Of a DNA stretch of 64,000 nucleotides, positions 1-64,000 are shown in pieces (within the stretch, counting starts at the first letter, position 1; each line of letters opens with the position of its first letter). Source of the DNA: Natronogracilivirga saccharolytica (lineage in GTDB: Bacteria; Bacteroidota; Rhodothermia; Balneolales; Natronogracilivirgulaceae). The notes below the pieces were generated by a model. The model was not told where the DNA came from. It searched no databases and worked only from the letters and a program-made list of their open reading frames with translations. A program made the translations under genes and the position numbers. The DNA lies in assembly GCF_017921895.1 (NCBI RefSeq), contig NZ_JAFIDN010000003.1, forward strand, positions 1 through 64,000. Direction: 5' to 3'.

Positions 1-131
1 AATGTCCATAACTATCCAAGTCTTTCGATTCTTTGTTTCACCTATTGGGTGAAGATACAAATTTAGCTAAACATATGAAAGACTTGATGTTACTGTAATT
101 TTTCTAATTTAACTCACGGATTCTGGTTACT

Positions 132-233
132 AATATCGGTCATCCCATCTTTGAATCAAACCACAACCTGCCTATAATAATCCCGATCATGAATTCGAAT
201 ATCGGTCATCCCATCTTTGAATCAAACCACAAC
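132..233 (-). CRISPR. Two-repeat CRISPR array end, type II-like
   Basis: Two identical 36-nt repeats (132-167 and 198-233) flank one 30-nt spacer (168-197). Read on the minus strand the repeat begins GTTGTGGTTTGATTC and ends CGATATT. A 36-nt repeat with a 30-nt spacer and a GTTGTG start is the usual geometry of type II arrays, and of II-C arrays in Bacteroidota in particular. I looked for further repeats at the expected positions (66-101 and 264-299) and found none, so this is either a one-spacer array or a remnant. No cas gene lies to the right; cas9/cas1/cas2 or a tracrRNA could lie left of the window. A chance two-copy repeat is the alternative, but perfect identity over 36 nt with this spacing makes it unlikely. 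Confidence 0.72.
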
Positions 234-270
234 TGCTGAGATCGATCTGGAACTAGTCGGCATTGGTTCA

Positions 271-465
271 CTATCGACAATTTACCATGGTGAGCCTATG
301 AAAGTTTGTTAGATGACTATATGCCGCCATAAATATTGAAATTGCAAAGATAATGGAGCCATTTACAAGCATCTGAGAACGGAATGAAAAAATACAGACC
401 CCTGCAGTAATCCAAAAAGTACAGGAGCTCAACAAAACCAAAGATTCATTGACCATCGCTGACAT
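271..465 (-). CDS. Possible small two-helix membrane protein
   Basis: A 64-residue reading frame encodes two hydrophobic stretches, roughly residues 9-29 and 31-50, joined by a short FRSQ loop. It lies in AT-rich DNA just right of the CRISPR repeats, where random open frames of this size are common. I see no recognisable family and no clear ribosome-binding site. It could be a real small membrane protein or the end of a decayed gene. It is listed only because nothing else explains the segment. Confidence 0.2.
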   Translation of the reverse strand: MSAMVNESLVLLSSCTFWITAGVCIFSFRSQMLVNGSIIFAISIFMAAYSHLTNFHRLTMVNCR

Positions 466-629
466 AAACCCCAGTTATAGCTGGCTGGATTAGATTGACC
501 AAAAAGCTTGACAACAAGCCACAAAAGAAACTTGGATATTAAACGTCTTTTGAAGTATTCTTCAATACGATAAATCATTACCCTATTCCACAGAAATCAT
601 AATCGGATACTTGAAATGTCAGTTGTATT

Positions 630-1457
630 ATGAAAAAGTCATATGTTGATATTTGGATAAGATGGTTGCCCCTAGCAATATTACTTTTTTCAAGTTTCTA
701 CCTTATAATAGTTTTCTATCTATCTTGGCAGATAGACTTTAGGCAAGCTTATGTTAGGGGTGTATCTGAATGGACAAATCAGTTCCCAGTTTCGATTTTT
801 TGGCTCCATATTAACAGAGAAGGTTTTTTAACTGAAAACTTACAATGGCTTTTCCTTTGGTTAACATTTTTCATTGGAATCATATGTTATTCACGTTTGC
901 ACAAAACATATCAAATTAATCTAAAATATGGGGTGTTGCTTTTCACAATCGGAGTATTTCTGATGATTTTGGAAGATATGTTCAATATTCGTCATATATT
1001 AGCTAATAAAATCATAGCTATTAATACTGAGGGCCATGCTTTATCAATAGAAGTCAGTAACAGTATTATAAGAACACTAGTTGAGGTATCCTTTTACTCA
1101 ATAATTGGAGCCATAATGTTACTTGCATTTATAAAATTATTTTTTCTCTCACGTTTAAGTACAAAAACAAAGTACTATCTTTTTAGTGGTTATGGCTTTT
1201 ATGCTATTGCAAGTATTGCATCAGCTACAAGGCATATTGGGGATTGGTACGTTGTTACTGGGAAATATATTCTTGATAAACTTTTAGTTAACAACGTAGC
1301 AGCCTATAATCCAGACAGTATTATGTTCTCAATTCATCCACTAAGTTATTATTTTATGGATCATCTTGTGGAGGAGTCATTTGAGCTTATGGGAAGCACG
1401 CTTTTGTTGGGAGCAATTATATATATTTTGATTACTGTTATAGATGGGCCCAGTTAG
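630..1457 (+). CDS. Unknown polytopic membrane protein
   Basis: A 275-residue protein with about six membrane segments: residues 12-33, 72-88, 98-115, 148-170, 182-200 and 250-270. A short acidic motif follows the third segment (EDMFNIRH) and another precedes the last (EESFELMGS). Acidic residues next to membrane helices occur in several families of small integral membrane enzymes or sensors, but I do not recognise this one. The gene is far more AT-rich than the pilus and flagellar genes and has no partner gene nearby, which fits horizontal acquisition together with the CRISPR remnant. The start ATG is the first in frame. The function is unknown. Confidence 0.7.
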   Translation: MKKSYVDIWIRWLPLAILLFSSFYLIIVFYLSWQIDFRQAYVRGVSEWTNQFPVSIFWLHINREGFLTENLQWLFLWLTFFIGIICYSRLHKTYQINLKYGVLLFTIGVFLMILEDMFNIRHILANKIIAINTEGHALSIEVSNSIIRTLVEVSFYSIIGAIMLLAFIKLFFLSRLSTKTKYYLFSGYGFYAIASIASATRHIGDWYVVTGKYILDKLLVNNVAAYNPDSIMFSIHPLSYYFMDHLVEESFELMGSTLLLGAIIYILITVIDGPS

Positions 1458-1681
1458 AAAAATTAAGTACTCAACTAGGATTTAATTTTTCAATTTGATC
1501 GCTCAGTCATCAAAAAAATCTATATAAAAATTACAATTTTTAATCTACAACTAAAATTAGAAATAAAAAAAAGCTACAAAGTTATTTTTAACAAAAAAAT
1601 TATTATTGCATCATTCAAAATGATTTGCATATGCTCAAAAAACCGTAGGGCAAATAATATGAACGGCATTGGGAGGATGTG

Positions 1682-1754
1682 GGTGGTACTGGATTCGAAC
1701 CAGTGACCCCCTGCTTGTAAGGCAGGTGCTCTGAACCAACTGAGCTAACCACCC
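1682..1754 (-). tRNA. tRNA-Val (anticodon UAC)
   Basis: On the minus strand the sequence folds as a full cloverleaf. The acceptor is GGGTGGT/ACCACCC, the D arm is GCTC...GAGC, the anticodon stem is CCTGC/GCAGG with loop CTTACAA (anticodon TAC, valine GUA codons), and the T arm is ACTGG-TTCGAAT-CCAGT. The discriminator base is A. CCA is not encoded. The composition changes sharply at this gene, AT-rich to the left and about half GC to the right, so it may mark an old integration boundary. I found no integrase and no second copy of the tRNA 3' end in the window. Confidence 0.96.
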
Positions 1755-2250
1755 GGTTATTACACAGAATTTTTAATATACGACGAAGTGCTGATATTTG
1801 CAATAAACACGGCTGAATTTTGTCGGATGCCGGTTGGCCGGGAAGATATCCACAAAAAAAGTTTTTCAAATTTTTCAAATTTTCTTGAAAAAAAGGTTGC
1901 AAATAACAGATTTGCCTTTATCTTAGACACAAGTATTATGGAGGAGAAGCTTTGGTTCCGGTGAAACTTATCCACAAAATTAATTTTTACTAATAAAGTT
2001 TGTAACAAAGTGGGGTTTAGTGTATCCTCTCTATACACAAGGGTGTTTCGGGTTTGTTACGGCAGTCGGTGCATGTGTCCGGCCGCCTGCCACCGAAATA
2101 AGTGATAATCATCCACAGACGGTTATTATTTCCATGCAGAACTTGAGACATACTTTTCAACAAACATCGCAATAATACGGAATAGGGGATTGTCTTCCAA
2201 GGACTTTCGCAACTATTCCGGAAACTGTAACAAAACAAACGGAGAACAAA
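1755..2250. other. Non-coding region with DnaA-box-like 9-mers
   Basis: No gene is visible here; the minus-strand frames look like noise. One exact DnaA box, TTATCCACA, lies at 1968-1976. Near matches in the same orientation are ATATCCACA (1846-1854) and TCATCCACA (2109-2117), with weaker ones TTAGACACA (1923-1931) and CTATACACA (2031-2039). Immediately after the first box comes an AT-rich tract (about 1855-1900) with repeated TTTTTCAAA units, as expected of a duplex-unwinding element. It could be a chromosomal origin, or a DnaA-responsive leader for the pilin gene at 2251, whose promoter must also lie here. The assignment rests on motif resemblance only. Confidence 0.45.
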
Positions 2251-2733
2251 ATGGGTCAACAGCAACTTTTACTCGTAATATTGGTAACCATACTCGTAGG
2301 AATCGCGACCGTTGTCGCGCTGAACGTATTCGGCACCGCAGCCGAAGATGCCAACCGTGATGCCGTAAGGCAGGATATCCTGCAGGGTGCTTCGCAAGCT
2401 CAGGCGATACATGCTAGACCAACAGCACTAGATGGTGCTGGAAGAGATTTTACCCGTATCCAAGATGATGGCGCAGGTGAAGGTGATGATTTAATAACTA
2501 GGTTAGGAATGCCGGTAGTTTTCGAACATGAAAACTGTACTGATGCTACAGGTAACTATGGTAATGAGAATGGATGCTATGTGGTGGACGTGATTGATGC
2601 AAACTCACTTAGAATTACTGGTGATCCTTCCAGTGATCCTGATAATCAAATATTTGCAATTGTAAGTAGAGATGTTGATACAGGTTCATGGGAGATAGGC
2701 TGGGATGGATCTGATCCGTTCGCATCATCATAA
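2251..2733 (+). CDS. Pilin-like protein, first paralogue
   Basis: A 160-residue protein that starts MGQQQLLL and has one hydrophobic helix (residues 5-27). A conserved alpha region with NRDAVRQD follows, then a variable acidic C-terminal domain with one cysteine pair (C96 and C108 region). The layout is that of a type IV pilin, but there is no charged leader and no Glu at mature position 5. If the peptide is cut after G2 the mature protein would begin with Gln, as in archaeal class III pilins. It heads the pilus cluster and is followed by a strong terminator, so it can be expressed as a monocistronic major subunit. The 3' half is more AT-rich than the 5' half. A role as the major pilin is inferred from position and architecture. 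Confidence 0.72.
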   Translation: MGQQQLLLVILVTILVGIATVVALNVFGTAAEDANRDAVRQDILQGASQAQAIHARPTALDGAGRDFTRIQDDGAGEGDDLITRLGMPVVFEHENCTDATGNYGNENGCYVVDVIDANSLRITGDPSSDPDNQIFAIVSRDVDTGSWEIGWDGSDPFASS

Positions 2734-2758
2734 CTTAGCTGTTTAGTTTTATATTTTT

Positions 2759-2799
2759 GGTATAGATGTCTTGTTGTGAGGCATCTATACCTTTTTTTT
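2759..2799 (+). terminator. Rho-independent terminator after first pilin gene
   Basis: A perfect 10-bp stem (GGTATAGATG paired with CATCTATACC), extended by two weaker pairs, encloses a loop of about 9 nt. A run of eight T follows at 2792-2799. It separates the first pilin gene from its paralogue at 2852. Confidence 0.92.
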
Positions 2800-2851
2800 A
2801 GTATTGCCGACTAAAAAAAATCATAAAATGCAATAACTCTACTTTTGATAA

Positions 2852-3286
2852 ATGGCACAGCAACAATTATTGTTGTTAATACTGGTTTTACTGATTACCT
2901 CGTTTACAATAGTTGTAGCAGTTAACATATTTGGAGAGCGAGTTGCTCAGTCAAACCGCGATGCGGTCCGACAAGATTTGCTGTCAGGTGCCACTTCGGC
3001 TCAGGTTGTTTATACCAGGCCTGCAAACATAGGTGGAGCAGGTGAGGATTTTACCAGGGTTGAGGATGATTTGCTCCCGCGGTTGCTTGCACCGATAACC
3101 GAAATCGAGCCGGGTGTCTGGGGCAATGAAAACGGAATTTATGAAATAGTAGATGTCGAGGAATCCTCATTTTCAATACGCGGCATACCGTCGGGCAGCG
3201 ACCCGGCATTGGTTTTAACAGTGCGTTTCCTCGAGGATAATCACGAATGGATTGTATCCATTGCGGATCAGGACGAGGAATCGTGA
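2852..3286 (+). CDS. Pilin-like protein, second paralogue
   Basis: A 144-residue paralogue of the protein at 2251. It shares the start (MAQQQLLL), a single N-terminal hydrophobic helix (residues 5-27), the following SNRDAVRQDLLSGA segment and the GGAGEDFTR block; the C-terminal parts differ. It has no cysteine pair and its GC content is even along its length. It lies between the terminator at 2759-2799 and the platform gene at 3337, so it is probably transcribed with the assembly genes. It may be a minor subunit or an alternative major pilin. The family is inferred from architecture; I cannot name it. Confidence 0.72.
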   Translation: MAQQQLLLLILVLLITSFTIVVAVNIFGERVAQSNRDAVRQDLLSGATSAQVVYTRPANIGGAGEDFTRVEDDLLPRLLAPITEIEPGVWGNENGIYEIVDVEESSFSIRGIPSGSDPALVLTVRFLEDNHEWIVSIADQDEES

Positions 3287-3336
3287 CTCTTGCAGCGTAT
3301 CCGGAGTACCCTATATTAAATCAATAAAAACCAACC

Positions 3337-4665
3337 ATGCCCGAATTTCGATTTCAAGGCATTAACCCTCAGGGCAAGCTCGTAAAGAGCGAATTCAAGG
3401 CCCCCAGCAAAAAGGTGGCGAAGGCCCGTGTGGACAAGCTGGTGAAGTCCCGGAACCTCAAGAAGAAGTCCCTGGACCAGAAGGATATGTATATCTACCG
3501 GGTCCGGAAGAACGGCAAGGGGTCCATCGAGGGGGAGCAGGAGGCATTCAGCAAGGAGGAGCTGGAGCGTGCCCTGGTCAAAATGGGCTACAAGGTGGAC
3601 AGTGTCAAGCGAAAGTGGCTTGACCTGAAAGGCGGCGTGCCCAACAAGGAGGTGGTTACCTTCATCCGGCTCTCGGCCGACCTGCTGCGCCAGAAGCTGC
3701 CGTTTGATCAGATCCTCAACCTGCTGCATGAGGATACGCACAATAAGCGCATGCGCGAGGTGATCCGGGAGATCCAGAAGGATTTGCGGGACGGCAAGGA
3801 GGGAACCGAGGTGTATGACAAGCACCGCAAAATCTTCGGTCAGTTCGCCTGTTACATGCTCAGCGTGGCATCCACAAGCGGTAACATGGCCCAGGTGTTC
3901 GACTCCACCGCCAAATTCATGGAGCGCGACGCTGATTTCAAGAAAAACATGCGCCGTGCCCTGATGATGCCGGTCATTGCTTTTATTGCGGTTGTCGGGG
4001 TTGTCCTGTTCTATGTGGCCTACATTTTCCCGGAAATGGCCGAAATGTTTCTGGAATTTGATATTGTACTTCCTCCCATGACCGCCGCGACGCTGGACTT
4101 CAGCAATTGGATTCAGCGCCACTGGATCCTGATAACCCTGGCGCATGTAATGCCCGTTGTCGGATTTATTATGTTCATAAGAACTCCTCAGGGCAAGCTG
4201 TGGTTTGATAAACATGTGATTAAAATTCCCGTGATGGGAGATTTGCTCCACAAAACCAGCATTGAGATTTTCTCGAGAGTATTTTACACGCTCTACAGCG
4301 GCGCCGGACAGAATATCGAGGTGATCCGCGTGGCATCCGAAGCCTGCCGCAATACATATATCGAAAAGCAGGTCAAGGAGGTGGCCATCAGGAAGATGGT
4401 GGAAGACGGCGCCGGACTGATTGAATCCATGGAGGCCACCATGGTCTTCCCGCAAACCGCGCTGAGCCGGTTCCGGCTGGGTGCCGAATCGGGTGCGCTG
4501 AAGGAAAACTCCAAACAGCTGGCCGAGTATTATGAAATCCAGACCACCTACAAAATGGACAATGTTATCGATTTGGTTAATCTGGGTATCAACATGCTGA
4601 TCATGATCGCCCTGGTCTACATCACGGTGGTCTCATCCGAAGCAGCACTTATTTCACCGGGCTGA
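3337..4665 (+). CDS. pilC: Type IV pilus platform protein, PilC/GspF family
   Basis: A 442-residue inner-membrane platform protein that would link the assembly ATPase to the growing filament. A GspF/PilC N-terminal motif (EFRFQGINPQGKLVKSEF) is followed by a basic stretch and the first T2SSF domain, containing FIRLSADLLRQKLPFDQIL. Three membrane segments follow at about residues 211-234, 264-282 and 410-432. The second T2SSF domain contains the typical IFSRVFYTLYSGAGQNIEVI and FRLGAESGALKEN segments. Family proteins are usually about 400 residues, so this is nearly normal length. It sits directly before the PilB-type ATPase, its usual partner. Confidence 0.93.
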   Translation: MPEFRFQGINPQGKLVKSEFKAPSKKVAKARVDKLVKSRNLKKKSLDQKDMYIYRVRKNGKGSIEGEQEAFSKEELERALVKMGYKVDSVKRKWLDLKGGVPNKEVVTFIRLSADLLRQKLPFDQILNLLHEDTHNKRMREVIREIQKDLRDGKEGTEVYDKHRKIFGQFACYMLSVASTSGNMAQVFDSTAKFMERDADFKKNMRRALMMPVIAFIAVVGVVLFYVAYIFPEMAEMFLEFDIVLPPMTAATLDFSNWIQRHWILITLAHVMPVVGFIMFIRTPQGKLWFDKHVIKIPVMGDLLHKTSIEIFSRVFYTLYSGAGQNIEVIRVASEACRNTYIEKQVKEVAIRKMVEDGAGLIESMEATMVFPQTALSRFRLGAESGALKENSKQLAEYYEIQTTYKMDNVIDLVNLGINMLIMIALVYITVVSSEAALISPG

Positions 4666-4728
4666 TCTACGGCACGGTGACGCGGCCGGGCACCGCCAAG
4701 GCACAATCAACACATTCGCAGTATTTCC

Positions 4729-6510
4729 ATGAGCACCAACGTCAGAAATTCCATCGGAAGACGCATCGGCGACCTGCTGGTCAAAAAGGGGGTCATCGAC
4801 AACGATCAGCTTGAGCGTGCTCTGGAAATCCAGGCTTCCGAGCCCGAATCGGTGCGCCGCCGGCTCGGGAACGTGATCATCGAAGAGCTCGGCGCCGACC
4901 GCCATGATGTCATGAGCAACATGAGCGAGCTCTACGCTTTCCGCGAGGTGCTGCCCAGCGGCGAGGTGGACCAGAACCTGGTCGATAATACAAGGGCCAT
5001 AATTGAAGAGCTCCCGGACGGCATGGAGGATCAGCTTTTCCACCGCAACACCATCCCCTATGAAAGGCGCGGCAACCGCCTCGTGCTGGCCTCTGCCGAT
5101 CCGACCGATCCCGGCATTTCGGATATCGCCTCCAGGCTCCCCTTCAAGCAGTACGAACTGGTGTACTGCCGGCTCGAGACCATCCAGAAGATCACCGAAC
5201 AGGTCTATAAGCAGAAGAACGAGTTTCTGGATCTGCTGGATGAGTACGACTACGAAGAGCCGGACCTGACCGGCGAGGAGGAAGGAGTCGACGAGGAGCA
5301 GCTCGATGCCGAGATCAACCAGAGCATGCTCAACTCCCTGGTCGAGGGCATGCTGGTCGAGGCCGTCCGCAAGGATGTCAGTGATATCCACGTCATCCCC
5401 GGCGCCGGCAACAAAACCGACATTTTCTTCCGCCTGGACGGCAAGCTGCAGCTCTGGCACACCCAGCCGAACCTCAAACCCGAGGCACTGTCGGCCGTGG
5501 TGAAGGACAAAAGCCGGAATGTAGACCGCTTCGAGCGCGACTCCGCCCAGGACGGCTTCATCCAGCGGCGCATCGACGGCACCAACATCCGCTACCGGGT
5601 CTCCATCCTGCCGATCGTCGGAGAGGAGTTCGACCGCAAGCTGGAGTCCATCGTTATCCGGGTGCTGGACGACCGCAAGGTGATCACCGACCTCAACAAA
5701 CTCGGTCTGCAGAATCAGGCCTTCGATGATTTCAACAAGGCGATCCGCAAGCCTTCCGGAATTGTGATCATTACCGGTCCGACCGGAAGCGGCAAGTCGA
5801 CCACGCTGGTGGCCGCGCTCTATTCCGTAGTCGATCCGTCGGTCAACGTGCTGACGGTTGAGGAGCCGGTCGAGTATCTGATCAGGGGGGTGCGTCAGCT
5901 CAAGATCTCCCACAACATGACCTTCGACAATGCCATGCGGGGGATACTTCGGCATGACCCCGACATCGTACTGGTCGGTGAGATCCGGGACCTGCTGACC
6001 GCCGAGATCGCCATCAAGCTGGCCAACACCGGTCACCTTACGTTCTCGACCCTGCACACCAACGATGCGCCCAGCGCCGTGGCCAGGCTGTTCAAGATGG
6101 GGGTGGAGCCGTTCCTGATTGCCAATGCCATCAACCTGGTCATGGCCCAGCGGCTGGTCCGAAAACTGTGCGAAATCTGCAAGCGGGAGATGGAGGATGT
6201 CAATCCTGAACTGCCTCGCAGCCTTGGCTTTACGGATGAGGAGATCGAAGAGACCACCTTCTACGAGCCGGCGGGCTGCGACAAGTGCAACCGCGGCTTC
6301 AAGGGCCGTATCGCCATCCACGAAGCTCTTTATTTTGACAAGCAGATCAAGAACATTGTTTTCGAATCCGGAGATGAGATTGATGAGGATCAGATCCGTC
6401 AGCAGGCGATCAAAAACGGCATGCTGACCCTGCGGGCATCCGGCCGCGAGAGGATCAAGGCCGGGATTACGACCCTTGACGAGATTGTGGCAACGACCCT
6501 GGAGGACTGA
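4729..6510 (+). CDS. pilB: Type IV pilus/T2SS assembly ATPase, PilB/GspE family
   Basis: A 593-residue hexameric ATPase that would power pilin polymerisation at the cytoplasmic face. Residues 8-180 match the GspE/MshEN N-terminal domain. Walker A, GPTGSGKSTT, is at about 350; the Asp box reads EEPVEYLI; Walker B reads HDPDIVLVGEIRD at about 408; the His box is GHLTFSTLHTND. A zinc-binding tetracysteine follows at C481/C484 and C517/C520, as in PilB and GspE and unlike PilT. All catalytic motifs are intact. It follows the platform gene by 63 nt and ends 3 nt before the next gene, so the cluster is one transcription unit here. Confidence 0.95.
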   Translation: MSTNVRNSIGRRIGDLLVKKGVIDNDQLERALEIQASEPESVRRRLGNVIIEELGADRHDVMSNMSELYAFREVLPSGEVDQNLVDNTRAIIEELPDGMEDQLFHRNTIPYERRGNRLVLASADPTDPGISDIASRLPFKQYELVYCRLETIQKITEQVYKQKNEFLDLLDEYDYEEPDLTGEEEGVDEEQLDAEINQSMLNSLVEGMLVEAVRKDVSDIHVIPGAGNKTDIFFRLDGKLQLWHTQPNLKPEALSAVVKDKSRNVDRFERDSAQDGFIQRRIDGTNIRYRVSILPIVGEEFDRKLESIVIRVLDDRKVITDLNKLGLQNQAFDDFNKAIRKPSGIVIITGPTGSGKSTTLVAALYSVVDPSVNVLTVEEPVEYLIRGVRQLKISHNMTFDNAMRGILRHDPDIVLVGEIRDLLTAEIAIKLANTGHLTFSTLHTNDAPSAVARLFKMGVEPFLIANAINLVMAQRLVRKLCEICKREMEDVNPELPRSLGFTDEEIEETTFYEPAGCDKCNRGFKGRIAIHEALYFDKQIKNIVFESGDEIDEDQIRQQAIKNGMLTLRASGRERIKAGITTLDEIVATTLED

Positions 6511-6513
6511 CAC

Positions 6514-6999
6514 ATGAATGATTACACCGATCTGTTCTACACGCTGTTTGCCGTTGTGATCTTCGCCGTGTTTCTGCTGGTCGCAAACAATGTGATTGTC
6601 CGGAACGAGGTGTCCAAAGTGGATCTGGAGTATGAAAAAACGGCCATTTCGATGGCGCAGTCAATTGTAGAAGAGGCACGGAAAATGACGTTTGACCAGG
6701 CGCTGCTGGACGGGGTCGATCAGGATGATCTGCCGGCCGGCTTTCGTGAAACGCTGGGCGCTCCGGCCGGGATGCAGCGCCGTGATTTTACGGTATTCGA
6801 TCATTTTCACGGTTACGCCGACACCCTGTCAACACAGATCGGTGATTATGCGGTGGAGGCCGAGGTGGTATATGTGGACGGTGAGCACCCTCATGACGAG
6901 GTTAGTGAGCCGACATATCATAAAAAATTAACGGTCGTTGTGCGCAGTCTGGAAAGCAGGAAAGGTGCAACCAAAACATATATAAAGTCGCATTTTTGA
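6514..6999 (+). CDS. Minor-pilin-like protein (PilV-like position)
   Basis: A 161-residue protein with a hydrophobic helix at residues 8-27 after a short acidic start (MNDYTD). A helical segment (SKVDLEYEKTAISMAQSIVEEARKMTFDQAL) and a beta-rich tail follow. It resembles PilV-type minor pilins in having an alpha spine that runs into a small globular head, but no prepilin cleavage motif is visible. It begins 3 nt after the ATPase. A second gene of similar layout lies at 17335, and both contain the SxAQSIxEEA/DLSEEIQSYAF style of helix with a following acidic loop. Its exact role is unknown. Confidence 0.6.
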   Translation: MNDYTDLFYTLFAVVIFAVFLLVANNVIVRNEVSKVDLEYEKTAISMAQSIVEEARKMTFDQALLDGVDQDDLPAGFRETLGAPAGMQRRDFTVFDHFHGYADTLSTQIGDYAVEAEVVYVDGEHPHDEVSEPTYHKKLTVVVRSLESRKGATKTYIKSHF

Positions 7000-7052
7000 C
7001 GATTTTCCCGGTTTTGGGATGAGACGGGGAGGATATTAGAATATTATAATGG

Positions 7053-7562
7053 ATGGTGATTATGGATTCAAAAATGAATAATCTGATTCATCATGAAAAA
7101 GTGCAGGATATTCTTCAGAATGTTCCGGCGCTTTTCAGGAAATTTTCTCCTGATGACCTGAGGGGTTTTTTTATCACAGGTGAGCTGGAAACATTTCAGT
7201 CCGGAGAAATTGTCACGAGGGAAGCCTCGGAGCAGGTTCACAATGGCTGGCTGATAGCCGATGGCGTACTGTCTGTTTGGACAGACAATATAAAAGTTGC
7301 CAGTCTGGGTCCGGGTGATTTTATCGGCGAAGAGTTTTTGTTCAGCAAAGGTGTCAGGGCGGCCACGGTCAAGGCCGAGTCGGATGTCGCTCTGATCCGT
7401 TTCGACCGGGAGTCGGTGATTGATTTTTTTCGCACCCGGCCGGAGCGTATATTCAAGATATTTATCATGAACCTGCTGGAAATACAGCAGCGTAAGATCA
7501 AATCCATGAATAACAAAGTCGCCAGGCTGCAGCGCAAGCTGGCGGAGAACAACATTGACTAA
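7053..7562 (+). CDS. Cyclic-nucleotide-binding domain protein without DNA-binding domain
   Basis: A 169-residue protein made of one CRP-type sensor domain. The beta-roll contains FQSGEIVTREASE, GWLIADGVLSVW, LGPGDFIGEEFLFSKGVRAATVKAES and a terminal helix (RPERIFKIFIMNLLEIQQRK). GDFIGEE is the phosphate-binding cassette region, but the usual GE...R[ST]A is changed to GEEFLFSKGVRAATV. There is no helix-turn-helix, so it is not a transcription factor as it stands; the C-terminus ends in a short coiled coil. ATG at 7053 or at 7062 could be the start. Lying between minor pilin genes, it may couple filament assembly to a nucleotide signal, which is an inference. Confidence 0.82.
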   Translation: MVIMDSKMNNLIHHEKVQDILQNVPALFRKFSPDDLRGFFITGELETFQSGEIVTREASEQVHNGWLIADGVLSVWTDNIKVASLGPGDFIGEEFLFSKGVRAATVKAESDVALIRFDRESVIDFFRTRPERIFKIFIMNLLEIQQRKIKSMNNKVARLQRKLAENNID

Positions 7563-7568
7563 ACCGTT

Positions 7569-8126
7569 ATGAATCCCGGGTATATTATAAGCACGATTAT
7601 CGCCGGCCTGGTGCTGCTGTCGCTTATTGCGCTTAATGCCCGGATTATGCAGAGCGGCGGTGAGCAGACGCTCTACAACATGACCAAGATCCAGACCGAT
7701 CTGGCATCCGACCTGATTGCCCATGATTTTCGCTCGATGGGTTATGGGATCCAGGATTCGTTCGCTGTCACGGCCGCCGACACGAATCGCATCCGGTTCC
7801 TGACGCACTTTGAAGGCGACGAAAATCCGACTGAAATTGAGTGGTATTTCGACCAAAGCGAAGACTCACCGTATGAAAACCCTGATATTCGTCCGCTCAG
7901 ACGTCTTGTCAACGGCGATGAAGAGGTGGTAATCCAGGGGGTCACCCGTTTTCATCTGGAATTTTATGACTCACAGCGGCAGCCTGTAGATCCGCAGGCG
8001 GGACCGATGAGTGATATTCGCCAGATCAGAGTGGAATTGTTTACCGAGAGCCGGGAGCGGTTTTCCAACAACCGGTTTGAACGATCCACCTGGACCGGAG
8101 AACTCACACCGTTTAATTTGAACTGA
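7569..8126 (+). CDS. Minor-pilin-like protein (PilW-like position)
   Basis: A 185-residue protein whose N-terminus (MNPGYIISTIIAGLVLLSLIALNARI) forms one membrane helix. It continues into an amphipathic segment with DLASDLIAHDFRSMGYG and then a beta-rich domain. The helix pattern, with ALL-to-alpha spine then 'RxxGYG', is typical of PilW-type minor pilins, where a similar dLaRalRnAGyg motif is common. It starts 6 nt after the cyclic-nucleotide-binding gene. A probable counterpart is the gene at 17786. Assignment to the PilW group is tentative. Confidence 0.62.
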   Translation: MNPGYIISTIIAGLVLLSLIALNARIMQSGGEQTLYNMTKIQTDLASDLIAHDFRSMGYGIQDSFAVTAADTNRIRFLTHFEGDENPTEIEWYFDQSEDSPYENPDIRPLRRLVNGDEEVVIQGVTRFHLEFYDSQRQPVDPQAGPMSDIRQIRVELFTESRERFSNNRFERSTWTGELTPFNLN

Positions 8127-8151
8127 ACGCTAATCCGCATGAGGTAACCAC

Positions 8152-9225
8152 ATGGGACGAGCATTACTGATTATTTGCCTGGGATCATTTATCATCCTGG
8201 GAATCGTACAGCACGCCGTAAACAACCGCAGCGTATCGGTCAGCGGAGGTAATGTCGAAACCTTTTACGCCAATCACGGGCAGAATATGGCCGGGAGCGC
8301 GCTGGAGATGGCCATCAACCGCATGAATTTTGACAATAGCTGGGAGAGCCACAGTCAGCCATGGATTTACTCGCTTGATGAGGATATGGATGCGCATGTG
8401 CGGATTGATGAACATGATGATTTCCCTGGTGAGGTGCCGGAGGGGTACTACCGCGTCCGCTCCGAAGTGCAGGTGGGCGACAAAACGCTGGAAGCGTTCG
8501 CCTTTTTGTTAAAAAACTCAATTGAGCTTCCGGAGATCGAGTCGGCGCTGGGCGTATACGGGTCGGGGTCTACGATCAATTTCAGTGGAGCGGGTGGTGA
8601 TAAAAAAATGGTCTCGGGGTTTGATACAAATCCGGACGGTTCTGATGGACCGGCTGAAGCTCTTCCGGGAATCAGCTCTCCGGATGATGAGGATGACCTG
8701 ATAAATATCAGCGGAGGCAGCATACCCTATGAAGGAGATCCAGATTATCTTAAACGGGATGATCTGGACTCGGAAGAACTTGAACGAATAGTGGAGGAAT
8801 ACCGCGGCATGGGCAGGCGGTATGAGTCAGAATCCGATTTCGGAACACCCGAAAATCCCGCTGTAACCATCATTGGGGAAAAAGATGGGGGTAATAATCA
8901 GGATGTAAAAATTTCGGGCAGCAGTGCTCATTACGGCGGCATTATTATTGTTGAAGCCGGCAGCAGCTTTACTATGTCGGGAGATTCTGTATTTGAAGGC
9001 CTGATTATTGTGCACGGCACTTTTGAGGCGGCCGCGGGAACCCCTTATGTTTATGGCGGGGTAATACTTGGCGACAATGCAAAAGTTGAGATTGACCAGC
9101 CGGATTTTGACCTGCAAGGTAATCCCACCGTTCACTACAGCAGTCAGTCCCTTCAGAATCTTCAGGACAATATTACCGGCGGAGGCAGTTCCGGCAACAT
9201 GGTGGTAGACAGAATTTTTTATTGA
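8152..9225 (+). CDS. PilX-like pilus-cluster protein with beta-rich tail
   Basis: A 357-residue protein with an N-terminal hydrophobic helix (residues 3-21), then NHGQNMAGSALEMAINRM. That segment matches the helical spine of PilX-type minor pilins and of the paralogue at 15996 (NQAQNIAQSAIMAAIRQL). After an acidic middle part comes a repetitive beta-rich stretch (residues about 240-335: SGSSAHYGGIIIVEAGSS, SGDSVFEGLIIVHG, YVYGGVILGDN) like the right-handed beta repeats seen in pilus-associated adhesion domains. The gene lies 25 nt after the PilW-like gene and 14 nt before the PilT-like ATPase. A surface or tip function is inferred. Confidence 0.65.
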   Translation: MGRALLIICLGSFIILGIVQHAVNNRSVSVSGGNVETFYANHGQNMAGSALEMAINRMNFDNSWESHSQPWIYSLDEDMDAHVRIDEHDDFPGEVPEGYYRVRSEVQVGDKTLEAFAFLLKNSIELPEIESALGVYGSGSTINFSGAGGDKKMVSGFDTNPDGSDGPAEALPGISSPDDEDDLINISGGSIPYEGDPDYLKRDDLDSEELERIVEEYRGMGRRYESESDFGTPENPAVTIIGEKDGGNNQDVKISGSSAHYGGIIIVEAGSSFTMSGDSVFEGLIIVHGTFEAAAGTPYVYGGVILGDNAKVEIDQPDFDLQGNPTVHYSSQSLQNLQDNITGGGSSGNMVVDRIFY

Positions 9226-9239
9226 TGTAACATTGGTTT

Positions 9240-10472
9240 ATGAATCTTGATCCTCAGTCCCAGAAGCATCTGGACGAATTTCGCGAGAGAATCACCCGGT
9301 TCCCGGGTCATCTTCACGGTACCGAACGGCAGAAATGGCTTGTGGACCTGATTAACAGGTCATCACTGGAGGTACGAAACGCACTGAGAGAGGCGGTTGA
9401 GCATCACCTGATGATGATGAGTTCCCTGGAGGCGTCCGATATCGACATGGGAGGAAGCGGCTGCCATGGCCGCATCTGGTACCGTATTCACGGGAAAAAA
9501 TCCGTCTACCCGGATTCGCCCGTATTCAATCTCATTGAAACCGATGCCATGCTGCTGAATCTGGTTTCCAAGGATCAGATCGACCAGCTTTTTGAAAAGC
9601 GGAATCTCGATTTCTCCCATGTTATTCCCAATGACGACGGACCGGATCACCGGTTCCGGGCAGATATCTACTTCGACCTGGATCATCTGGCGCTGAACAT
9701 GCGGCGCATTGAAACGGAGATCCGGCCGTTCAAAGGGCTGCAGCTGCATCCGGAAATTGCCAAAGTGCTGAGCCTGAAATATCTCAAATTCGGACTGACA
9801 CTGGTGACCGGTATCACCGGATCGGGAAAATCATCCACGCTGGATACCATCATCAATGCCAACAACCGAAGCGTGGACGGGCATATCGCCATCATCGCCT
9901 CTCCGGTGGAGCTTGTACATGAACCCGTCCGCTGTATTGTCCGGCACCGTGAAGTGGGGCGGGATGTCCCGTCATTCAGGGACGGTGTGGTGCAGAGCAT
10001 GCGTCAGGATCCCAATATCATTGTCATCGGCGAGCTTCGCGATGACGAAACCATACTTGCCGCTCTGGAAGTGTCCGATTCCGGTCACAAGACCTTTTCA
10101 ACGCTGCATACGGCATCGGCCAGCGAAAGTATTGACCGGATCATCGGGGAAGTGCCGGTCCGCGAGCAGGACCGGGTGCGCAACCGTCTGGCCGATGTGA
10201 TCACCTGCGTCATCAGTCAGAAGCTGGTCCCCACGCTGGACGGCAAGCGGGTGCTGGCCAAGGAGGTGATGCTGGCGACCAATTCGGTCAAGGCCGCCAT
10301 CCGCAACAACAATGTCGGCGAAATTTATCAGATGCTGGCAGAGGGCGGCCAGTACGGCATGCACACTCTGGAACAGGATCTCAAAAGACTGGTTGAAGAA
10401 TACAGGATTTCTGCTGATGAAGCAGTAAATTACGCCAATAATAAAAAGCGGATGAAAGAACTGCTGAGGTAA
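9240..10472 (+). CDS. PilT/GspE-type secretion ATPase
   Basis: A 410-residue ATPase with no tetracysteine zinc motif, closer to PilT than to PilB. Walker A, GITGSGKSST, starts at residue 191; Walker B is MRQDPNIIVIGELRD; the His box is GHKTFSTLHTASA, all intact. The Asp box, normally EDPIEYVH, reads ASPVELVH, so the two acidic residues before the proline are gone. The N-terminal 150 residues are longer than in classical PilT and include a beta-rich PAS-like section. It may retract or regulate the filament. The loss of Asp-box acids could lower catalysis. It is preceded by the PilX-like gene and followed 21 nt later by the PilM-PilN fusion. Confidence 0.85.
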   Translation: MNLDPQSQKHLDEFRERITRFPGHLHGTERQKWLVDLINRSSLEVRNALREAVEHHLMMMSSLEASDIDMGGSGCHGRIWYRIHGKKSVYPDSPVFNLIETDAMLLNLVSKDQIDQLFEKRNLDFSHVIPNDDGPDHRFRADIYFDLDHLALNMRRIETEIRPFKGLQLHPEIAKVLSLKYLKFGLTLVTGITGSGKSSTLDTIINANNRSVDGHIAIIASPVELVHEPVRCIVRHREVGRDVPSFRDGVVQSMRQDPNIIVIGELRDDETILAALEVSDSGHKTFSTLHTASASESIDRIIGEVPVREQDRVRNRLADVITCVISQKLVPTLDGKRVLAKEVMLATNSVKAAIRNNNVGEIYQMLAEGGQYGMHTLEQDLKRLVEEYRISADEAVNYANNKKRMKELLR

Positions 10473-10493
10473 CAGACTCAAAAGGAGCCACCA

Positions 10494-12188
10494 TTGAAGA
10501 AAAAGGCATATTTAGGGTTAGCCCAGGACAGGAATAAAATTTACGCTGCCCACCTTACCAAGGTGAAAGGTATACTGCAGCTGGTCGATATAGAGGTCCT
10601 TGAGCTTCCGGAGTCCATCGAGCACCGCCCAAAGCCCAGACCGGGCGGACCGCCGCCGGAGCCGGAAGACGATACCGTTTTTAATCTCGATGATGATGAC
10701 CTCAGCGATTTCGAATCCATCAGCATGGATGACGATGATATCCCGGATGAATCCGATTCCGGCAAAACCAAGGTTGGCTATGACGAGTCGGAAGATGAGG
10801 AGACCAACGAGCAGATCCTGAGCAACTATCTGAATTCGCTTGGCGACAGAAAACTCATCACCGGAATCAATATTCCACAGGGAAGGACCATCTTCCAGCC
10901 GCTTCAGGGAGTCAACCTGAAGAAAATGAAAAAGAAGGAGCAGGATGAGTTCATCAATGAGAAACTGGCTCCTATCTACAATGAAGAGATTGAGGCCGAC
11001 AAGTACACCTGGGAGGTGGATGATGATGGTGACGGCTGGCTTGTTTCCCATGACAACGGCACCGATCTGATCAACCTGATTGACCTGGCCGAAATTACGT
11101 ACGACGGCAAGGTCCGGATCCACGAGATGCTCTCCGACGAGGTGATCTGGACCGGGCTTGTGCAGAGCCATTACCGTCTTGGCGAGGAAGAAATTACCGG
11201 ACTGCTTAGTATCGGGGAACGCACTACCAGACTGGTGTTTCTCAAGGGGCACCGCATTTTTCATGTCCTGCCGGTCATCAACGAAGGAGGAAGATCCCGA
11301 AATGTAAAGCAGACCGTATTCAGCAAGCTGCTTTTCGAGATTGACAAGGGTACGCTGCCTGCACTGGATTGCCTGCTGATCATGCACAGCAGCTCAACGG
11401 CCGCCGAACAGATACGCGATTTCTTCAGGGACCAGTTTATCGATGTGGAAGTGGATCTGTTCCGGCCGGATCCTGAAAAGCTGCAGCTGCCCGAAGAGAT
11501 CCAGAAAAACCCGGAAGTTATCCGGCCCTATCTGACGGCCATCGGCGCGGCACAGGCAGCCGCCCGCATTGATACGGCGGAATGGCCCTCTCTGTCCCTG
11601 CTGCCGGAATTTGTGATTGAACGGTACAAAATTTTCAAGCTTCAGTGGCACGGGGCCGCATTGCTGGTCTGCATCGCCCTGGCGCCCCTGCTGGTCAATC
11701 ACTGGTATCAGGATTATGTATCTGAGCGGCAGCAGCTTGAACGGGAACTCAGTCAGATAGAAACTGAAATTACCGAACTGCGTCCGGTAGCTGCCGATGT
11801 GGAACACATGACCGAAGAGCAGGCGGTGCTGCGGGAAAAAAACGCCAGGGTCATCGAACTGTCCGAAAACACGCTGCTCTGGTCCCGGATCCTCGGTCAG
11901 ATCAACGAGGGTATGGCCGAAATCCCCAACACCTGGCTGACCACCTTCCGGGTCGACGGCGATGAGCTTTCCGTGGAGGGGCATACCCTTTACCGGCAGC
12001 GCGTGCCACTGGTTACACGTGTATTTGATGATGCACGCATTGAACGGGTCGAAGAGTCGGAGGTCCGGGATGCCACCATACACAATTTTTCACTCAAAGT
12101 GCATGATTACCTCGCAGATCCTGATCGCTTTACACCGGAAATACCCGAACCGGATGAAGACTATATCCGGGAAGTTGAACTGAGGTAA
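10494..12188 (+). CDS. PilM-PilN type fusion protein of the pilus alignment complex
   Basis: A 564-residue protein. Residues 1-370 resemble a divergent actin-like PilM/GspL cytoplasmic domain (MKKKAYLGLAQDRNKIYAAHL start, GLLSIGERTTRLVFLKGHRIF middle). They carry a very acidic insertion at about 45-108 that includes DDDDLSDF. A single membrane helix follows at about 383-401, then a coiled coil and a PilN-like periplasmic domain (SRILGQINEGMAEIPNTWLTTFRVDGDELSVEGH). PilM and PilN are normally separate and bind each other, so a fusion is a plausible variant. The start is TTG at 10494, supported by a strong AAAGGAG seven bases upstream. PilO and secretin genes follow, as in pilMNOQ operons. Confidence 0.8.
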   Translation: MKKKAYLGLAQDRNKIYAAHLTKVKGILQLVDIEVLELPESIEHRPKPRPGGPPPEPEDDTVFNLDDDDLSDFESISMDDDDIPDESDSGKTKVGYDESEDEETNEQILSNYLNSLGDRKLITGINIPQGRTIFQPLQGVNLKKMKKKEQDEFINEKLAPIYNEEIEADKYTWEVDDDGDGWLVSHDNGTDLINLIDLAEITYDGKVRIHEMLSDEVIWTGLVQSHYRLGEEEITGLLSIGERTTRLVFLKGHRIFHVLPVINEGGRSRNVKQTVFSKLLFEIDKGTLPALDCLLIMHSSSTAAEQIRDFFRDQFIDVEVDLFRPDPEKLQLPEEIQKNPEVIRPYLTAIGAAQAAARIDTAEWPSLSLLPEFVIERYKIFKLQWHGAALLVCIALAPLLVNHWYQDYVSERQQLERELSQIETEITELRPVAADVEHMTEEQAVLREKNARVIELSENTLLWSRILGQINEGMAEIPNTWLTTFRVDGDELSVEGHTLYRQRVPLVTRVFDDARIERVEESEVRDATIHNFSLKVHDYLADPDRFTPEIPEPDEDYIREVELR

Positions 12189-12222
12189 CCGGATTCCAAA
12201 TTATTAGTCACTGATTTTGCAT

Positions 12223-13074
12223 ATGAGTTACGGCATACGAAATACCATTATACTTGTTATCACGCTGGTGCTGATGCTGGGCGGCAGCTGGCTGTTCCTG
12301 CGATTTACCTATGCCTCGGATATCGAAGAGCTTGAGGAGGAAATATCCCGGAAGGATCAGGAGCGCAGCGAGTATGCCGAAGTAGCCGCCATGTACAATG
12401 AGACCGTGGTTGAGCATGCCCGGCAGCTGTACATCCGTGACAACCATCCCAAAGAGCTGTTCGATGACCACCGCCTGGGACGGATTTACGAGTATATCGA
12501 TCAGCTCAGCCGCGGCATTTCCTTCATCCGGTATAACTATTCCCTCAGGGACTCCACGGTACACGACGATTACGGGACGATGCATTTTGTGCTGAACGGG
12601 GAGGCGGAATACCGCAATCTCAACAATCTGATCCACCGGATTGAGCACAGCAGCGCCATTATACACATCCGCTCCATTCAGCTCAGCAATTTCACAGATC
12701 TGGACAAGCTCAGTAAAGTAGATTTTCAGATGGAGCTGGAGGCATATTACAACCGGGAAGACCGGCTTGCCCGGCCGGTCCGGATGTCTCGGGCTGACCA
12801 TCTTGGCAATATCACGCACAATCCGTTCTATTCGCTTGTACACCCGGTGCCTCCCAACGAGGAGAACCGGCTCGATGTGGATCAAAGCCGGCTCATTGGC
12901 ATGACTTCGCGGTTCATCATGGTCCGTGACCAGGATGGCGAGATGCAGCGGCTGACACCCGGAGACCGCGTGTACCTGGGCCGGTTGCAGCGCATCGATA
13001 CGGAGACACAGGAGGCGGTATTTGAACTGGTGCGCGGCGGTTTGTATGACCGTGTTGTGATGACGCTGAATTAG
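12223..13074 (+). CDS. PilO-like inner-membrane protein
   Basis: A 283-residue protein with one N-terminal membrane helix (about residues 9-28), a coiled coil (SDIEELEEEISRKDQERSEY) and a two-layer alpha/beta domain (FIRYNYSLRDSTVHDDYGTMHFVLNGEAEYRNLNNLIHRIE then IIHIRSIQL...VDFQMELEAYY). This is the arrangement of PilO/GspM, in which 'gxyhxlxxFl..la.l.ri' precedes a strand. The C-terminal 80 residues form an extra beta domain (VYLGRLQRIDTETQEAVFELVRGG), like a PilP/GspC homology region. I prefer ATG at 12223 to the in-frame TTG six bases upstream. Its position between PilMN and secretin supports the call. Confidence 0.75.
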   Translation: MSYGIRNTIILVITLVLMLGGSWLFLRFTYASDIEELEEEISRKDQERSEYAEVAAMYNETVVEHARQLYIRDNHPKELFDDHRLGRIYEYIDQLSRGISFIRYNYSLRDSTVHDDYGTMHFVLNGEAEYRNLNNLIHRIEHSSAIIHIRSIQLSNFTDLDKLSKVDFQMELEAYYNREDRLARPVRMSRADHLGNITHNPFYSLVHPVPPNEENRLDVDQSRLIGMTSRFIMVRDQDGEMQRLTPGDRVYLGRLQRIDTETQEAVFELVRGGLYDRVVMTLN

Positions 13075-13106
13075 GAAATTTCAATTTGATAACGGGAGCT
13101 AAACAC

Positions 13107-14306
13107 ATGAAGCTTACAGCACTGAATTTATTACTTGCCTTGTTTATTGTGTCGGCTGGAGTTGCGGCGGCACAGGACCGGCTGCCGGTTCGGGAGTACA
13201 CCAATCCTGATGAGCTGGTGGTGCTTGATGAAAGCATGGATTTTGAAGAGGCCCTGTCGCTGTTCGAAGAGTTTTCAGAGGAATTTACCGGCAGGATCAT
13301 CATTGACCGATCCGGATTCAGCGGGGAAATCGGTGTTGAGGTTCCGCAAATGCACTGGTTTGATGCGCTGGAGCGGGTGGCCGGGTACAACAATCTTGCT
13401 GTGCTGGAGCATGAGCGGTATATCGAGATAGAAGAGATGCCGGATGAAGAGCAGGAGCGTGTTCAGGAGCCCGCCCGCAAGCTGGAAGACGAAACCATCA
13501 ATTTCAACACCAGGGAGATCGAGATCAAGGCCACGTTTTTTGAGGTGAACCGTTCTGCCATCCGGGAGCTTGGAGTTGACTGGTCTGCTGTGAGCAACGG
13601 AAGGGTGCAGGTTGATCATCAGGCCGCTGACCGTATCGGCGATCCGGCTATAGGCATACAGATCAGCGGGGACGATGTGGGCGGCACCGGCGTGGATATT
13701 TCGGCCCTTTTCAACGCGCTTGAGTCGATGAATGAGGGCGAGGTTATCTCTTCACCCACAATCAAGGTCATGGAAGGCGAAAGCGGGCGCATCCAGGTGG
13801 GACAGGATTTCTCCCTGCGCCAGCGTGATTTTGCCGGAAACATTGTGGAGCGGTTTTTCAGCACCGGAACCATCCTGGAGGTGGTTCCCAATATTTTATA
13901 TCACGAGGGAACCCCCTACATCTACATGACTGTCCGGGCCGAGCGCAGCACCGTGGCACCCGGCGAGACCAGTACGATTGTGAACAAGCAGGAGGCAGAA
14001 ACCGAGGTGCTGATGCTCAGCGGTGAAACCACGGTCATAGCCGGACTTTATGAAACCGAAGAAAATGTCACCCGAAGGGGCGTTCCCTTGCTCAAAGACC
14101 TGCCCGGATGGTTTTTCGGGCTGCGCTATCTTTTCGGTTACAACTCTACCGAACACATCGTGCAGGAGCTGGTGGTGGTGCTGGAAACTTCCCTTGTTCC
14201 CACCCTTGAGCAGCGCCTTGAAGGCGTATTTGAGAGCGCACCGAACCTGATAAGAGATATGCGCAATGAATTCCAGGAGTTTCAGCTTGAAGATCTGGAG
14301 CGCTGA
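13107..14306 (+). CDS. Short secretin (PilQ/GspD family)
   Basis: A 399-residue outer-membrane channel subunit. A signal peptide ends at about residue 22 (VSAGVAAAQ). A single STN/N0-like domain follows (residues 40-120: LSLFEEFSEEFTGRIIIDRSGF...WFDALERVA), then the secretin domain. That domain contains GEVISSPTIKVMEGESGRIQVGQ, ILEVVPNILYHEGTPYIYMTVRAE and the signature VIAGLYETEENVTRRGVPLLKDLPGWFFGLRYLFG. Typical PilQ proteins are 500-700 residues, so this one lacks most N-terminal N-domains and AMIN repeats. ATG at 13107 has a GGGAG eight bases upstream and gives a clean signal peptide, so I prefer it to TTG at 13086. Confidence 0.9.
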   Translation: MKLTALNLLLALFIVSAGVAAAQDRLPVREYTNPDELVVLDESMDFEEALSLFEEFSEEFTGRIIIDRSGFSGEIGVEVPQMHWFDALERVAGYNNLAVLEHERYIEIEEMPDEEQERVQEPARKLEDETINFNTREIEIKATFFEVNRSAIRELGVDWSAVSNGRVQVDHQAADRIGDPAIGIQISGDDVGGTGVDISALFNALESMNEGEVISSPTIKVMEGESGRIQVGQDFSLRQRDFAGNIVERFFSTGTILEVVPNILYHEGTPYIYMTVRAERSTVAPGETSTIVNKQEAETEVLMLSGETTVIAGLYETEENVTRRGVPLLKDLPGWFFGLRYLFGYNSTEHIVQELVVVLETSLVPTLEQRLEGVFESAPNLIRDMRNEFQEFQLEDLER

Positions 14307-14382
14307 GGTTAGCGCAGTGTTTTTTCCGGCAAGACTGTGACAGCCATCAGTTACAAGTGTTAGATTTTGCTTAAAATCTTGA

Positions 14383-15261
14383 AACAATGGTTTCTTATTT
14401 ATCTGGTCGGATGAAATCTGGGGGCCGGTACACACCAATGGCCGTTTCAACATTGCAGGCGATCCGACATTTCATGGACGTGTAACAAGCCCTGAAATGT
14501 GGCGCGGGCATGGAGGTCATACTAATGATCCCCATTTTTTGAGCGGGTCCGACTTCAATGCACCTGAACGCAGTCCGCCTTCTCAGCTGGACCTTGAAAT
14601 ACTGAGGGATGCCGCTTCGTCGGGAGGTGTCGAATTTGACGAAGAGGTTGAGGTTGAGTTTCTTGAAGGCGAAAAAATCCGGGTTATGGAAGTTGACAGC
14701 GGAATGGAATATGAACTCAGTCTGGAAGGTTCAAATGGTGTGATAAGCTCTACAGAAAAGATTTCTCTAAGGGGCAGTGTGGACGGCAGCTATACCGTCC
14801 ATTCGACAAATGACATTTTCATCAATGGTGACGTGGTGTACAATGATAATCCGCATGACAATCCGGATTCGGAAGACCTGCTGGGCATTGTAAGTGAGCA
14901 AAATGTCCGGATAGAGCGAAACGCCCATCAATATGATGGAAACAGCGATATTCATGTGCATGCATCGATTATGGCATTGGGAAATTCCTTCGGTGCCGAG
15001 GATTATAACACGGGTTCCCCGAGAGGAGAGCTTCATCTTCTCGGAGGAATTATCCAGGAGCGAAGGGCAGCGGTTGGCACCTTCAGCGGCAGTGGCATAT
15101 CGTCCGGTTTCAGCAAACAGTACCGCTATGATGACAGGCTGCAGTATCTGATCCCCCCAAGCTTTCCCCGGGAAAGCGTCTTTTCTGTTGAGCACTGGAT
15201 TACCAATGTGTATCCGCATCAGGAGGATGGAGACGACAGTGAAGAAGAGCCTGCTATCTGA
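14383..15261 (+). pseudogene. 5'-truncated pilus-cluster protein (DUF4900-like remnant)
   Basis: The open frame from 14497 (ATG) to 15261 continues upstream in the same frame to a TGA at 14380-14382. The upstream codons read NGFLFIWSDEIWGPVHTNGR and then FNIAGDPTFHGRVTSPEMW, which looks conserved. The GPVHTNG and G-P-FHG-VTSP motifs are what I associate, from memory, with DUF4900-type proteins encoded in pilus clusters. There is no start codon before this motif. The preceding 75 bases to the secretin stop code for nothing similar in any frame, so the N-terminal membrane helix and spine seem deleted. A rescued start at 14497 would lose the motif. It is most likely a decayed gene. Confidence 0.6.
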
Positions 15262-15314
15262 CATTAACCAGTTCTTTTAACAACCGACATCGCAAGTCAC
15301 AAATCTGCAAGTGC

Positions 15315-15713
15315 ATGTATTACTACAGTTATATTCTGATTCCTTTTTTTCTGCTTTCAAGTGCCCTTTTTCTGACGGTATCTGCGCAAACAGAGATCAC
15401 TTTCCAGGTGAACATGCAGAATCATATAGATGAGGGGGTTTTCGATCCGGAAAATCATGCCGTGGAACTCACAGGGGACCTCGGCCCATTGCGCATAAGC
15501 GGCAGCAAGGCTCTGCTGCCATCCGAATCGGATTCAACCATCTATAAAAAAGAAGTTGCCTTTCCCGCTCATAGTGTCGGCCGCGAGCTGCAGTACCGGT
15601 TTCAACTGAACCTGAACGGCCGGGTGGAAAAAGAGGATAATCCGCGGCTACTTCGGATTCCGGATGAAGATGAGGAGCTGGATGCCCTCTTTTTTAACAG
15701 TTATGCCTGGTAG
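15315..15713 (+). CDS. Secreted protein with a small beta-sandwich domain
   Basis: A 132-residue protein with a clear signal peptide (residues 1-25, cleavage near VSAQ). One domain follows, beginning EITFQVNMQNHIDEGVFDPENHAVELTGDLG. Very similar openings ('vtFqVDMsn...g.Fdp..d.v.v.Gdfn') introduce the carbohydrate-binding, CBM20/48-like sandwich often attached to Bacteroidota secreted proteins, but the usual tryptophans of a starch site are missing. There is no lipobox. The gene stands alone between the truncated pilus gene and the second minor-pilin set. Function is unknown; a carbohydrate-binding role is a guess from the fold. Confidence 0.6.
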   Translation: MYYYSYILIPFFLLSSALFLTVSAQTEITFQVNMQNHIDEGVFDPENHAVELTGDLGPLRISGSKALLPSESDSTIYKKEVAFPAHSVGRELQYRFQLNLNGRVEKEDNPRLLRIPDEDEELDALFFNSYAW

Positions 15714-15995
15714 CACTTTGTTGCTGAAGTATTTTCCGGCAGATTTTTTTAGCCGCAATGCCATTCATAAAGCACGCCGGCTCTTAATAAATTAAATAAT
15801 TTTAATAATATTATTCGTTTAGGGGTCTTGCCGGGCGTTTTTTCCTCGCTTCCGTACAAGAAAATTAATTGTTTGCATTAGTATTAATTTTTTTTAATAT
15901 TCAATCAGAAGTTATCATCTACACCCAAAAACTGGAGTATCCGGCGCTATTATTAACCGGCCGGATCAATCGGCACTCGACAGACAAGGCGGCTT

Positions 15996-17306
15996 ATGGG
16001 GAAATACGCAATGATATTGGTATCTGCGCTCGTTTTTTCGATGACGGTGTACGCCAACAGCCTCATCAATACAAATCTGGCCGCAAATACCCGCACCGTA
16101 GAAAGCTACAGCCATAACCAGGCTCAGAATATTGCACAAAGTGCCATCATGGCTGCAATCAGACAGTTGCAGCAGGATGAAAGCAGTCCGCTGCTTCCGG
16201 CAAGTGATCAGAGTATTTCGTTTCCATCCGAAACCGGGTTTGAGCCATGGGACGCACTTCACGGAGACTACCGGCTTCACTTCCGGAATCAGTCGGATAC
16301 TCTGCTGGTCATCGAATCAACCGGCCGGTTTGAAGAGAAATCATACAAGGTATCTGCCGGTCTCACTTTCGGGCAATCCGGCTGGAATCCGGTATTCAAC
16401 CAGGCAGTTCACGGCGAGCACTCCATCGACTTGACGGGCAGCTCAAGTATTAAAGGAAGTGCATCGATCAACAGCACCGAACCTGTGTCGGTTACACTTG
16501 ACTGGGCAACGGTCATTGAAAATGCACTGTCCATAGGTCCGGGAGGAGACCCGGCTGTTGTTGTAGACAAGCGCCATGAAGGCAACATCGGAGAAGGCAT
16601 TTTTAATTTGCCCCGGGAGCAGACCTATCCCATGCCTGACTTCCCCTCCTATCCCCCGAAAATGTTCTTCGGCAGTTCGGTTTACCTGCAGGGAAATGAT
16701 ACAAAAACGCTTATGTATAATGATTTTGACGGTTATTACATTCCGGAAATCAGGGTGCGGAGCAATACCAGTCTGACCATAGATTTAGGAGATGAGGACA
16801 GGGTGCTCCATGTGGGAAACTTTGACATACAGAACGGCCATGTGCACCTCGAAGGAGATGGGAGCCTGGAGGTGTATGTGGAAAACAAGCTCAATCTCGG
16901 CGCCAGCAGTACGGTGAACAGCGACGGGGATGTCGGGCGGTTTTTTCTCTATTATGGCGGCAATGATGCCGTGAATTTTCGCGGAGATACCAACTTTAAC
17001 GGTGGGTTGTTTGCCAAATCGGCAAATGTGGAGCTCGGCGGATCCAATTCACTGACGGGATCGCTGATCACCGGCGGCACCAGTGTGGATATCCGCGGGG
17101 CGGCATCGGCAGAATCACGGGTGGTTTATGCGCCGAATGCACATGTGGAACTGAGGGGATCGGCAAGCATCCATGGCGCCGTGATATCGGATTCGTTCAG
17201 GGCCGTGGGCAACTCGCATGTTTACTACGAAGAGGATCTTGACTCCGAACTGCCAGATCTGGACACAGGCGGGGAAGGATCGGTGGAACTGGCTTACTGG
17301 GAATGA
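15996..17306 (+). CDS. PilX-like pilus-cluster protein, second copy
   Basis: A 436-residue protein with an N-terminal helix (residues 4-20) and a spine (SHNQAQNIAQSAIMAAIRQLQ) close to that of the gene at 8152. A beta-rich repetitive region covers residues about 130-420. Short repeats of the type 'GSSSIKGSASI', 'GNFDIQNGHVHLEGDG', 'GGSNSLTGSLITGGTSVDIRG' and 'HVELRGSASIHGAVISDS' suggest a beta-helix. The architecture suits a filament-tip or adhesive subunit. It is preceded by a 280-nt AT-rich gap (15714-15995), which probably holds a promoter although I see no clear consensus. It is followed by a PilV-like and a PilW-like gene. Confidence 0.62.
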   Translation: MGKYAMILVSALVFSMTVYANSLINTNLAANTRTVESYSHNQAQNIAQSAIMAAIRQLQQDESSPLLPASDQSISFPSETGFEPWDALHGDYRLHFRNQSDTLLVIESTGRFEEKSYKVSAGLTFGQSGWNPVFNQAVHGEHSIDLTGSSSIKGSASINSTEPVSVTLDWATVIENALSIGPGGDPAVVVDKRHEGNIGEGIFNLPREQTYPMPDFPSYPPKMFFGSSVYLQGNDTKTLMYNDFDGYYIPEIRVRSNTSLTIDLGDEDRVLHVGNFDIQNGHVHLEGDGSLEVYVENKLNLGASSTVNSDGDVGRFFLYYGGNDAVNFRGDTNFNGGLFAKSANVELGGSNSLTGSLITGGTSVDIRGAASAESRVVYAPNAHVELRGSASIHGAVISDSFRAVGNSHVYYEEDLDSELPDLDTGGEGSVELAYWE

Positions 17307-17334
17307 GAAACTAATCATATGTAAGGGATAGCAT

Positions 17335-17748
17335 ATGTCCACAAGTCAGACACTGTTAAGCGTTGGAGCGGTAATCCTGCTTTCTATTGTTTCGCTGAGC
17401 ATCGGCAGGATGTACGTGCAGTCGGTTCACAACTCTGTTGATCATCAGCATACGAACGATGCACTGAATCTTGGCAGGGACCTGAGCGAAGAAATTCAGT
17501 CCTACGCTTTCAAGTACGATGAACTCGAAGCTGATTTTGGCGATTTAAGCGATGTGACCAATCCGGCCCGCAGAAGAACGTTCCCGTCCGAAGCAGGTGA
17601 ACTGTTTTATGTAACCTATGAGCTTGAGGCTGACGAGGAGCTGGTACACGGACAGGGCGGACATATCGTGACCATACGGATTTTCATGGAGCAGAAAAGT
17701 CAATACACAAAGAAAGCCGAATATGTGACAGCCGTATTGCCGATGTGA
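17335..17748 (+). CDS. Minor-pilin-like protein, second PilV-like gene
   Basis: A 137-residue protein with a hydrophobic helix at residues 6-24 (LLSVGAVILLSIVSLSIG), an alpha spine (NDALNLGRDLSEEIQSYAFKYDEL) and a small beta domain. The size, single N-terminal helix and position in a PilX-V-W-like triad repeat the arrangement at 6514-9225, with the order changed. There is no cleavage motif of the classical prepilin type. It starts 28 nt after the PilX-like gene. The role is inferred from context only. Confidence 0.6.
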   Translation: MSTSQTLLSVGAVILLSIVSLSIGRMYVQSVHNSVDHQHTNDALNLGRDLSEEIQSYAFKYDELEADFGDLSDVTNPARRRTFPSEAGELFYVTYELEADEELVHGQGGHIVTIRIFMEQKSQYTKKAEYVTAVLPM

Positions 17749-17785
17749 CAGTCACCAGTAACGTCCACTCATAATTATTACGATC

Positions 17786-18313
17786 ATGGCATTTCAACCG
17801 GATCTGGTCGTTCCACCAATTATTATTGCAATGCTTATTCTGATGGTGCTGGGAATAAACTCTCTGATTCTGGAATCGTCGGTAGATAACCGCCTGGCCA
17901 ATGACATGCAGACCAGGGCCGCCCTGGCGGTGGACCTGGTTCAGGAGGAAGTCCGGGGTCTTGAGCAGCTTCTGGAGGAGCCCGACAGCACCCTCCGGTT
18001 TTTCACTTTTACCGGAGACTCTGTTGTGATCTCGCAAAGGGATAAAAACCTCAAGATCATCCGGAAGGATCGTATTTCAGAGGTTCCGGACACGGTATAT
18101 TATGACCTGGACTTGAAGAAAGTCCGCTTTGCCTCCTATCCGGATACGGTGATGTACGATTATGCCGATTTCATCAAGGTGAATGCCCGAACGCAAAGCA
18201 ATCCGGACCATCATGCCCGTTTCAACAACACGGAGCAGCTGATGAGCGCCGTGGCTGAGAAAAAGCTTTTTTTACGGCACAAGGCGGCAAGGTCGCATAA
18301 AGAATCGAACTGA
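17786..18313 (+). CDS. Minor-pilin-like protein, second PilW-like gene
   Basis: A 175-residue protein with a hydrophobic helix (residues 9-29: VPPIIIAMLILMVLGINSLIL), then NRLANDMQTRAALAVDLVQEEVRGLEQLLEEP and a beta-rich domain. The helical part with 'DLVQEEVRGL' matches the PilW-like gene at 7569 (DLIAHDFRSMGYG) in position and length. It is the last gene of the pilus cluster and converges on the amidase gene at 18330 with only 16 nt between stop codons. No terminator hairpin fits in that gap. Confidence 0.6.
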   Translation: MAFQPDLVVPPIIIAMLILMVLGINSLILESSVDNRLANDMQTRAALAVDLVQEEVRGLEQLLEEPDSTLRFFTFTGDSVVISQRDKNLKIIRKDRISEVPDTVYYDLDLKKVRFASYPDTVMYDYADFIKVNARTQSNPDHHARFNNTEQLMSAVAEKKLFLRHKAARSHKESN

Positions 18314-18329
18314 GCAGGTTCGTCCGGGC

Positions 18330-19145
18330 TCAAATGTCCAGCCGGTAATGCTGAAGTGACGGAAGTTTCTTCCGGATGGACTGAAGATAGGATATATCAA
18401 TTTCAGCAAGAGCCATACCGGTCTCCGTTCCAAGATGGTCAAGAATATTTCCCCACGGATCGATGATCATAGTGTGTCCGTGCGTTTTCCGTTTTTCCCC
18501 GTGGAAGCCGGTCTGCGCCGGTGCGATGACATAGCAGGTGTTTTCAATGGCACGGGCGCGCAGCAGCACCTCCCAGTGTGCCTCGCCGGTCGGGCGTGTG
18601 AAAGCCGAGGGGACGCACAGCACCTCGGCGCCCCGTGAAGCAAGCCGGCGGTAGAGCTCGGGAAAGCGGACATCATAGCAGATTGAAAGTCCGAAACGGA
18701 TCCCGCACGAACCGTCATGGACCACAGCATTGGTCCGGCCGGATTCCACCGTGTCCGACTCCATGTAGCTCTCTTCATCCGACAAACGGATATCAAACAT
18801 ATGGATTTTGTCATACGAGGAAGTGTGACCGGTCCCGGGATCGAAAAACACAGCCCGGTTGTACACTTTTCCCGATCCGGCCCTGACCGGAAAGCCTCCT
18901 GCCAGAATGCTGATGCCGTATTTTTTTGACAGTGCGGGGATCTGTTGCATAACTGCTTCAGCAATGGTTTCAGCCTGACGGTGCTTCTCTTTTTCATCAC
19001 CAAGGAAAGCGAAATTTTCCGGCAGCGCAACAAAAGAGGCGCCCCTGGCTGCCGCATCACCCACAAAACGTCCGGCATCGGCCATATTGGCTTCCAGATC
19101 GGGCTGACTGTTCATCTGAATGGCTGCTGCAAGAATATGGCCCAT
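18330..19145 (-). CDS. Carbon-nitrogen hydrolase, Nit family
   Basis: A 271-residue nitrilase-superfamily amidase. The catalytic Glu-Lys-Cys triad is visible: E43 in LPENFAF, K113 in YDKIHMFDIR, and C156 in LSICYDVRFPELYRRL. The YDKIHMFD and ICYDVRFPELYR motifs are those of the Nit1/Nit2 branch, which removes the amide from deaminated glutathione or omega-amido acids, so a metabolite-repair role is likely. It is full length and cytoplasmic. It is transcribed against the pilus cluster and has no functional link to it that I can see. Confidence 0.92.
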   Translation of the reverse strand: MGHILAAAIQMNSQPDLEANMADAGRFVGDAAARGASFVALPENFAFLGDEKEKHRQAETIAEAVMQQIPALSKKYGISILAGGFPVRAGSGKVYNRAVFFDPGTGHTSSYDKIHMFDIRLSDEESYMESDTVESGRTNAVVHDGSCGIRFGLSICYDVRFPELYRRLASRGAEVLCVPSAFTRPTGEAHWEVLLRARAIENTCYVIAPAQTGFHGEKRKTHGHTMIIDPWGNILDHLGTETGMALAEIDISYLQSIRKKLPSLQHYRLDI

Positions 19146-19345
19146 GTTGATACTCCTGAGTTACGGATCGGTGTACTGCAAAATTAAAAGTATAACGGAG
19201 ATGCGGCCTGTCTTCTGACATCCCGCCGTTTTAAAAACGGCTGCTGATTTAACAATACAAATTCGGAATAAATGCTCACAGATGCGTACCTTGATAACGG
19301 TTATCTGCCTGAGGTGGTTGCAACCGTCAGCATATTCAGCATTTA

Positions 19346-20305
19346 TTGACAGCAAAAGAAGACATAAAACAGCTATGGGAGAGGATCCGGAAGGATCCCC
19401 GGACTGAGAAAGCTCAGTACATCCTGCAAAGGCTGATCGTTCTGGCCATAGTCGGGCTGATAATCTATCAGCTGGCGGACATCGGCTGGAGAGAGGTACT
19501 CCGGTCTCTGCCTTCCCATCCGCTTTTTTATCTGCTGTTTGTTTTCCTGTATCTCAACCTTCCTGTGGCTGAAATTTTTATTTACGGGCAGGTATGGAAT
19601 TTCAGGAAACCGGACGGATTCCGGGCCTTCCTGAAGAAGCACGTCTATAACAACGAAGTGATGGGTTACTCCGGAGAATTCTATCTTTTTCTCTGGGGCC
19701 GCAAGCGTGTTGAGGGTCCGGACAAAAAGATCTTCAAGAACATCAGGGATAACACCATCATATCATCGGTAACCTCCAATATGGTGGCGGTGCTGCTGCT
19801 TGCCGCGCTGGTATATACCGGCACCATAGACATATCGGCCATAACGGAAGACCTCAATCTGCTCTATGTGTTTCCGGGGGTGTTTCTGGCCGTGGTTGCA
19901 GCCGTAGTGCTGTACCAGCTGCGCCGTTACATATTCGATCTTCCGCGGCGCAAGGCGCTGGTCGTATTCGGTATCTACCTGACCCGTTTTTTGCTGCACC
20001 ACGGAGCCATGATGCTGATGTGGGCCGTGGCGCTGCCGGGAACCTCCATTGCCGTGTGGCTGACCTTCATCGCCATATTTATTGTAGTCAACCGGATACC
20101 CTTTGTGCCCAGCAAAGACCTGGTGTTCATGTGGGCGGGAATCGAATACGCCCGGGTTCTGGATGAAACCATGCTGGCATCCGTAGCAGGGATGCTTCTG
20201 GTGTACAGCGCGCTGAAAAAGATAACCGGACTTGTGCTCTATTTGTACCTGTCGGCTTCTCAGGATGAGTCTGAAAGTGAAACGGTTCCGCAGAATTCCG
20301 GTTAA
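19346..20305 (+). CDS. Unknown polytopic membrane protein
   Basis: A 319-residue inner-membrane protein with about seven hydrophobic segments (roughly residues 27-47, 55-77, 145-165, 180-200, 208-228, 235-255 and 280-305). It carries a basic N-terminal helix and an acidic soluble tail. The general look recalls UPF0104/lysylphosphatidylglycerol-synthase membrane regions, but I cannot confirm it. The start is TTG at 19346, since the frame is closed by a TGA at 19310 and contains no ATG upstream of the conserved part. Its stop codon lies inside a sigma-28 promoter that serves the next gene. The function is unknown. Confidence 0.7.
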   Translation: MTAKEDIKQLWERIRKDPRTEKAQYILQRLIVLAIVGLIIYQLADIGWREVLRSLPSHPLFYLLFVFLYLNLPVAEIFIYGQVWNFRKPDGFRAFLKKHVYNNEVMGYSGEFYLFLWGRKRVEGPDKKIFKNIRDNTIISSVTSNMVAVLLLAALVYTGTIDISAITEDLNLLYVFPGVFLAVVAAVVLYQLRRYIFDLPRRKALVVFGIYLTRFLLHHGAMMLMWAVALPGTSIAVWLTFIAIFIVVNRIPFVPSKDLVFMWAGIEYARVLDETMLASVAGMLLVYSALKKITGLVLYLYLSASQDESESETVPQNSG

Positions 20306-20328
20306 GTTTTCCGGCTTCTGACCGATAA
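20302..20328 (+). promoter_or_regulatory. Sigma-28 (FliA) promoter for chemoreceptor gene
   Basis: TTAAGTTT, 11 bases, ACCGATAA. The flagellar sigma-28 consensus is TAAAGTTT-N11-GCCGATAA, so each half has one mismatch and the spacing is exact. It overlaps the stop codon of the preceding gene (TAA 20303-20305). The chemoreceptor ATG at 20489 lies about 155 nt downstream, leaving a long leader. A partial second CCGATAAC follows at 20331. Confidence 0.8.
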
Positions 20329-20488
20329 CACCGATAACGAGGGTGCAGGTAATCTGTTGAACCCGAATAAGAAGCGAATTTCGTGGCCGGGTGCGGAACC
20401 AGTCGTGCATTACTTCTTTAATGCCTCCCCACCCGTCCGGTATGCGGAATCAGGGACATAACCGGAATCACACAAATATTAGAGTATT

Positions 20489-22444
20489 ATGACTGATGAG
20501 CTGAGCAACTCGAATTCATGGAGCATTGGGAAAAAGCTGACGGTATCATTTTTGACCGTAGCTTGTGTTACGTTGCTGCTTGGAGGGGCGGCGTTTTATC
20601 AGATGAGTGTAATCCGGGGGTACTCCGATGATCTGATAAACAACAATCTTTCAGAGTGGAGCGTGGCCTCATCGATTCAGGAGAATGCAAGGGAAGTTGT
20701 GTATTTCATGATTACGTTTTCGGCAACACGGGATATGGACTGGTGGGATCGTGCCGTTGAGCCTTTTGAGGAGGCGGTTGCCTACGTGGATGAGGGATTC
20801 GAGTTGGCTGAAGAGCGGGATGCCGAAGCATTCAGAAATGATCTCACCGAGCTGCGGAATGCTTTTGATGATTATGAGCACTCCATCGACCGGTCGGGGG
20901 AAGTAGTACAGACTTTTCTGGAGCGACAGGAGGATATGGAGAATGCCTTTGACCAGTTCCATCACAATATAGCGCAGTATATGGACATGCGCCGGGAGGC
21001 GATATTGGAGCTGACGGAAGAGGCTTCGGATGAAAATGCGGCTGCCGTACGATCTCATCAGGATGAGCTTGTTCAGGCCGATATGCTGCTGGAAGAGGCC
21101 AGGAACGATTTTGACCGGATATGGGAAGCGGAAGCCGCTGATGAATTTGATGTCATTGAACGGCTTGTTTCTGATTTCAGGGACAAGGAGGATCAGGTTT
21201 CGCGGATAGTTGCTGATACACCGGCGTCGGAGATGCAGATTCAGCTTGAGGCTGCGCGCGGTGATCTTGGTGATATTGCAGGGGGACTGGAGGAGATGGT
21301 CGTTGCCCGTCAGGTCGAGCACGATGTGGCCATGGAGCGGCTGGATGCGTACACACGGGTGCTGGATCTGGTGGATGAGCTGGATGAGTCCTATCGCATG
21401 GCGGCATTGGCCAACGGGGAAAATACACAGGCGGTAATAGACCGGTCGCTGTGGATTCTGGGAATCCTTGCCCTTGCAGGGGTTTTGATTTCCCTTGTGC
21501 TCGGGGTAATTGTCAGCAGGTCCGTATCCGGTAAATTGTCAAGAGTTATCGAACGGCTCAGGGGCGGTACAGAGCAGGTAAGTTCCGCTTCGGACCAGCT
21601 ATCGGAAACCAGTCAGCAGCTTTCACAGAATACCAGTTCCCAGGCGGCCGGATTGCAGCAGACCACATCCTCCCTGGAAGATTTTTCCTCACAAATAGCA
21701 CAGACTGCCGACAGCTCCGGAAAAGCGGAAGAGACTGTCAGGCAGGTGAATGTATTGATGGATAACGGAATTGAAGCTATGACCAGGATGACAGAGGCGA
21801 TGGACAGCATCCGCGATTCTTCAGAACAGACGTCGAAAATTGTAAAAACGATTGACGACATTGCATTTCAAACCAACCTCCTGGCCTTGAATGCCGCTGT
21901 AGAGGCTGCGCGGGCCGGTGAAGCCGGCAAGGGGTTTGCCGTTGTGGCCGAAGAGGTCCGCAGCCTGGCGCAGCGCAGTGCCGAAGCGGCAAGGAGCACA
22001 TCCGAACTCATCAATGAGTCGCGAAGCAAAACCGAAGGAGGTGCGGAAGTCGCAAAAGAGGTGAGCGGCAACCTTGAGCGTGTCAGAGATCAGGCCAAAG
22101 AAGCCGGAGCGCTTATTACCAATATTTCCAATGCCGCAAATGAGCAGACGCGGGGAATGGAGCAAATCAACGACGCTATTCAAAACATTGACCGCTCGGT
22201 ACAGGAAAATGCGTCCAGTGCGGAAGAGTCGGCAAGCTCAGCAGAAGAGCTGTCGTCCCAGTCCAGAGAGCTGTATGGTTCGGTTGAAGATCTGGTCAGT
22301 ATAGTTGGCGGAAAATCCTTCCGCCATGACCGGAGGATTGACACTGTTTCAGAGAGCCGGGATCCGGAGTATCAGGGAAGGGGTCATTACACGGAGTATT
22401 CCGGCAACGGGACAGGGAGAAAGAAAATCGGGCAGAATATTTAA
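20489..22444 (+). CDS. Methyl-accepting chemotaxis protein
   Basis: A 651-residue transmembrane chemoreceptor. TM1 is at residues 15-36. A 280-residue all-helical periplasmic region (four-helix-bundle type, very acidic) follows, with TM2 at about 320-343 and then a HAMP-like connector. The cytoplasmic signalling hairpin has its tip at about 450-490 ([32 protein letters not shown]), the universally conserved CheA/CheW contact. No obvious ligand pocket or zinc motif can be seen. The C-terminal tail (residues 610-651) is basic and lacks a CheR-tethering pentapeptide. It follows a sigma-28 promoter and opens the chemotaxis block. Confidence 0.95.
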
Positions 22445-22467
22445 GTTTTTTTAATAAATCGCGATAA
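22441..22467 (+). promoter_or_regulatory. Sigma-28 (FliA) promoter for cheY-cheX-cheA
   Basis: TTAAGTTT, 11 bases, CGCGATAA. The upstream half is identical to the one at 20302 and the spacing is exact; the downstream half has two mismatches to GCCGATAA. It overlaps the stop of the chemoreceptor gene (22442-22444). The next start codon is at 22680, so the leader would be about 205 nt. Confidence 0.65.
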
Positions 22468-22578
22468 CAATTCACAAGGGGTGACCTCAGGAGCAGTTTC
22501 CAATCCGGTCTGCAAATCGGAATATGCCCGGAGTCTATTCCTTTGCGGCACAAAATTTGTATTGATTTTGCATATACA

Positions 22579-22618
22579 CAGCACCGGTGCATTCCGGAAG
22601 CAACGGAATGTGGTGCTG
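22579..22618 (+). terminator. Hairpin upstream of cheY, possible weak terminator
   Basis: CAGCAC pairs with GTGCTG and, inside it, CATTCCG pairs with CGGAATG, separated by small internal bulges. The following bases (TAATTTTAAC) are only a weak T-tract. It could end read-through from the chemoreceptor gene or attenuate transcription started at 22467. TTCCGGAAGCAA occurs in this hairpin and again near 22645. Confidence 0.35.
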
Positions 22619-22679
22619 TAATTTTAACTGCAAACATCACAATGTCTTCCGGAAGCAAAAAATTATTTGGAGTTAGTTT

Positions 22680-23135
22680 ATGAGCAAAATAAAAGCATTG
22701 GTAGTGGATGATTCCAAAATCATGCGAAGTGCGGTGAAGCGCACGCTTGATCAGCTGATGATGGCGGATTTTGAATATATCGAAGCCATTGACGGGCAGG
22801 ATGCCCTTGAAAAATTTTCCGATGAGATTCAGATCATATTTCTTGACTGGAATATGCCCAAGATGTCCGGTGTGGAATTTTCCCAGGCTGTGAGAAGCAA
22901 GGGCAACACCAGTCACATCCCTATCATCATGATCACGGCGGAAAAATCGATGGGCAAGGTCGATACCGCGCTGAATGACGGCGGAGCCAATGACTATGTC
23001 ACCAAGCCGTTTACAGCTGACCAGGTGCACAAGGTGCTGAGCAAATACATCGACAAGGATGGGAACCTGATTACCGGCACCGATGATGACGGACAAAAGA
23101 AAAGTTTCTTCAAGGACATGCTTAATCTGAAATAA
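22680..23135 (+). CDS. cheY: CheY-like response regulator
   Basis: A 151-residue single receiver domain. The acidic pair is in VVDDSK (residues 9-11), the phosphoacceptor is D56 in IIFLDWNMPKMSG, the switch threonine is in MITAEKS and the conserved lysine is in YVTKPF. A 25-residue charged tail follows the domain. There is no output domain. It is the first of three CheY-type genes in the module and lies 2 nt before a CheX-type phosphatase gene, its probable dephosphorylating partner. Which CheY reaches the motor cannot be told from sequence. Confidence 0.93.
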   Translation: MSKIKALVVDDSKIMRSAVKRTLDQLMMADFEYIEAIDGQDALEKFSDEIQIIFLDWNMPKMSGVEFSQAVRSKGNTSHIPIIMITAEKSMGKVDTALNDGGANDYVTKPFTADQVHKVLSKYIDKDGNLITGTDDDGQKKSFFKDMLNLK

Positions 23136-23137
23136 TT

Positions 23138-23653
23138 ATGAGTGAACTATTACCTGTGAGTCTGGATGACGTCCGGAAAATACCTGATGAGATCATTACC
23201 TCCGTCCGGAACAGTGTTGAAGCAACCTTTGAATCCATTATGGGCAGCCGGCCCGATTTTGTTGATGGCGTGGAGAAGGAAGAGCCCATGAACGGAATTA
23301 TCGGCAATATTTCCGTTTTCAATGCCAATCATACCCTGACGCTCATGGTGGCCATTCCCAGAGAGACTGCAGTCAGTCTTTCAGAGGTGTTTTGCGGTAT
23401 GGAGCTGCCCTTCGAGAGTGATGATATGGGGGATCTGGTGGGTGAAATATCCAATATTCTTGCCGGGGAGGTTGCAGCCAATGCCGAACAGGTAGGCTTT
23501 GTGGGACAAAGCTCGCTGCCGACAGTCACCAGGGGAAGTGATCTCAAGTTGTTCATGCCAAACAAGCCTCCGACCTCACAGCTTCGCTTTAATGGCAGCG
23601 GAGGTGAATTTTGGGTCAATCTCGCATTGTGCGAATCCAAACGTCGAAAGTAA
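23138..23653 (+). CDS. CheX-type chemotaxis phosphatase
   Basis: A 171-residue CheC/CheX/FliY-family protein expected to dephosphorylate CheY-P. The active-site motif E-x2-N is seen in DLVGEISNILAGEVAANA. A single such motif and the overall length fit CheX rather than CheC, which has two. The upstream VAIPRETAVSLSEVFCGMELP and the terminal GGEFWVNLALCES strand are typical of the fold. It lies between cheY and cheA. A second member is at 31279. Confidence 0.85.
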   Translation: MSELLPVSLDDVRKIPDEIITSVRNSVEATFESIMGSRPDFVDGVEKEEPMNGIIGNISVFNANHTLTLMVAIPRETAVSLSEVFCGMELPFESDDMGDLVGEISNILAGEVAANAEQVGFVGQSSLPTVTRGSDLKLFMPNKPPTSQLRFNGSGGEFWVNLALCESKRRK

Positions 23654-23662
23654 GAGGGAATT

Positions 23663-26491
23663 ATGGGTGATGCCAACGATAAGTGTGTCCGGTCGCTTGA
23701 AGAAATTATGAGAACTCTGGCCGATGTCTGGCCCGGAGACCGTGATAATATCATGCAGGCGGGTGCCCGGCTCGAGGGGACAATAGAAGAATTCGAGGGC
23801 AAATCAACATTGCTGAATGAGCTTATCGGACTGGCATGGAAGGCCCTGATTCACCTCTATGAAAAGGACGACTTTTTTTTCAGTATCAGGGTTGCAACGC
23901 TGCAGGCCGTGAATACCATCCGCGAATTTGCGGTTCATGACGGAGACATCGCTGTAGAAGTATTTGAAAAAGCCAGTTCAGATCTTCAGAAAGCACTGGC
24001 CGGAGAAGCCGAGTCAGCCATTTCTGAAGGAGAGGCAGCCGCACCTGCTGAAAGCGAAATGAGTGCGGATCCGGCACCCCAAAATGAAAAAAAGCAATCG
24101 CCGGCTGATCCAGCGGGTGAAGAGGCGCTTGGTGACGATGAAGATCATGGTGAACCGGACACGCAGACCGGAGCAGAGATACCGGAGGTGACATTAAGTG
24201 ATCTCGCTTCGGTGATCATGCAGCTCCCGGATGATACTCTTTCAGCGGCACATATTGAACAGATTGCCAATCTGGTGTCGTTTTTGAAAGAGCACTGCCG
24301 GCCGCCGATATGCGCGGTACTCAGCGATATCCAAGAAACCATTGCCGGGCTTGAGGGCAGGGAGCCGGAAGATCCGGCAGGTTTTCTGTCGGATCTGTCG
24401 GCTAAAGTTGATAAAGCCGTTCAGTTGGATATGAACGATGAGCTGGGGCAGGAGGAACAGTCACCCGGGGCTGACGGAAAGGAAACAGCTGATCAGCAAG
24501 CAGAATCCGGCCGGATAACCGATATCAGCCAGCAGTCCGTGGATGATCCGCAACCGGAAATAAATGAACAGGCCGAAGGCGGCCAACAGACCGGTGACAG
24601 CTACTCCCGGGACTTCACTGTGCCCGACGATCTCGACGTGACGTTGCTTACCGATTTTATTACCGAGTGCAACGAACAGATCGAGGAGGCCGAAAGTGCG
24701 CTGCTGGACCTCGAAACATCACCGGACGACGATGAGCTGATCCACAAAGTTTTCCGGTCATTCCATACCATCAAGGGGACATCCGCTTTTATGGGACTCA
24801 CACCCGTTTCGGAGTTTGCTCATGCCGTGGAGACGCTGCTTGATATGGTCAGGGATGATCATATCCCCTACGATTCCGCCTGTGCCGATATCACTCTCAA
24901 TGCCATTGATATCGTCAAGTCATTCCTCGAAAAATCAGAACAGTTGAGCGGGGGTGATGTGCTTTCCATGCCGGAAGAGTATCCGCCCATGATGCGCACG
25001 CTCATTCAGATTGCCGAGTTCGGCAAGAAACCCGAACAGGCACTTGCAGAGGAAACCGGGTCCGGTGCAAGGAAGCAGGCTGGTCCGGCTTCATCAGAAA
25101 GCAATAGTGAGCCGAAAAAAGAGCAGACGGCTGGTGATGCCGAAGATTCCGGTTTGGATGTGTCCGGAGAAGCAGCGGGTGATCCTGTGCAGTCTGACAG
25201 AAGTGCACCGGAGAAATCAGCAAATGCACCAACCGGTAGTCCGGATACCCCTGCTGAAAATGACCGGAACGGTGCGCCGTCCGGAAACCGGGAAGCAGAC
25301 GGGCCGGGAGCCAATGGCAGTCCGAAAAGCAGCAAAGCGCGGGCAGAGTCGGATGTTACAGTCCGGGTAAATGTTGAGCGGCTGGACAGGGTGATCGATA
25401 TGGTTGGTGAGCTGGTGATTGCCCATTCGGTGGTGGCCCAGGATTCCAACATTGCCGCGGATCCGGACTTGTCCCGCAAGGTTACGCACAGCACCAAAAT
25501 TTTGCGCGAACTGCAGGACACCAGTCTGACCCTCAGGATGGTTCCGCTGAAGGCCACATTCCAGAAGATGAACCGGCTGGTCCGTGATCTGTCGAAAAAG
25601 TCCGGCAAAACCGTGTCCTACGCAACCGAGGGAGAGGATACCGAAATCGACCGCAATATGGTCGATATCATAAATGAGCCGCTGGTTCACCTTCTGAGAA
25701 ACGCCCTGGACCATGGCATCGAGGATGCGGAAACCCGTCAGAAGAAAGGCAAATCCGGCATAGCAAAAATCTGGCTGCGTGCTTTCCAGGCCGGCGGAAA
25801 GGTTATCATTGAAATCGAGGATGACGGCAAGGGGCTTGATAAAGATAAAATCCTCTCCAAGGCCGTTTCAAAGGGGCTGGTTGAGCCCAATAAAAAACTG
25901 ACGGACAGCGAAATATACAAGCTCATATTTTTGCCTGGATTTTCTACGGCGGAAAAAGTCAGTGATTTGTCCGGAAGGGGAGTGGGGATGGATGTCGTCC
26001 GCAAGTCCATCGACCGGCTTCAGGGTAAAGTGGATGTGTCCTCACGTCCCGGCGAAGGCACAAAAATCTCACTGGAACTGCCGTTCACGCTGGCCATAAC
26101 GGACGGAATGCTGGTCCGCATCGGTAGTCAGCAGTTTATCGTCCCGACCATCAACATCGACATGACATTCCGGGCAGAACAGGATGACTTGTTTACGGTT
26201 CTGGGTGATTCCGAGCATGTGCGTTTCCGCGGGGATTCCATTCCGGTAATCCGGCTTCACAGGATGTTCGGGATCACGGATGCGGTTGAGGATGTGAGGG
26301 AGGCGACTTTAATGGTTATAAACAACAACAAAAAGAAATACGCACTGCTGGTGGATGAGGTGGTCGGACAGCAGCAGCTGGTCGGCAAATCGATCGATAT
26401 GCCGGTCAAGATGCGGAATATTTCAGGTGGTGCCATTCTGGGGGACGGCCGCGTGGGGCTGATCCTGGATACGGTGGCACTGCTGAACTGA
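23663..26491 (+). CDS. cheA: Chemotaxis histidine kinase CheA with long N-terminal extension
   Basis: A 942-residue kinase that phosphorylates CheY and CheB. The Hpt domain is at about 325-430 with phosphoacceptor H368 in FRSFHTIKGTSAF. A 130-residue low-complexity acidic linker replaces a P2 domain. The dimerisation domain starts at about 564 (VTVRVNVERLDRVIDMVGEL). The ATPase domain has N box NEPLVHLLRNALDHGIE, G1 IEDDGKGLD and G2 GRGVGMDVVR, and a CheW-like domain covers about 805-942. Unusually, some 310 residues precede the Hpt domain: two helical modules (1-115 and 165-250) joined by acidic linkers, with no second phosphoacceptor motif. Usual CheA proteins have 650-750 residues. Confidence 0.95.
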   Translation: MGDANDKCVRSLEEIMRTLADVWPGDRDNIMQAGARLEGTIEEFEGKSTLLNELIGLAWKALIHLYEKDDFFFSIRVATLQAVNTIREFAVHDGDIAVEVFEKASSDLQKALAGEAESAISEGEAAAPAESEMSADPAPQNEKKQSPADPAGEEALGDDEDHGEPDTQTGAEIPEVTLSDLASVIMQLPDDTLSAAHIEQIANLVSFLKEHCRPPICAVLSDIQETIAGLEGREPEDPAGFLSDLSAKVDKAVQLDMNDELGQEEQSPGADGKETADQQAESGRITDISQQSVDDPQPEINEQAEGGQQTGDSYSRDFTVPDDLDVTLLTDFITECNEQIEEAESALLDLETSPDDDELIHKVFRSFHTIKGTSAFMGLTPVSEFAHAVETLLDMVRDDHIPYDSACADITLNAIDIVKSFLEKSEQLSGGDVLSMPEEYPPMMRTLIQIAEFGKKPEQALAEETGSGARKQAGPASSESNSEPKKEQTAGDAEDSGLDVSGEAAGDPVQSDRSAPEKSANAPTGSPDTPAENDRNGAPSGNREADGPGANGSPKSSKARAESDVTVRVNVERLDRVIDMVGELVIAHSVVAQDSNIAADPDLSRKVTHSTKILRELQDTSLTLRMVPLKATFQKMNRLVRDLSKKSGKTVSYATEGEDTEIDRNMVDIINEPLVHLLRNALDHGIEDAETRQKKGKSGIAKIWLRAFQAGGKVIIEIEDDGKGLDKDKILSKAVSKGLVEPNKKLTDSEIYKLIFLPGFSTAEKVSDLSGRGVGMDVVRKSIDRLQGKVDVSSRPGEGTKISLELPFTLAITDGMLVRIGSQQFIVPTINIDMTFRAEQDDLFTVLGDSEHVRFRGDSIPVIRLHRMFGITDAVEDVREATLMVINNNKKKYALLVDEVVGQQQLVGKSIDMPVKMRNISGGAILGDGRVGLILDTVALLN

Positions 26492-26515
26492 ACGAGCAAA
26501 GCAAAGGTGAATGCT

Positions 26516-27037
26516 ATGGATGAACAAAACAACGTGCAAAACGAAGAAATGGAGAAAACGGTAGAAGGCGGGAAGTTTCTGACGTTTTATCTCGGCGAAG
26601 AGGAGTATGCCATAGAAATCCTGAAAGTGCAGGAGATTATCGGGCTGATGTCGATTACACCGGTGCCGAACATGCCTGCCTACATCAGAGGTGTCCTCAA
26701 TCTGCGCGGGAAAATAATTCCTGTCATGGACTTGCGGTCGCGTTTCGGCCTTCCCGCGGTTGATGACACGACAGAAACCTGTATTGTGGTTATTCAGGAT
26801 GGTCAGTACCGGATGGGCACGGTGGTGGACAAGGTTTCCGAGGTAGCCAACATTGACGGTGGTGATATCGAGGATGTTCCTTCCTTCGGCAATAACAAAA
26901 GCAGTGAATATCTGGCTGGAATCGGCAAGCAGGAGGATTCGGTCAAATTGATTCTGGATGTTACAAGGGTTCTTTTTGATGTTCCTGAAGAGCTGAAGGG
27001 GAAAAAGGAGAAGGAAACGGCTGCTGCCGAGGCTTGA
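26516..27037 (+). CDS. cheW: Chemotaxis coupling protein CheW
   Basis: A 173-residue CheW adaptor that joins receptors to CheA. The fold is marked by FLTFYLGEEEYAIEILKVQEIIG, MPAYIRGVLNLRGKIIPVMDLRSRFG, CIVVIQDGQYRMGTVVDKVSEVANI and YLAGIGKQEDSVKLILDVTRVLF. The N- and C-termini are acidic or lysine-rich tails. ATG at 26516, with AAAGG eight bases before, is a better start than the in-frame GTG at 26507. It is followed by a 178-nt gap before the second chemoreceptor gene. Confidence 0.95.
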   Translation: MDEQNNVQNEEMEKTVEGGKFLTFYLGEEEYAIEILKVQEIIGLMSITPVPNMPAYIRGVLNLRGKIIPVMDLRSRFGLPAVDDTTETCIVVIQDGQYRMGTVVDKVSEVANIDGGDIEDVPSFGNNKSSEYLAGIGKQEDSVKLILDVTRVLFDVPEELKGKKEKETAAAEA

Positions 27038-27215
27038 CGGCAGGAGTTTGATGCTTTCCGGATATGTAAAATCTGTCCGGACGGAGTTGGTACAGTTTGC
27101 CGGAGGTGCTGTTTCGATGGCAAAAAATCTGACAGAATGTTCTGAGTATTGATAGAGGGTTTAAAGTCAAAATAGATGTATTAGTCATTCAATTAATGTT
27201 AAAGAGGGGGCAATT

Positions 27216-29300
27216 ATGAAAGGTAATAACAAGAGTTCCGTTGAGCAGGGAAAGAAAGGAAGGTCATGGACCATTGGCAAAAAGCTTATTGTGTCATTTC
27301 TGGGTGTGGCACTGATTACATTCATTGTAGGCCTTCTGGGTTATGGCGGTGCCGTGCTTAGTGATAATTATATGGAAGAAATAGGGGAGGTGCGGTTGCC
27401 CAGTGTGGCCAGTTTGCTTCAAATGGAGGCAGAAGCCGAAAATATTCGCGGAACCATGCGAACGCTTAACATCCCCGGACTTCCACGGGATCTGCGCCGG
27501 CAGCAGTATGTGCATATAGAGGAAGCCAATCAGCGTTATCAGGAAGCCTGGGATATATTTGAGCCCTTGCCGCAGACAGAAGAGGAGGCAAGGCTGTGGA
27601 ACCAGTTTGTCCCGGTAGATGAAGAATGGAGCGGGTACACGGATGAGGCCCTTGACCTGGCCCGGCAGTTTGATGACATCGGAATTGCAAACCCGCAGGA
27701 GCTGGAGCGGGAACTGGAGCGGTTTATGAAAGACCATTACATGGTGGTTCAGGAGGTGCTGCACATGCTTCATGTAGATCAGCAAACGTTTGCTGGCGGT
27801 GATGATCATACCGCATGCAACGCCGGAGAGTGGCTGCCCGATTACCGTACCGACAACCCTGAACTTGCTGCGCTTATCCGCAATTTTGAGGAGCCTCACA
27901 GGGCGTTCCACGAAGCTGTCGGACAAATGAAAGAATTGGTGGAAGCCGGCGAGACCGAACAGGCTGCAGAGCTATACGAGGAAGCATTTATTGCAAACAT
28001 GGAAGCGGTTTTCGGACAGTTCGATGATATGCTTGCTATGGCAGATGAAGCAACAATGGCACTTGAAACTTCACAGGATCTGCTTTTCGGCTCTCTGCAG
28101 GAAACACAGGATGAAGCCCTGGATTTGTTGTATGCCCTTGTCAGCGAAAACATGGAAATTGCAGCCGGGGAAGTTGAGAGAGCGACAACCAGCTCTGCCG
28201 TGGTTCGTGCTTCAACACTTTTCGGTCTGGCCATCGGTGTCATCCTGGCCATTGGTCTTGGTATTCTGATCAGCCGCTCTATTAATAATTCGCTAAGACG
28301 CATTATCGATGGACTGAACAGCGGTTCGGAGCAGGTAAATGCCTCTTCAACCCAGCTTTCAAGCTCGAGTCAGCAGCTGTCAGAAAGCTCCAGTGAGCAG
28401 GCAGCCGGATTGCAGCAGACAACGTCATCGCTTGAGGAGATGTCTTCGCAGACAAAGCAGACAGCTGAAAATGCATCCCAGGCCGAACAGGCCATGCGGG
28501 AAACAGAGCCCAAAGTCCAGCAGGGTATGGAAGCCATGGAGCGAATGTCCAAAGCCATGGGCGAGATTCAGGAGTCTTCACAGGAGACATCAAAAATCAT
28601 CAAAACCATTGATGATATCGCATTTCAGACCAATTTGCTGGCACTTAATGCTGCCGTTGAGGCTGCCAGGGCCGGTGAAGCCGGAAAAGGATTCGCTGTA
28701 GTGGCCGAGGAGGTCAGGAACCTGGCACAGCGAAGCGCCGAAGCGGCAAGTAATACGTCCGAACTCATTGAGAAATCGCAGACAAGCTCTCAGAACGGAG
28801 CATCTGTTGTCAAGGAGGTTTCTGAAAACCTGGAAAGCATTAAAGACAGTGTTACCAACGTGAGTACACTGGTTGTTGAGATCTCGGCTGCCGGCAAGGA
28901 GCAGGCCAATGGCATATCCGAACTGAACTCGGTAATGTCGGAGATGGACAAGGCGGTTCAGGGCAATGCCTCTTCTTCAGAGGAGACGGCGAGTGCCGCT
29001 GAGGAGCTGTCGTCGCAGGCAACAGAGCTGCGCAATATGGTAGGTGATCTTGTGGGACTGGTCGGAGGCACGCACGAACAGAGCTACTCGGGAAACAGAG
29101 CGGACATTCGTTCTCAGGCTGACTGGCAGGGCGGCTCGGCAGCAGGTAAAGGAACGGGTTCTTTTGCCGGTAAACTGAAAAAACCTTCGGCAGCTCAAAA
29201 AGCTGAAAGAAGTGAGAGTGGTAATGGAAAGACATCATCCGGCAGTAAAGACCCCAAAAGGCTGATTCCACTGGAAGATGACGATCTCAGTGATTTCTGA
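27216..29300 (+). CDS. Methyl-accepting chemotaxis protein with zinc-binding-like sensor
   Basis: A 694-residue chemoreceptor. TM1 is at about 27-48, the periplasmic helical region covers 49-320, TM2 is at about 327-350, and a conserved signalling tip ([38 protein letters not shown]) lies at about 465-505. Inside the sensor a motif H198-x2-C201-x2-GEW is followed by H228-x3-H232. These are three His and one Cys, the ligand set of CZB-type zinc-binding receptor domains, though here on the outer side. The C-terminus ends [10 protein letters not shown] after a flexible linker, which looks like a tethering peptide for CheR or CheB. AAAGAGGGGG upstream is a good ribosome site. Confidence 0.95.
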
Positions 29301-29309
29301 AATCAATAA

Positions 29310-29358
29310 CACTCCGTATCCCGGTTTCTTTGTCTCCGGAAGTCCGGGGTATGGAGTG
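29310..29358 (+). terminator. Strong hairpin after second chemoreceptor gene
   Basis: A 15-bp stem pairs CACTCCGTATCCCGG with CCGGGGTATGGAGTG (two wobble pairs) around a 19-nt loop. It starts nine bases after the stop codon. Only GCTTTATT follows, so it may protect the 3' end or end transcription weakly rather than act as a classical terminator. Confidence 0.5.
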
Positions 29359-29457
29359 GCTTTATTCAGGGTTAATTCCCTGTCTGCCCGGATTCTGACG
29401 GTTTGTTGCCGGCATTTTTTTACACAGTAATATCATAACAACTATTATGGTGAATGG

Positions 29458-30300
29458 ATGAAGTTCTTCAATAATCATGCGGAAGATTTGACCAGGCTGG
29501 AGCTGCCAAGTTCTGATTTCAACAAGGTACGCAAGCTGCTGCATGATTATTGCGGAATTTATATCCAGGAAGGCAAGGAGGCGCTGGTCAAGGCCCGCAT
29601 GCTCAAACGGATCCGGCATCTCAAGCTGCGCGGATTCAAGGAGTATCTGGATTTCATGGACAGCGACGAGTCGGGAGCCGAGTTTCTTGCTCTTGTGGAT
29701 GTCCTCACCACCAACAAAACCAGTTTTTTCCGGGAAAGTCAGCACTTTGAATTTCTGCGGGAGGAGGTGCTGCCAAATACCCGGCAAAGGGATCTGAAGT
29801 GGTGGTCGGCGGGATGCTCATCGGGGGAAGAACCTGTCTCCTGTGCCATCACCTGGCTGGAAGAGCAGCCCGATTACGGGAGTGGGTCACTGAAAATCCT
29901 GGCAACGGACATCGCACAATCCATGCTGCAGATCGGTAAGAGCGGTATTTATGCAGCGGAAAAACTGCACGGCATTCCGGGTTTTGTCGTAAACAAGTAC
30001 TTTTCAAAGCTCCCGGAAACCCCGCCGTCATACCGCCTTGATCCGGCAGTCAGAAAAATGATCAGCTACGCCCGGCTGAATCTCAAAGAGTCCTGGCCGA
30101 TGAAGGGCCCTTTTCATGTAATAATGTGCAGAAATGTCATGATTTATTTTAATCGTCAGACGCAGGAAGAGCTGGTATCACGGTTTCATCGTCTGCTCGA
30201 GCCGGGCGGATATCTGTTCCTTGGCCACTCCGAGAGCATGCAGGGCAACAGCTCGCGGTTCAGGAACATCAGGCCGGCGGTATATCAAAAAATCAGGTGA
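29458..30300 (+). CDS. cheR: Chemoreceptor methyltransferase CheR
   Basis: A 280-residue SAM-dependent methyltransferase that methylates receptor glutamates. An N-terminal helical domain (residues 15-85) precedes the catalytic domain. The SAM motif is WWSAGCSSGEEPVSCAIT. LTTNKTSFFRE and the late motif MCRNVMIYFNRQTQEEL complete the family signature, and GGYLFLGHSES closes it. All are intact. It begins a run of adaptation genes: cheD follows within 8 nt, then cheY, cheX and cheB. Confidence 0.95.
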   Translation: MKFFNNHAEDLTRLELPSSDFNKVRKLLHDYCGIYIQEGKEALVKARMLKRIRHLKLRGFKEYLDFMDSDESGAEFLALVDVLTTNKTSFFRESQHFEFLREEVLPNTRQRDLKWWSAGCSSGEEPVSCAITWLEEQPDYGSGSLKILATDIAQSMLQIGKSGIYAAEKLHGIPGFVVNKYFSKLPETPPSYRLDPAVRKMISYARLNLKESWPMKGPFHVIMCRNVMIYFNRQTQEELVSRFHRLLEPGGYLFLGHSESMQGNSSRFRNIRPAVYQKIR

Positions 30301-30307
30301 TGCATAC

Positions 30308-30817
30308 ATGAAGACGATTGTTGGTGTCAGTGATGTAAAAATTTCCAATATAGCCGGTGAGGAGCTGGTGACCTATGCGCTCGGGAGCTGCCTTGGAGTA
30401 GCCGTTTACGATCCTGTGGCCATGGTGGGCGGTTTGCTCCATGTGATGCTGCCGCTGTCGAAGGCGGATCCGGACAAGGCCCGGCAAAAGCCGGCAATGT
30501 ATGTGGATACCGGGTTTTCACAGCTACTGAACGGTTGTTATGATTTTGGTGCCAGTAAGAAAAACATGCATGTGGTGGTGGCCGGAGGTGCTTCCATGAA
30601 ACAGGCGGGGAACGGCGACTACTTCAAAATCGGGAAACGCAATTTCACTGTTTTGCGCAAACTCTTATGGAAAAACGGATTCATAATTGCCGCCCAGGAT
30701 GTGGGGGGATACAATTCCAGAACAATGTCGCTCCGGATATCCGACGGACTGGTCACCATCAACAAAAAACCGTTTTATCACCATCAGAATACATACTCCA
30801 GTACATCCGGTTTTTAA
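30308..30817 (+). CDS. cheD: Chemoreceptor glutamine deamidase CheD
   Basis: A 169-residue deamidase of receptor glutamines, and a known partner of CheC-type phosphatases. The catalytic cysteine is in TYALGSCLGVAVYD and the histidine is in GGLLHVMLP; VAGGASM and DVGGYNSRTMSLRISDG complete the family pattern. The correct start is ATG at 30308, eight bases after the cheR stop; a longer frame from 30221 overlaps cheR and adds only an unrelated tail. Its presence beside two CheX-type genes fits CheD-linked adaptation. Confidence 0.94.
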   Translation: MKTIVGVSDVKISNIAGEELVTYALGSCLGVAVYDPVAMVGGLLHVMLPLSKADPDKARQKPAMYVDTGFSQLLNGCYDFGASKKNMHVVVAGGASMKQAGNGDYFKIGKRNFTVLRKLLWKNGFIIAAQDVGGYNSRTMSLRISDGLVTINKKPFYHHQNTYSSTSGF

Positions 30818-30902
30818 TGACACTGACAGGCACCCGGATTATGACCCTTTTTAGTTCACTATCAATAATTTATTCACAACCCATAACCAACCGTTCATAC
30901 AA

Positions 30903-31289
30903 ATGGCATTGCGCGCTTTAATCGTTGATGACTGTTCGGTAACCCGGTTCATGATCGCCAAAACCCTTCGTTTGGGTGATATTGAATTCGACAAGATATA
31001 CTATGCCATGGATGGCCGCGAAGGGCTGGCCGTTATGGATAATCATCCGATCGATTTGCTGCTCATGGACATCAACATGCCGGTCATGGACGGACGGGAA
31101 ATGCTGGAAATCGTACGTCAGCGGCCATACGGCAAAAACCTCCCGGTCCTCATCATTTCGTCGGAAAGCAACACCCGGCAGATTGAACATTTTCAGGAAA
31201 TTGCAGCCGGGTTCATTCACAAACCTTTTACAGTGGAACAACTCAGAAACACGGTCCGAAACACAATTTTGCAGAACTATGAAGAATAG
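30903..31289 (+). CDS. cheY: CheY-like response regulator, second
   Basis: A 128-residue receiver with the acidic pair in IVDDCS, phosphoacceptor D56 in LLLMDINMPVMDG, switch serine in IISSESN and lysine in FIHKPFT. The IISSESN and FIHKPF segments are close to those of the third CheY at 32877 (IVSTESN, FVHKPF), so these two are probably a recent pair, distinct from the one at 22680. Its last 11 bases overlap the start of the CheX-type gene that follows, which argues for coupled translation of regulator and phosphatase. Confidence 0.92.
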   Translation: MALRALIVDDCSVTRFMIAKTLRLGDIEFDKIYYAMDGREGLAVMDNHPIDLLLMDINMPVMDGREMLEIVRQRPYGKNLPVLIISSESNTRQIEHFQEIAAGFIHKPFTVEQLRNTVRNTILQNYEE

Positions 31290-31740
31290 CCTGAACGAAA
31301 AAATTTACAGCACGGCAGCAGAAACGTTTGAAATGATGTGCTACATGTTTCCGCTTGAAGAGTTTGAAGTTGAAGAAACCGAAAAAATGGAGGAGTCCGG
31401 GTCTGTTGTATCCGTGGTGAATTTTGACGGAGCATCACACGGCGGAATGATCCTGCGCGCATCTCGGGACCTGGTTGATGCCATTGCAGATAATATGCTC
31501 GGAAGTGATGATGCCACCGAAGAGCAGAAGCACGGTGCGCTCTGTGAAATCGCCAATATTATCTGCGGGAATGTCGTGCCTGCTTTTTCCGACGGCGAAG
31601 AGATCAGCTATATCCGGCCGCCAAGGATAGCCGCACCAGGCGAGCAGCCCCACAGTCTGTTTGACTCGATGAATCACAGCGAAACGGTACGGATTCATCT
31701 GGATGAAGGCAGTGCGGAAATATCAGTTTATTACTCCTGA
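31279..31740 (+). CDS. CheX-type chemotaxis phosphatase, second
   Basis: A 153-residue CheC/CheX-family protein. The active-site E-x2-N lies in GALCEIANIICGNVVPAF; MLGSDDATEEQ before it and SETVRIHLDEGSAEISVYYS at the end are typical strands and helices. Translation starts at ATG 31279, inside the end of the second cheY gene (11-nt overlap); a longer open frame from 30976 is only the other frame of cheY. It probably dephosphorylates the CheY encoded just before it. Confidence 0.85.
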   Translation: MKNSLNEKIYSTAAETFEMMCYMFPLEEFEVEETEKMEESGSVVSVVNFDGASHGGMILRASRDLVDAIADNMLGSDDATEEQKHGALCEIANIICGNVVPAFSDGEEISYIRPPRIAAPGEQPHSLFDSMNHSETVRIHLDEGSAEISVYYS

Positions 31741-31770
31741 ACAGGTACTTATTCAGCATATGGAGATGAC

Positions 31771-32847
31771 ATGATCAAGGTTCTGGTTGTAGATGATTCG
31801 GCGCTGGTGAGAAAAATTCTCACCGAAGAGCTTAACCGCCAAAAAGATATTGAGGTGGTGGGGACGGCAATTGACCCGTACGCTGCCCGTGACAAGATCA
31901 TTGAGCTCAAACCGGATGTTCTGACTCTGGACCTGGAAATGCCCAGAATGGACGGTCTCTCTTTTCTGGAAAAACTGATGAAACACTATCCGATGCCGGT
32001 GGTGGTTGTGAGTTCTCTGACTCCGAAGAACAGTGAAAATGCGCTGATGGCGCTGCGCCTTGGGGCCGTGGATGTCATCTGCAAGCCCGGCTCAGCCTAT
32101 TCAACCCAGAATATCTCCGTCCAGATTGTCAAAGCCATCCGGACCGCATCTGTTGCACGCTTTGACAGAACCGCAGTTACGGAGCAGGAGGCCGGAAACG
32201 GCAGAGCAGCGGCAGGTGAAGCACCGGTCCGTGAAGCGGGACTCATCCATACAACCAGCAAACTGATTGCCATGGGGGCTTCAACAGGCGGGACCCGGGC
32301 CATCGAATTGGTGCTCAAATCACTTCCGCCTGATACCCCCGGCATTGCCATGGTACAGCACATGCCGCCGGTGTTTACAACCACTTTTGCGGAGCGGCTT
32401 AATCAGATAAGTCCGCTTGAAGTCCGGGAAGCCCGCGACCGTGACAGAATCTCTCCCGGTGTGGCCCTGCTAGCCCCGGGCAATTACCATATGCAGGTGG
32501 AAAAAAGCGGGGCAAGTTATTATGTGCGGATCAAACAGGGTCCGCCGGTACATCATCAGCGTCCCAGTGTTGATGTACTGTTTCACTCCGTTGCCAGTGC
32601 GGCCGGTGTCAATGCCACCGGCGTGCTGATGACCGGTATGGGGTCGGATGGAGCCAAAGGCATGCTGGCAATGAAACAAGCCGGGGCGCACAATATCGTT
32701 CAAAACGAAGCTACCTCTGTGGTTTTCGGAATGCCCAGAGAAGCTATCAAAATCGGGGCAGCTTCAGAAATTTCGGCACTGGCCGATATTCCCGGTAGAA
32801 TCGTTGCCAATGTAAAAAAGACTAAAACAGCCCAGAGTCAGGGATAG
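31771..32847 (+). CDS. cheB: Chemotaxis methylesterase CheB
   Basis: A 358-residue response regulator-methylesterase that removes methyl groups from receptors. The receiver has D54 in LTLDLEMPRMDG and lysine in VICKPG. The catalytic domain carries the serine in MGASTGGTRAIE, the histidine in MVQHMPPVFTTTFAERL and the aspartate in TGMGSDGAKGMLAM. All are intact and the length is normal. It is followed 29 nt later by the third CheY gene. Confidence 0.96.
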   Translation: MIKVLVVDDSALVRKILTEELNRQKDIEVVGTAIDPYAARDKIIELKPDVLTLDLEMPRMDGLSFLEKLMKHYPMPVVVVSSLTPKNSENALMALRLGAVDVICKPGSAYSTQNISVQIVKAIRTASVARFDRTAVTEQEAGNGRAAAGEAPVREAGLIHTTSKLIAMGASTGGTRAIELVLKSLPPDTPGIAMVQHMPPVFTTTFAERLNQISPLEVREARDRDRISPGVALLAPGNYHMQVEKSGASYYVRIKQGPPVHHQRPSVDVLFHSVASAAGVNATGVLMTGMGSDGAKGMLAMKQAGAHNIVQNEATSVVFGMPREAIKIGAASEISALADIPGRIVANVKKTKTAQSQG

Positions 32848-32876
32848 AAAACTATTTTTAAACAAATCGTACGAAA

Positions 32877-33257
32877 ATGAGTCTGAATATATTAGTTGTA
32901 GATGACAGTGCGGTGATGAGGAAAATGATCATCAAAACGCTTAACATGAGCGGCATTCCCCTGGGTAATATCATGGAGGCTTCTGATGGCAAAGAGGGTT
33001 TGCAGAAGCTCGAGGAGAACTGGATTGATCTGCTGATGATTGACATAAATATGCCGGTTATGGATGGCATGGAGATGCTCAATCACGTGAGAAGCAACCC
33101 GAGGACCAAAGATACACCGGTGCTGATCGTCTCAACGGAAAGCAACGAACAGCGAATCGCCAATTTCTATAAACTCGGTGCCTCTTTCGTCCACAAACCG
33201 TTTACCCCGGAAGAGCTGCGGCAGGAGATCAGCCGCATGACGGATATTCCCGCCTGA
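32877..33257 (+). CDS. cheY: CheY-like response regulator, third
   Basis: A 126-residue receiver: acidic pair in VVDDSAVMRK, phosphoacceptor D56 in LLMIDINMPVMDGMEML, switch serine/threonine in LIVSTESNEQ and lysine in FVHKPFT. It is similar to the second CheY. It is the last gene of the plus-strand chemotaxis block and converges on the histidine kinase gene at 33292, with 34 nt between their stops. A short GAGCT/AGCTC hairpin lies in the gap. Confidence 0.92.
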   Translation: MSLNILVVDDSAVMRKMIIKTLNMSGIPLGNIMEASDGKEGLQKLEENWIDLLMIDINMPVMDGMEMLNHVRSNPRTKDTPVLIVSTESNEQRIANFYKLGASFVHKPFTPEELRQEISRMTDIPA

Positions 33258-33291
33258 GATTGTCCTGTGAGCTGACACACGGGAGCTGTTT

Positions 33292-34359
33292 CTAGCTCAT
33301 GCCGCGCGGAGGCAGGAGAAGGGTGAATGTTACCCCTTTCTTCCCGGAATTGCTTGTCTGAATTATCGTAATACCCAGTTGCCGGCAAATAAGATAAGCT
33401 ATGGTCAGCCCGATGCCCATGTTTTGCGGCTTGTTTGTGATGAAGGGTGAAAAAATCCGCTCATTCAGATATTCGGGAACCGGGTCACCATAGTTGGTGA
33501 CATGAACCTTTAGGGGAGATTCCAAAATGATCTGAACGGGCTTTCTTTTTCCAGCTGTGTGTTCAAGAGCATTTGTAATCAGCAGCTGGAAGAGTTTTTC
33601 GATTTTTTGGCGGCTGCTCGAGATCGCCTGCCCGCGGCTATGCTGGCGTATTTCTATGCGCTTTTGTGTTTTCTTGTCCAGGCTTTTGATGTAATCCATG
33701 GCAACGGATCCGACGTTGATGCTGCTGACATCGTGCCGGGTTTCGGCCGTGTGCAGGGTTTCGAGTTCATCAAGCATATCGTTCAGCTGATCCATGCCGG
33801 AACTGAGCTTGGTAACACGATGCCGGATCTGCTTTGCCATTGGGTCGTCCATGAGCATATCGAGATAGCCCTGCATTCCGGTCATCGGTGACCGCAGCCG
33901 GTGCAGCACCAGGCCCACCATATCGCGTGCCGTATGGATTTCCTTCATGGAGGGAAGTCCCGGACAAGGTGAAAGCATGATCATCTCCAGGCTGAGATCC
34001 TCCCATGCAAACGTCTGTTTTTCGCAGACAAGCCACTCTTCATCGAAATAGACCATGTTGCAGGCTTCGGAGATCTGCTCTTCATAGCAGAGAATGTTCG
34101 AAACCGGAACATTTTCAAGGCTTCTTTCAGGATAAAGAGCAGAAACGGTATCATTTGCCAGCAGAATGGTCCCGTCACTTTTGTTTGTGAGGAATACAGG
34201 ATTCGGCTGCATGTTGATGAGCAGCTTTAGTCCCTGCATGGATTTTTTTTCCTGCGGGGGGGAGCAGACGGATGCTGTCCGGCCGGATTCCATGCAGGCG
34301 CCTCCTGTTTCTGCAGATATGCTGTGATGTATTCTCAAAAAATCGATATCAGAAATCAT
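33292..34359 (-). CDS. Cytoplasmic PAS histidine kinase, FleS/FlrB-like
   Basis: A 355-residue soluble kinase with no membrane helix. A PAS-like domain (about 45-120: NPVFLTNKSDGTILLANDTVSALYPE) is followed by a dimerisation helix with H153 in LVLHRLRSPMTGMQGYLDML. The ATPase domain has LLITNALEHTAG, VTNYGDPVPEYLNERIFSPF and NMGIGLTIAYLICRQLG. This layout matches FleS/FlrB, the kinases that activate the sigma-54 enhancer-binding protein of flagellar genes. It sits next to the sigma-54 promoter of the flgB operon, which supports that role. The partner regulator is not in the window. It could instead belong to chemotaxis. Confidence 0.8.
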   Translation of the reverse strand: MISDIDFLRIHHSISAETGGACMESGRTASVCSPPQEKKSMQGLKLLINMQPNPVFLTNKSDGTILLANDTVSALYPERSLENVPVSNILCYEEQISEACNMVYFDEEWLVCEKQTFAWEDLSLEMIMLSPCPGLPSMKEIHTARDMVGLVLHRLRSPMTGMQGYLDMLMDDPMAKQIRHRVTKLSSGMDQLNDMLDELETLHTAETRHDVSSINVGSVAMDYIKSLDKKTQKRIEIRQHSRGQAISSSRQKIEKLFQLLITNALEHTAGKRKPVQIILESPLKVHVTNYGDPVPEYLNERIFSPFITNKPQNMGIGLTIAYLICRQLGITIIQTSNSGKKGVTFTLLLPPRGMS

Positions 34360-34570
34360 TCATACAGGACAATAGTAGTGACAAAGAGACGATGGCTGTT
34401 CAAATAGTTTCCGGATGCAAGATGCATGCCTTACTGCTTATCAGCCATTATTTGAAAAACTTAAACGGTGATGAAAGACGCGGGGAAAAAATTGCCAGCG
34501 CCGTGGCGCTTTTGTCTCAGGCCGGAAACCGGAACCGTCCGATATAAAAAAAGAACACCGGATCATGGAA

Positions 34571-34586
34571 TGGCACGGCAGTTGCT
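34571..34586 (+). promoter_or_regulatory. Sigma-54 promoter of the flgB flagellar operon
   Basis: TGGCACG, four bases, TTGCT: an exact match to the -24/-12 consensus TGGCACG-N4-TTGCW, with GG at 34572 and GC at 34584, twelve bases apart. Transcription should begin about 34597, exactly where a small hairpin (GTGGAT/ATCCAC, 34597-34615) starts. The leader to the flgB start codon is then about 253 nt and contains both tandem RNA elements. TTGCTGT and a distant ACAGCAA (34629-34635) form an inverted repeat around the start site. Enhancer sites should lie in 34360-34550, where I see no clear motif. Confidence 0.9.
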
Positions 34587-34651
34587 GTAATACAGGGTGG
34601 ATATAATGAATCCACAGATTCAGTAAAACAGCAACAGCACATTTTGATGTA

Positions 34652-34728
34652 CAAATGAAATGCACATGACCGGGCTGGCGCCCGGACACACAGGCGCATG
34701 ATTAATCACGGCCATGGAATTACATCTG
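34652..34728 (+). ncRNA. Structured leader RNA motif, copy 1 (candidate riboswitch)
   Basis: The first of three copies of a motif of about 75 nt. A terminal stem pairs CAAATG with CATCTG (one mismatch), continues AAT/ATT and C-A-CATG/CATGG, and ends in a junction. P2 is a 6-bp hairpin CCGGGC(TGGC)GCCCGG at 34670-34685. The invariant single-stranded CACACAG (34687-34693) and ATGATTA (34698-34704) follow. Its 3' arm is 24 nt from the 5' arm of copy 2. Structure is deduced by eye from three copies. The family is not one I know, and the ligand is unknown. Confidence 0.75.
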
Positions 34729-34752
34729 ACCATATAAATCAGAAATTTTAAA

Positions 34753-34823
34753 CAGATGAAATACCCATGGCGGCTTACCGTCACACAGGAGCATGATTAT
34801 AGCCAACATGGGTACTACATTTG
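34753..34823 (+). ncRNA. Structured leader RNA motif, copy 2 (candidate riboswitch)
   Basis: The second copy in tandem, 26 nt before the flgB start. CAGATG pairs with CATTTG (one G-U), and AATACCCATG pairs with CATGGGTACT (one mismatch). P2 is GCGG(CTTA)CCGT at 34770-34781. CACACAG is at 34782-34788 and ATGATTA at 34793-34799. Its first 14 bases, with the preceding TTAA, are identical to copy 3 (TTAAACAGATGAAATACC). The ATG at 34793 inside the conserved block could be mistaken for the flgB start. Tandem aptamers usually sharpen a response, which is an inference here. Confidence 0.78.
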
Positions 34824-34849
34824 ACGTCAGAATCACAAATTATAAACAC

Positions 34850-35194
34850 ATGAAACTCATCGACAATCAGCATTCCATACTGTTGGGCAAAACAATGGAT
34901 GCGCTCACGCTGCGGCAGAAAATGACCTCATCCAATATTGCCAATATGGATACTCCGGGCTATAAGAAACTGAATGTCAGTTTTGAGGATGAACTGCAGC
35001 GTGCCCAGGACAAAGGGGGCGTCCGGGCGATGAATACCGTCAATCCGACTATTGAAGAAACAGATGAGAAGCCGGTGCTGGAAGACGAGCTGCTCGAAAT
35101 GACCGACACGCAGATCCGCGTCAATGTGATGACCCGATCGCTGCGTCACCATTTTGACATGCTCAGAACCGGAATCACCGGTATTAACCGATAA
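34850..35194 (+). CDS. flgB: Flagellar proximal rod protein FlgB
   Basis: A 114-residue rod subunit. The N-terminal SILLGKTMDALTLRQKMTSSNIANMDTPGYKK carries the flagellar rod signature (NIANxxTPGYK). The C-terminal MTDTQIRVNVMTRSLRHHFDMLRTGITG is the conserved coiled-coil partner. I place the start at ATG 34850 (MKLIDNQ). An upstream in-frame ATG at 34793 lies inside the conserved part of the RNA element and adds 19 residues with no FlgB character. It is the first gene of the sigma-54-driven operon. Confidence 0.92.
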   Translation: MKLIDNQHSILLGKTMDALTLRQKMTSSNIANMDTPGYKKLNVSFEDELQRAQDKGGVRAMNTVNPTIEETDEKPVLEDELLEMTDTQIRVNVMTRSLRHHFDMLRTGITGINR

Positions 35195-35218
35195 CAATAA
35201 CCTCCTTCCAATACAGCC

Positions 35219-35728
35219 ATGTTACCAGATCGACTTTTTTCATCATTTCAGACAGCGGCCGGGGGCTTGTCGGTTCAGCGGGAAAAAATTGGTGCGGCAA
35301 CGAACAATATTGCCAACGCCGGAACATCCGCCCCCAATGGATCCGCGGATGTTTACCGTCCGCAATCCGTGCAGACGGGAACAGGGGACAGGCAGGATTT
35401 TCAAAGAATGCTGCTTGACAGTATATCCACACTGCGCCAGACACGTCCGGGCCATCATGCGGTATCCGGTGGAAGCGTCAGTCAGGGCAATCCGGGTTCT
35501 TCCTCTTCTGATTTTGGTCCGACCGCCCAAATGGTGGAGTCTGACAATTTCCGGCATGAATTTGACCCGAACCATCCCGACGCTGATGAAAACGGGATGG
35601 TCAGATACCCCGATGTTGACCTGATTCGTGAAATGACGCAGCTGGTGAGTGCCAATCGTCTGTATGAAGCGAATCTGAGTGCCATCGAGGCAGAAAAGCA
35701 GATAATCAAACGATCACTTGAAATATAG
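35219..35728 (+). CDS. flgC: Flagellar proximal rod protein FlgC
   Basis: A 169-residue rod subunit exported by the flagellar type III system. The N-terminal LFSSFQTAAGGLSVQREKIGAATNNIANAGT is the rod signature, and the C-terminal NGMVRYPDVDLIREMTQLVSANRLYEANLSAIEAEKQIIKRSLEI is diagnostic for FlgC. The middle part (residues 35-110) is longer and more Ser/Gly-rich than in typical FlgC of about 140 residues. It follows flgB by 24 nt and precedes a small unknown gene rather than fliE directly. Confidence 0.94.
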   Translation: MLPDRLFSSFQTAAGGLSVQREKIGAATNNIANAGTSAPNGSADVYRPQSVQTGTGDRQDFQRMLLDSISTLRQTRPGHHAVSGGSVSQGNPGSSSSDFGPTAQMVESDNFRHEFDPNHPDADENGMVRYPDVDLIREMTQLVSANRLYEANLSAIEAEKQIIKRSLEI

Positions 35729-35739
35729 AACAGAGCATT

Positions 35740-35970
35740 ATGAATGTCTCATCTCTTATAAACTCCTTTCAGGCACAGGACACCTCGCGCACTACGAGCC
35801 TCAGACAGGCAGCGGCGACTGCCGGTCCAGCAAAACTGACGGACGAAGAGTCACGGATGATCCACAGGGAATTTTCCGGAACTGAGGAAATTACATTTTA
35901 CAACGGAAGCGGCGAGTCAAAGCAGCAGATGGTTGCCGGCAGAGGCCAGCATCTGGATACGATAATTTAA
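35740..35970 (+). CDS. Small unknown protein between flgC and fliE
   Basis: A 76-residue protein: a Ser/Thr/Ala-rich N-terminus (MNVSSLINSFQAQDTSRTTSLRQ), then KLTDEESRMIHREFSGTEEITFYNGSGESKQQMVAGRGQHLDTII. The start lies 11 nt after flgC and the end 25 nt before fliE, so it is co-transcribed with rod genes. There is no signal peptide or membrane helix. The second half resembles the short 'LTxxExxMIxxxF' helices of small flagellar-locus proteins, but I know no family. It could be a rod-export helper or chaperone, or a substrate; this is inferred from location only. Confidence 0.65.
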   Translation: MNVSSLINSFQAQDTSRTTSLRQAAATAGPAKLTDEESRMIHREFSGTEEITFYNGSGESKQQMVAGRGQHLDTII

Positions 35971-35995
35971 ATCTTAAACTCAGGATAACGTCATT

Positions 35996-36307
35996 ATGAG
36001 TACGCCATTAGAGCTCAGAGGCTTGCAGCAGCCGTTCCAGGCTGAGCCGGGTCAGGAGCGTCAGCAGTTGAAAACGCCGGAGTCGGCGGACAGTTTTTCC
36101 GACATGCTTTCAAGGGCAGTCAATTCGGTAGACGAAACCATGAAAACATCGGAGCAGAGCATCCAGGATTTTGCCGCTGGAAAGACTGAAAATGTTCATG
36201 AGGTGATGATCAACATGCAGCGCGCTCAGCTCAGTTTTCAGATGATGGTGGAGATGCGGAACAAAGCCATCGAGACCTATCAGGAAATCAGCAGAATGCA
36301 AATATAG
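35996..36307 (+). CDS. fliE: MS-ring/rod junction protein FliE
   Basis: A 103-residue FliE. The signature SFSDMLSRAVNSVDETMKTSEQSIQDFAAGKTENVHEVMINMQRAQLSFQMMVEMRNKAIETYQEISRMQI covers most of the protein and matches the family end to end. The first 30 residues are variable. It forms the adapter between MS-ring and rod. It is followed by fliF after 11 nt, the usual order. Confidence 0.96.
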   Translation: MSTPLELRGLQQPFQAEPGQERQQLKTPESADSFSDMLSRAVNSVDETMKTSEQSIQDFAAGKTENVHEVMINMQRAQLSFQMMVEMRNKAIETYQEISRMQI

Positions 36308-36318
36308 GGTAACCGTAA

Positions 36319-37956
36319 ATGGGACGTTTAACTGAATCTTTCCGATCCTTTTTCGAGCCGCTCAGTCCGGCGCAGAAGTCCATTTTTGCACTTCTTGTTG
36401 TGGGCCTTCTCACTTTTGTCGGCATGATGTTCTACATGACGCTCAGGCCGGATTATGCGCTGCTGTTCGGATCGCTGCCGTCGGAATCTGCCAATGAAAT
36501 AGTCGAAGAACTGGAAGAGCGAAATGTTTCCTACCGTATTGAGGACGGCGGGCGTTCCATTTTTGTGCGCAGGGAGAATGTGGACGAACTGCGGATGAAA
36601 CTGGCTTCGGTCAGCATGGCACATTCTGATTTCAAGGGATATGAGCTGTTTGATGAAAATGCCCTGGGAATGACCGATTTCATGCAGCGTGTCAATAAAA
36701 AACGGGCGCTTGAGGGTGAGCTTTCACGTTCCATCAGCAGTCTGGAACAGATTGAGCATGCCCGGGTCCATCTCGTCCTGCCAGAGCGGACACCATTCCA
36801 GAGAACCACGGTCGATGCCTCGGCATCTATTGTGGTGAACCTCAAGAGCGGACAGTCGCTCAGTGAACAGCAGGTGCAGGGCATGAGTTCGCTTGTTGCC
36901 GGAAGCGTGGAGGGGCTCGATATTGAAGCCATAACCGTGCTGGATCAGAACGGCAACCGCCTGACGGAAGAAATGCACATGGGCACGGCGCTGGCATCCG
37001 GCTCCAAACAGATGCAGCTCCGGCAGAAAACCGAATCCTACCTGACCGAAAGGGGGCAGACCATGCTGGACCGGGTTCTGGGGCCGGGCAACAGCATCCT
37101 CAGAGTGGCTGCCGAACACGACTTTGAGAAGCTTTCCAGAGAGTCCGACATCATCGATCCGGACAGCAGGGTGATCATATCCGAAGAGAGAAGGTCCGAG
37201 ACCAACAGCGACGAAGGATTTCAGACTTTGCCCATTGATGAATTCACGCCTCTGGAGCTTCGCGGTGAAACGGTGATGACGTCATCCCGGAACAACGAAA
37301 ATGTGATTCAAACCCGGAACTACGAAGTCAACACCATACGTGAGCTATTTGAAAAACCACAGGGTGATATCAACAGGCTGAGCGCTTCGGTCCTGCTGAA
37401 TTACAAGCAGACGGTCCAGGAGGATGAAAACGGGGAGCAGATGGTTGTTGCCGAACCCTATACGGATGAGGAGATTGATGAACTCCGCGGTGTTGTTGAA
37501 GCGGCGCTTGGTATCAACGGTGACCGCGGCGACGTCATCACCATTACGCAGCGTGAATTTTACGATCCGATGGCGGATCCGTATCAGCATGTCATGGAGC
37601 AGCCGTTTCCCTGGAATCAGGTGTTACGATGGGTGTTGATTGCAGCTGCACTGGCAGCCGTGGCCGCATTGCTATACAACATGTCGCAGCGGTTCCGTGA
37701 AGAGAAGCATCCGGTTCTGTTCGGCGAGTTTTCCGGAGGGCAGGATGTGGATGTTGCCGGTGATGGCCAGGAACAAGATGAAGAGGGAATTATGTCTGAA
37801 GAAGAAGAGGACTTCTACAACCGCAAGCTGTCGTCAACTGCACGTAAACAGCTTGATGACAAATCATTTGTAACCGAGGAAATCCGGGACTTTATCGAAA
37901 TGCAGCCGGATGACGCAGCCAATGTGGTTCGGGCAATGATGGCAACAGAGAAATAA
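36319..37956 (+). CDS. fliF: Flagellar MS-ring protein FliF
   Basis: A 545-residue MS-ring subunit. Two membrane helices lie at about residues 23-43 and 435-455. Between them are the ring-building domains: LFGSLPSESANEIVEELEERNVSYRIEDGG at the start and HARVHLVLPERTPFQR...ASIVVNLKSG in the middle. The cytoplasmic tail is acidic and ends DFIEMQPDDAANVVRAMM, the FliG-binding peptide. Length is normal. fliG follows after 15 nt. Confidence 0.97.
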   Translation: MGRLTESFRSFFEPLSPAQKSIFALLVVGLLTFVGMMFYMTLRPDYALLFGSLPSESANEIVEELEERNVSYRIEDGGRSIFVRRENVDELRMKLASVSMAHSDFKGYELFDENALGMTDFMQRVNKKRALEGELSRSISSLEQIEHARVHLVLPERTPFQRTTVDASASIVVNLKSGQSLSEQQVQGMSSLVAGSVEGLDIEAITVLDQNGNRLTEEMHMGTALASGSKQMQLRQKTESYLTERGQTMLDRVLGPGNSILRVAAEHDFEKLSRESDIIDPDSRVIISEERRSETNSDEGFQTLPIDEFTPLELRGETVMTSSRNNENVIQTRNYEVNTIRELFEKPQGDINRLSASVLLNYKQTVQEDENGEQMVVAEPYTDEEIDELRGVVEAALGINGDRGDVITITQREFYDPMADPYQHVMEQPFPWNQVLRWVLIAAALAAVAALLYNMSQRFREEKHPVLFGEFSGGQDVDVAGDGQEQDEEGIMSEEEEDFYNRKLSSTARKQLDDKSFVTEEIRDFIEMQPDDAANVVRAMMATEK

Positions 37957-37971
37957 CAGATCGTTTATACC

Positions 37972-39015
37972 ATGGCAAAAACATTAACGGATTCCGGAGT
38001 AGTTCTGGACGATGTAAAAAAAATGAACGGCATTCAGAAGGCCGCGGTGCTGGTGATATCTGTCGGGATGGACACGGCATCCAAGCTGCTCAAGTCACTG
38101 CGCGACGAGGAGGTGGAGGACCTGTCCCTTGAAATCGCCAGAATCAAAAACGTAAAACCCGAGGTGATCGAGGCTGTCAACAGGGAGTTTTACGATATGA
38201 TGATGGCCAAGCAGTACATACTTGAAGGCGGACTGGACTACGCCAAGAACATTCTTTCAACGGCAAGGGGCACAGATGAGGCCAATGACATGTTCCGGAG
38301 GCTGGAGGCCGAAACCGGATCCAGCGCATTCGGCGTCTTCCAGGCCAATGAGACCACACAGATTGCCAGCTTCATCCAGAATGAACACCCGCAGGTTGCG
38401 GCGCTTATCCTCTCCCAGCTGAAAAAAGAGCGCTCGGCGGAAATCCTTTCCCATCTCAGTGATGAACTGCAGGGGGAAATTTCTTTTCGTCTTGCCTCGA
38501 TGGACAAGATTTCATCCGAGGTCATTGATGAGATTGAAGAGGTGATCAAGGAGCAGATGGGCGGTGTGGATGCCGTCGGCGACCGTGTCAAAGGCGGTAC
38601 GTCCGTAGTTGCAAACATCCTCAACGAAGCCAATATCTCGGTTGAGCGCAACGTGATCAAGGATATCGAGGAAAGAGATCCTGTCCTGGCCGAAGAGATC
38701 AAGAAGCAGATGTTCCTGTTTGAGGATATCGCTCACTTTGACGACCGTACCGTTCAGGTCATCATTAACGAAATGGACAAATCGGATCTGGTTCTCGGAC
38801 TCAAGGGCGTCAGTGACGAGCTCAGCAACAAGTTCCTCAAGAACATGTCAACACGCGCTGTGGACATGCTCAAGGAAGACATGGAGGCGCTGGGACCGGT
38901 GCATGTGAAGGATGTCGAGGATGCACAGCAGCGGATTATCAAGAAAATCAAGCAGCTTGAAGAAGACGGGCAGATAACCACCCGCAAGATGGATGAAAAC
39001 GAAATTGTGGAGTAA
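37972..39015 (+). CDS. fliG: Flagellar motor switch protein FliG
   Basis: A 347-residue rotor protein. The N-terminal FliF-binding domain has LSLEIARIKNVKPEVIEAVNREF. The middle domain has the EHPQ motif (FIQNEHPQVAALILSQLKKERSAEILSHL). The C-terminal torque helix has VLAEEIKKQMFLFEDIAHFDDRTVQVIINEMDKSDLVLGLKG, with the charged residues that contact the stator. It is complete and normal in size. fliH begins 8 nt later. Confidence 0.97.
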   Translation: MAKTLTDSGVVLDDVKKMNGIQKAAVLVISVGMDTASKLLKSLRDEEVEDLSLEIARIKNVKPEVIEAVNREFYDMMMAKQYILEGGLDYAKNILSTARGTDEANDMFRRLEAETGSSAFGVFQANETTQIASFIQNEHPQVAALILSQLKKERSAEILSHLSDELQGEISFRLASMDKISSEVIDEIEEVIKEQMGGVDAVGDRVKGGTSVVANILNEANISVERNVIKDIEERDPVLAEEIKKQMFLFEDIAHFDDRTVQVIINEMDKSDLVLGLKGVSDELSNKFLKNMSTRAVDMLKEDMEALGPVHVKDVEDAQQRIIKKIKQLEEDGQITTRKMDENEIVE

Positions 39016-39022
39016 TGCCCTT

Positions 39023-39688
39023 ATGTCCCGAAGAATTATAGACAAGAGCAAATTTTCCTGGAAGGAGGAAGATCGATTCAAGCTGGATTACAAGATGGTC
39101 TTCGAGGACAGAAAACCCCTCGAAGAGCCGGAGGTTCCGGACGTGGATCAGATTCTTGAGGCGAAACTCAATGAATGGAACAAGCAGCTTGAAAAAGCGC
39201 GTAAGGTAGCTTTTGAACAGGGCTACAAGCAGGGCCGGTCCGACGGGATGAGCCAGGCCCGCGAGGAACTTGATCAGCGCCTCGGCAGCCTGGGCAGCCA
39301 GTTTCAATCCGCATTTGAAGCGTGGAAATCCAATGTGGATTTGCTCAAACCCGGGATTCTGCAGCTGGTGTTTGATATCACCGAAGCCATACTGGAGATG
39401 CCGGTAACCAACGGTACCATGCGCAACAAGCTGGAGGCGGAGCTTTCGGAGCTGATTCAGGAAGTCGACAAGAAATCCAGGCCGGTACTGTGGGTTTCCG
39501 CTGATGACTACGAACTGGCGGAGTCGCTGATCACAGAATACGGTGAAAACACAGGTGTCATTCTGCGTGTCGGTAAAAACTGCAAGCCGGGGGAATATCA
39601 GCTGGACACAAACCGGGAGAAGATTGTCCGCGACTTCAGGCAAATGCTTTACGATTTCAAGGATTCCCTGATCCTGCCAAAATCCTGA
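39023..39688 (+). CDS. fliH: Flagellar export ATPase regulator FliH
   Basis: A 221-residue FliH. After a charged N-terminal region comes a coiled coil (ILEAKLNEWNKQLEKARKVAFEQGYKQGRSDGMSQAREEL), then the FliI-binding domain (LKPGILQLVFDITEAILEMPV...VLWVSADDYELAESLI). The EQGYKQGRSDG segment recalls the GxxxG repeat of the family. The start is ATG 39023 (MSRRIIDK), 8 nt after fliG; an upstream in-frame ATG at 38993 overlaps fliG. It controls the FliI ATPase, encoded next. Confidence 0.88.
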   Translation: MSRRIIDKSKFSWKEEDRFKLDYKMVFEDRKPLEEPEVPDVDQILEAKLNEWNKQLEKARKVAFEQGYKQGRSDGMSQAREELDQRLGSLGSQFQSAFEAWKSNVDLLKPGILQLVFDITEAILEMPVTNGTMRNKLEAELSELIQEVDKKSRPVLWVSADDYELAESLITEYGENTGVILRVGKNCKPGEYQLDTNREKIVRDFRQMLYDFKDSLILPKS

Positions 39689-39700
39689 CAGAGTAATACA

Positions 39701-41041
39701 ATGAGCACCAGCACCATATCCCAGCAGTCACTTTCCGGACATTTCGGGCAGATCCGTGATAAGATCCCGCTCATACCATCCGGGCCGAAGCGATACGGCA
39801 AGGTGTCAACGGTTATCGGGACCATCGTCGAATGCACCGGATTGCAGGCATGTGTCGGAGAGATTTATGCGATCCATACCCAGACGGGAAAGACCATTCT
39901 GTCGGAAGTGGTGGGTATACGCGAGAAAGAAACGCTGCTCATGCCCTATGACCGCATTGAAGGATTGAAGTCGGGCTGTCTGGTGGAACTGAGCAGCCGG
40001 CCGATGACCCTGGCCATCGGTGACGATATGCTGGGACGTGTTGTGGATGCTGACGGGCTGCCGATCGATCACAAGGGCGCCATTCTCAACGGCGAACACC
40101 AGCCGGTGTATAACGATCCGCCCGGACCGCTGGAGCGGACACGGATTGATGAACCCATGTTTACCGGTGTGCGGGCGATTGATGCGATCAACACGCTGGG
40201 AATGGGGCAGCGTATGGGGATTTTTGCGGGCTCTGGCGTCGGGAAAAGTGTCCTGATGGGGATGATAGCACGCCATTCAGCGGCGGATGTGAATGTCATC
40301 GGGCTGATAGGCGAGCGGGGGCGCGAGGTGAGCGAATTTATTACCGATGCCCTTGGTGAGGAAGGTCTGAAGCGGTCGGTGGTTGTTGCGGTTACTTCGG
40401 ATAATGCTGCGATGAGCCGGGTCAAAGGTGCTTCAACCGCAACCGCCATAGCGGAATATTTTCGCGATAAAGGAAAAAATGTCCTCCTCATGCTGGATTC
40501 GGTCACCAGGGTTGCGATGGCACAGCGGGAAATCGGGCTGGCATCCGGAGAGCCTCCGACGACCAAGGGATACCCTCCCAGCGTGTTTGCCTTGCTTCCA
40601 AAGGTGCTGGAGCGGGCCGGAAAAACGGATAAAGGCAGCATCACCGGACTCTATACGGTGCTGGTTGACAACGATGATATGAATGAGCCGGTAGCCGATG
40701 CCGTGCGCTCCATTCTCGACGGCCATATCGTTCTTTCACGGAGACTTGCGCATAAAAATCATTATCCGGCGATAGACGTGCTGGAGAGCGTGTCCCGGGT
40801 GATGCCGCAAATTATTTCGCCGGAAGACCGGAGTGTGGCAATGAAGGCGAGAGAGATTCTGGCCACCTACAGGGAGGCCGAAGATCTCATAAACATTGGT
40901 GCATATGTAAAGGGGTCAAATCCGAAAATTGACGAAGCGATCAAAAAAAATCCGGGTTTGGAATCATTTTTGAAACAGAACATGGATGAGGCGGACTTCA
41001 ACAAGGATTTATGGGGTTCGCTGAAGAAGCTCACAAGCTGA
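39701..41041 (+). CDS. fliI: Flagellar export ATPase FliI
   Basis: A 446-residue F1-beta-like ATPase of the flagellar export apparatus. Walker A, GSGVGKS, is at residues 177-183. The ATPase signature PSVFALLPKVLERAG is at about 288-302, with GYPPS before it. Walker B is in NVLLMLDSVTRVAMAQREIGLASGEPP, and VIGLIGERGREVSEFI is a typical strand. It is full length with no missing motif. It follows fliH by 12 nt and precedes fliJ by 74 nt. Confidence 0.97.
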   Translation: MSTSTISQQSLSGHFGQIRDKIPLIPSGPKRYGKVSTVIGTIVECTGLQACVGEIYAIHTQTGKTILSEVVGIREKETLLMPYDRIEGLKSGCLVELSSRPMTLAIGDDMLGRVVDADGLPIDHKGAILNGEHQPVYNDPPGPLERTRIDEPMFTGVRAIDAINTLGMGQRMGIFAGSGVGKSVLMGMIARHSAADVNVIGLIGERGREVSEFITDALGEEGLKRSVVVAVTSDNAAMSRVKGASTATAIAEYFRDKGKNVLLMLDSVTRVAMAQREIGLASGEPPTTKGYPPSVFALLPKVLERAGKTDKGSITGLYTVLVDNDDMNEPVADAVRSILDGHIVLSRRLAHKNHYPAIDVLESVSRVMPQIISPEDRSVAMKAREILATYREAEDLINIGAYVKGSNPKIDEAIKKNPGLESFLKQNMDEADFNKDLWGSLKKLTS

Positions 41042-41115
41042 AAACAGACCGGCAACACAATTTTTCATGATTTGCATCTGAGTAAAACCAGACAACACAA
41101 AATAAAACCAGGCAC

Positions 41116-41544
41116 ATGTCCTTTAAATTTTCATTGGAACCGGTACTGAAAGTCCGGGAGCACAGAGAAAAAGTGCAGAGGCAGAAACTTGCCGAGGAGA
41201 TGAAGCGCAAGCAGCGGATCAGCGAGCAGAAGGAGGCAGTGCAGGCAGACCTCGAGCAGTTTCTGGGACAAAAAGACAAGCACAAAGTCTATGATGTCCA
41301 AAAGCTCAGAAACAGCTATGCCCATCTTGAGCACTCTCATAATGTAATGGGAAAGCTGGAACGCGATATGCAAAAAGCCGAGGATGCCATCCACAAGGAG
41401 CGCAACAAGCTTGTAACGGCGCACCGCGAAACCCATATCATGGAAAAAGCAAAAGACCGGGAGTTCTCCGCCTGGAAAGAGGATCTGGAAAGAAACGAGC
41501 AGAAAGCCATGGATGAAATTGCAACCCAATATTATAACCGATGA
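41116..41544 (+). CDS. fliJ: Flagellar export chaperone FliJ
   Basis: A 142-residue, almost entirely helical protein that should form an antiparallel coiled coil (FKFSLEPVLKVREHREKVQRQKLAEEMKRKQRISEQKEAVQADLEQF, then EHSHNVMGKLERDMQKAEDAIHKERNKLV). The FSLEPVLKVRE start is diagnostic of FliJ. Normal length is about 145. FliJ acts as the stalk of the FliI ring and as an escort for chaperones. It is followed by a hairpin and the third RNA element. Confidence 0.92.
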   Translation: MSFKFSLEPVLKVREHREKVQRQKLAEEMKRKQRISEQKEAVQADLEQFLGQKDKHKVYDVQKLRNSYAHLEHSHNVMGKLERDMQKAEDAIHKERNKLVTAHRETHIMEKAKDREFSAWKEDLERNEQKAMDEIATQYYNR

Positions 41545-41550
41545 TAAAAT

Positions 41551-41579
41551 AAGGTCGCGACATTTCACTTCGTGACCTT
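41551..41579 (+). other. Hairpin between fliJ and the third RNA element
   Basis: AAGGTCGCGA pairs with TCGTGACCTT (one G-T) around a 9-nt loop, starting seven bases after the fliJ stop. No T-run follows, so it is not a classical terminator. It may protect or process the message upstream of the RNA element at 41614, or help to pause transcription. Confidence 0.5.
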
Positions 41580-41613
41580 CGGCTCAAGCGACGTCATAAA
41601 TCCAAACAATTAA

Positions 41614-41691
41614 ACAGATGAAATACCAATGACAGAGCATAAGCTCTGACACACAGACAAATGATTAAAACTGTCATGGTATTACATCTGT
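41614..41691 (+). ncRNA. Structured leader RNA motif, copy 3 (candidate riboswitch)
   Basis: The cleanest copy. ACAGATG/CATCTGT is a perfect 7-bp stem. After an A-A mismatch AATACC/GGTATT follows, then a bulged A and ATG/CAT. P2 is CAGAGC(ATAA)GCTCTG at 41633-41648, differing from copy 1 in four of six pairs while keeping all pairing. CACACAG is at 41650-41656 and ATGATTA at 41661-41667. A short P3 (GAC/GUC) is possible and corresponds to GGC/GCC in copy 1. The ATG of the motE-like gene is 27 nt after the 3' arm, and its context ACAGATGAAA repeats the 5' arm exactly, so the 3' arm could pair with either. Confidence 0.78.
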
Positions 41692-41718
41692 CATTATAAA
41701 TCGATTTTTTTAAAACAG

Positions 41719-42279
41719 ATGAAAGCATTAAAAATATTAGGAATTGTTGTTGGTACCTTTGTCGGGACATCAGTCCTGATGTTTTTTTTGTATCCGCACA
41801 TTCATCCTGATCGTGCAGGGGACGTTGAGAAGCTGGATGAGGACCCTCTTATGGCCGGTTCGGTCTGGGAAGGCGATGTGATGAGTCCGGAGGAGTGTGA
41901 GAGCCTGCAGTCCGAACTGGAAAGCCTGCACTCCGAGAATGCCGAACTGATGAGCCGCATCGATTCACTGGATAATGAAAATGAAAAGCTGAAGGCAGAA
42001 TTGGCGGATCTGGAGTCGGCGGAGCCGCAGCCAGCCGATGAGGCCGGCATTCCGGCAGCCAACGGCACTACCATAACCATGGATGACGAAGATTTTGCAG
42101 AACGGGTTAAAAGTCTTCTGAACCTGGACGAGGAAGAGCTGGCACCGATCGTACAGAATATGGAAGATTCGCAGCTTGTACGGCTTTACCGGAGTGCCGG
42201 AAGCATTCAAAGGGAGAAACTGCTTCGCTCACTTGCCCCGGACCGGGCTGCAAAACTAATGAATGAGGTGATGTCATGA
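41719..42279 (+). CDS. MotE-like flagellar protein (MgtE-N-like domain)
   Basis: A 186-residue protein: a membrane helix at residues 7-26, an acidic linker, a coiled coil (ESLQSELESLHSENAELMSRIDSLDNENEKLKAELADLE) and a C-terminal helical domain (AERVKSLLNLDEEELAPIVQNMEDSQLVRLYRSAGSIQREKLLRSLAPDRAAKLM). This is the layout of MotE/MgtE-N-like proteins found next to fliJ or fliK in many flagellar operons, where they help stator or export function. It is preceded by the third copy of the RNA element and overlaps fliK by 4 nt (ATGA). The symbol is not certain. Confidence 0.8.
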   Translation: MKALKILGIVVGTFVGTSVLMFFLYPHIHPDRAGDVEKLDEDPLMAGSVWEGDVMSPEECESLQSELESLHSENAELMSRIDSLDNENEKLKAELADLESAEPQPADEAGIPAANGTTITMDDEDFAERVKSLLNLDEEELAPIVQNMEDSQLVRLYRSAGSIQREKLLRSLAPDRAAKLMNEVMS

Positions 42280-44429
42280 GTCAATTTCCATTAGTGCATT
42301 CGAAAAACCCGGTTTCATCGTCTCCCCGTTCAGGTACAGGGATGCCGCCGGGAAGCAGCACCGTGAAAGGGGCACCGGACAATCGTGATGCATCCTGGTC
42401 TTCGGTATGGGATGATTACAACAAAAAAGAAAAGAGTGATGACCGTAAGACCGGCAAGGCGGGCGGCCGCGATTACCCGGGAAGCAATCTGACGGATGAA
42501 AAAAAGGACAGTCAACAGTCAGCGTCTTCCGGTAAAAACGGTTTGACCGGAGAGTCAGGAAAGACAGGAAACCTTGCAGATATGCTTGCAGCCTCCGGAG
42601 TTACCGGATCCGGTTCAGGTGCGGCAGCGCAATCCGGTAAAGCAATACACGGGACGGATGACTCCGGTATCCGGAATCTCAAAGCAGGAATCGAAGGACA
42701 ACTAAGCAGTAAAGATGAGCTTGATGGGCCGGAAAAAGGCCTGCAGTCAACAGACGGTGCCCGGGCCGGGCTGGGTGTCAATGCTTCACTGGCTTCAGGG
42801 ATGTTTCGTGGTGAGGCCGAGAAGGGGGAGTTACCCAATGCACAGGATGCAGCAGCGCTGAAGGCCGCTTCAGGTCATGATGCAAAAGCATCCAATGTCG
42901 CAGCAAGTCTGGATACACCAGCTGATTCTGAAAAGAAAAAAGCTGATAACAATACCGCCGGCAACGCTGCCGGAAACGCAGGCACTGCAAATGCGCTCAC
43001 TGCAGCAGCCGGCTCAGGCAAAAACGCTGATGCGGACAAGCAGGCAACCGGACAAATCGACGGCAGCCGCACAAATGGCGGGAGCACCGGTGATTCCGAA
43101 CGGATACAAAACGGCTCCGGATCACATGGCTCAGCAAATACGGCGGGTCATGCCGGGAATCCGGTGCAGACAATGAACAGCAGTGCGGATTCTCAAAAAA
43201 GTCAGGACGGACAACCCCGCACCGGCATTTCCGGCGGTATGAACCTTACGGGCAATCAGGAGATGCCGGCCGGCGGATCAATGAAAGCGGGTACTGACGG
43301 AAAAGAAGGTCAGTCTGCAGAGGGGATAACCCGAAACGGAAATTCCGGTAATCAGGCAGCAGATAACACCAGCCGTGACGGATGGAGCTTCAATTCGCTC
43401 ACCAGGGCATTGGCCATGAAGCTGCAGGCAGCACAAAAAGGCGAAGGGTCCGGTGATCAGGGGTTGCAGGTTGATGACGCGAAAAAGAAGGCGGCAAAAC
43501 TGTCAGATCAGTCCGGGGGGAATGTCCGCAACGATGAGTTGCTTACAGGAAAAGCAAAAGAAACCACGGAAACAGCTTCATCCGGAAAGGACAAGGCATC
43601 TTCATGGGAGCAGAAATTCCGGGCCCTGTTTAACGGCAACGAGGGCAGCCGGAGTCTGCACCACAAAAACCGCCATGCTGATCACATCAATGCACTGAGT
43701 CAGCGGAACGGACAGTCCGGCGCGGCACGCCTGCCGTTTCAGGTTGAAGGGGGTACATCTGCCCCGGGTTCTGGTGCAACCGGTACCATCGCTCTGACAG
43801 AACCCGTTCACAGTATCAAGCCGGAAAGTGCCGGAGCCTATGGAATAACCGATTCACAGAACAGTTCTGACCAGGACTGGAAAGAGTTCCTGAAAGAGTT
43901 TGAGCTTGAAAAAGATCAGGAAGAAGAGCGCAGGGAAGTGAGCGCTTCGCTGTCACGTCTCGGACAGTCTCATCTGGCAAATGCGGATCTTCGCAGGGAA
44001 GTCATGCCTGGTATCACCAGAATGGTGCAGCACTCCCGCGAGTCGGCGAAAAGCAGGGAAGGCAGCTGGCAGAACCACCGTTTTCAGCTTGATGATGGAA
44101 AAAGTCTGCGGGTTTCGGCAAGGGAAGTGGATGGTGTGCTGCAGCTGAGAATGGGGTCTTCCAATTCGGAACTCAGCCGCATGCTGCAGCAGCATTTCCA
44201 GGAGATCAGGGAGCATCTTGAAAAAGAGTGTGACATCAGCATAGAGCTGCACCTCGATGGCGGCGGCGCAGATGGCTTTGCACGGTTTTTCGGTGATCCG
44301 GATCAATCTGCCCAGTCCGGGCAGCTCAGGTTTGATGAAGAAGACAAAGCAGAACCGGTGGCCGTAAACAAGGTTGCACCTCAGGCCGTGCGGGATTTTG
44401 GATACAATCAAATGGAATGGACGATATAA
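42276..44429 (+). CDS. fliK: Flagellar hook-length control protein FliK
   Basis: A 717-residue protein. Residues 1-560 form a long low-complexity ruler rich in Gly, Ser, Asn, Ala and charged residues. The C-terminal domain (about 590-670: WQNHRFQLDDGKSLRVSAREVDGVLQLRMGSSNSELSRMLQQHFQEIREHLEKECDISIELHLDGG) matches the substrate-switching Flg_hook domain. Typical FliK is 400-600 residues, so the ruler is on the long side. It starts inside the end of the motE-like gene and is followed by flgD after 12 nt, the hook-assembly order. Confidence 0.88.
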   Translation: MSQFPLVHSKNPVSSSPRSGTGMPPGSSTVKGAPDNRDASWSSVWDDYNKKEKSDDRKTGKAGGRDYPGSNLTDEKKDSQQSASSGKNGLTGESGKTGNLADMLAASGVTGSGSGAAAQSGKAIHGTDDSGIRNLKAGIEGQLSSKDELDGPEKGLQSTDGARAGLGVNASLASGMFRGEAEKGELPNAQDAAALKAASGHDAKASNVAASLDTPADSEKKKADNNTAGNAAGNAGTANALTAAAGSGKNADADKQATGQIDGSRTNGGSTGDSERIQNGSGSHGSANTAGHAGNPVQTMNSSADSQKSQDGQPRTGISGGMNLTGNQEMPAGGSMKAGTDGKEGQSAEGITRNGNSGNQAADNTSRDGWSFNSLTRALAMKLQAAQKGEGSGDQGLQVDDAKKKAAKLSDQSGGNVRNDELLTGKAKETTETASSGKDKASSWEQKFRALFNGNEGSRSLHHKNRHADHINALSQRNGQSGAARLPFQVEGGTSAPGSGATGTIALTEPVHSIKPESAGAYGITDSQNSSDQDWKEFLKEFELEKDQEEERREVSASLSRLGQSHLANADLRREVMPGITRMVQHSRESAKSREGSWQNHRFQLDDGKSLRVSAREVDGVLQLRMGSSNSELSRMLQQHFQEIREHLEKECDISIELHLDGGGADGFARFFGDPDQSAQSGQLRFDEEDKAEPVAVNKVAPQAVRDFGYNQMEWTI

Positions 44430-44441
44430 ACAGTAAATGCT

Positions 44442-45122
44442 ATGGAACTGCATAACATAAACTCTCAGACCTCCTCGGCTTTCAAACAGGGGGAAACGGC
44501 AAAAAGAAACGAAATGGGGCAGCAGCAGTTCTTGCAGCTGCTGGTAGCACAGATGCGGCACCAGGATCCGGTGAACCCGCTGGAGGGAGCTGAATTCGCG
44601 GCACAGCTGGCCCAGTTCAACTCCGTAGAACAGCTGATCAATGTCAATGACGGACTCAAGAAGCTCCAGGAGAGTCAGGATATGATGAGCACCGGACTGA
44701 CCAACTCCATGGCGGCCTCACTGACCGGCAAAAACGTCAAAGCCATTACCGAAAGTGTGCCCTATACACATGGCGACACTACGGATATCCAATACAAGCT
44801 GAGCCATTCCGCATCAGAAGTTGATATTGTGATAATGAATCACGAGGGCAGGGAAGTGCGCAGGGAAACACTGCAGAACGTGTCCGCCGGTGAAAACAAC
44901 TGGGTCTGGGACGGCGAGAACAACAACGGAAACCGGGTTCAGGATGGCGAATACTTCGTAAAAATCGAACCTAAAACCGATGAAGACACCGATATTCAGG
45001 CCATCACCTACATAGAAGGTCTGGCGACCAAAGTCCGGTATACCAGCGAAGGTGTGAAGCTTAATGTAAATGGCATTGACGTTCCCATCGGCGACGTCGA
45101 GGAAGTGGGCATATTGCTGTAA
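44442..45122 (+). CDS. flgD: Flagellar hook cap protein FlgD
   Basis: A 226-residue hook cap. The N-terminal export and capping motif is MGQQQFLQLLVAQMRHQDPVNPLEGAEFAAQLAQFNSVEQLINVN. A FlgD Ig-like and tudor domain follows (SEVDIVIMNHEGREVRRETLQNVSAGENNWVWDGENNNGNRVQDGEYFVKI). All are typical and the size is normal. It is exported and lost after hook completion. fliK and flgE flank it as expected. Confidence 0.96.
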   Translation: MELHNINSQTSSAFKQGETAKRNEMGQQQFLQLLVAQMRHQDPVNPLEGAEFAAQLAQFNSVEQLINVNDGLKKLQESQDMMSTGLTNSMAASLTGKNVKAITESVPYTHGDTTDIQYKLSHSASEVDIVIMNHEGREVRRETLQNVSAGENNWVWDGENNNGNRVQDGEYFVKIEPKTDEDTDIQAITYIEGLATKVRYTSEGVKLNVNGIDVPIGDVEEVGILL

Positions 45123-45216
45123 CACTCATTTTAAATTTTAACAAACAACAACAACGGGCCGCACAGTGCAGGCCCGGCAGTTTCAATGGCTGCAAAATCA
45201 AAAACGGAGATACATT

Positions 45217-46458
45217 ATGGCATTAATCAGAGCATTGAATTCAGGAGTCAGTGGTTTGAGATCATTTCAGACCAAAATGGACGTCATTGGTAACAATATT
45301 GCCAATGTGGAAACCAATGGTTTCAAGTCTTCACGGGCAAGTTTCGCCGAGCTCATGAATCAGAACATGGGACGCGCGGATGCCGGAGGTGAGTCATCGC
45401 CCCAGATGAACAACCAGGTGGGACTGGGTGTCCGTGTTGCCTCCATCGACCGGGATTTCACTCAGGGGGTTATGCAGAACACCGGCCGCGGCACCGATCT
45501 TGCTCTTGAAGGCAGCGGTTACTTCCTGGTTCAGGATCAGGCCGAAACCTATATGACACGTGCCGGAAACTTTGTATTCAACAAAGACGGACACCTGGTA
45601 GATCAGGGCGGACGCCATGTTCAGGGCTATAACTCCAGAGACGGTGAGATCAATCCGGGCGGAACAACCGAAAACATTTTTGTTGATTTCGATCAGGTGC
45701 TGGAACCCAATCAGACCGAAGAGGTTCTGCTGACCGGTAACCTTTCCGGTGAGGCAGGGCAGGAGCGCGTTTTAAATACGACTATTTATGACAACCTCGG
45801 AAATGCCCATTCGGTCCTGATGACCCTGGAAAAGCAGGATGAGTTCAACTGGGATTACGAGATCACTTTCCCCGACGGCGGTGACGCTGCTGGCGGCGCA
45901 ACCGGAACCATCACATTCGACAGTGACGGCAATCTTACATCCGGATCTGAGATTGAGATTGAAGGATTCCAGGATCCCTCCAGTGGTGCCAATGCACAGG
46001 ATTTCACCATCAGGTTTGGTGATGAGGAGACCGGAATCGGATTCACGCAGTATGCCGGTTCCAACACGGCCAAGGTACTCTCCCAGGACGGCAACGCCCA
46101 GGGACAGCTGCTTGATGTTGATATCGACGGAGAAGGACGCCTGCAGGGTATTTATGACAACGGCGAAAACAGGACGCTGGCTCAGGTCGCTCTTGCTGAA
46201 GTGCAGAATGACAACGGCCTGGAGATGGTTGGCGGAGGCCTGTTCCGCGCTTCATCAGCTGCAGGTGAAGTTTTTATTAACTCTGCAGACAATATGTCCG
46301 ATACTACTATTAACTCCGGCTCTCTGGAAGGATCCAATGTGGATCTGGCCAAGGAGTTTACGGAGATGATCACCTCGCAGCGGGCTTACCAGTCCAGTGC
46401 AAGGGTTATTTCAACGGCAGATGAAATGCTGATGGAGGCTGTAAACCTGAAGCGGTAA
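45217..46458 (+). CDS. flgE: Flagellar hook protein FlgE
   Basis: A 413-residue hook subunit. The N-terminal SGVSGLRSFQTKMDVIGNNIANVETNGFKSSRASFAELM and C-terminal SNVDLAKEFTEMITSQRAYQSSARVISTADEMLMEAVNLKR are diagnostic. The central domains include FVDFDQVLEPNQTEEVLLTGNLSG. The start is ATG 45217, with ACGGAGA nine bases before; an in-frame ATG at 45166 would add residues without hook character. It is followed by a hairpin and a sigma-28 promoter. Confidence 0.96.
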   Translation: MALIRALNSGVSGLRSFQTKMDVIGNNIANVETNGFKSSRASFAELMNQNMGRADAGGESSPQMNNQVGLGVRVASIDRDFTQGVMQNTGRGTDLALEGSGYFLVQDQAETYMTRAGNFVFNKDGHLVDQGGRHVQGYNSRDGEINPGGTTENIFVDFDQVLEPNQTEEVLLTGNLSGEAGQERVLNTTIYDNLGNAHSVLMTLEKQDEFNWDYEITFPDGGDAAGGATGTITFDSDGNLTSGSEIEIEGFQDPSSGANAQDFTIRFGDEETGIGFTQYAGSNTAKVLSQDGNAQGQLLDVDIDGEGRLQGIYDNGENRTLAQVALAEVQNDNGLEMVGGGLFRASSAAGEVFINSADNMSDTTINSGSLEGSNVDLAKEFTEMITSQRAYQSSARVISTADEMLMEAVNLKR

Positions 46459-46501
46459 TGCTGCCGGAGTGAATTTCTGAAAAAAACATAACAGTCTGCC
46501 C

Positions 46502-46528
46502 TTCAGTTTCGGGGCAGACTGCCGATAA
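46502..46528 (+). promoter_or_regulatory. Sigma-28 (FliA) promoter for motA, near-leaderless
   Basis: TTCAGTTT, 11 bases, GCCGATAA. The downstream half matches the sigma-28 consensus exactly and the upstream half has six of eight. The spacing equals that of the promoters at 20302 and 22441. The upstream half lies in the loop of a 10-bp palindrome (CAGTCTGCCC/GGGCAGACTG, 46492-46521). The expected start of transcription (about 46534-46536) coincides with the motA ATG at 46536, so the transcript would have almost no leader. Confidence 0.72.
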
Positions 46529-46535
46529 CTCAGAT

Positions 46536-47414
46536 ATGTTAGATCGCTCGGCACTCATAGGATTTTTAGCTGGTTTCGGCCTTATCGCCGTCGCCATCGT
46601 CTCTCAGGGAGAGTTGATTGCGTTTGCCAGCACCTCCTCCTTCTTTATCGTATTTGGAGGTGTCATAGCTGCAACCATGGTCAATTACAGCTGGGACAAC
46701 ATCAGCGACAGCTTTAAGACCATATCCAGCATGATGAAAGCCCGGACTGTGGATTTGCGGACCGATGTGGAGCTGATGAACATGTTTGCCCGGAGGGCAC
46801 GCAGAGGCGGACTAATTTCTCTTGACAAAGAAGTTGAATATATCGAAGACAACTTCCTGAAAAACGGCTTGCAGCTTGCCGTTGACGGTATTTCCAAGGG
46901 AAACCTGAATGCCATTCTTGATGATCAGATCAAAAGCAACGAACGGCGTGCGGAGATTTCCATAAACGTGCTCTATTCGATGGCTTCGTATGCTCCGGCT
47001 TTCGGAATGATCGGTACGGTTATCGGTATGATCCTGATGCTTCAGAATATTTCGGATCCGGAAAGTCTCGGCCGCGGTCTTTCGGTCGCTCTTTTGACCA
47101 CGCTGTACGGCACCATCTCAGCGAACATGTTCTTCAATCCGCTCGCCGGAAAGCTTGAGTATCTGAGTGAACTTGACAACAACAGAAAGAGAATGTTCCA
47201 TGTTGCCATCATGTCCATTGTTGAAGGGGAAAACCCGCGCATTATGGACAAAAAGATGCTCAACTACGTGGATCCCAAAGACCGCGCCACATATCTCCAG
47301 TTCCATGATGAAGTCCGGGTGACAAAGGAAAAAGAAGAGAAGCTCTATAAATACTGGCCTGAACAACAGAACAACTCATGGGACGATCTAAGAAGAACTC
47401 TGGAAACTGGCTGA
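46536..47414 (+). CDS. motA: Flagellar motor stator protein MotA
   Basis: A 292-residue stator subunit with four membrane helices (about 5-24, 32-50, 150-171 and 184-205). The family motif is SMASYAPAFGMIGTVIGMILML, followed by GLSVALLTTLYGTISANMFFNPLAGKLE; LIAFASTSSFFIVFGGVIAATMV is the usual second helix. The cytoplasmic loop contains the charged residues that act on FliG. Sequence alone does not tell proton from sodium coupling. The gene overlaps motB by 37 nt. Confidence 0.95.
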   Translation: MLDRSALIGFLAGFGLIAVAIVSQGELIAFASTSSFFIVFGGVIAATMVNYSWDNISDSFKTISSMMKARTVDLRTDVELMNMFARRARRGGLISLDKEVEYIEDNFLKNGLQLAVDGISKGNLNAILDDQIKSNERRAEISINVLYSMASYAPAFGMIGTVIGMILMLQNISDPESLGRGLSVALLTTLYGTISANMFFNPLAGKLEYLSELDNNRKRMFHVAIMSIVEGENPRIMDKKMLNYVDPKDRATYLQFHDEVRVTKEKEEKLYKYWPEQQNNSWDDLRRTLETG

Positions 47415-48118
47415 TGACCTACAGTGACATGGTCACGTTGCTGCTGGTCTTTTTCGTCGTTTTATATATGCTCACGCCAGGGGTCGACATGGACACCCTT
47501 CAGGAGTTTCTTCGCCGTTTTCAGGGGGGGACCGGAGTGCTGGATCAGCAGCAAACCGTGATCGACCGACGGTCGATGGACAGGGAAGAAGAGCTGAAGC
47601 AGGAGCGGATGGAGCGATGGCAGGCACTTGTAGATTTTATTGAAGACCGCCAGCTGGAAGATCATTTTGAAATTGACCTGATCCCCGAAGGTATCAGGAT
47701 TACATTGAGCGAGTCGGTAACCTTCAACAGCGGATCATCACAGCTGCTGCCGGATGCGAGAAACATCCTGACAGAAATTGGAGAGCTTTTTTCCGACGAT
47801 ATCTACGAAACCGAAGTGCAGGGCCATACGGATAATGTACCTTTGAGGGAAAGTGCGTATTATAGGACGAACTGGGATCTGGGGGCGGCCCGTGCTGTTT
47901 CCGTAGTCCGTTTTATCAAGGATATTTCGGGCCTGGATCCGGATCGTTTCAAGGCAAGCAGCTACGGCGAATACCGTCCGATTGCTTCGAACGATACAGA
48001 TAGCGGCAGAAGGACGAACCGCCGGGTGGAAATTTATGTCAGATATGACGACGAATACATTGACCTGACTGATCAGCTGCCAATCTGGGAGCGAAGTAGT
48101 GCAGTCGACAGAGAGTAA
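47378..48118 (+). CDS. motB: Flagellar motor stator protein MotB
   Basis: A 246-residue stator subunit that anchors the motor in peptidoglycan. WLMTYSDMVTLLLVFFVVLYML is the single membrane helix, with the ion-binding Asp at residue 17. A plug/linker (TLQEFLRRFQGG...) follows, then an OmpA-like domain (VTFNSGSSQLLPDARNIL, VQGHTDNVPLRESAYYRTNWDLGAARAVSVVRFI, ASYGEYRPIASNDTDSGRRTNRRVEI). The start lies inside motA, so translation is likely coupled. Confidence 0.95.
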   Translation: MGRSKKNSGNWLMTYSDMVTLLLVFFVVLYMLTPGVDMDTLQEFLRRFQGGTGVLDQQQTVIDRRSMDREEELKQERMERWQALVDFIEDRQLEDHFEIDLIPEGIRITLSESVTFNSGSSQLLPDARNILTEIGELFSDDIYETEVQGHTDNVPLRESAYYRTNWDLGAARAVSVVRFIKDISGLDPDRFKASSYGEYRPIASNDTDSGRRTNRRVEIYVRYDDEYIDLTDQLPIWERSSAVDRE

Positions 48119-48133
48119 CCCATACATACAATC

Positions 48134-48631
48134 ATGCCTGCTGTCAGCAAGGATAACAAAAAAACAGATTCGCAAAATGCGACAGGTAAGCGGAGATCAA
48201 AATTTCTGCTTCCGGGAAAATATTTCCTTTTCGCATTGCTGTTTGCGGCGCAGGCCGGACTGGCATATTACCTTGTGGATGAATATTACGATGTGATCTA
48301 TGAGCACACGCTCGGAAATATTTCGGAAGAAAAGGTCACCTACAAATTCGACGAGATCATTGCCAACCCCACTAATACCAACGCACAGCGCTTCCTCGTC
48401 GTCGAAATCGGCCTTGAATTGTCCTCAGGCAGGGATATTGAACGTATTCAGAGATACGAAATGGAGATAAAGGATCGTATCAACGAGGTGCTTTCATCCA
48501 AGCAGGTAAACGAACTTATCAGATATGACGGGCGGCAGGAACTCCGGCGCGAACTTGCCGGAGAAATAAATCGGGTTATCGGTTCACATTCGGTACGCAA
48601 TTTGTATTTCACCAAGTATGTAATGCAATGA
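48134..48631 (+). CDS. fliL: Flagellar basal body protein FliL
   Basis: A 165-residue FliL. A basic cytoplasmic N-terminus (residues 1-28) and one membrane helix (about 32-50) precede a periplasmic domain with FDEIIANPTNTNAQRFLVVEIGLELSS and IKDRINEVLSSKQVNELIRYDGRQELRRELAGEINRVIG, ending VRNLYFTKYVMQ. The 'vYFTeFviQ' ending is a family hallmark. It is thought to surround the stator. It lies between motB and fliM. Confidence 0.93.
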   Translation: MPAVSKDNKKTDSQNATGKRRSKFLLPGKYFLFALLFAAQAGLAYYLVDEYYDVIYEHTLGNISEEKVTYKFDEIIANPTNTNAQRFLVVEIGLELSSGRDIERIQRYEMEIKDRINEVLSSKQVNELIRYDGRQELRRELAGEINRVIGSHSVRNLYFTKYVMQ

Positions 48632-48656
48632 TGTGTGTTAACCGATGTGAATATTT

Positions 48657-49592
48657 ATGGATTCCAACCATCCGAGAACAGCTCCGCGGCGGAAAAAATA
48701 CGTAGAGCCTTACGATTTCAAGCATCCCAAGCTCTTCAGCAAGGAGATCATGCGAACCCTGCGTACGCTTCACGAAGTGTTCGCGCGCAACCTGAGCCGG
48801 GTTTTCAGTTCCGCCCTCCGCACCAAGGTGGATGTCAAACTGATGCAGATCGACCAGCTTGCTACCAGCGAGTTTGTCAGGCATATTGAAACCCCCAGCG
48901 CCATCTATGTGCTCAATGTGGAAGAGCTTGGTGGCGACATGGTTATGGTAATGAAACCCGGATTCTGCATTCATCTCGTGGAAAAGCAGAGCGGCGGCAG
49001 GGGACAGGGACTCGATGAGCACCGGATGCTGACCACCATAGAAGAGAAGATCATGTCCCGGATCATGAAAAATGTGAACCGGGAGATTATTGCGGCCTGG
49101 GAACCGATCATGAGCTTCAGGATCAGTTCATTTTCCTACGAAAGCAAACCGGAGAATGTGCATATGATATCTGCAGATCCTTCCATTGTTGCGGTGTTCC
49201 GCGTAGACCTGGGAGAGCAGAGTGTCGAGCTGAAAATATCATACCCGTACAGCCTGCTAAAGGAGTCGCTGAATGAGTCGGTTTTGCAGTCCGGAAGCCA
49301 TTCGCGGCAGGCCAAGCTTTCCGAAGAGCAGCTGAAAGGATACGAACAGACCTTGAGCATGGCCAATATCCGGGTGCAGCCCCTTCTGGGCACAACAACT
49401 CTCACGATCGGCGAGCTTATGGACCTGGAGGAAGGTGATGCCATCGCTCTTAATCAGAAAACCGACCAGCCCCTGGAGGTCAGAATCCACGGTGTAAAGA
49501 AAATGATGGCGTATCCCGGTACCCGGGGCAACAAAAAAGCGGTAAAAATTTATCAAATACTGGAAGAAATTAACGAACAGGAATTATTATGA
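48657..49592 (+). CDS. fliM: Flagellar motor switch protein FliM
   Basis: A 311-residue switch protein. YDFKHPKLFSKEIMRTLRTLHEVFARNLSRVFSSALRTKVDVKL is the family start of the middle domain. SFSYESKPENVHMISADPSIVAVFRVDLGEQSVELKISYPYSLL is the CheC-like part, and a C-terminal SpoA/FliN-type domain ends it. The first 17 residues (MDSNHPRTAPRRKKYVE) are short and basic. The usual N-terminal CheY-P binding peptide (LSQxEIDALL) is absent, and there is no room for it after fliL. The gene overlaps fliN by 4 nt (ATGA). Confidence 0.94.
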   Translation: MDSNHPRTAPRRKKYVEPYDFKHPKLFSKEIMRTLRTLHEVFARNLSRVFSSALRTKVDVKLMQIDQLATSEFVRHIETPSAIYVLNVEELGGDMVMVMKPGFCIHLVEKQSGGRGQGLDEHRMLTTIEEKIMSRIMKNVNREIIAAWEPIMSFRISSFSYESKPENVHMISADPSIVAVFRVDLGEQSVELKISYPYSLLKESLNESVLQSGSHSRQAKLSEEQLKGYEQTLSMANIRVQPLLGTTTLTIGELMDLEEGDAIALNQKTDQPLEVRIHGVKKMMAYPGTRGNKKAVKIYQILEEINEQELL

Positions 49593-50635
49593 AACTGGAA
49601 AACATAAAATCCGAACTGGAACAGCACCTCCCGGATGTCGAGAAGTTTTTGACATCGGTTCTTCAGGAAGAGTCCAAAATTTCGATAGTTTCATCTGAAA
49701 ATGTTGACCGGGACTCATTCCGGAAAGATCTCGGAAAAGAAGATATCTTTGTCTTCACAAGAGATGAGCAACTGAAAACGGATATCCTTCTTATTCTGGA
49801 TCAGGAGTGGTTTGGACTGCTCTCCAGTATCATGATGGGTGTAGAGGAAAAGAAAAACAATGAGATTACCCGCGATCTGCTGAAAAAGTTTTCCGGCGAG
49901 CTCATTACCATGCTTCAGAAAAAGCTGAAAGTCAAAGAGATCGCCCTGAAGGTCAATGAAATCGAGGTACTGACAGCCAGACAGGTTGAAAAGCGGTTTA
50001 ATCATACCGAATACTTTCACACCAAAATGGACGTGAGCGGCCTTGCAGACAATGACGTCCGGGCAGAAGTGATGATTGGTTATCCGGAACAAACGGAAAG
50101 CGCGCAGAAAGAAGAGGCATCCGGAAAAACGGAGGCCGGACAGACTGCGGAATCATCCGGCGATGCAAAGAAAACCCCGTTCAAATCCGGTCAGGAGACT
50201 GGCAAGGCTGCTGACCAGCAGAAAAAAGCAGGCGGGAAGGACTTCACCGAAATGGACCCGGACAAAATGGGTGACCGGGAGCAGCCCGGAAGAGAAGTGG
50301 ACGAGTCGGAAGTCATTTCAGGACGCCGGGTGGAATTTGACGATTTTGACAATGGCGGGTCTTCCGGAAACGGCCATTCACACAGCATGGCATTGCTCAA
50401 GGACGTGGAGATGGAAGTATCTGTCCAGCTCGGACAGATAGAGATGCCGCTGGGCAAGGTGCTTCAGCTTTCAAAAGGATCTATTATTGAGCTGGACAAA
50501 CTTGCGGGTGAACCGGTGGACATCCTTGTAAACGGTTCAAAAATTGCACACGGAGAGGTTATTGTCATTGATGAACACTTCGGTGTCAGGATATCCAATC
50601 TTATCACCACCCGGGAAAGAATTGCCGGCCTGTAA
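49589..50635 (+). CDS. fliN: Flagellar motor switch protein FliN, extended (FliY-like)
   Basis: A 348-residue protein. Residues 255-348 (ALLKDVEMEVSVQLGQIEMPLGKVLQLSKGSIIELDKLAGEPVDILVNGSKIAHGEVIVIDEHFGVRI) are a complete FliN/SpoA domain. The N-terminal 165 residues look like a CheC/CheX fold (LILDQEWFGLLSSIMMG, NEITRDLLKKFSGELITMLQKKL), but the catalytic E-x2-N is not there. A low-complexity charged linker joins the parts. Normal FliN is about 100-140 residues; FliY proteins of Firmicutes have a comparable fusion with an active phosphatase. It probably forms the C-ring base and may be a CheY contact. Confidence 0.9.
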   Translation: MKLENIKSELEQHLPDVEKFLTSVLQEESKISIVSSENVDRDSFRKDLGKEDIFVFTRDEQLKTDILLILDQEWFGLLSSIMMGVEEKKNNEITRDLLKKFSGELITMLQKKLKVKEIALKVNEIEVLTARQVEKRFNHTEYFHTKMDVSGLADNDVRAEVMIGYPEQTESAQKEEASGKTEAGQTAESSGDAKKTPFKSGQETGKAADQQKKAGGKDFTEMDPDKMGDREQPGREVDESEVISGRRVEFDDFDNGGSSGNGHSHSMALLKDVEMEVSVQLGQIEMPLGKVLQLSKGSIIELDKLAGEPVDILVNGSKIAHGEVIVIDEHFGVRISNLITTRERIAGL

Positions 50636-50637
50636 TA

Positions 50638-51177
50638 ATGGATATCAAACAGTACATACCATCCGGTGATCCCAAAAAAGTACTCGGGACGGTTGTCTCT
50701 GTTTCCGTAGTGCTGCTGGTAGTCTGGCTGTTCATGGTCTCCCGCATGGAGTACCGGTCGGAATCCGGCACAAATAACTACTCTCAGGAACATCAGGACA
50801 GCGTTACGGCCATTATGGCGGAAAACAATCCGGGTCAGAGCCCGGGAGACCGCGAGTCGTCCCGCATTTTCATGAATGCCCTGACAACCTTTGTTGTCCT
50901 GATCGTACTGCTCGGGCTTGTCTGGTGGTGGTCACGCAAAAAAACGGGATTCAGCTTGTCAGGGAAGTATTTTCGCGACATAGGCCAGCACACCGTGGCG
51001 CCCGGAAGCCAGCTGAAAATCCTTGAAGTGAACGACGAAATCTGGATCCTTGGAATCAGCTCAGGAGCTGTCCGGCTTCTGCACCGGTATTCAAAAGAAG
51101 AGTGGAAAGAATCCAGCCCGTCCGAACCGAAGTCCGGTGACCGGAGTTTTTACAACATGTTCAGCGGTAAGTCATGA
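50638..51177 (+). CDS. fliO: Flagellar export assembly protein FliO
   Basis: A 179-residue protein with membrane helices at residues about 16-36 and 80-98. A FliO-type cytoplasmic domain follows: GKYFRDIGQHTVAPGSQLKILEVNDEIWILGISSGAVRLLHRYSKEEW. The strand pattern 'q.lapg.rL.ivev.dr.lLlGvt...i.lL' is that of FliO/FliZ. Two membrane helices rather than one is somewhat unusual. It overlaps fliP by 4 nt, the conserved fliO-P-Q-R order. Confidence 0.85.
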   Translation: MDIKQYIPSGDPKKVLGTVVSVSVVLLVVWLFMVSRMEYRSESGTNNYSQEHQDSVTAIMAENNPGQSPGDRESSRIFMNALTTFVVLIVLLGLVWWWSRKKTGFSLSGKYFRDIGQHTVAPGSQLKILEVNDEIWILGISSGAVRLLHRYSKEEWKESSPSEPKSGDRSFYNMFSGKS

Positions 51178-51866
51178 TTTTTTCCGTATTAGCACAGGCA
51201 CTGCCCCAGATGGATCTTACGATAGGCGGCGAGGCCGAGGATTTTTCGCTTGCCATACAGGCCCTGATACTGATAACAGTACTGTCATTTGGTCCTGCTT
51301 TCATTACGATGATGACCAGTTTCACCCGCATCATTGTCGTATTTTTCTTTCTCAGGATGGGCCTGGGTACGCAGCAGTCCCCACCCAATCAGGTGTTGAT
51401 CGGCCTTGCGCTGTTCCTGACTATTTTCATCATGATGCCGACGTTCAATGCGGTAAATGAGCAGGCGATACAGCCCTACGTCAATGAGGAAATGACCCAG
51501 GCGGAAGCATTGACAGAAGCGGCGGTCCCGCTCAAGGAATTCATGGTGCGTCAGACCCGTGAGCAGGACCTGCTCTTTTTCATGGACATGATGGATCTGG
51601 AACCGGCCGGCAGCGTCGCAGATATTCCGTTGTACGTGGTGGTGCCATCCTATGTCATCAGCGAACTGCGCATCGCATTTCAGATTGGGTTCATGATCTA
51701 TCTGCCCTTTATGGTCATTGATCTTGTTGTGGCCTCCATTCTGCTATCGATGGGAATCATATTCCTTCCCCCGGTGCTGGTATCGCTGCCGTTCAAGATT
51801 CTCGTATTTGTTCTGACCGACGGCTGGTATCTGCTGGTCCAGTCCATGGTACGCAGCTTCAATTAG
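51174..51866 (+). CDS. fliP: Flagellar export gate protein FliP
   Basis: A 230-residue export-gate membrane protein. The hallmark stretches are ALILITVLSFGPAFITMMTSFTRIIVVFFFLRMGLGTQQSPPNQVLIGLALFLTIFIMMP and the C-terminal AFQIGFMIYLPFMVIDLVVASILLSMGIIFLPPVLVSLPFKILVFVLTDGWYLLVQSMVRSF. The N-terminus could serve as a short signal peptide (SVLAQALPQ). It is complete. fliQ follows after 38 nt. Confidence 0.97.
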   Translation: MIFSVLAQALPQMDLTIGGEAEDFSLAIQALILITVLSFGPAFITMMTSFTRIIVVFFFLRMGLGTQQSPPNQVLIGLALFLTIFIMMPTFNAVNEQAIQPYVNEEMTQAEALTEAAVPLKEFMVRQTREQDLLFFMDMMDLEPAGSVADIPLYVVVPSYVISELRIAFQIGFMIYLPFMVIDLVVASILLSMGIIFLPPVLVSLPFKILVFVLTDGWYLLVQSMVRSFN

Positions 51867-51904
51867 TTCAGAAATATCCCGGATTACATTTAAATCAGGT
51901 TGTC

Positions 51905-52174
51905 ATGAACACAGAAACAGGTATCTACTGGGTGCAGGAAGCACTGACTACGGCAGTGGTGCTTGCCGGGCCCGTACTGCTCGGTGCCCTTTTGATCGGA
52001 TTGTCGATTGCCATATTTCAGGCGGCCACTTCCATCCAGGAGATGACCCTGAGCTACGTTCCCAAAATGGTTGTGGTGGTCATCATTCTTTTTTTTCTGT
52101 TCGGATTCATGCTTCAGTATGCCGTCGGATTCACAGAGCGGATATTTGATTTCATCCCCAATATCGCACAGTAA
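51905..52174 (+). CDS. fliQ: Flagellar export gate protein FliQ
   Basis: An 89-residue protein with two membrane helices (about 15-38 and 51-73). VQEALTTAVVLAGPVLLGALLIGLSIAIFQAATSIQEMTLSYVPKMVVV is the FliQ signature, including the ATSIQEMTLSYVPK loop. The size is that of the family. It forms the export gate with FliP and FliR. Confidence 0.97.
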   Translation: MNTETGIYWVQEALTTAVVLAGPVLLGALLIGLSIAIFQAATSIQEMTLSYVPKMVVVVIILFFLFGFMLQYAVGFTERIFDFIPNIAQ

Positions 52175-52233
52175 AGTTTCTGCTGACCCGGCAGGCAGTG
52201 CATGAAAGAAACCAATGAAGCCCGGACCTGCTG

Positions 52234-53013
52234 ATGGACCTGTTTACAATTGAATATATCACAGCGGCTTTTCTGATCTTTGTCAGGGTCAGCAGCATGA
52301 TGATGACCGCCCCTTTCTTCAGTACGGCGGTCTTCCCCGTGCAGGTCAAAATATTTTTTGCACTGGTCACCAGTGTGCTGCTCTATCCCGTTATCCCCGC
52401 ACAAAATGTCATGCTCGACGTGGATACCACTTTTGTGGAGCTGTTGTTCATCATCATACAGGAAATACTGATTGGTGTGGCACTCGGCCTGGTCGGGCAG
52501 CTGATTTTTGCCGCACTGGAGCTGAGCGGAAGTCTTATAAGCATTCAGGCTGCCCTTCGTTTTGCAAATGTTGTGGATACCATGAGCCAGCAGCAGACGG
52601 CGGTGGTCAGCAACATATTCAGCATGCTGGCGATCATTTATTTTCTGGTTATCGAGGGGGACAAGGTCTACATCATGGCACTGGCCCGGAGTTTTGAAAC
52701 GGTCCCGGTAAGCACAGCGCAGCTCACGGAGGCATCGCCGATATTTATCCAGATGGCGACACGCCTTTTCATAAACGGCGTTCAGATCGCATCACCGTTT
52801 TTGATAGTTTTCTTCATGCTCAATCTCTCATTTGCGATCTTTGCACGCATAATGCCGCAGGCAAACATCTTCTTCATTGCCCTGCCGGTCAAGGTGGGTG
52901 TGGGACTGATCATGCTCGTGCTGATCGTCCCCTATCTTCCGGTAGCCTTTGATATGCTGTTCCAGAGCATGTTCGACTATCTCTCAAGAGTACTGGACCT
53001 GATTGCACCGTAA
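52234..53013 (+). CDS. fliR: Flagellar export gate protein FliR
   Basis: A 259-residue membrane protein with five to six helices. ITAAFLIFVRVSSMMMTAPFFSTAVFPVQVKIFFALVTSVLLYPV at the start and ILIGVALGLVGQLIFAALELSGSLISIQAALRFANVVD in the middle are diagnostic. The end (MPQANIFFIALPVKVGVGLIMLVLIVPYL) fits. It is the last gene of the plus-strand flagellar operon and converges with the minus-strand fliA cluster; no terminator is visible in the short gap. Confidence 0.95.
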   Translation: MDLFTIEYITAAFLIFVRVSSMMMTAPFFSTAVFPVQVKIFFALVTSVLLYPVIPAQNVMLDVDTTFVELLFIIIQEILIGVALGLVGQLIFAALELSGSLISIQAALRFANVVDTMSQQQTAVVSNIFSMLAIIYFLVIEGDKVYIMALARSFETVPVSTAQLTEASPIFIQMATRLFINGVQIASPFLIVFFMLNLSFAIFARIMPQANIFFIALPVKVGVGLIMLVLIVPYLPVAFDMLFQSMFDYLSRVLDLIAP

Positions 53014-53025
53014 GAAATACTGTGC

Positions 53026-53274
53026 TTACACTTTCAGATCAAGCTGATCTCCGACTCCATCTTCAGATGATGGCGGCCGGGGCTGTTTTTTTTCCACAGG
53101 AGGTCGTGAAATGCCGGTTCTGGGTTTTCTGAAGCAGGGTTTTCCTTTCAGCGGGAAAGGCGGGCGCTCCTCGTCCTCCTTCTGGCGTTTCTTTTTCAGA
53201 AGCTGAGATTCCCGTTTCTTACGATGTATCTCCGGTATTTTTGCCAGTTCCGCAATGCGTGAGATGGAGGTCAT
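53026..53274 (-). CDS. Small basic unknown protein downstream of fliA
   Basis: An 82-residue, strongly charged protein (MTSISRIAELAKIPEIHRKKRESQLLKKKRQKEDEERPP...). A basic helix is followed by a Pro/Lys-rich tail. There is no membrane helix or signal peptide and no family I recognise. It starts 14 nt after the fliA stop, so it is probably in the same transcript, the last gene of the flhB-to-fliA cluster. It might be a regulator or chaperone; a FlgM-like anti-sigma role is possible from position, but no FlgM motif is seen. Confidence 0.55.
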   Translation of the reverse strand: MTSISRIAELAKIPEIHRKKRESQLLKKKRQKEDEERPPFPLKGKPCFRKPRTGISRPPVEKKQPRPPSSEDGVGDQLDLKV

Positions 53275-53288
53275 GGTCGGTATCCGGT

Positions 53289-54044
53289 TTAGCGCGTAAG
53301 CTCCGGTTTAAGATCGCTTTTCAGTTCGATAAGCAATTTGCCTACAATCTGTGAAATACGCGCCTCCGAAAGCCCCAGTAAAACAGCGATTTCACTCAGG
53401 GTCATATCCTCAAAATAGTAGAGGGTCAGGATAAGTCGTTCGCGTTCGGGCAATTTTCCGATTTTGTCACGCAGTTTGATGATCATGGCATCCTGAAGCA
53501 TGCCGCTGTCAGGCTGCTCACTGTCAGGATCGGGCATTGTGTCGTACATGGACCCGTCCTCACTGTCAAAACGCGAATCAAGTGACAATGCATTGCGCTG
53601 CTGCACGCTGCTGAGCATCATGCGGTAATCTTCCAGCGAAATGTCCAGCTCGGCAGCGACCTCCTCGTCTTCCGGAACCCGGCCCAGTTTCTGGGACATC
53701 TGATCGATAATGTCCTGTGCCCGTCCGTAGTTTGTTCGCTGAATACGCGGCAGCTGGTCCACCTTCCGGAGATAGTCAATGACATTGCCCCGGATACGGT
53801 AGTAGGCATAAGTATTGAACTGGATTTTTTTACTGCAGTCGTAACTGTCCAGCGCCTGGATCAAACCTGTGATGGCGGCGCTTTCAAGGTCTTCATCCTG
53901 CGTGAGCGGATGGTCCGGTTTCCTGATTTTTCCGATGATACTCCGCAACAGGGGCATGGATTTGCTGATAATCGCATTTCTGAGCCCTTCGGCAGGTTCC
54001 TGGCAATAGGAATCAACAAGTTCCTGTAAAGAAAGATCACCCAT
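53289..54044 (-). CDS. fliA: Flagellar sigma factor FliA (sigma-28)
   Basis: A 251-residue sigma-70-family factor of the SigD/FliA branch. Region 2 has ESAAITGLIQALDSYDCSKKIQFNTYAYYRIRGNVIDYLRKVDQLPR. Region 3 has AQDIIDQMSQKLGRVPEDEEVAAELDISLEDYRMML. Region 4 has LPERERLILTLYYFEDMTLSEIAVLLGLSEARISQIVGKLLIEL. The FNTYAYYRIRGNVIDYLR segment is typical of FliA. It should read the promoters at 20302, 22441 and 46502. It lies at the distal end of the flhB-flhA-flhF-flhG cluster. Confidence 0.94.
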   Translation of the reverse strand: MGDLSLQELVDSYCQEPAEGLRNAIISKSMPLLRSIIGKIRKPDHPLTQDEDLESAAITGLIQALDSYDCSKKIQFNTYAYYRIRGNVIDYLRKVDQLPRIQRTNYGRAQDIIDQMSQKLGRVPEDEEVAAELDISLEDYRMMLSSVQQRNALSLDSRFDSEDGSMYDTMPDPDSEQPDSGMLQDAMIIKLRDKIGKLPERERLILTLYYFEDMTLSEIAVLLGLSEARISQIVGKLLIELKSDLKPELTR

Positions 54045-54047
54045 ATC

Positions 54048-54302
54048 TTATACCTTTTTTCGGGTTTTGACCTCGCTGTTCTTCCCGCCGCTTTCATTTT
54101 CGGCAGCAGCAGCTGAGGAAGAAGGTTCGTTTTGGCCGGTTTCCCTGATGATGTTGATAAAAAAGATGCTTACATAGATGGCCGCAAACAGCATCAGAAA
54201 GACAAGTACACTGCGGTACAAAGCCTGATCAATCTGCTGGCCGCCCATCAGCAGCAATGCAAAGAGGAGCAATGATATGGCAGTAATCAACCGTAATAAC
54301 AT
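54048..54302 (-). CDS. Small two-helix membrane protein between flhG and fliA
   Basis: An 84-residue protein with membrane helices at about residues 5-21 and 30-50 and an acidic/basic hydrophilic tail (NEPSSSAAAAENESGGKNSEVKTRKKV). The gap to fliA is only 3 nt and to flhG 14 nt, so it is part of the operon. I know no family for it. Small membrane proteins in this position are found in several flagellar loci, but a function cannot be stated. Confidence 0.65.
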   Translation of the reverse strand: MLLRLITAISLLLFALLLMGGQQIDQALYRSVLVFLMLFAAIYVSIFFINIIRETGQNEPSSSAAAAENESGGKNSEVKTRKKV

Positions 54303-54316
54303 GGCGTTTCCTCAAA

Positions 54317-55123
54317 TTATTCGTGACTCAATGATCCGGATCCCTGTGGTGCCAGCTGTTCGGGAATGCCGTTCATGATATTGTGGGAAATAAATTCAAG
54401 CTCTTTCAGAATCTCTGAACGTGGCACTGCCCTGGTAAGCGGAATCTGCTTTTGAACCGATTTTCGCACCTCTTCGCTGGCCGGAATGAATCCGAGATAA
54501 CTGACCTGCTGTTTCATGAAATACTGCAGGATGGTATTGAAGCGGTTGTGAATACCCTCGGCCGACTCTTCGTTTTCAGCAAAATTCACCACACTTGCGA
54601 ACGGATATGTCGGATCAATGCTCAATACATATTTGCAAAAGCGATATACATCCGAAATGGCCGTTGGTTCATTAACAAGAATGATCATCCCCATATTGGC
54701 ACGATCCAGTGCCCAGAGGCTAAGCTCTCCGGAACCGGCCGGTGTGTCGATGAAAATGAAATCAAACTGCTCCGACATTGCCGCCAGGACCTGATCCATC
54801 GCATCAAGAAGCAGCTCAAGATTTTGCTCCATATTTCCCGGCCTGTCGGATCCGGTCACCAGTGTCAGCCCGTCACAGTCATGCGGCAGATCCTCAAGTC
54901 CGCACTCTCCCTGAATCCATTGCATTACGGTGGCATCCACCTGCTCATTCAGCAGCGTAGCACAGTTGGATAATCCCAGGTCGGCATCAATGATGGCAAC
55001 CGAATATCCCATGTTTTTCAGCGTGTCGGCAATATTTACCGTAGCCATACTTTTTCCGACGCCGCCTTTTCCGCTGACCGTTGTCAGTATGTAGGGCTGA
55101 TGTATATGTTTGTGATTGCTCAT
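54317..55123 (-). CDS. flhG: Flagellar number regulator FlhG (MinD-like ATPase)
   Basis: A 268-residue ParA/MinD-family ATPase. The deviant Walker A, SGKGGVGKSMATVNIADTL, is at residues 18-36. Switch I is DADLGLSN, and FIFIDTPAGSGELSLWALDRAN is Walker B/switch II. The C-terminal part (VNFAENEESAEGIHNRFNTILQYFMKQQVSYLGFIPASEEVRKSVQKQIPLTRAVP) matches FlhG/FleN. It normally stimulates the FlhF GTPase and restrains the sigma-54 activator FleQ. It is encoded directly after flhF. Confidence 0.94.
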   Translation of the reverse strand: MSNHKHIHQPYILTTVSGKGGVGKSMATVNIADTLKNMGYSVAIIDADLGLSNCATLLNEQVDATVMQWIQGECGLEDLPHDCDGLTLVTGSDRPGNMEQNLELLLDAMDQVLAAMSEQFDFIFIDTPAGSGELSLWALDRANMGMIILVNEPTAISDVYRFCKYVLSIDPTYPFASVVNFAENEESAEGIHNRFNTILQYFMKQQVSYLGFIPASEEVRKSVQKQIPLTRAVPRSEILKELEFISHNIMNGIPEQLAPQGSGSLSHE

Positions 55124-55136
55124 AGCATTAGGTTAA

Positions 55137-56765
55137 TCAGGTATCTTGCAAAACTTGTTGTGTAAACCATGCCGGACTGAATTCTGAGAGGCCGCCCGGT
55201 ATGGCTGCCCCTCTGCTCATGAACCGGGACCCGCAGCCCATTTCCTGCATGAACGGGATGACCGGTCCCCATTGCGAAACTTCATCCAGATGGGTCAGTG
55301 CCACATAATCAGGCTGAAGCGGATGGTGTATGTTGCCGGATTCACGGAAATAGTACCTATTCAGCGCTGCGTTGATCACATAGTGAACTTCAAGCGGTGT
55401 CACTGCGGCAAGCAGCTGCCTGATTTTCCAGTACTCGCGGAACGAGCGCTCCTGCTCAACAGGGATGGATGGTGAATCAAACAGCACATGATCAAACTCC
55501 TTCCACTCTTCCAGGTATCCGTTCACATCGGCATTGCTGCCGATTTTGTAGAATGTGATGTTCTGATCTTTGCAGAAAGGCTCCAGAATGGTGTAGTAGG
55601 GCTGATCCTGCCGGTTTTGCGGCATGATGGAAACCACAGCCACCTTTTTGTCAGACATGAATTCCGGATGCTGTACCAGTTTCATGATCAGGGAAGTCTT
55701 GCCCGATCCGGATGGTCCGGCAAACAGCACAAAAGGCGCAAGCGGATCATTGCTGCTCCCCTTCAGGGCATTGCGGATAATGGATGATAAGCCTGCCATG
55801 AATTGCTCCGTTTCCTGATCCGGGTCGATACCGGTCTCGATTATCTCCCTGAACCATCGTGCGATTACCGTTGGCTTGATTCCGGTCTGAACAAGCTGCT
55901 GAAATGCCGGATGGGAGGCATAGTCGAGATTGGAAGAAATCAGCGCCGAATCAAGCAGTGATTCCAGTTTGTCAAATCGTTTGTGAAGCGCGGTGATCTC
56001 CCGCTGATTGTTTGCAGCTGTCGGTTGTCCGGCAGCCGGGGAACCCGATGCTCCGCCCCCTGCAGCGCCGGATGCCTGGAAACGTCCGGACAGTTTCGGC
56101 TCATCATAGTCAAAAATGGTTGACTTGAGCTTGCCGGACTGGCCGTTGGTTGCCGCTGATGATGTTTTGGCCTCTTCACCTGAATCGGCCTGCTGCGTCT
56201 GTCCGGCTTCTGCAGCCGTTTCACTGTTCTGAATGGAATTGAAAAAGCGGCCTTTCATGGCACCCGGCTTGAAACGGGTTTTTCCGGACCGGGAAGATGA
56301 ATCCTGATTCTGTTCTTCCCGCGTTGCATATTCGCGCAGTGTCTTGAGATTGCTGCTCACCGGCTTGCTGTTTTCTGCTGATTTATTTCTTTCTGCTGAT
56401 TTATTGACCTCTGCTGACTTGCTGCTCCGGAAGGATGTTTTCTTTTCGGAAGCACCGGCTTGCTGCAAGGATTCGCCGGCAGAATCACTTTCCGGCATAT
56501 TCCTTCGCTGAGCGGATGATGTAAGCGCATCGCGCCGTTTGTAGAACACATTTCTGAAAGGAGTTTCCTCTGATGCGGTATTCTTTTCCTCCGGCTGTTT
56601 CTTTTTTGCTGCGGCAATGGCTTCATCCACCAGTACAGTGACACCGGCGTCGTTTTTTTCATCAGCATGAAAGGACTCAAGGATGACAATATCGTCGCCG
56701 TACATCTGACGTGCGCTTTTCTTTGCCACCTCTATCGTTTTCCCAAAAAATTTCTTAAGCATCAT
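55137..56765 (-). CDS. flhF: Flagellar placement GTPase FlhF
   Basis: A 542-residue SRP-type GTPase. The N-terminal MMLKKFFGKTIEVAKKSARQMYGDDIVILES is the FlhF B-domain start (kk..g.sm.EAl..vk.elG.dAvIl). Residues 60-290 are an unstructured linker. The NG domain has G1 FAGPSGSGKTSLIMKLV, then VAVVSIMPQNRQDQ, FDHVLFDSPS in place of the usual vDTpGR, and TKLDE-like THLDE. The DTAGR motif is therefore altered to DSPS, which may weaken GTP hydrolysis. It overlaps flhA by 4 nt. Confidence 0.88.
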   Translation of the reverse strand: MMLKKFFGKTIEVAKKSARQMYGDDIVILESFHADEKNDAGVTVLVDEAIAAAKKKQPEEKNTASEETPFRNVFYKRRDALTSSAQRRNMPESDSAGESLQQAGASEKKTSFRSSKSAEVNKSAERNKSAENSKPVSSNLKTLREYATREEQNQDSSSRSGKTRFKPGAMKGRFFNSIQNSETAAEAGQTQQADSGEEAKTSSAATNGQSGKLKSTIFDYDEPKLSGRFQASGAAGGGASGSPAAGQPTAANNQREITALHKRFDKLESLLDSALISSNLDYASHPAFQQLVQTGIKPTVIARWFREIIETGIDPDQETEQFMAGLSSIIRNALKGSSNDPLAPFVLFAGPSGSGKTSLIMKLVQHPEFMSDKKVAVVSIMPQNRQDQPYYTILEPFCKDQNITFYKIGSNADVNGYLEEWKEFDHVLFDSPSIPVEQERSFREYWKIRQLLAAVTPLEVHYVINAALNRYYFRESGNIHHPLQPDYVALTHLDEVSQWGPVIPFMQEMGCGSRFMSRGAAIPGGLSEFSPAWFTQQVLQDT

Positions 56766-58867
56766 GCGGGATTCGGTTCTTGCAGTTCATTTTGTTTGAG
56801 GCTGATCCGGTCAAATGTCTTTATTTGTACATCGGGACTGACATCATTGTAGGACAGTACACTTACTTCAGGCAAAATTGGTACCAAAAAATCGTAAATC
56901 GTCGGACGAAGTACCGGGGAGGTGAGTACGACCGGATCAAGTCCCTGACGGATCATCTTTTCAAGAATTCCGGATGCCGTTGTGTAGAGCTCTTCAACTG
57001 TCTTCGGAGTGAAGCCAAGCGTGTTGGAGTTGAGCAGTCCCTGCTGCGCCTGGCCGATTAGATGCGATTCCAGCTGAGATGCCAGCACAACAACCTGTAT
57101 TTCATTGTCACCCGATTTGAATTGTCCCGTGATGGTTTCAGACAGCGAAGCTCTGCAATACTCCGTAAGCACATCGGTATTCTTGGTTTGGCTGCTGTGG
57201 TCCGCCAGTGTTTCGAGAATGGTGTTCAGATCCCTGACAGGTACCCGTTCACGCAGCAGCCGCTTGATCACCTTTTGCACATCGCCGATTTTCAGCACGT
57301 CCGGAATCAGCTCTTCCACAAGCGCCGGGGCGTACTCCTTGAGGTTGTCAACCAGGCGCTGGCTCATCTGCCGGTCCACAAGCTTGTAGGCATTCTTTTT
57401 CAGAAGCTCCATGAGATGAGTGGTAATAACGGCGCCGGCCTCGATCACAGAAAGACCATATTTTTCCGCCTGTGACTTGTTTTTTCCGCTGATCCAGATG
57501 GCATCCATGCCGAAAGTGGGGTCCTTCGTCTTGATTCCCTGCAGGTCGGGCTTGAAGTCGGCGGGAAGCAGCGCCAGATGGTAGCCGGGCAGCAACTCCC
57601 CTTCGCCCTGAATGATGCCGCGCATTTTGATGGTGTAGTGGTTGGCATCCAGCTGTACATTATCGCGGATGCGTATGGGCGGGATGATAATCCCCAGCTC
57701 GGCGGCCAGCTGTTTTCTGAGTGATGACATCCGCTCCAGCAAATCCCCCCCCTGCTCGGCCTCCACCATGGGGATAAGGCTGTAGCCGATTTCCAGCTCC
57801 AGCGTATCCAGAAGCAGGTAGTCTTCAACGCGGTCTTCCTTGTTGTTCTTCTGAACCTTGTTGCCGTTTCGCTGGGCTTCGGCTTTCTCTTCTTCCTGAC
57901 GGTTATGCTTTTTGTAGGCAATGAACAGCAGGATGCCGCCGAGAACCCAGAACGGGAGCAAGGGCAGACCGGGAAGGATACCGATAAACAGAACAAACGC
58001 GGCTCCGATAGACACCGTTTTCGGGTTTCCAAGAAGCTGGGAGGTGATTTCATCACTCAGATTGCCTTCGGAAGCGGCGCGAGAAACGATGATACCCGCA
58101 GCTGTCGATACCAGCAGGGCGGGAATCTGGGACACAAGTCCGTCACCGATGGTCAGCAGCGTATACACCTGTGCGGCCTCGCCCAGCGACATGCCCTGCT
58201 GCAGTGTTCCGACAATGAGTCCGCCTATAATATTGATAAAGGTGATCAGCAGCGCGGCAATGACATCCCCCCGGACAAACTTGCTCGCACCGTCCATCGC
58301 GCCGTAAAAATCAGCTTCGTTGGCGATATCCTCCCTGCGCTTTTTGGCTTCCTGATCGGTAATGAGTCCGGCATTGAGGTCGGCATCGATGGCCATCTGC
58401 TTGCCCGGCATGGCATCCAGGGTAAAGCGAGCGGCCACCTCGGCAATCCGGGTGGCACCCTTGGTAATAACCACAAAATTGATGATGATCAGCACCGAAA
58501 AGATGATGATCCCGATGACGAAATTGCCCTGAACCATGAATCCGCCGAAGGACTGAATCAGCTCACCGGCGTAGGCATCGTTCAGGATCAGGCGCGTAGT
58601 CGCCACGTTCAGCGAGAGCCGGAAAAGCGTCAGGATCAGCAGCATGCCCGGGAAAACGGCGAATTCCAGCGGTTTGAGCGTATAAAAGGCAACCAGCAGC
58701 ACAACCAGCGACAGCGAGACACTCATGGCCAGGAACAGGTCCACCACGCCGGCAGGCACGGGAAGGATCATGATCATCAGAATGATGATGATGCTGGATG
58801 AGATCAGCACATCAGTTCTGAGGAACATCTTCTTCAGCTGGTCGCCAGTGATGTTTAGTCCGGCCAT
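56762..58867 (-). CDS. flhA: Flagellar export gate protein FlhA
   Basis: A 701-residue export-gate protein. Eight membrane helices lie in residues 20-335. The FHIPEP-type cytoplasmic loop ARFTLDAMPGKQMAIDADLNAGLITDQEAKKRREDIANEADFYGAMDGASKFVRGDVIAALLITFINI is fully conserved. A large C-terminal domain follows (residues 360-701) with GFKPDLQGIKTKDPTFGMDAIWI-like segments and GDVQKVIKRLLRERVPVRDLNTILETLADH. It is complete. The start codon overlaps nothing, and flhB ends 5 nt upstream. Confidence 0.97.
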   Translation of the reverse strand: MAGLNITGDQLKKMFLRTDVLISSSIIIILMIMILPVPAGVVDLFLAMSVSLSLVVLLVAFYTLKPLEFAVFPGMLLILTLFRLSLNVATTRLILNDAYAGELIQSFGGFMVQGNFVIGIIIFSVLIIINFVVITKGATRIAEVAARFTLDAMPGKQMAIDADLNAGLITDQEAKKRREDIANEADFYGAMDGASKFVRGDVIAALLITFINIIGGLIVGTLQQGMSLGEAAQVYTLLTIGDGLVSQIPALLVSTAAGIIVSRAASEGNLSDEITSQLLGNPKTVSIGAAFVLFIGILPGLPLLPFWVLGGILLFIAYKKHNRQEEEKAEAQRNGNKVQKNNKEDRVEDYLLLDTLELEIGYSLIPMVEAEQGGDLLERMSSLRKQLAAELGIIIPPIRIRDNVQLDANHYTIKMRGIIQGEGELLPGYHLALLPADFKPDLQGIKTKDPTFGMDAIWISGKNKSQAEKYGLSVIEAGAVITTHLMELLKKNAYKLVDRQMSQRLVDNLKEYAPALVEELIPDVLKIGDVQKVIKRLLRERVPVRDLNTILETLADHSSQTKNTDVLTEYCRASLSETITGQFKSGDNEIQVVVLASQLESHLIGQAQQGLLNSNTLGFTPKTVEELYTTASGILEKMIRQGLDPVVLTSPVLRPTIYDFLVPILPEVSVLSYNDVSPDVQIKTFDRISLKQNELQEPNPA

Positions 58868-58872
58868 TTAAT

Positions 58873-59949
58873 TCAGTTGTGCGATTTGTTTTTGAGTTTG
58901 TATACGTACGCCAGAATTTCGGCTACGGCCCGGTAAAGGTCGGCGGGTATGTATTCATCTTCCTCCGCCGAGGCAAAAAGTGCCTGGGCAACCGGTTTGT
59001 TTTCTACAATTGGTATGCCATAATGTTCGGCAAGTTCGCGAATCCGCAAAGCTTTTTTCCTCTGACCCTTGGCCATGACGATCGGCGCCTCATTTTCTTC
59101 GGGGTCATACTGCAATGCGATGGCATAATGGGTAGGGTTGGTTACCACGACATCCGACTGGAGTACCGAGTGATCCATGCGGCGCTTGTTGCGCATGGAC
59201 ATGGCCGCCTTCCGGCGCTGACTTTTGATATGCGGGTCTCCCTCCATCTGCTTGTGCTCATCCTTGACCTCCTGCTTGGTCATACGCAGATCCTTGTGAT
59301 GCTGAAACCGCTGATAAATGGCATCTACGATGGAAAGAATGAACAGTGCGGCCAGTATGCGGGTGACGAACATCAGAAGGTAGGAACCCGATTCATCAAG
59401 CGTGTATCCGAGCGGCATAACGGAGAACTGAAGAAAATGGTCGACGTCGTTGCGGACGGTGAAATAGATCACAACAGTCACGATAAAGAGTTTGGCGAAT
59501 CCCTTGACCAGTTCCATGAACCCCTTCATCGAAAAGATGCGCTTGAATCCGCTGGCGGGACTGATTTTGCTGGCTTTTGGCTTGATCGCCTTGGTGGAGA
59601 ACACGCCGCCCGTCTGAGCAAGGTTTACAAGAAGCGCCGTGATGAGCAGGATCAGCATCAGCGGCATGATCATTTCCATTCCAAACCACAGGGCGTTTTC
59701 AAGGTGGCTGATGGCCTGCTGCTCGTTGTCCACCGGGGCGGCGGCATTCATGAAAAATGTTTCGAACATCGTTTCCAGACGGCTGTACATAAATCCGCCG
59801 GAATATAGAAGCATAACGATCGCTATGAACATCAGAACAACAGAGGAGACCTCTTTGCTGATGCTGACATTGCCTTCTTCCCGCGCCTTTTCGAGTTTGC
59901 GGGCCGTTGGTTCCTCGGTTTTTTCCTGATCGTTTTTCTTCTGTGACAT
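58873..59949 (-). CDS. flhB: Flagellar export switch protein FlhB
   Basis: A 358-residue export-gate protein. MSQKKNDQEKTEEPTARKLEKAREEGNVSISKEV is the conserved N-terminus, which places the start at 59949; a longer frame from 60024 adds a non-conserved tail. Four membrane helices follow. The autocleavage site NPTH is at residues 271-274 in SDVVVTNPTHYAIALQYDPEE. The C-terminus has KALRIRELAEHYGIPIVENKPVAQALF. It is the first gene of the minus-strand cluster. Confidence 0.96.
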   Translation of the reverse strand: MSQKKNDQEKTEEPTARKLEKAREEGNVSISKEVSSVVLMFIAIVMLLYSGGFMYSRLETMFETFFMNAAAPVDNEQQAISHLENALWFGMEMIMPLMLILLITALLVNLAQTGGVFSTKAIKPKASKISPASGFKRIFSMKGFMELVKGFAKLFIVTVVIYFTVRNDVDHFLQFSVMPLGYTLDESGSYLLMFVTRILAALFILSIVDAIYQRFQHHKDLRMTKQEVKDEHKQMEGDPHIKSQRRKAAMSMRNKRRMDHSVLQSDVVVTNPTHYAIALQYDPEENEAPIVMAKGQRKKALRIRELAEHYGIPIVENKPVAQALFASAEEDEYIPADLYRAVAEILAYVYKLKNKSHN

Positions 59950-60333
59950 ATATATGATAAGGACAAAAACGATACCAGTTTTGCAGAGGGGCGGATGAGC
60001 GGAAAATGATGCACCGGAGGCCATGCAGTCGTGCCGCTGCGGTCAAATCCGGCATAAAAAGTTCCTTTCAGCGGAAAACATTTCCTTGAAACGAAGTGCC
60101 GGACCTGGCGGAAGCATGGAAATTTTTTCTCCGGCAGTGATGATCCGGGCTGGCCGCACGCATCCTGGCCGAAATCATGGCTGCGCAGCGAAAAGGGCTA
60201 AAACAGGCTCTGTTTGAAGCCAAAGCCGGTAAAATTGGGCTTTTGTGTTTCTGTTTAATGATCCGAGCCCATCGTGGCATACATTTTGAAGACATTCCGG
60301 TGAGTACAAGAATTATTACCAACGCAAATCATT
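59950..60333. other. Divergent intergenic region between flhB and flgF
   Basis: 384 bases with no convincing gene. It must contain promoters for both the flhB-fliA cluster (leftward) and the flgF operon (rightward). On the rightward side a partial sigma-54 site lies at 60275-60290. On the leftward side I found neither a sigma-54 nor a sigma-28 consensus. The small open frames in it are not gene-like. Confidence 0.6.
60275..60290 (+). promoter_or_regulatory. Possible sigma-54 promoter for flgF operon
   Basis: TGGCAT, five bases, TTGAA. The -24 half has one mismatch to TGGCAC and the -12 half has GA instead of the near-invariant GC. The spacing of twelve bases between GG and GA is right. The flgF start is about 44 nt further on. 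It could be a weak or degenerate sigma-54 site, much less certain than the one at 34571. Confidence 0.35.
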
Positions 60334-61074
60334 ATGATCGACCGTTTTCAGTCTCATATGCAGGCCATGCAGATGTTCTCCAAAGCACAGGATATCACGG
60401 CGAACAATCTGGCCAATATAAATACACCCGGTTTTAAAGGGGATACGCAGTTTCAAAGAATTCTGACCGAGCAGGTGGACGGGCAGCAGGTGAAGCACAC
60501 CGTCCCGATGCAAAGCGTCAACCTCTCCCAGGGTGAACTTGAACCCACGGGAAACACCTTCGACTTTGGTATCAACGGGGAGGGTTTTTTCATGATCGAG
60601 AAGGACGGACAGGCGAATCTTTCCAGAGACGGCCGTTTTCATCTTGATCCGGACGGGTATCTGAAAGACAGCCGCGGCGGACATGTGATGGGCCACGCCG
60701 GAAGGATACATATTCCCGAGTATTTCCATGCCATGGACCATGACAACGGCAATGCACAGCTGGAGGTGGCCAAAGACGGCACGATACGGTTGAATGATGA
60801 GGTGTATGACCAGATACGTGTTGTGCGCGTCGATGATCCGTCAGCTCTGGAGCGGCGCGGAAACGCCTATTTCTCGGCACCGGGAGCCATGCTTCAACCA
60901 CAGGATGAAAACAGCGAGGTCGTTCAGGGGTATTTTGAAAAGGGCAATGTGCAGGCTCTGGAAGAAATGACCGGACTGATGAAGAATATGCAGATGTTTG
61001 AAGCTCAGCAGCGGGCCATGCGCACCACGGACGAGCTTTTATCCCAGGCAACCAACACGCTGGGAAGATTTTAA
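60334..61074 (+). CDS. flgF: Flagellar proximal rod protein FlgF
   Basis: A 246-residue rod protein of the FlgF/FlgG family. The N-terminal AMQMFSKAQDITANNLANINTPGFKGDTQFQRIL is followed by TGNTFDFGINGEGFFMIEKDGQANLSRDGRFHLDPDGYL. The C-terminus has EVVQGYFEKGNVQALEEMTGLMKNMQMFEAQQRAMRTTDELL. The order before flgG and the shorter length favour FlgF over a second FlgG. It opens a rod and L/P-ring operon. Confidence 0.88.
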   Translation: MIDRFQSHMQAMQMFSKAQDITANNLANINTPGFKGDTQFQRILTEQVDGQQVKHTVPMQSVNLSQGELEPTGNTFDFGINGEGFFMIEKDGQANLSRDGRFHLDPDGYLKDSRGGHVMGHAGRIHIPEYFHAMDHDNGNAQLEVAKDGTIRLNDEVYDQIRVVRVDDPSALERRGNAYFSAPGAMLQPQDENSEVVQGYFEKGNVQALEEMTGLMKNMQMFEAQQRAMRTTDELLSQATNTLGRF

Positions 61075-61096
61075 CATACAATAAAGAGGAAAATTT

Positions 61097-61891
61097 ATGT
61101 TTCGAGCACTGAGCACCGGCGCACTTGGTATGAGCGCCCAGCAGAAATCGGTGGACAATATTGCCAACAACCTGGCCAATGTTAATACGACCGGCTACAA
61201 GCGGACATCCATCGCGTTCCAGGATATGTTTTATGAGAAAGTGGCCTCTTCAAAGCACGGGGCCGCGGCGAGCAGGCCGGCCAATGACGGGCCTTCCCTG
61301 GAAATCGGACATGGCTCCCAGCCTGTTGCGACGCTGAGAAACTTCATGCAGGGTCCGGTCGAGGAGACCGGGGCCGCCCTGGATGTTGCGATCAACGGCA
61401 CCGGATTCTTCCAGGTCGAAATGCCTGACGGAAGCATCGCATACACCCGTGACGGTAACTTCAGCCGCGACTCCTCCGGTTTGATGGTGAATAATTCCGG
61501 TCTTCCGCTTGCCGATATGATCGAGATACCGATGGAAGCAGTCGGAATCGAGATTTCACAGGAAGGCGTTGTCACAGCTCAGATGGCAGGTGATGCCGGA
61601 CAAATAGACCTGGGTCAGATCGAAATGGCCAAGTTCATCAATCCCGGCGGACTGACGGCGATGGGTGACAACCTGTTTTCCGAGACCGAAGCATCCGGAA
61701 TGCCGTTCTACGGCAACCCGGGTGAGGAAGGATTCGGCGTGCTCAGGCAGGGTTATCTGGAGCAGTCCAACGTGGATATCGTCAATGAAATGGTGAAGCT
61801 GATCGAGGCGCAGCGCGCTTATGAAACCAATTCCAAAGTTGTGCAGACAGCTGAGGATATGATGCAGGTCACCAACGGCATTAAACGCTGA
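61097..61891 (+). CDS. flgG: Flagellar distal rod protein FlgG
   Basis: A 264-residue distal rod protein. MFRALSTGALGMSAQQKSVDNIANNLANVNTTGYKRTSIAFQDMFYEKV is the family start. The middle has ALDVAINGTGFFQVEMPDGSIAYTRDGNFSRDSSGLMVNNSGLPL. The C-terminal EESNVDIVNEMVKLIEAQRAYE-like segment reads YLEQSNVDIVNEMVKLIEAQRAYETNSKVVQTAEDMMQVTNGIKR. AGAGGA eight bases before the ATG is a good ribosome site. Confidence 0.97.
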   Translation: MFRALSTGALGMSAQQKSVDNIANNLANVNTTGYKRTSIAFQDMFYEKVASSKHGAAASRPANDGPSLEIGHGSQPVATLRNFMQGPVEETGAALDVAINGTGFFQVEMPDGSIAYTRDGNFSRDSSGLMVNNSGLPLADMIEIPMEAVGIEISQEGVVTAQMAGDAGQIDLGQIEMAKFINPGGLTAMGDNLFSETEASGMPFYGNPGEEGFGVLRQGYLEQSNVDIVNEMVKLIEAQRAYETNSKVVQTAEDMMQVTNGIKR

Positions 61892-61927
61892 TAAGCAGAA
61901 TCACCGTCTGATACGTATTCTGAAACA

Positions 61928-62662
61928 ATGAAAATTCATCCTTTTCTATTACCCCGGCTACTGATTGCATCCGTGCTGCTCTGTTGCAGCGTGGGTGCAG
62001 TTCAGTGCGTTGCCGCTGCTAAGGGTGAGAACGGTGCGGTGGACCGGATTCTTGAAGCCGCACAAACGGCGCTGGAAGAGCGGCATGATCCGGACCGCTA
62101 CCGGTTTGCTACGGATCCCAGGTGGATACCGCGGTCCCTGGCTTCCGAACCCGCTTCATCTGTCCGGGAAGTGTCTCTGGAGGGCAGTGTCGGGCGATAC
62201 ACCTCTTTTTCTGTTGAATATTCAAGCGGCGGCAGAAATCGCACGGCTGATATTCAACTCAAGGTCACTATGGAGAAAAAGCTGCCGGTAACCTCGGAAA
62301 GGGTGACCTCGGGTACGGTGATTTCTGATGATCACCTGGAATACCGCTGGGTGGAAATCGGCCGCTGGCGGGGACAACTGGTTTCCGAAGCTGACGAGCT
62401 TCCGGGCAAGACACTCAGACGGACACTGGCCATGGGCGAGCCGGTGCGTCGCGCGGATATTACCACCGAGTATCTTGTAGAAGCCGGGGAAAGTGTCACG
62501 CTGGTATTTATTAACAGCGGAACACGTATTGACCTGTCCGCCACGGCAAGGCAGAGCGGAGCACTGAATGAAGATATCCGTCTCTACAGCGAGGAGACAC
62601 GGAGAACCTATCTCGGCACCGTTTCCGGAAACGGAGAGGTAATCTGGAAGCGGACACTGTAG
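61928..62662 (+). CDS. flgA: P-ring assembly chaperone FlgA
   Basis: A 244-residue periplasmic protein with a signal peptide (about residues 1-30, AVQCVAAAKG). The SAF-type C-terminal domain covers about 110-244: LPVTSERVTSGTVISDDHLEYRWVEI, LPGKTLRRTLAMGEPVRRADI and VTLVFINSGTRIDLSATARQSGALNEDIRLYSEETRRTYLGTVSGNGEV, which is diagnostic for FlgA. It assists FlgI, encoded two genes later. The start is as given. Confidence 0.9.
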   Translation: MKIHPFLLPRLLIASVLLCCSVGAVQCVAAAKGENGAVDRILEAAQTALEERHDPDRYRFATDPRWIPRSLASEPASSVREVSLEGSVGRYTSFSVEYSSGGRNRTADIQLKVTMEKKLPVTSERVTSGTVISDDHLEYRWVEIGRWRGQLVSEADELPGKTLRRTLAMGEPVRRADITTEYLVEAGESVTLVFINSGTRIDLSATARQSGALNEDIRLYSEETRRTYLGTVSGNGEVIWKRTL

Positions 62663-62700
62663 GCACATGAATACATACTGACTGTCAAAAACACCACAAT

Positions 62701-63327
62701 ATGTCCAGGCAAATTATTTCGATAACGTTGTTTTTTACTGCTGTCAGCCTCATTGCCGCTGCGGCAATGCCGGCATCAGCGCAGAACTCTCTTTACCGCG
62801 ATGTAAAAGCGCAGGAGGTCGGCGATATCATCACAGTGATTCTTCAGGAGAATATTTCCGGCAGTTCGTCCTCGGATTCAAGAAGGAACTCAAGCACCGG
62901 CGGTGAGGCTTCGGGATCCACATCAAGCAACTTCCTCCCATTTGAACCCTATTTCGGCAGCAGTGCATCCGTCAATTACGACGCCGATGAGCGGAATCTT
63001 GCCAATCAGCAGCAGCTTCTGGAAGGCTATCTCAGCGTCCAGATCCGGGAAGTTACCGAACGCGGTGACCTGATTGTGAGCGGCAGCAGGCTTACAGAGA
63101 TCAACGGAGAGCTCCACGAGATTACACTTGATGGTGTTGTGCGGTCCAATGACGTGGACAGCCGCAACCGGGTGCCCTCTTATCGCGTGGCCAATGCAGA
63201 AATCAATTACCAGAAAAAGCAGGGCATCAGTCAGTCATCCAGACGGCCCGGTTTTGCGAGAAGGCTGGTGTTTTACGGTATCGGCGCTGCTATGGGAGCA
63301 GCCATACTGGTCCGCGAGCTTCAGTGA
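62701..63327 (+). CDS. flgH: Flagellar L-ring protein FlgH, without lipobox
   Basis: A 208-residue outer-membrane L-ring subunit. SLYRDVKAQEVGDIITVILQENISGSSSSDSRRNS is the family start, and VQIREVTERGDLIVSGSRLTEINGELHEITLDGVVRSNDVDSRNRVPSYRVANAEINYQ the conserved core. The signal peptide ends AMPASAQ and contains no cysteine, while FlgH of Proteobacteria is a lipoprotein with LxxC. The C-terminal 25 residues hold a hydrophobic segment (LVFYGIGAAMGAAILV), which may anchor it instead. Confidence 0.94.
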   Translation: MSRQIISITLFFTAVSLIAAAAMPASAQNSLYRDVKAQEVGDIITVILQENISGSSSSDSRRNSSTGGEASGSTSSNFLPFEPYFGSSASVNYDADERNLANQQQLLEGYLSVQIREVTERGDLIVSGSRLTEINGELHEITLDGVVRSNDVDSRNRVPSYRVANAEINYQKKQGISQSSRRPGFARRLVFYGIGAAMGAAILVRELQ

Positions 63328-63389
63328 CGGTACTTCATGATCCGCAATGATTTAAAAACGTACTTCAATCCAAATTTTATAACAACGCC

Positions 63390-64000
63390 ATGACCGCGTT
63401 CAGAAACATATTGATTTTTGTGATGGCCGGGTTGTTCCTGGTTCCGATCAACGGTGAGTTGTCGGCCCAGACCCGCCTGAGCGACCTGGTGGAGGTAGAG
63501 CAGGCGCGCCGTAAAGAACTGATCGGATACGGACTGGTAACGGGACTCGACCGTACCGGAGACCGCACGCTCAGCAGCCGAGGATCGGTTTTCACCGTCC
63601 AGTCCATCGCAAACATGCTTGAAAATTTCGGCATTACCATAGACGGTGACCGGCTGCGGACCCGCAATGTTGCGGCCGTAATGGTGACGGCTACCATCGG
63701 ACCCTACCATGCACCGGGCAGCGAGATTGATGTGACCGTATCGTCCCTCGGGGATGCCAGCAGTCTTCAGGGAGGCGTGTTGCTGCAGACCCCGCTTTTT
63801 GATCCGGATAATGAGGAGGTTTTTGCAAAAGCACAGGGGCCGCTTATTGTAGGCGGGATTACCGCCGAGATACCGGGTGCGCGTATTACCCGCAATCAAA
63901 CACTGACGGCCACGGTCCCGGGAGGGGGGATGGTCGAAAAAAACACCACGTTTTCGCATGACAGTGAAACTCCGCTGGGATTGGTGCTTCGTGACCCCAA
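63390..64000 (+). CDS. flgI: Flagellar P-ring protein FlgI (partial, cut by window end)
   Basis: The first 203 residues of FlgI. A signal peptide ends near GELSAQ. The family start TRLSDLVEVEQARRKELIGYGLVTGLDRTGDRT is followed by VQSIANMLENFGITIDGDRLRTRNVAAVMVTATIGPYHAPGSEIDVTVSSLGDASSLQGGVLLQTPL and GPLIVGGI. These match FlgI closely. The gene runs off the right edge and the remaining part (about 150-170 residues) lies outside. It follows flgH by 62 nt. Confidence 0.95.
   Translation, partial: MTAFRNILIFVMAGLFLVPINGELSAQTRLSDLVEVEQARRKELIGYGLVTGLDRTGDRTLSSRGSVFTVQSIANMLENFGITIDGDRLRTRNVAAVMVTATIGPYHAPGSEIDVTVSSLGDASSLQGGVLLQTPLFDPDNEEVFAKAQGPLIVGGITAEIPGARITRNQTLTATVPGGGMVEKNTTFSHDSETPLGLVLRDP

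What the first reader, a model, noticed from the sequence alone, without database searches (positions are those of the whole stretch)
41614..41724. The start-codon context copies the 5' arm of the element: strand-exchange switch
In copy 3 the 5' arm begins ACAGATGAAA (41614-41623). The motE-like start codon lies in the same ten bases, ACAGATGAAA (41715-41724). The 3' arm (CATCTGT, 41685-41691) is therefore perfectly complementary to both. Pairing with the 5' arm forms the aptamer-like fold and leaves the AUG free; pairing with the start codon hides it. This is a direct mechanism for translational control, and the duplicated bases are visible in the sequence. At flgB the same match is imperfect (CACATG against CATTTG).
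Basis: partly seen in the sequence, partly recalled or inferred. Interest (0 to 1): 0.8.

Follow-up and report, generated by a model that had tools for sequence, protein, structure and literature searches.

The report
Mobile repeat inserting at start codons
The ten bases that look copied around this start codon are the two ends of a tiny mobile DNA element, present in about 120 copies in this bacterium, that keeps inserting at gene starts (ATGAA) and shares its left end with an RNA-guided (IS110-family) transposon; the proposed on/off switch of the gene is not the main story.

Summary
The bases are there: ACAGATGAAA at 41614-41623 and 41715-41724, and 3' arm CATCTGT at 41685-41691. They are not a local switch design. 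Each is one end of a ~105-nt repeat unit with 123 CM hits in this Balneolales genome. Units sit singly or in tandem, in sense orientation, and usually end on a real start codon (37 of 47 strong arrays). Orthologues in sister species show empty sites: the same flank with plain ATGAAA, against one or two units and a second ATGAAA. So the 'copied' bases are insertion-site duplications. Downstream genes are unrelated (sucC, purQ, mnmG, rfbA, flgB, flgK), which argues against a riboswitch. The left half of the unit is the left end of an IS110-family (RNA-guided) transposon. That transposon sits at the same ATGAA sites, and one 105-nt unit carries its left end almost unchanged. The element is therefore best read as an IS110-related miniature element that targets start codons. 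In this copy, however, folding favours the 5' arm (98% against 0.1%), and nothing shows translational control.

The parts
41614..41723 (+). Unit 3, complete mobile unit from 5' arm to ATGAA of the motE-like start codon
   Evidence: CM hit 100.7 bits; alignment A1
41614..41620 (+). '5' arm' ACAGATG = right end of the older upstream unit; ATGAA 41618-41622 is the left junction
   Evidence: unit boundaries
41685..41691 (+). 3' arm CATCTGT; coevolves with the start-codon context of its own unit
41715..41724 (+). Right end of unit 3 plus start codon: ACAG-ATGAA-A
41541..41624 (+). Degraded older unit just upstream, with the TTCACTTCGTGACCTTCGG arm of the long form
   Evidence: nhmmer partial hit, pattern hit
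34651..34760 (+). Unit 1 of the flgB array
   Evidence: CM hit 127 bits
34752..34854 (+). Unit 2 of the flgB array (short subtype), ends on ATGAA of flgB (ATG 34850)
   Evidence: CM hit 95.5 bits
41719..42279 (+). motE-like ORF (186 aa) whose start codon is the right end of unit 3; no Pfam match

Best explanation
The element is a miniature, non-autonomous mobile element of Balneolales. It inserts at the sequence ATGAA, mostly where that is the first five bases of a gene, always in the gene's direction there, and it brings its own AT-rich leader ending in TTTTAAACA(C/G)ATGAA. The gene keeps a start codon, a second ATGAA is left upstream, and the new right end can be a target again, which makes tandem arrays. 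Shown here: repeat family, boundaries, target, empty sites, orientation, shared left end with an IS110-family element, and that element's insertion at the same sites. Inferred: that the IS110-family transposase moves the units in trans, and that the conserved hairpins serve the transposase or its guide RNA rather than the host gene.
For: Copy number and tandem units. Distribution in 26 of 147 related genomes and in named Balneolales/Balneolaceae MAGs. Empty versus filled sites at orthologous start codons: L216 (...ataccaatATGAAATCGGG) versus L205 (...atgctaatatgaaacgaacatg, 2 units, ATGAAATCGGG); L213 versus L203. 37 of 47 strong arrays end on the start of an ORF of at least 80 codons; against a crude background of 9 start sites to 20 other intergenic ATGAA sites, p = 2e-11. 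Target is only ATGAA(A). IS110 link: own IS copy with left end matching unit positions 2-57, E 4.7e-7, and 9e-10 for a second IS in G002; IS110 family RNA-guided transposase, NF033542 E 4.7e-83; PDB matches IS621 and ISCro4. Three further IS left ends in G016, each directly at a unit's terminal ATGAA. Hybrid 105-nt unit in G018, identical to the IS left end over its first 48 nt except one base.
Against: The right half of the unit does not resemble the IS right end (...GGAAACCCCGTAG|ATGAA). G007 (98% complete, 20 contigs) has at least 26 units and no IS110 gene, as do most g9 genomes, so the mobiliser is not always present or is missed in draft assemblies. The conserved right-end hairpin has no counterpart in the IS. 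Ten of 47 arrays do not end on a recognisable start codon. The expected age order within arrays (older upstream) is only a tendency (16:8, p = 0.15).
Confidence: 0.8

Rival explanations
1. Strand-exchange translational switch: the 3' arm alternates between the 5' arm and the start codon and so controls translation of each gene.
For: Both pairings are possible in copy 3; the arm:start pairing coevolves; single units fold with a start-codon hairpin, and 71 of 188 units have P(AUG-arm) above 0.5.
Against: The 5' arm is not conserved as a partner; a 3.9-4.4 kcal/mol gap in copy 3; no shared gene function; presence varies between species; last and inner units do not differ.
Confidence: 0.1
2. A conserved riboswitch-like leader class (ligand-binding aptamer) shared by many genes, spread by ordinary duplication.
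For: Strong structure (z = -5.1); conserved unpaired ACACAGG..ATGATTA; tandem copies.
Against: No Rfam family; unrelated downstream genes; exact insertion junctions at ATGAA and empty sites; some units lie downstream of convergent genes (L056).
Confidence: 0.03
3. Mobile element as described, but moved by an enzyme other than the IS110 transposase; the IS110 elements merely use the same target or captured a unit's left half as their own left end.
For: Units without any IS110 gene in G007 and most g9 genomes; right ends differ; IS110/IS1111 elements are known to target repeats such as REP and a Coxiella MITE (PMC11187229, PMC5896051).
Against: The conserved loop of the unit is in the IS left end in three genomes, and the hybrid unit in G018 shares 47 of 48 bases with it; same target, same orientation; only one other transposase type was sought (Y1, PF01797) and its copy has unrelated ends.
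Confidence: 0.2

Closest known systems
Mycobacterial interspersed repetitive units (MIRU)
   Same: Short units that appear mobile and insert at start codons (PMC12548453); in tandem and in gene direction (own knowledge).
   Different: No sequence relation tested; MIRUs carry a small ORF coupled to the gene, the units here carry no conserved ORF; MIRUs have no known mobilising enzyme (own knowledge), here an IS110-family relative shares the left end; target ATGAA rather than a stop/start overlap.
IS110/IS1111 family insertion sequences with bridge RNA / seekRNA (IS621, ISEc11)
   Same: DEDD transposase, short specific target, one orientation, short end/target identity, structured non-coding end (PMC11208160, PMC11187229).
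   Different: The units have no transposase; the known bridge RNA is ~177 nt and the target ~11-14 nt, here the target is 5-6 nt and falls on start codons; no guide RNA has been shown here.
Bacterial MITEs, e.g. QMITE2 of Coxiella burnetii
   Same: Small multi-copy non-autonomous repeat associated with an IS110/IS1111-group element (PMC5896051).
   Different: QMITE2 is a target of IS1111; here unit and IS share an end, and insertion preserves the reading frame by replacing the start codon.
REP/BIME palindromes
   Same: Short hairpin repeats between genes, often in clusters (own knowledge).
   Different: Not directional to genes and not at start codons; the single Y1 transposase here is unrelated to the units.

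Membership tests
Non-autonomous mobile element (MITE-like) | Many copies, no coding capacity, below ~300 nt | tested here: met
   123 CM hits of ~105 nt; no conserved frame
Non-autonomous mobile element (MITE-like) | Empty and filled orthologous sites | tested here: met
   L216/L205 and L213/L203
Non-autonomous mobile element (MITE-like) | Ends shared with an autonomous element | tested here: inconclusive
   Left end shared with the IS110 element; right end not
IS110 family | DEDD transposase with PF01548 + PF02371 | tested here: met
   For the companion IS only; the 105-nt units lack it
IS110 family | Bridge RNA/seekRNA with guides to target and donor | not testable with these tools
   Only coevolution of the 3' arm with the unit's right end was seen; needs RNA co-purification
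MIRU | Insertion at start codons in gene direction, in tandem | tested here: met
MIRU | Internal small ORF translationally coupled to the gene | tested here: not met
   Frames from the left ATG stop after 2-4 codons in most subtypes; only one subtype is open for 22 codons
Riboswitch/aptamer family | Match to a known RNA family | tested here: not met
Riboswitch/aptamer family | Functionally coherent regulon | tested here: not met
   unrelated gene families

The most novel reading that the evidence does not exclude
Each unit is at once cargo and guide: its transcript acts as a minimal bridge-type RNA for the IS110 transposase. The conserved loop and the 3' arm read the ACA(C/G)ATGAA ends, so that an RNA-guided transposon is addressed to start codons and rewrites the leaders of many genes without breaking them.
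Probability: 0.25. Interest if true: 0.92.

Novelty: new variant of a known kind. Interest (0 to 1): 0.73.

Why it matters
An element that inserts on start codons and restores them is a rare solution to the problem of moving in a gene-dense genome. The mycobacterial MIRUs are the main precedent and, to my knowledge, have no known enzyme. Here a candidate RNA-guided transposase shares the element's end and its target, so the mechanism can be tested. The units also replace the leader and the translation start region of many genes, which could rewire expression across a bacterial family.

Tried and rejected
Rfam at gathering and permissive thresholds gave only chance hits to the element. Y1/HUH transposase as mobiliser: a single IS200-type copy with unrelated ends. 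A search for a larger element bounded by both unit ends found no pair in 1.16 Mb of loci. The Zixiibacteriota pattern hit (L080, no unit) and the single viral-contig hit (L238, lies in coding repeats) are chance matches. IS110 relatives in Alicyclobacillus have no similar ends. RNAalifold on the mixed alignment recovers only the arm:start hairpin because subtypes misalign in the core. One search was a mistaken query with an ad hoc peptide and is not used.

Full report
Observation. The sequence is as described: ACAGATGAAA at 41614-41623 and 41715-41724, and CATCTGT at 41685-41691. The region folds far better than shuffles (z = -5.1). No Rfam family matches.

What it is. A search of the window's own genome (3.75 Mb) with 41600-41740 gave 49 matches, and a covariance model gave 123. 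Aligned, they are units of about 99-132 nt that start at ATGAA(A) and end in ...TTTTAAACA(C/G)ATGAA. Units stand alone or in arrays of up to four, each sharing the ATGAA junction with the next. The window holds two units before flgB (34651-34854), unit 3 before a motE-like ORF (41614-41723) and a degraded unit just upstream (41541-41624). The '5' arm' of copy 3 is thus the right end of the older unit, and the start-codon context is the right end of unit 3.

Where it sits. In 37 of 47 strong arrays the last ATG opens an ORF of at least 80 codons, in sense orientation. By Pfam the genes are unrelated: succinyl-CoA ligase, a PurQ-like amidotransferase, MnmG, cobalamin adenosyltransferase, FlgK, a nucleotidyl transferase, a MacB-like permease, a zinc dehydrogenase. 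In the window 9 ATGAA sites are greedy gene starts and 20 are other intergenic sites, so 37 of 47 is far above that crude background (p = 2e-11). Selection against disruptive insertions may contribute. Exceptions exist: a unit downstream of a convergent gene (L056) and one about 117 nt before the enolase start (L048). The target logo is ATGAA(A) with only AT-rich flanks.

Mobility. The family is abundant in most genomes of the bacterial family, rare in other families of the order and absent from genera g6 and g7. Named hits are Balneolales/Balneolaceae MAGs. Orthologous start regions in a sister genus show empty and filled sites with exact junctions at ATGAA: L216 empty, L205 with two units; L213 empty, L203 with one. 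The repeated bases are therefore junction duplications.

The IS110 link. One locus in the own genome (L153; contig C16) has the left half of a unit followed directly by a transposase gene. The protein is an IS110-family RNA-guided transposase (NF033542 E 4.7e-83; PF01548 and PF02371), with IS621 and ISCro4 as PDB relatives. Its left end matches unit positions 2-57. A related IS in G002 shows the right end (...GGAAACCCCGCAG) joined to a left end at ATGAA, which fixes the boundaries. Genome G016 carries three IS left ends at contig ends, each placed exactly at the terminal ATGAA of a unit array. G018 has a 105-nt unit before a threonine synthase-like ORF whose first 48 nt differ from the IS left end at one base, followed by the usual right half. 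Against this, the right ends of unit and IS differ, and G007 has units but no IS110 gene.

The pairing. Across 234 distinct units the fourth base of the 3' arm is complementary to the base before the right ATG in 178 of 233, but to the base before the left ATG in only 64 of 178. On a UPGMA tree with parsimony, 19 branches change arm and right end together (7.0 expected) and 17 of these are compensatory; arm and left change together on 7 (7.2 expected). Within-cluster permutation gives right 174 against 127.7 (sd 6.4) and left 50 against 70.3 (sd 5.7). Isolated units fold as a large hairpin plus a start-codon hairpin. In copy 3 the 5' arm happens to match, and the predicted ensemble is 98% arm:5'-arm and 0.1% arm:start, with the forced alternative 3.9-4.4 kcal/mol worse. 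Last and inner units match equally (0.77 and 0.76), which gives no sign of selection at used start codons, although inner units were once last units.

An unexplained detail. The arm base also equals the base before the left ATG more often than not (CC 54, GG 48, CG 29, GC 21), weakly even in first units (Fisher p = 0.02). If real, this would be a target preference encoded in the unit, as a guide RNA would have. Bridge RNAs pair with both target and donor (PMC11208160), but no RNA has been shown here and the strand rules were not matched, so this remains an idea.

Known relatives. MIRUs of mycobacteria are described as mobile units that insert at start codons (PMC12548453). IS110/IS1111 elements use guide RNAs and specific targets (PMC11208160, PMC11187229). 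A Coxiella MITE is an IS1111 target (PMC5896051). The literature searches made here found no report of a start-codon-targeting IS110-related miniature element, but the library is open-access only.

Verdict. It is explained by a mobile start-codon-targeting repeat related to an IS110 element. The translational switch is not excluded physically but has no positive support beyond the pairing.

Noticed in passing
L046:1602-1712, L061:1507-1610, L019:2006-2107; window 41560-41590: Long-form units with an extra 17-20 bp in both arms (ATGAACCGAAGGTCACGAAG ... CTTCGTGACCTTCGGTTCAT, perfectly complementary); most units have lost one or both sides.
   Followed up: partly
first and inner units of all loci: The 3' arm base equals the base before the left ATG (CC/GG excess), so neighbouring units tend to alternate CACATGAA and CAGATGAA ends.
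   Followed up: partly
L104:2595-2655 (- strand): Unit left half followed by an unrelated 3' sequence that again ends at an ATGAAA gene start, possibly a decayed or alternative right end.
   Followed up: no
G000 C10:27846, C7:210923, C7:214927 (L233, L235, L237): Three other IS110-family transposases in the genome with no unit-like ends.
   Followed up: partly
window 119-233: Two 49-nt direct repeats 66 bp apart (88% identical), unrelated to this finding (family D10).
   Followed up: no
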